A program made the translations under genes and the position numbers. Source: a bacterium (GTDB lineage Archaea; Nanoarchaeota; Nanoarchaeia; Woesearchaeales; UBA10216). Taken from it: a stretch of 7,889 nucleotides of DNA. Shown one piece after another: positions 1 to 7,889 of the stretch (position 1 is its first letter; each line of letters opens with the position of its first letter). Under the pieces are notes generated by a model. The model was given only the letters and a program-made list of their open reading frames with translations, was not told the origin of the DNA and made no database searches. The stretch is from the NCBI GenBank assembly GCA_024206195.1, contig JAAGZO010001039.1, positions 1-7,889 of the forward strand, read 5' to 3'.

Positions 1-701
1 GCCGCTGCGAGTATGTATACGTTGTTGTTTCTTTCTCCTTCAACCAACCCATACTTCTTTGTCCACCACTTCATTAGTATGTCAACAATTTTGTTTTCAT
101 CTGTAACAGGTATTGTAGGTCGTGAAGAATACTTATCTACAACCTTATACTCTTGCTCCTCTATCTTAGTCCAAAGGTGCGAGTTTGGATTTATGTGAAT
201 CAAAGGATCGTAAGACTCATAGCAAACCCTTGATATGTTTTTACTTGTCTTGTCAAAGTATTGTGAATTGAAATAATTATCTAAAGACATAAAATAGTTT
301 TTATGATTCTGAGGGTCTTTAGGTATCTTAATAATAGACTTTAGGCCGTTTCCACTTGGAGACACAAATACAGAATAAACGTACCTGTCTTTTGATAATC
401 GCTCTTTTTCAGACATCATATCTTTCTTTGTCTTGTAGCCATCAAAGTCTAAACAAATAAACCCTGAGTGCTCAATCAAGCTGTCATCATTTCTTTTATT
501 GAATGTACCTGAGAAACAAATCGCGGGTAGATTCTTTTTAAGCTCCTGGCGAACCTCTTTGTTCTTTTCGGAACGTATTTGTTTGATTAACTCTTTGGAC
601 TTCCCTTCCTTTATCCTGTCTAGTATAGAGTCGAGGTCACGGAAGAAAGGAGTTGAGGTGTCTTTTATGTTTCTAAATATAGTGACTTGATTTATTTCCA
701 T
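1..701 (-). CDS. VirE N-terminal/BT4734-type primase, N-terminal part (3' end beyond window)
   Basis: This reading frame starts at ATG 701 and stays open for 233 codons to the left edge, so the C-terminal part is missing. It probably makes primers for phage DNA replication. Residues ~10-170 resemble the BT4734/VirE N-terminal domain, an archaeo-eukaryotic primase-like fold. The FSGTF segment is at 63-67, an acidic hDhD-type motif LDFDG (Asp85, Asp87) at 84-88, SPSGNGLK at 114-121 and a conserved SRVCYESYDP block at 157-166. The tail GERNNNVYILAA (222-233) looks like the start of a primase C-terminal helical domain, after which such proteins often carry a helicase domain. The gene follows an intrinsic terminator and has its own ~100 nt AT-rich leader, so it is probably transcribed separately from the recombination genes. 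The family call is from motifs read by eye; whether a helicase follows cannot be seen. Confidence 0.82.
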   Translation of the reverse strand, partial: MEINQVTIFRNIKDTSTPFFRDLDSILDRIKEGKSKELIKQIRSEKNKEVRQELKKNLPAICFSGTFNKRNDDSLIEHSGFICLDFDGYKTKKDMMSEKERLSKDRYVYSVFVSPSGNGLKSIIKIPKDPQNHKNYFMSLDNYFNSQYFDKTSKNISRVCYESYDPLIHINPNSHLWTKIEEQEYKVVDKYSSRPTIPVTDENKIVDILMKWWTKKYGLVEGERNNNVYILAA

Positions 702-706
702 GTCGA

Positions 707-766
707 TTTTATTTTGCTATATACTATATATATATTTTATTTAACTTAATTTTTATTTTGCCATAT
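707..766. repeat. 16 bp imperfect direct repeat upstream of the primase gene
   Basis: Positions 707-722 and 751-766 read TTTTATTTTGCTATAT and TTTTATTTTGCCATAT on the plus strand: 15 of 16 bases match, with starts 44 bp apart. The interval between them is almost pure A/T. The proximal copy ends six bases before the primase ATG, and the distal copy overlaps the candidate -7 box. The pair could be a paired operator, a duplicated leader or a small iteron-like site. In so AT-rich a stretch, chance similarity is possible. Confidence 0.5.
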
Positions 767-792
767 CTAAGGAAAATAATTGACATTTTCAA
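762..792 (-). promoter_or_regulatory. Candidate weak Bacteroidetes-type promoter for the primase gene
   Basis: On the minus strand a TTG at 792-790 is followed, after 20 bp, by TAGATATG at 769-762. This differs from the Bacteroidetes -7 consensus TAnnTTTG at one position. It lies just downstream of the intrinsic terminator and upstream of the primase ATG, where a new promoter would be needed. The -33 box reads GTTG rather than TTTG, so the match is moderate. Confidence 0.38.
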
Positions 793-800
793 CATAGATA

Positions 801-831
801 AGAGAAAAGAAAAGGGGTGCTAGACCCCTTT
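801..831 (-). terminator. Intrinsic terminator ending the recombination operon
   Basis: Read on the minus strand, AAAGGGGT (831-824), loop CTAGC and ACCCCTTT (818-811) form a perfect 8 bp stem with a 5 nt loop, followed by the T-rich tract TCTTTTCTCT (810-801). It begins 20 nt after the stop codon of the SSB-like gene. This is a standard rho-independent terminator. The plus-strand reading is followed by GTCTCTTC, a poorer tract, so it acts mainly on the minus strand. Confidence 0.85.
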
Positions 832-851
832 GTCTCTTCATTTATAGTTGG

Positions 852-1115
852 TTAGAATGGTAAATCCTCCTTAACCTCCTCCTTTTCAGCTTGTTGTGTT
901 TCCTTTTTCTTTGGAACAAACTGATCCAATTCAATGTAAGGCTTACCCGCTTGACTGTTAAGTACGTTTAGGTTAACCCATCCATTCTTTTGGTTTGACT
1001 TTAAAAATGTAACAGCTTCATCAACTTTTACACTTATGTTTCCGATTACAAAATCGGGTGCGTTCTCTCTTCTTTTGAAAAGAAAACCGTCTGCAAATAC
1101 TTTGTCTTTTGACAT
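852..1115 (-). CDS. Small phage protein with SSB-like acidic C-terminal tip
   Basis: This 87 aa protein begins MSKDKVFADGF. The globular part (~1-68), with FKRRENAPDFVIGNISVK near 13-30 and a GWVNLNVL strand at 45-52, resembles small phage proteins often found with recombination genes. A Lys/Glu/Gln linker (69-82) leads to EDLPF, which closely resembles the acidic tip of bacterial SSB (DDDIPF) that recruits partner proteins. I infer a role in single-stranded DNA handling; the OB fold itself is not proven. It is the last gene before the terminator and follows the annealing protein and exonuclease. I chose ATG 1115 because its leader (ATACTATAAATATG) resembles other starts here. An in-frame GTG at 1157, with AAGGAG four bases upstream, would add 14 residues (MCCSNSALKINTIN) but would be encoded through a hairpin. 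Confidence 0.72.
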   Translation of the reverse strand: MSKDKVFADGFLFKRRENAPDFVIGNISVKVDEAVTFLKSNQKNGWVNLNVLNSQAGKPYIELDQFVPKKKETQQAEKEEVKEDLPF

Positions 1116-1135
1116 ATTTATAGTATTAATTTTGA

Positions 1136-1155
1136 GTGCTGAGTTGGAGCAGCAC
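1136..1155 (-). other. Hairpin in the leader of the SSB-like gene
   Basis: GTGCTG and CAGCAC form a perfect 6 bp stem around an 8 nt loop in the 71 nt gap between the exonuclease stop and the SSB-like ATG. No T-tract follows on either strand, so it is not a convincing terminator. It covers the first codons of the alternative GTG start and could mask that start or stabilise or process the mRNA. Confidence 0.4.
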
Positions 1156-1186
1156 ACCTGACTCCTTAATTATTAGTGTGAACAAT

Positions 1187-1924
1187 TTAAAATTCTTCAC
1201 GCTCTATGTACTGTGTAATGTCTTCTGCTGAGTCTTCAGAAAAGAACGTCTTATATACCTCAATAGCTTTCAAAACCTTGTTTCTGCCTCTCAGTATAGT
1301 ATCAGAAGATGGCTTAGCTATCTTAAGTTTCAATGTAGTTTTATCTATAATGTAAAACTCTACAGGTTTACCGAACAGCTGTTCATATATATATGCCTGG
1401 CTGTCGTAGTTGTAGTCGTTAGCGCTCCACTTAAAATTATCGACATTACCTGATGTTTTGATGTCAATTACTTTAGTATCTGTAACGATGTCGGCCTTAC
1501 CTTTCCATTCCATACCAAAGATAGTAGCAATAGCAGGTTTCTCGTACTCGTTACCTTCTGCATATATGTCTGTATACATTTCAAAGTTAGACTTAATAGC
1601 GTCAACCCATACGTTAATCTTGTCTACCTCTTTATTAAGTAGTACATCGTATGGATCGAGATTGTTGTCGTTGATGTATTCTTTAAAACCCTTGGTGGCT
1701 CTACTAGAAACATCCATTACATTATATTTATCTAACTTTTCTGGCTCTAACATGGCCGTATGAAAATAGCTACCCTCTAATAAGGGTAGACTTTTTTCTT
1801 TCTGTCTAAACTTTCTAGGATTTTTAAGCAAGCTATAAATATCCGAATTAGATAAGTACTTTTTTCCGTACTCGCCATAGTAATCACTATCGTTCCTGAG
1901 TTTTTCTAATATACTACTTGACAT
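1187..1924 (-). CDS. RecE-like PD-(D/E)XK exonuclease (exodeoxyribonuclease VIII-like)
   Basis: This 245 aa protein is predicted to resect double-stranded DNA ends so that the annealing protein encoded just upstream can pair the exposed strands. The PD-(D/E)XK signature is visible: Asp145 in WKGKADIV and Asp154-x-Lys156 in KVIDIKTS. The family's downstream helix motif, YDSQAYIY, has Gln176. The N-terminal LEGSYFHTAMLEPEK block (49-63, His55) is typical of the RecE-like nuclease domain. Its length suits a phage nuclease and is much shorter than E. coli RecE. The first 11 nt overlap the end of the annealing protein gene, suggesting translational coupling; AGGAG lies three bases before the ATG. 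The fold call is confident. An addiction-type Cas4/AddB-like nuclease would normally show a four-cysteine cluster, which is absent. Confidence 0.88.
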   Translation of the reverse strand: MSSSILEKLRNDSDYYGEYGKKYLSNSDIYSLLKNPRKFRQKEKSLPLLEGSYFHTAMLEPEKLDKYNVMDVSSRATKGFKEYINDNNLDPYDVLLNKEVDKINVWVDAIKSNFEMYTDIYAEGNEYEKPAIATIFGMEWKGKADIVTDTKVIDIKTSGNVDNFKWSANDYNYDSQAYIYEQLFGKPVEFYIIDKTTLKLKIAKPSSDTILRGRNKVLKAIEVYKTFFSEDSAEDITQYIEREEF

Positions 1925-2504
1925 AAGCTCCTAGTTCTTTCTTTAAAGCAGTAGGTACTACGTACTTTTGCTCAATAGTTTTTATTGTTGTTGAGAAAGG
2001 CTCACTACTCTTGCTTTTTACATAGTCAACTACACTATTCCAATTAGCGTGTGTCTTTTTTAAAGTGTCTTTCTTTTTTGCTTTTACAGCAGGAGCTGTC
2101 TCACTAACATCTACAAGATCTTCTCCCGCCCATAAAGATAAGCCTAGTCCGTGCATGGCGATAGCTTTCACCGTGCTGCGCTGAATTGTTTTGTTAACCG
2201 CAAATGAAGTTACCTTGTCTATAGATAACGATTGATTGTTATGCCCCATAATTGGCAAATAATCAATATGCTCTATTCCACTTACAGTTACCCCTACTTT
2301 TACGTATGCGGTGTTGCCATCACTAAAATAATTCAGACCTGTGTGTTCGCTTTCGTACACGGTCCTGTTTGCATCAGGATACTTGTCTTTTACTATAGCC
2401 CAGGCATATGCCCATGACAAGTAATCAAACCTTCCTTTTTTCTCTACCTTACCTTTTACATTGATTGAGGTAAGCTCTTTAAATGTTGATTTTGTGTTTC
2501 CCAT
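1914..2504 (-). CDS. Single-strand DNA annealing protein, DUF1071 (Sak-type SSAP)
   Basis: This 196 aa protein shows the DUF1071 signature along most of its length: LSWAYAW (29-35) followed by KYPDA, YLPIMGHNN (82-90), then VNKTIQRSTVKAIAMHGLGL (103-122) and WAGEDL (125-130). Proteins of this family are Rad52-like/Redbeta-like phage recombinases that coat and anneal complementary single strands. A Lys-rich linker (~141-151) connects to a C-terminal helical region (~152-196), which may bind a partner. It is followed, with an 11 nt overlap, by a RecE-like exonuclease, the expected two-component recombination pair. The start ATG lies 3 nt after the preceding stop, within an A/T leader (AAATTAAATTATG) with no Shine-Dalgarno. 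Role and family are confident; the exact subfamily is not. Confidence 0.9.
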   Translation of the reverse strand: MGNTKSTFKELTSINVKGKVEKKGRFDYLSWAYAWAIVKDKYPDANRTVYESEHTGLNYFSDGNTAYVKVGVTVSGIEHIDYLPIMGHNNQSLSIDKVTSFAVNKTIQRSTVKAIAMHGLGLSLWAGEDLVDVSETAPAVKAKKKDTLKKTHANWNSVVDYVKSKSSEPFSTTIKTIEQKYVVPTALKKELGAYVK

Positions 2505-2507
2505 AAT

Positions 2508-2888
2508 TTAATTTAATTTACTGTATTTATTTATTAGTGTTTCCCTTCTGTTTTTTAAAGCTTCGAAATGCTTTTTGTTGTTTCTACTATTTACTTCTCC
2601 TTGAATTTGTGTGTTTATCCTATCTATTTGTTCCTTGTATGTGCTTTGCAGTACAATTTGAACACCTTTTTTAAATCCATTTTGGAGAAACTCATAGTAT
2701 TGCTCATCAGTTATTTCCTTGTAGTTAAGCCCTGACTTGCGAGTGTTGTATATTTTTATTTTATCATCTCTTTTAGCTATTCTTATACCTTTATATAAGT
2801 ATGCGTCCTCAAAAGATGAACTTACATTCGCAGCCTTGTTTTCTATTGTGGCCTCGTACCATAAGGTTTCCAAACTATGTTCAAACAT
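2508..2888 (-). CDS. Unknown 126 aa phage protein with C-terminal helical/coiled-coil segment
   Basis: I do not recognise this family. The first ~60 residues are mixed in character and include a basic strand-like stretch (YKGIRIAKRDDKIKIYNTRK, 32-51). The last ~45 residues (EQIDRINTQIQGEVNSRNNK onward) are charged and helix-favouring with heptad-like spacing, so a coiled coil or extended helix is likely. There are no cysteines, no signal peptide and no membrane span. The start overlaps the end of the DnaA domain IV-like gene by 8 nt (ATGTTTGA), and the annealing protein starts 3 nt after the stop. This places it firmly in the replication/recombination operon. An accessory or mediator role is possible but only inferred from position. 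Confidence 0.7.
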   Translation of the reverse strand: MFEHSLETLWYEATIENKAANVSSSFEDAYLYKGIRIAKRDDKIKIYNTRKSGLNYKEITDEQYYEFLQNGFKKGVQIVLQSTYKEQIDRINTQIQGEVNSRNNKKHFEALKNRRETLINKYSKLN

Positions 2889-3192
2889 AGCTCTCTTCTA
2901 ATGAACATTCATTGAGCCCTCTGCTAATAAAGTCATTAGCATCTACATCATTGGCTTCTTGAATTTTCTCGATCCCATATTGCACACCTGCTCGTGCTAT
3001 TTCATACCCATTCTCTGCCATCAAATCAACAATCTGAACAACAGTCATAGGCCTTTGGTAACAAAGCGCATACAATAGAAATCTTGCTGTAGAAAATTTA
3101 GCTGACCTGTTTTTTTGAAACAGCTCTTCTTTAGATACGCCTGTCTCTCTACAAACATAGTCGACATAACGATTAAATATTCCTCTTTTCAT
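2881..3192 (-). CDS. Stand-alone DnaA domain IV-like DNA-binding protein
   Basis: This 103 aa protein resembles the C-terminal DNA-binding domain of DnaA without the AAA+ part. The pattern begins with a helix plus 'TGVSKEEL' (17-24), continues with NRSAKFSTARFLLYALCYQR (28-47), whose 'aR..~~YL' helix precedes the helix-turn-helix in DnaA, and ends with PMTVVQIVDLMA (48-59) and ARAGVQYGIEKI (66-77), matching the 'GRDHSTVLHAxxKI' region. The classic Asp-His-Ser-Thr residues are replaced (IARAGVQY), so DnaA-box specificity is not assured. It may bind the phage origin or act as a repressor/activator of the operon it sits in. Its start is inside the end of the 47 aa ORF (20 nt overlap), and its stop overlaps the next start by 8 nt. 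The family call rests on pattern similarity and should be tested by profile search. Confidence 0.66.
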   Translation of the reverse strand: MKRGIFNRYVDYVCRETGVSKEELFQKNRSAKFSTARFLLYALCYQRPMTVVQIVDLMAENGYEIARAGVQYGIEKIQEANDVDANDFISRGLNECSLEESYV

Positions 3193-3316
3193 TATTATAT
3201 TTTATTTGATTAATATATTCAAAGTAGTTTTTCCATATGTTATCAAGAACATAGGGAGGGATGGAGTTGTCTTCCCTCTCTCTTTGTCTAATAAACTCCT
3301 CACTTGATCTTCCCAT
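3173..3316 (-). CDS. Small unknown protein (47 aa), first gene after the candidate promoter
   Basis: The reading frame starts at ATG 3316 and encodes MGRSSEEFIRQREREDNSIP, then PYVLDNIWKNYFEYINQIKY and a short basic tail, ending at TAA 3175-3173. It fills what would otherwise be a gap, overlaps the DnaA-like gene start by 20 nt and begins about 25 nt downstream of the best promoter match in the window. The N-terminal third is charged (Arg/Glu); the rest is aromatic and amphipathic, compatible with one or two helices. No family is recognised. Position and overlap favour a real gene, but the length is short enough that chance cannot be excluded. Confidence 0.55.
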   Translation of the reverse strand: MGRSSEEFIRQREREDNSIPPYVLDNIWKNYFEYINQIKYNNEKRNI

Positions 3317-3340
3317 AAAGCTAGAATTAAATTGTGTTTT

Positions 3341-3372
3341 CAAAAATAAGTTATTTTTTTATTATTTCCAAA
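3341..3372 (-). promoter_or_regulatory. Bacteroidetes-type promoter (TTTG-N20-TAnnTTTG) for the replication/recombination operon
   Basis: On the minus strand TTTG (3372-3369) and TATTTTTG (3348-3341) match both boxes of the Bacteroidetes primary sigma consensus, TTTG and TAnnTTTG, exactly, with a 20 bp spacer. Transcription would start around 3335, leaving a leader of roughly 20 nt before ATG 3316. A 7 bp A/T inverted repeat (3342-3358, AAAAATA/TATTTTT) overlaps the -7 box and could be an operator or a chance product of the A/T richness. Confidence 0.75.
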
Positions 3373-3388
3373 TTTATTTTTAATTATT

Positions 3389-3847
3389 TTACCATGATGA
3401 TTGATAATAGTAACTTACAGACCAATCTTCTTCTTTGTTTATCTCCTCTTCTAAAACCCTGACTGTGTCTGCTAGGTCGGCATAGTAATAGTCATCGACC
3501 TCACTTGAACCAAAAAAGAACCCCGTTTTTGGCTTTAACAACTCTGGAGTCTTGTTGATTACTACTTGCTCGCATAGATTTTTTAGCTCTATCAGTTTAT
3601 CTATTTCTACATAAGTTTTCTGACATTGGTCTATTCCGTCTTGACAGTTTTCTACAAACCAACCATGAATGGCGTTTGCTTTTCTCCAATACATAACCTC
3701 TTCAACCACTCCAGATACTCTGTCGGTCTTGATGAATGGATGGATTTCTCCACCCTTTTTAATGGTTACTTCGTGCCTTTCTTCAGGCGTTTGATGATCC
3801 CATTTTTTGACATAAGTTTCCTTTGTCAAATACATGTCTAATCCCAT
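3389..3847 (-). CDS. GLDMYL-family conserved phage protein
   Basis: This 152 aa protein begins MGLDMYL and carries YWRKANAIHGWFVEN (residues ~53-67), GIDQCQ and GFFFGSSEVDDYYYADL, a set of blocks I associate with a widespread but uncharacterised phage protein family. There is no signal peptide, membrane span or known catalytic motif. The many aromatic residues and the Cys-containing central block suggest a compact globular fold. I chose ATG 3847 because family members start at MGLDMYL and the leader (AAATTTAATTATTATG) matches other starts here. An in-frame ATG at 3928 would add 27 residues (MPTNYNKTDSTERR...), but that stretch encodes the UUCG hairpin and looks unrelated to the family. The gene lies between the 3D-domain gene and the operon promoter. 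Function is unknown. Confidence 0.8.
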   Translation of the reverse strand: MGLDMYLTKETYVKKWDHQTPEERHEVTIKKGGEIHPFIKTDRVSGVVEEVMYWRKANAIHGWFVENCQDGIDQCQKTYVEIDKLIELKNLCEQVVINKTPELLKPKTGFFFGSSEVDDYYYADLADTVRVLEEEINKEEDWSVSYYYQSSW

Positions 3848-3867
3848 AATAATTAAATTTAAAGTTA

Positions 3868-3885
3868 ATAAAATCCCCGAAGGGA
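3868..3885 (-). terminator. Candidate weak terminator: UUCG hairpin plus T-rich tract
   Basis: On the minus strand TCCC (3885-3882), loop TTCG and GGGA (3877-3874) form a 4 bp stem closed by the very stable C(UUCG)G tetraloop, followed by TTTATT (3873-3868). It lies between the 3D-domain gene and the GLDMYL gene. The stem is short, so it may only attenuate transcription of the genes downstream. Confidence 0.45.
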
Positions 3886-4014
3886 GCCGTCTTTCCGTGC
3901 TGTCAGTCTTGTTGTAATTTGTTGGCATTATATATAAGTACTAATTCTATTAGAGCACAACCAACTTTGACTCACGCATTACAACGGCCTACATTAGCGA
4001 CAACTAAGGATTTT

Positions 4015-4416
4015 TTATTGTGCATCTAATAGTTGTATTGTTACGTTTTCCCACTTACCCCCACGCATACTTTCGTTTACAAGGAAATCTATTCTCATAG
4101 TCCAACGCTTATTCATTCTGTCCTGTACAGTATACACTCCATTCATTTGGCCTGCACCTGTTATCATAACCTTACATCCGAACACAAACCCCAATGGCTC
4201 AAGGTCACGAGATACTGCGATCCACCTGTGTCCTGCGGGGTTGTTCGGGTTGATGTGTTTGCCACTTGCTGTAACAAATGGCGTGCTGTCTGTCTGTCCT
4301 TCTACTGCATGGTATATAGTTGCAGTTACCTGTTCCCTCATTTTGGGGAAATCAGTTCCCATTTTGGGGATTTCCATGATGAGTGTGAACAATCCTAATA
4401 TAATTACTGTCTTCAT
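4015..4416 (-). CDS. 3D-domain double-psi beta-barrel protein, secreted or membrane-anchored
   Basis: This 133 aa protein has a hydrophobic N-terminus (MKTVIILGLFTLI, 1-13) suited to a signal sequence or anchor, followed by a 3D domain (~30-131). The three conserved aspartates fall in VSRDLEPLG (Asp71), VYTVQDRM (Asp99) and MRIDFL (Asp110); PFVTASGK (46-53) and HRWIAVS (63-69) are further family blocks. The 3D domain is related to the MltA/RlpA/YocH barrels that bind or cleave peptidoglycan, and Asp110 sits where the MltA catalytic Asp lies. In a phage, a role in lysis, cell-wall remodelling or superinfection control is plausible. Its ATG overlaps the stop of a 31 aa membrane microprotein (ATGA), so the two are probably made together. 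The domain is confident; the enzymatic activity is not. Confidence 0.8.
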   Translation of the reverse strand: MKTVIILGLFTLIMEIPKMGTDFPKMREQVTATIYHAVEGQTDSTPFVTASGKHINPNNPAGHRWIAVSRDLEPLGFVFGCKVMITGAGQMNGVYTVQDRMNKRWTMRIDFLVNESMRGGKWENVTIQLLDAQ

Positions 4417-4508
4417 GATAATATGTGTTCATATATCATCAGGTATACAAGTATAAAGATAATACTTGCTATACTGATAAATCTTAATTTGTCCTTTCTG
4501 TCTCCCAT
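4413..4508 (-). CDS. 31 aa single-span membrane microprotein coupled to the 3D-domain gene
   Basis: The ORF starts at ATG 4508 and encodes MGDRKDKLRFISIASIIFIL then VYLMIYEHILS. Residues 1-9 are charged (net basic), residues 10-26 form one clear transmembrane segment, and a short tail follows. The start lies 25 nt inside the end of the Api92-like gene, with AGGA three bases upstream. The stop TGA shares the ATGA of the next start (4416-4413), the classic arrangement for translational coupling. The ORF fills the otherwise empty 67 nt gap between the two larger genes. It has no recognised family. By size and topology it could be a small membrane helper for the cell-wall-directed 3D protein (for example holin-like or spanin-like), but this is inference. 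Confidence 0.6.
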   Translation of the reverse strand: MGDRKDKLRFISIASIIFILVYLMIYEHILS

Positions 4509-5164
4509 TTCCTGTGTTTTTGTTTTAGTTTATCTACTGCTGTTCTAAAGTCCTTGTGTAAGAACTCCTCTAATATACATTCTAGGTAGTATCCTCTTTT
4601 GTAGTTTCCGTGACCGTTAGTATAGTCCTGTTTTAGAAGAGTAACAGAACCATATCCATAAAGGTTTTGTCTATCCTCGTCTAGCATATTTTCCGTGAGC
4701 TCATCCCACTTTCTGGTACTCCATTCAGGCAGATCCCACTCTATTTCTCTGTAGAAGTCTCCGTCTTCGGCTTTCCATATAGCACCATACCCCTGCTCTT
4801 CTTCCCACTCATAGTAAAAATTTGGTATGTCTTTCATAAGCATTTGAAAGATTTCTTCATTCGGAGGAGACCAAGCTGTTTGAAAGGTATAAGCACCATC
4901 CTCGTAGCTTGTCTCATAACAACCCCACTTAGTTCCCCACTCTCGATTGGCCCACGTGTACCAATCGGAAGTACCGTACTTTTCTGTTAGTCTATCATGT
5001 TCCTCCTGAGATATTGTCTCACCTATTTTTCGAGGGCTTGTTGTTCCTACTAGTTCTTCTGGCATTGGCTTGTAGTATCTACATAGCCCTACTTTAGCAA
5101 TCTCTGCTAGTTTATCGGCATACTTTTCTTCAACCGATATAAAATTGAATACGTGATTCGGCAT
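4484..5164 (-). CDS. Api92-like (DUF1281/YubB-type) ferredoxin-fold phage protein
   Basis: This 226 aa protein starts MPNHVFNFI, followed by a Pro-Met-Pro segment (YKPMPEEL, 31-38), YGTSDWYTWANREWGTKWGC (63-82) and FQTAWSPPNEEI (93-104). This order of blocks is the hallmark of the Api92-like/DUF1281 family found in phages, plasmids and integrative elements, which carries a ferredoxin-like alpha-beta fold. The biochemical role is not established. The C-terminal half (~105-226) is rich in Trp, Tyr and acidic residues and ends in a basic helix (KLKQKHRKWETERTN). The start has the A/T leader AATGTAATTATG, 15 nt after the 34 aa Cys4 ORF. The family call is confident. Confidence 0.85.
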   Translation of the reverse strand: MPNHVFNFISVEEKYADKLAEIAKVGLCRYYKPMPEELVGTTSPRKIGETISQEEHDRLTEKYGTSDWYTWANREWGTKWGCYETSYEDGAYTFQTAWSPPNEEIFQMLMKDIPNFYYEWEEEQGYGAIWKAEDGDFYREIEWDLPEWSTRKWDELTENMLDEDRQNLYGYGSVTLLKQDYTNGHGNYKRGYYLECILEEFLHKDFRTAVDKLKQKHRKWETERTN

Positions 5165-5179
5165 AATTACATTTTTAAT

Positions 5180-5284
5180 TTAATTTAATTTATCTTCATT
5201 TTCAAACTCTGCCCACTCCAGGCAAGCACCACATAGCTCATCACTAATGTATGATGGTGGTGCACTACAACAATTGCTTATCAT
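5180..5284 (-). CDS. 34 aa Cys4 (zinc-knuckle-like) microprotein
   Basis: The ORF starts at ATG 5284, two nucleotides after the stop of the 61 aa gene, and encodes MISNCCSAPPSYISDELCGA then CLEWAEFENEDKLN. Cys5-Cys6 and Cys18-x2-Cys21 form a likely zinc-binding pair of knuckles, a pattern seen in many very small phage proteins. The acidic tail follows. The junction TAATTATG (5289-5282) joins the upstream stop and this start and matches the start motif used elsewhere in the window. The ORF fills the gap before the Api92-like gene. Partner and function are unknown; the zinc site is predicted. Confidence 0.65.
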   Translation of the reverse strand: MISNCCSAPPSYISDELCGACLEWAEFENEDKLN

Positions 5285-5286
5285 AA

Positions 5287-5472
5287 TTATATTTCGTATA
5301 AATGTTTCTTGTGAATAAATATCTCTACGCATTGCTCCACATCATCTGTGTGCATTACGTTAAATTGTCCTGAGGCAAAGTAATCTTTGTCCTCATCACC
5401 TACAAGTATCTGCAGGTCTCTGTCCTGATCCTCTATGTTTCGAAGGATTTCTACTAATTGTTTTACTTTCAT
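5287..5472 (-). CDS. Small acidic phage protein (61 aa)
   Basis: The product begins MKVKQLVEILRNIEDQDRDL, continues QILVGDEDKDYFASGQFNV and ends in a strand-like segment (VEQCVEIFIHKKHLYEI). Helix-then-strands spacing ('KQLVEIL...DRDLQILVGDED') is common among short phage and plasmid proteins of unknown role. It contains no catalytic motif or membrane segment. Its ATG overlaps the stop of the 83 aa gene by 4 nt (ATGA), so translation is probably coupled. Confidence 0.75.
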   Translation of the reverse strand: MKVKQLVEILRNIEDQDRDLQILVGDEDKDYFASGQFNVMHTDDVEQCVEIFIHKKHLYEI

Positions 5473-5720
5473 AATGTATATATTACTTCATATTTATTTT
5501 GCTTTGATGGGTACTCAAATAATGCTGCCCCACCATCGTTGCCCTCATCATCACATTGAAGCATAAGGTAACCTCCGTCCGTGAAGAATATGATGAGTGG
5601 TCGTTTGTACCAACCCATGTCATCAGCTTCTTCTCTTGTCATGTATCGACAGCTGTCGATCTTTCTGCCCTTGAGCATCTTGCTCATCTTGGCAGAGTGT
5701 TGTTCATCTGTTGTTCTCAT
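5469..5720 (-). CDS. Small phage protein of unknown function (83 aa)
   Basis: The 83 aa product has a helical, basic first third (MRTTDEQHSAKMSKMLKGRK) and then a compact beta-rich part: GWYKRPLIIFFTDGGYLMLQ (36-55) and CDDEGNDGGAALFEY (56-70). The 'FxDGGYLxLQxDDEGNDGGAL' pattern recurs in many tailed phages as an uncharacterised protein. No signal peptide or catalytic residues are evident. The start has the leader CTTTTAAATTTAATTATATG, almost identical to that of the GLDMYL gene, and lies 10 nt after the amidotransferase/cyclotransferase stop. It overlaps the 61 aa gene by 4 nt. Confidence 0.78.
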   Translation of the reverse strand: MRTTDEQHSAKMSKMLKGRKIDSCRYMTREEADDMGWYKRPLIIFFTDGGYLMLQCDDEGNDGGAALFEYPSKQNKYEVIYTL

Positions 5721-5730
5721 ATAATTAAAT

Positions 5731-6750
5731 TTAAAAGTTAAATAATTCTTTTTCGTCTCCTATAATTTCTCCGTAGCATATATCACAATACAATTCATCG
5801 TAGTCTCTGACTGGCTCGGGGTTTGCACACTCACAAAACTCACCCACATGATCCCAACCCTTTACATATGAGTCGTTGTATGTTCTTGTATCCCAATCAT
5901 CAACGTATACATGTTGAGTATATGTTTTGTGGTGTATGCCTGAGTCTTCTACTGTGTCATTGAAGTATACATACGGCATGAACACATTGCCTTTCTCTGT
6001 CTGCACCTCCACACGCTTGCGCTCATACCAACGAGGGTGCCCTTCAAGTACATCAATATCAGGCAGTTGCGTCCTGTTGTCTACAAGGAACAGGTCAATC
6101 TCTACATTGTGACCAACACCTGGCTTGTTGAGTAGGTATGGTAACCCATTGATAATGAGTGGATACTTCTCTACTGTGTAGCTCTTGCCTACATATACAG
6201 CATTTGTTAGGTGTGCATGATAATTGCTGTACCCTTTCTTAAGTGTACCATACACGCCTATCAAAGTCTTGTCAAGCACATTGTTTTTACTATACTTGAT
6301 TTTGTTTCTGACAATCCAATCCTCTTTGTTGTACAGTTGAAAGGTTTTCTTTTTGAGGTTGGCTGTCACAAATCTACAGTCGCTCATCTCCAACACTTCT
6401 CTCCACCGTTTGTGCGGCACGTCTGACAGTATCTCTGCCATGTGCTGAGTGTCTGTCTTTTTCTTGTTACCAAGATTGTAAATCGTTCCATTTTGAAACA
6501 ATACCTCGTCATCATTGATGTTGAATGGATGACAGTTCTTCTTGTTCACAGCACCGACTGTTGCATACCTGAAGTGTGCAATGTATGGTCGCTGAGTCTT
6601 GAGAACCATAAAATCATTACTGTCATGATAGGTAATGTTCCACTTGTCTAACCACAGAACTCCCAACCCATGAGGGTTCTTGATTGCTGATGTCATCAAT
6701 GTTTCTGTCTTGATGAGTTTCTTGTTGTTCTTTACTATAATAATACACAT
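5731..6750 (-). CDS. Fusion of class II glutamine amidotransferase, GGCT-like cyclotransferase and Cys4 knuckle
   Basis: Three parts are visible in 339 aa. Residues 1-~148 are an Ntn-type class II amidotransferase: nucleophile Cys2 directly after Met1 (exposed by Met removal), HGLGVLW (27-33), HFRYATVG (59-66) with Arg61, CHPF (73-76), FQNGTIYN (85-92) and TDTQHMAEIL (99-108). Such domains release ammonia from glutamine. Residues ~160-280 are a gamma-glutamylcyclotransferase/AIG2-like barrel: VYGTLKKG (166-173) and DVLEGHPRWYERKRVEV (233-249), where Glu236 is the expected acid/base. This fold cleaves gamma-glutamyl-amine bonds. Residues 306-325 hold CxC...CxxC, a probable zinc knuckle. The ATG is 2 nt after the amidoligase stop (TAG-TT-ATG), so the two are co-translated and probably act in one pathway. 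The fusion architecture is unusual; domain calls are confident, substrate unknown. Confidence 0.85.
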   Translation of the reverse strand: MCIIIVKNNKKLIKTETLMTSAIKNPHGLGVLWLDKWNITYHDSNDFMVLKTQRPYIAHFRYATVGAVNKKNCHPFNINDDEVLFQNGTIYNLGNKKKTDTQHMAEILSDVPHKRWREVLEMSDCRFVTANLKKKTFQLYNKEDWIVRNKIKYSKNNVLDKTLIGVYGTLKKGYSNYHAHLTNAVYVGKSYTVEKYPLIINGLPYLLNKPGVGHNVEIDLFLVDNRTQLPDIDVLEGHPRWYERKRVEVQTEKGNVFMPYVYFNDTVEDSGIHHKTYTQHVYVDDWDTRTYNDSYVKGWDHVGEFCECANPEPVRDYDELYCDICYGEIIGDEKELFNF

Positions 6751-6752
6751 AA

Positions 6753-7889
6753 CTAATCTTCTCTTTTATCGTTAATAAATTCATCTACTAAATCGCTGAC
6801 ATCTTCTGCAATAAGATATCGTCTAAAGTCTTGTGCCACTTTGTATATGTGATTGACCTTAGCTTCATCTCCATTGTACATCTTGAGCACAATGTGTCTG
6901 ACTTTCTGCAGGAACACCTCGAATGATACTCTTCTTTCTAGTGAGTGGTGCATCATCTTATACACCAAATCATACCTGAGCTTGAGTTGTGTCGTGTTCT
7001 TCACGGCTGATGGCAATCTGAACTCTACTCTACTGCCCTTGACATTTACTGGAGAATACTTTGCGTTGTTCTCTTTCTTAGCAGGTTTGTTTTGATTACA
7101 GTAGGTACGCTTTAGTCGGTATCTGTATAGAGCATACATGAGTGCGAGTGGTTGTCGCATCTTGTCTACAATTTCATAGCCATCGTTGTAACCTTTGGCT
7201 GATACTGTAATGTGTCCACCACAACTCTTATCAACAGGACTCTCTATAATTGATTCTGCATCATCAATCCAAGTGAATACATTCTTCCTTGCATCGCTTC
7301 GTGGACTACCGAGTGGCAGTATGTTTGACACACCCTCCACTCCACATGAGCTGTCTGTCTCAAAGCCACAGAAGAAGTCATATGAACCTACATAGTCTCC
7401 TTTGTCGCTCGCCTCTTCTCCACCCTCATTGACAAAGTGTTTCTTCTCTATCTCAAAGCCAATGCTGAACACGCTGTTTTTCCAACCCTCATTGAAGTTG
7501 ATTGGGTTTTTGTTTGAATGATAAGACTTGACGCAGTCTGAGCTTGCGCTCTCTGGCATCTCATCTTCATCATAGTAGTATTCTTCATCTTCTTCAGACC
7601 AATGGCAGTCATCGGTATGTGCATAACCTTGAATGTCCTCACAATAACCACATTCGTCAGCGTCCACATAATAATCTGACGCTCGACCATACTCTACCCA
7701 ACGATAGTTATCACTTTCACAGAAGCTTTCTTGGTGACCGATTACTCCACAATACGATTCATTCTTGAAGTCCTCATAATAGAATACTTCGTCTGTAAGT
7801 TCACACATCCAAACATCATCTTCATGGTGTAGTTCTTCTGTGTCATTTGCCCTGAGGAACTCATTGTCGGCTGTGTCTTGGTCGACATA
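6753..7889 (-). CDS. Amidoligase-family (glutamine-synthetase-fold COOH-NH2 ligase) protein, 5' end beyond window
   Basis: The frame is open from the right edge to TAG/TAA at 6753, so at least 378 residues; the first in-window Met (7808) is unlikely to be the true start because 27 sense codons precede it. Numbering from that Met, ~1-95 is very acidic and Cys-rich (Cys2, 20, 30, 53, 56, 68; CGYC at 53-56), suggesting metal binding. The amidoligase core follows: FSIGFEIEKKH (114-124) with the Glu-x-Glu metal/ATP site, FETDSSCGVEGVSNILPL (149-166), CGGHITVS (196-203) and SRVEFRLP (259-266). The family makes amide bonds with ATP, typically joining a carboxylate to an amine or ammonia. One oddity is His-x-Thr in place of the usual His-x-His. 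Helices (~218-340) complete it. It is followed 2 nt later by the amidotransferase/cyclotransferase. Confidence 0.8.
   Translation of the reverse strand, partial: YVDQDTADNEFLRANDTEELHHEDDVWMCELTDEVFYYEDFKNESYCGVIGHQESFCESDNYRWVEYGRASDYYVDADECGYCEDIQGYAHTDDCHWSEEDEEYYYDEDEMPESASSDCVKSYHSNKNPINFNEGWKNSVFSIGFEIEKKHFVNEGGEEASDKGDYVGSYDFFCGFETDSSCGVEGVSNILPLGSPRSDARKNVFTWIDDAESIIESPVDKSCGGHITVSAKGYNDGYEIVDKMRQPLALMYALYRYRLKRTYCNQNKPAKKENNAKYSPVNVKGSRVEFRLPSAVKNTTQLKLRYDLVYKMMHHSLERRVSFEVFLQKVRHIVLKMYNGDEAKVNHIYKVAQDFRRYLIAEDVSDLVDEFINDKRED

Follow-up and report, generated by a model that had tools for sequence, protein, structure and literature searches.

A predicted phage amidoligase paired with a GAT-II/GGACT fusion protein: a reduced version, in two genes, of the amidoligase/GAT-II/GGCT module

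The window analyzed here, the whole stretch of 7,889 nucleotides, carries a reduced version, made up of two genes, of the amidoligase/class II glutamine amidotransferase (GAT-II)/GGCT module known from phages and not a new kind of system, 'reduced' being a label for its state that is compatible with partner loss here or partner gain elsewhere. What is new with respect to the published cassettes is the fusion of GAT-II to a gamma-glutamylamine cyclotransferase (GGACT) domain, a ligase family that is invisible to Pfam, and the fact that two cassette partners were not found in 17 fused records, some of them fragments. The favored reading of the module, to which a probability of about 0.4 is given, is glutamine-dependent amide synthesis by the ligase and GAT-II, with clean-up by GGACT and an envelope peptide as target. 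The features are collected in Table 1.

Table 1. Features of the module and of neighboring genes (window positions; residues numbered in the encoded proteins).
Feature	Positions	Strand	Details
GAT-II/GGACT/four-Cys fusion gene	5731..6750	(-)	339 aa; start 2 nt past ligase stop
Class II glutamine amidotransferase domain	6277..6750	(-)	residues 1-158; Cys2, Arg61, Asn87-Gly88, Asp100
GGACT/AIG2 gamma-glutamylamine cyclotransferase domain	5896..6276	(-)	residues 159-285; YGTLK 167-171, Glu236 (= GGACT Glu82)
Putative zinc-binding tail	5776..5835	(-)	Cys306-X-Cys308, Cys322-X2-Cys325
GS-fold amidoligase-like gene	6753..7889	(-)	5' end cut by window edge; 378 aa visible
Predicted ligase GS/GCS-fold catalytic domain	6837..7493	(-)	window residues about 133-351; from P0001 model 176-394 minus 43
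Ligase N-terminal strand-rich acidic repeats	7530..7889	(-)	window residues about 1-120
RecE-like nuclease (DUF3799) and Sak genes	1187-2504	(-)	overlap 11 nt; compact recombination pair
133-aa protein	4015-4416	(-)	phrog_21574 (2.1e-23); apparent N-terminal hydrophobic stretch
226-aa protein	4484-5164	(-)	sub-threshold Api92-like ferredoxin-fold DUF1281_C (0.007); phrog_12644 match (9e-9)

The fusion protein carries the N-terminal Cys nucleophile, the oxyanion Asn-Gly and the glutamine-binding Arg of class II amidotransferases, together with their fold, which is predicted to be GlmS-like. The Pfam GATase profiles stay below cut-off (PF13522 at 25.8 of 27 bits, PF13230 at 17.7 of 23), and the GAT-II assignment is kept despite this near miss because fold and residues were weighed higher; a relative of 87% identity (P0102) has a precomputed PF13522 assignment. 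Among solved structures, 3mdn, a 274-aa class II GATase-domain protein, gives the GAT-domain profile its strongest sequence match (E 3e-5). The cyclotransferase domain exceeds the PF06094 cut-off and shows both the fold and the catalytic Glu of the family, and its identity is 34% to GGACT, against 16-17% to GGCT and 11-12% to ChaC2. It resembles human and mouse GGACT (A2LD1) in fold, catalytic Glu and identity (33-34%), and differs from them in being fused behind GAT-II. Among the 120 relatives listed of 697, the catalytic residues of the fusion protein are kept with one gap, at Cys2, and the tail residues Cys322 and Cys325 are each aligned in 109.

The neighboring gene encodes a predicted GS-fold carboxylate-amine ligase. 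A confident structure model of its relative P0001 (422 aa, 85% identity) matches YbdK and glutamine synthetases over the catalytic domain, the closest solved folds including gamma-glutamylmethylamide synthetase and 1-naphthylamine GS. Residues G144, E146, E148, E177, D179, S181, E185, H226, R258, E289, R291 and R305 are invariant in 99 of the 101 relatives, the two most distant (P0100 and P0101) being excluded from the count. From YbdK, glutamine synthetase and GmaS the window ligase is set apart by low identity (10-16%) and by its additional N-terminal repeats, which look LIM/zinc-ribbon-like by eye, yet hold few Cys pairs. In two distant phage amidoligases (L044:6611-7999 and L048:8615-10096) the ligase domain is preceded by zinc-ribbon-like CxxC repeats, with a sub-threshold DZR match (5e-4) in that of L048. 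An N-terminal domain common to the window family and to the ligases of 48 distant GAT-only loci (labeled 'OM43-type' as shorthand, and not as a host assignment) was considered and found unsupported, with a profile comparison probability of 9.7 over 24 columns.

Searches of the window ligase against Pfam, NCBIfam and PADLOC gave no usable match. The Pfam profile PF12224 (Amidoligase_2), which matched 7 of the 16 records searched, missed both the window ligase and the relatives G003, G004 and W01 at its cut-off. Alignment A1 has 37 members, of which only two match it at E up to 1, namely P0101, under cut-off, and presumably the protein of phage C75C1; the A1 profile itself had no match to PDB chains up to E 10. 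By hhalign, in contrast to controls at 0.1-0.4, the ligase core aligned with the C75C1 family at probabilities of 95.8 (140 columns) and 96.4 (172 columns), and the window family aligned more weakly with the OM43-type ligases (74.7, 110 columns). At the level of profiles, then, the window ligase is homologous to Amidoligase_2 over its catalytic core. Since Pfam misses this family, Pfam-based surveys of such modules are undercounts.

At the level of fold and residues, these results bear out the first-pass annotation, which had recognized from motifs a GS-fold amidoligase, 2 nt from a GAT-II/cyclotransferase fusion, and had thereby named the ligase where profile libraries miss the family. The profiles it had put forward for confirmation gave a mixed outcome: PF06094 was positive, PF13522 fell just under its cut-off, and PF12224 failed at the Pfam cut-off and held as profile-level homology. 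Amide or gamma-glutamyl chemistry, as it put the matter, is a reasonable description, and its regulated mark is conjecture.

The same annotation had proposed surveying phage genomes for the two genes, and the pair recurs, in 77 of 86 fused loci and 45 of 48 distant ones; the lack of co-occurrence among homologues that it had named as a refutation is not observed. Profile searches of 17 whole fused records recovered the fusion in all and the ligase in 15, the two exceptions being G008, a contig that stops about 2 kb away from the fusion, and C75C1, where a PF12224 ligase takes its place. A wider set, in which 80 of 191 confirmed loci were kept at one step of locus sampling, comprised 88 loci and was reduced to 86 by dropping L063 (without fusion; its contig is also that of L083) and L084 (a duplicate on the L062 contig). 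The ligase lies upstream of the fusion on the same strand, 1 to 4875 nt away, in 77 of these distinct loci; the remaining nine have less than 2 kb of contig upstream of the fusion, and whole-record searches placed a ligase near the other contig end in three (G009, G028, G029) and found none in six. Two ligase matches, G005:C1:53150-53995 and G028:C1:61497-62342, contain one in-frame stop each (TGA and TAG, respectively), which may reflect sequencing error, decay or recoding.

Most fused loci belong to one phage group, so that the 77 cases are not 77 independent events, and the independent weight for the pairing is carried by C75C1, the GAT-only loci (48 in number and themselves mutually related), L048, LUZ24 and phiEco32. 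In the unfused distant loci a ligase ORF adjoins the GAT gene on the same strand, at -14 to +50 nt, in 45 of 48, a count obtained with a profile retrained on its own hits (38 of 48 matched before iteration, E up to 0.01). The ligase is upstream of GAT in 44 of them and downstream in L048, and in each of the three loci without an adjacent ligase the contig begins with the GAT gene. Ligase and fusion are inherited together. Low dN/dS values were obtained for the two genes against L001 (0.11 and 0.14) and for the fusion against L002 and L003 (0.09 and 0.13), where dS of the ligase was not computable.

The cyclotransferase is less constant. It was sought in nine unfused records, eight chosen for longer contigs among the 48 GAT-only loci plus MEP401, and was present in five (L019, L020, L022, L044, L057) and not found in L014, L016 and L034, which are fragments, or in MEP401, a complete circular genome. 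Because it is missing from some records that hold the pair, ligase and GAT-II are taken as the core of the module and GGCT as a frequent partner. Erasing is therefore argued not to be the core of the system, and the earlier proposal that the phage installs, and can reverse, a mark is not supported as its defining logic, given that the tight pair is ligase and GAT-II (45/48).

Other products of the window are a Sak annealing protein, a RecE-like nuclease (DUF3799) and a primase resembling BT4734, and the Sak and RecE-like families occur in 76 and 75 of the 86 fused loci, respectively. The whole window had no megablast match among named phages. A terminase search with G003 returned 87 phage records, from Flavobacterium (68), Cellulophaga (15), Tenacibaculum (2) and Maribacter (1) phages and the metagenomic MW202828, and two fused loci are located in Cytophagales and Flavobacteriales MAG contigs. 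The host is likely a member of the Bacteroidota and the window probably derives from a phage of Flavobacteria-type bacteria. Neither ligase nor fusion was found in MT497017, the single elemo record searched, which makes the module accessory across the broader phage group. Several relatives with genomes near 60 kb, among them G003 (L069) and L064 and further fused loci, have GroEL and GroES genes of their own, and a GroEL-like family, judged by eye, occurs in 58 of the 86 fused loci.

In the favored mechanism the ligase would use ATP to activate a carboxylate and form an amide; well-studied GS-fold ligases generally use the gamma-carboxylate of glutamate. GAT-II would hydrolyze glutamine and pass ammonia, or the gamma-glutamyl group, to the ligase reaction, which would account for the constancy of these two partners, the highest in the module. 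GGACT would split stray or protecting gamma-glutamyl-amine products into 5-oxoproline and amine. The weakest step is the target, for which an envelope peptide is the best guess: a host envelope peptide, probably a peptidoglycan precursor, would be altered early in infection. This mechanism is favored on account of the predicted folds and catalytic residues, the co-inheritance of the genes, the optional GGCT and the reading of published cassettes of these enzymes as peptidoglycan modification, an action that is predicted in passages of PMC5498523 and PMC11945000, the latter adding preparation of the wall for lysis as a second idea; passages of PMC11318856 and PMC11253131 also invoke superinfection. 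In the open-licence literature searched, no paper was found that demonstrates a substrate for the phage amidoligase/GAT/GGCT set. A double-psi barrel (RlpA/3D) wall enzyme in the vicinity would have favored a wall target, and the 133-aa protein was so considered by eye; Pfam gave nothing up to E 10 and PDB matches were at chance level (best 0.37), so this candidate is not used as evidence.

A rather unlikely alternative, which gives specific form to the proposal of the first-pass annotation, is that the ligase gamma-glutamylates a free amine or a protein lysine (polyamines, for instance) and that GAT-II and/or GGACT reverse its product. The families of all three domains handle gamma-glutamyl bonds, and gamma-glutamyl-amines, gamma-glutamyl-lysine among them, are substrates of GGACT; because of this, and of the amine-type cyclotransferase, closer to GGACT than to GGCT or ChaC2, a writer and eraser keeps a minor probability. 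Two of the closest solved ligase folds, gamma-glutamylmethylamide synthetase and 1-naphthylamine GS, are enzymes that gamma-glutamylate amines, and GlnA3 is a GS homologue. The latter is reported in PMC11841054 to glutamylate spermine. Against this stand the ligase/GAT phages in which GGCT was not found, complete MEP401 among them, and no linked amine-handling gene was seen.

A contribution to nitrogen metabolism, in which nitrogen of glutamine, glutamate and ammonia would be shuffled to feed nucleotide and amino-acid synthesis, appears improbable. Parts of PMC10945688 read the genes of Phage-ZRK32 in this way and report that a second bacterium, P. stutzeri 273, grew better with the phage when nitrate or ammonium was supplied, but the tests described there used the whole phage and not the genes, and as a route to bulk ammonia a specialized family of ligases bearing an additional N-terminal domain is odd. 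A bolder conjecture, to which little credence is given, is a minimal, self-sufficient and reversible gamma-glutamyl tagging system of a large group of Bacteroidota phages, in which a single ligase would attach the group to an amine of the host, be it a protein lysine, a stem-peptide amine or a polyamine, and the two domains of a bifunctional protein would take it off again by different chemistries.

GGACT is by family a degrading enzyme, and this, with the 3mdn match of the GAT-domain profile, would suit cleavage of gamma-glutamyl bonds in a glutathione-like or host defence metabolite by GAT-II and GGACT, the ligase acting in a different step; such a division is very unlikely in view of the linkage of ligase and GAT-II in almost all loci whose flanks are long enough. 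Least probable of all is amide or amine modification of phage DNA bases or tRNA, as in other GAT-using phage pathways, for although both families include proteins with Cys-rich ends, which could bind nucleic acid, and the module shares a gene block with primase and recombination genes, no base-hypermodification enzyme was seen among the 13 Pfam families of 51 of the 67 ORFs of G003 (62 kb), the remaining 16 including three with lengths of 1461-2290 aa and a further one with 811 aa. A DNA methyltransferase family did appear in PHROGs, among the first 25 of 52 families listed.

The novelty implied by the first-pass annotation is not supported, the ligase/GAT/GGCT set being already published for LUZ24-, phiEco32- and RIO-1-like phages and, in parts of PMC10945688, for a Planctomycetes phage. 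With reference to Iyer et al. and to Hardies et al. 2013, passages of PMC5498523 describe a 'Peptidoglycan Modification Cassette' in RIO1-like phages, said to be conserved in RIO-1, phiEco32, 7-11, PA11, tf, MR299-2, LUZ24, PaP3 and CW02, and those of PMC3890496 place COOH-NH2_lig, Amidoligase_2, GATase_6, ATP-grasp and AIG2 in one block of the LUZ24-like UFV-P2. Amidoligase and GATase genes are noted in OM43 phages in parts of PMC10580990; in PMC7824862 and PMC6256558 amidoligase appears in reference lists only. No mention of a GAT-GGCT fusion occurs in the portions of the literature searched.

Like the window, the LUZ24/phiEco32/RIO-1-like podovirus cassette encodes amidoligase, GAT-II and GGCT together, and in LUZ24 and phiEco32 it lies close to a primase/helicase gene. 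By contrast with the fused records, it adds a COOH-NH2 ligase (PF14395) and a RimK-like ATP-grasp enzyme, and in LUZ24 and phiEco32 GAT-II and GGCT are separate genes. PF14395 and LUZ24 gp21 each matched 3 of 20 records (LUZ24, phiEco32 and that of L048) and none of the 17 fused records, which are relatives of the window and in part fragments; the ATP-grasp test used a single query sequence and could miss remote relatives. L048, where GGCT, GAT and ligase are consecutive genes of their own and whose record also matches for these two partners, has the classical enzyme set. Roles are hard to assign in full cassettes because three ligases are present (GS-fold amidoligase, COOH-NH2 ligase and ATP-grasp), and the form with a single ligase beside a GAT-GGACT fusion, which is widespread, reduces the question to an expressible, assayable pair.

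The Methylophilales phage MEP401 and the 48 GAT-only loci share with the window an amidoligase directly beside a GAT-II gene. Their ligases form another branch, largely under Pfam's reach (PF12224 matched in MEP401 and 2 of 8 contigs) and with clear CxxC repeats in several N-termini, and they have no fusion, GGCT being separate or not found. Phage C75C1 (OQ984151), in turn, shares the GAT-II-GGACT fusion with the window (39% identity, covering 78% of the query); its amidoligase, which lies 852 nt upstream, matches PF12224 clearly (E 8.1e-30), unlike the window family.
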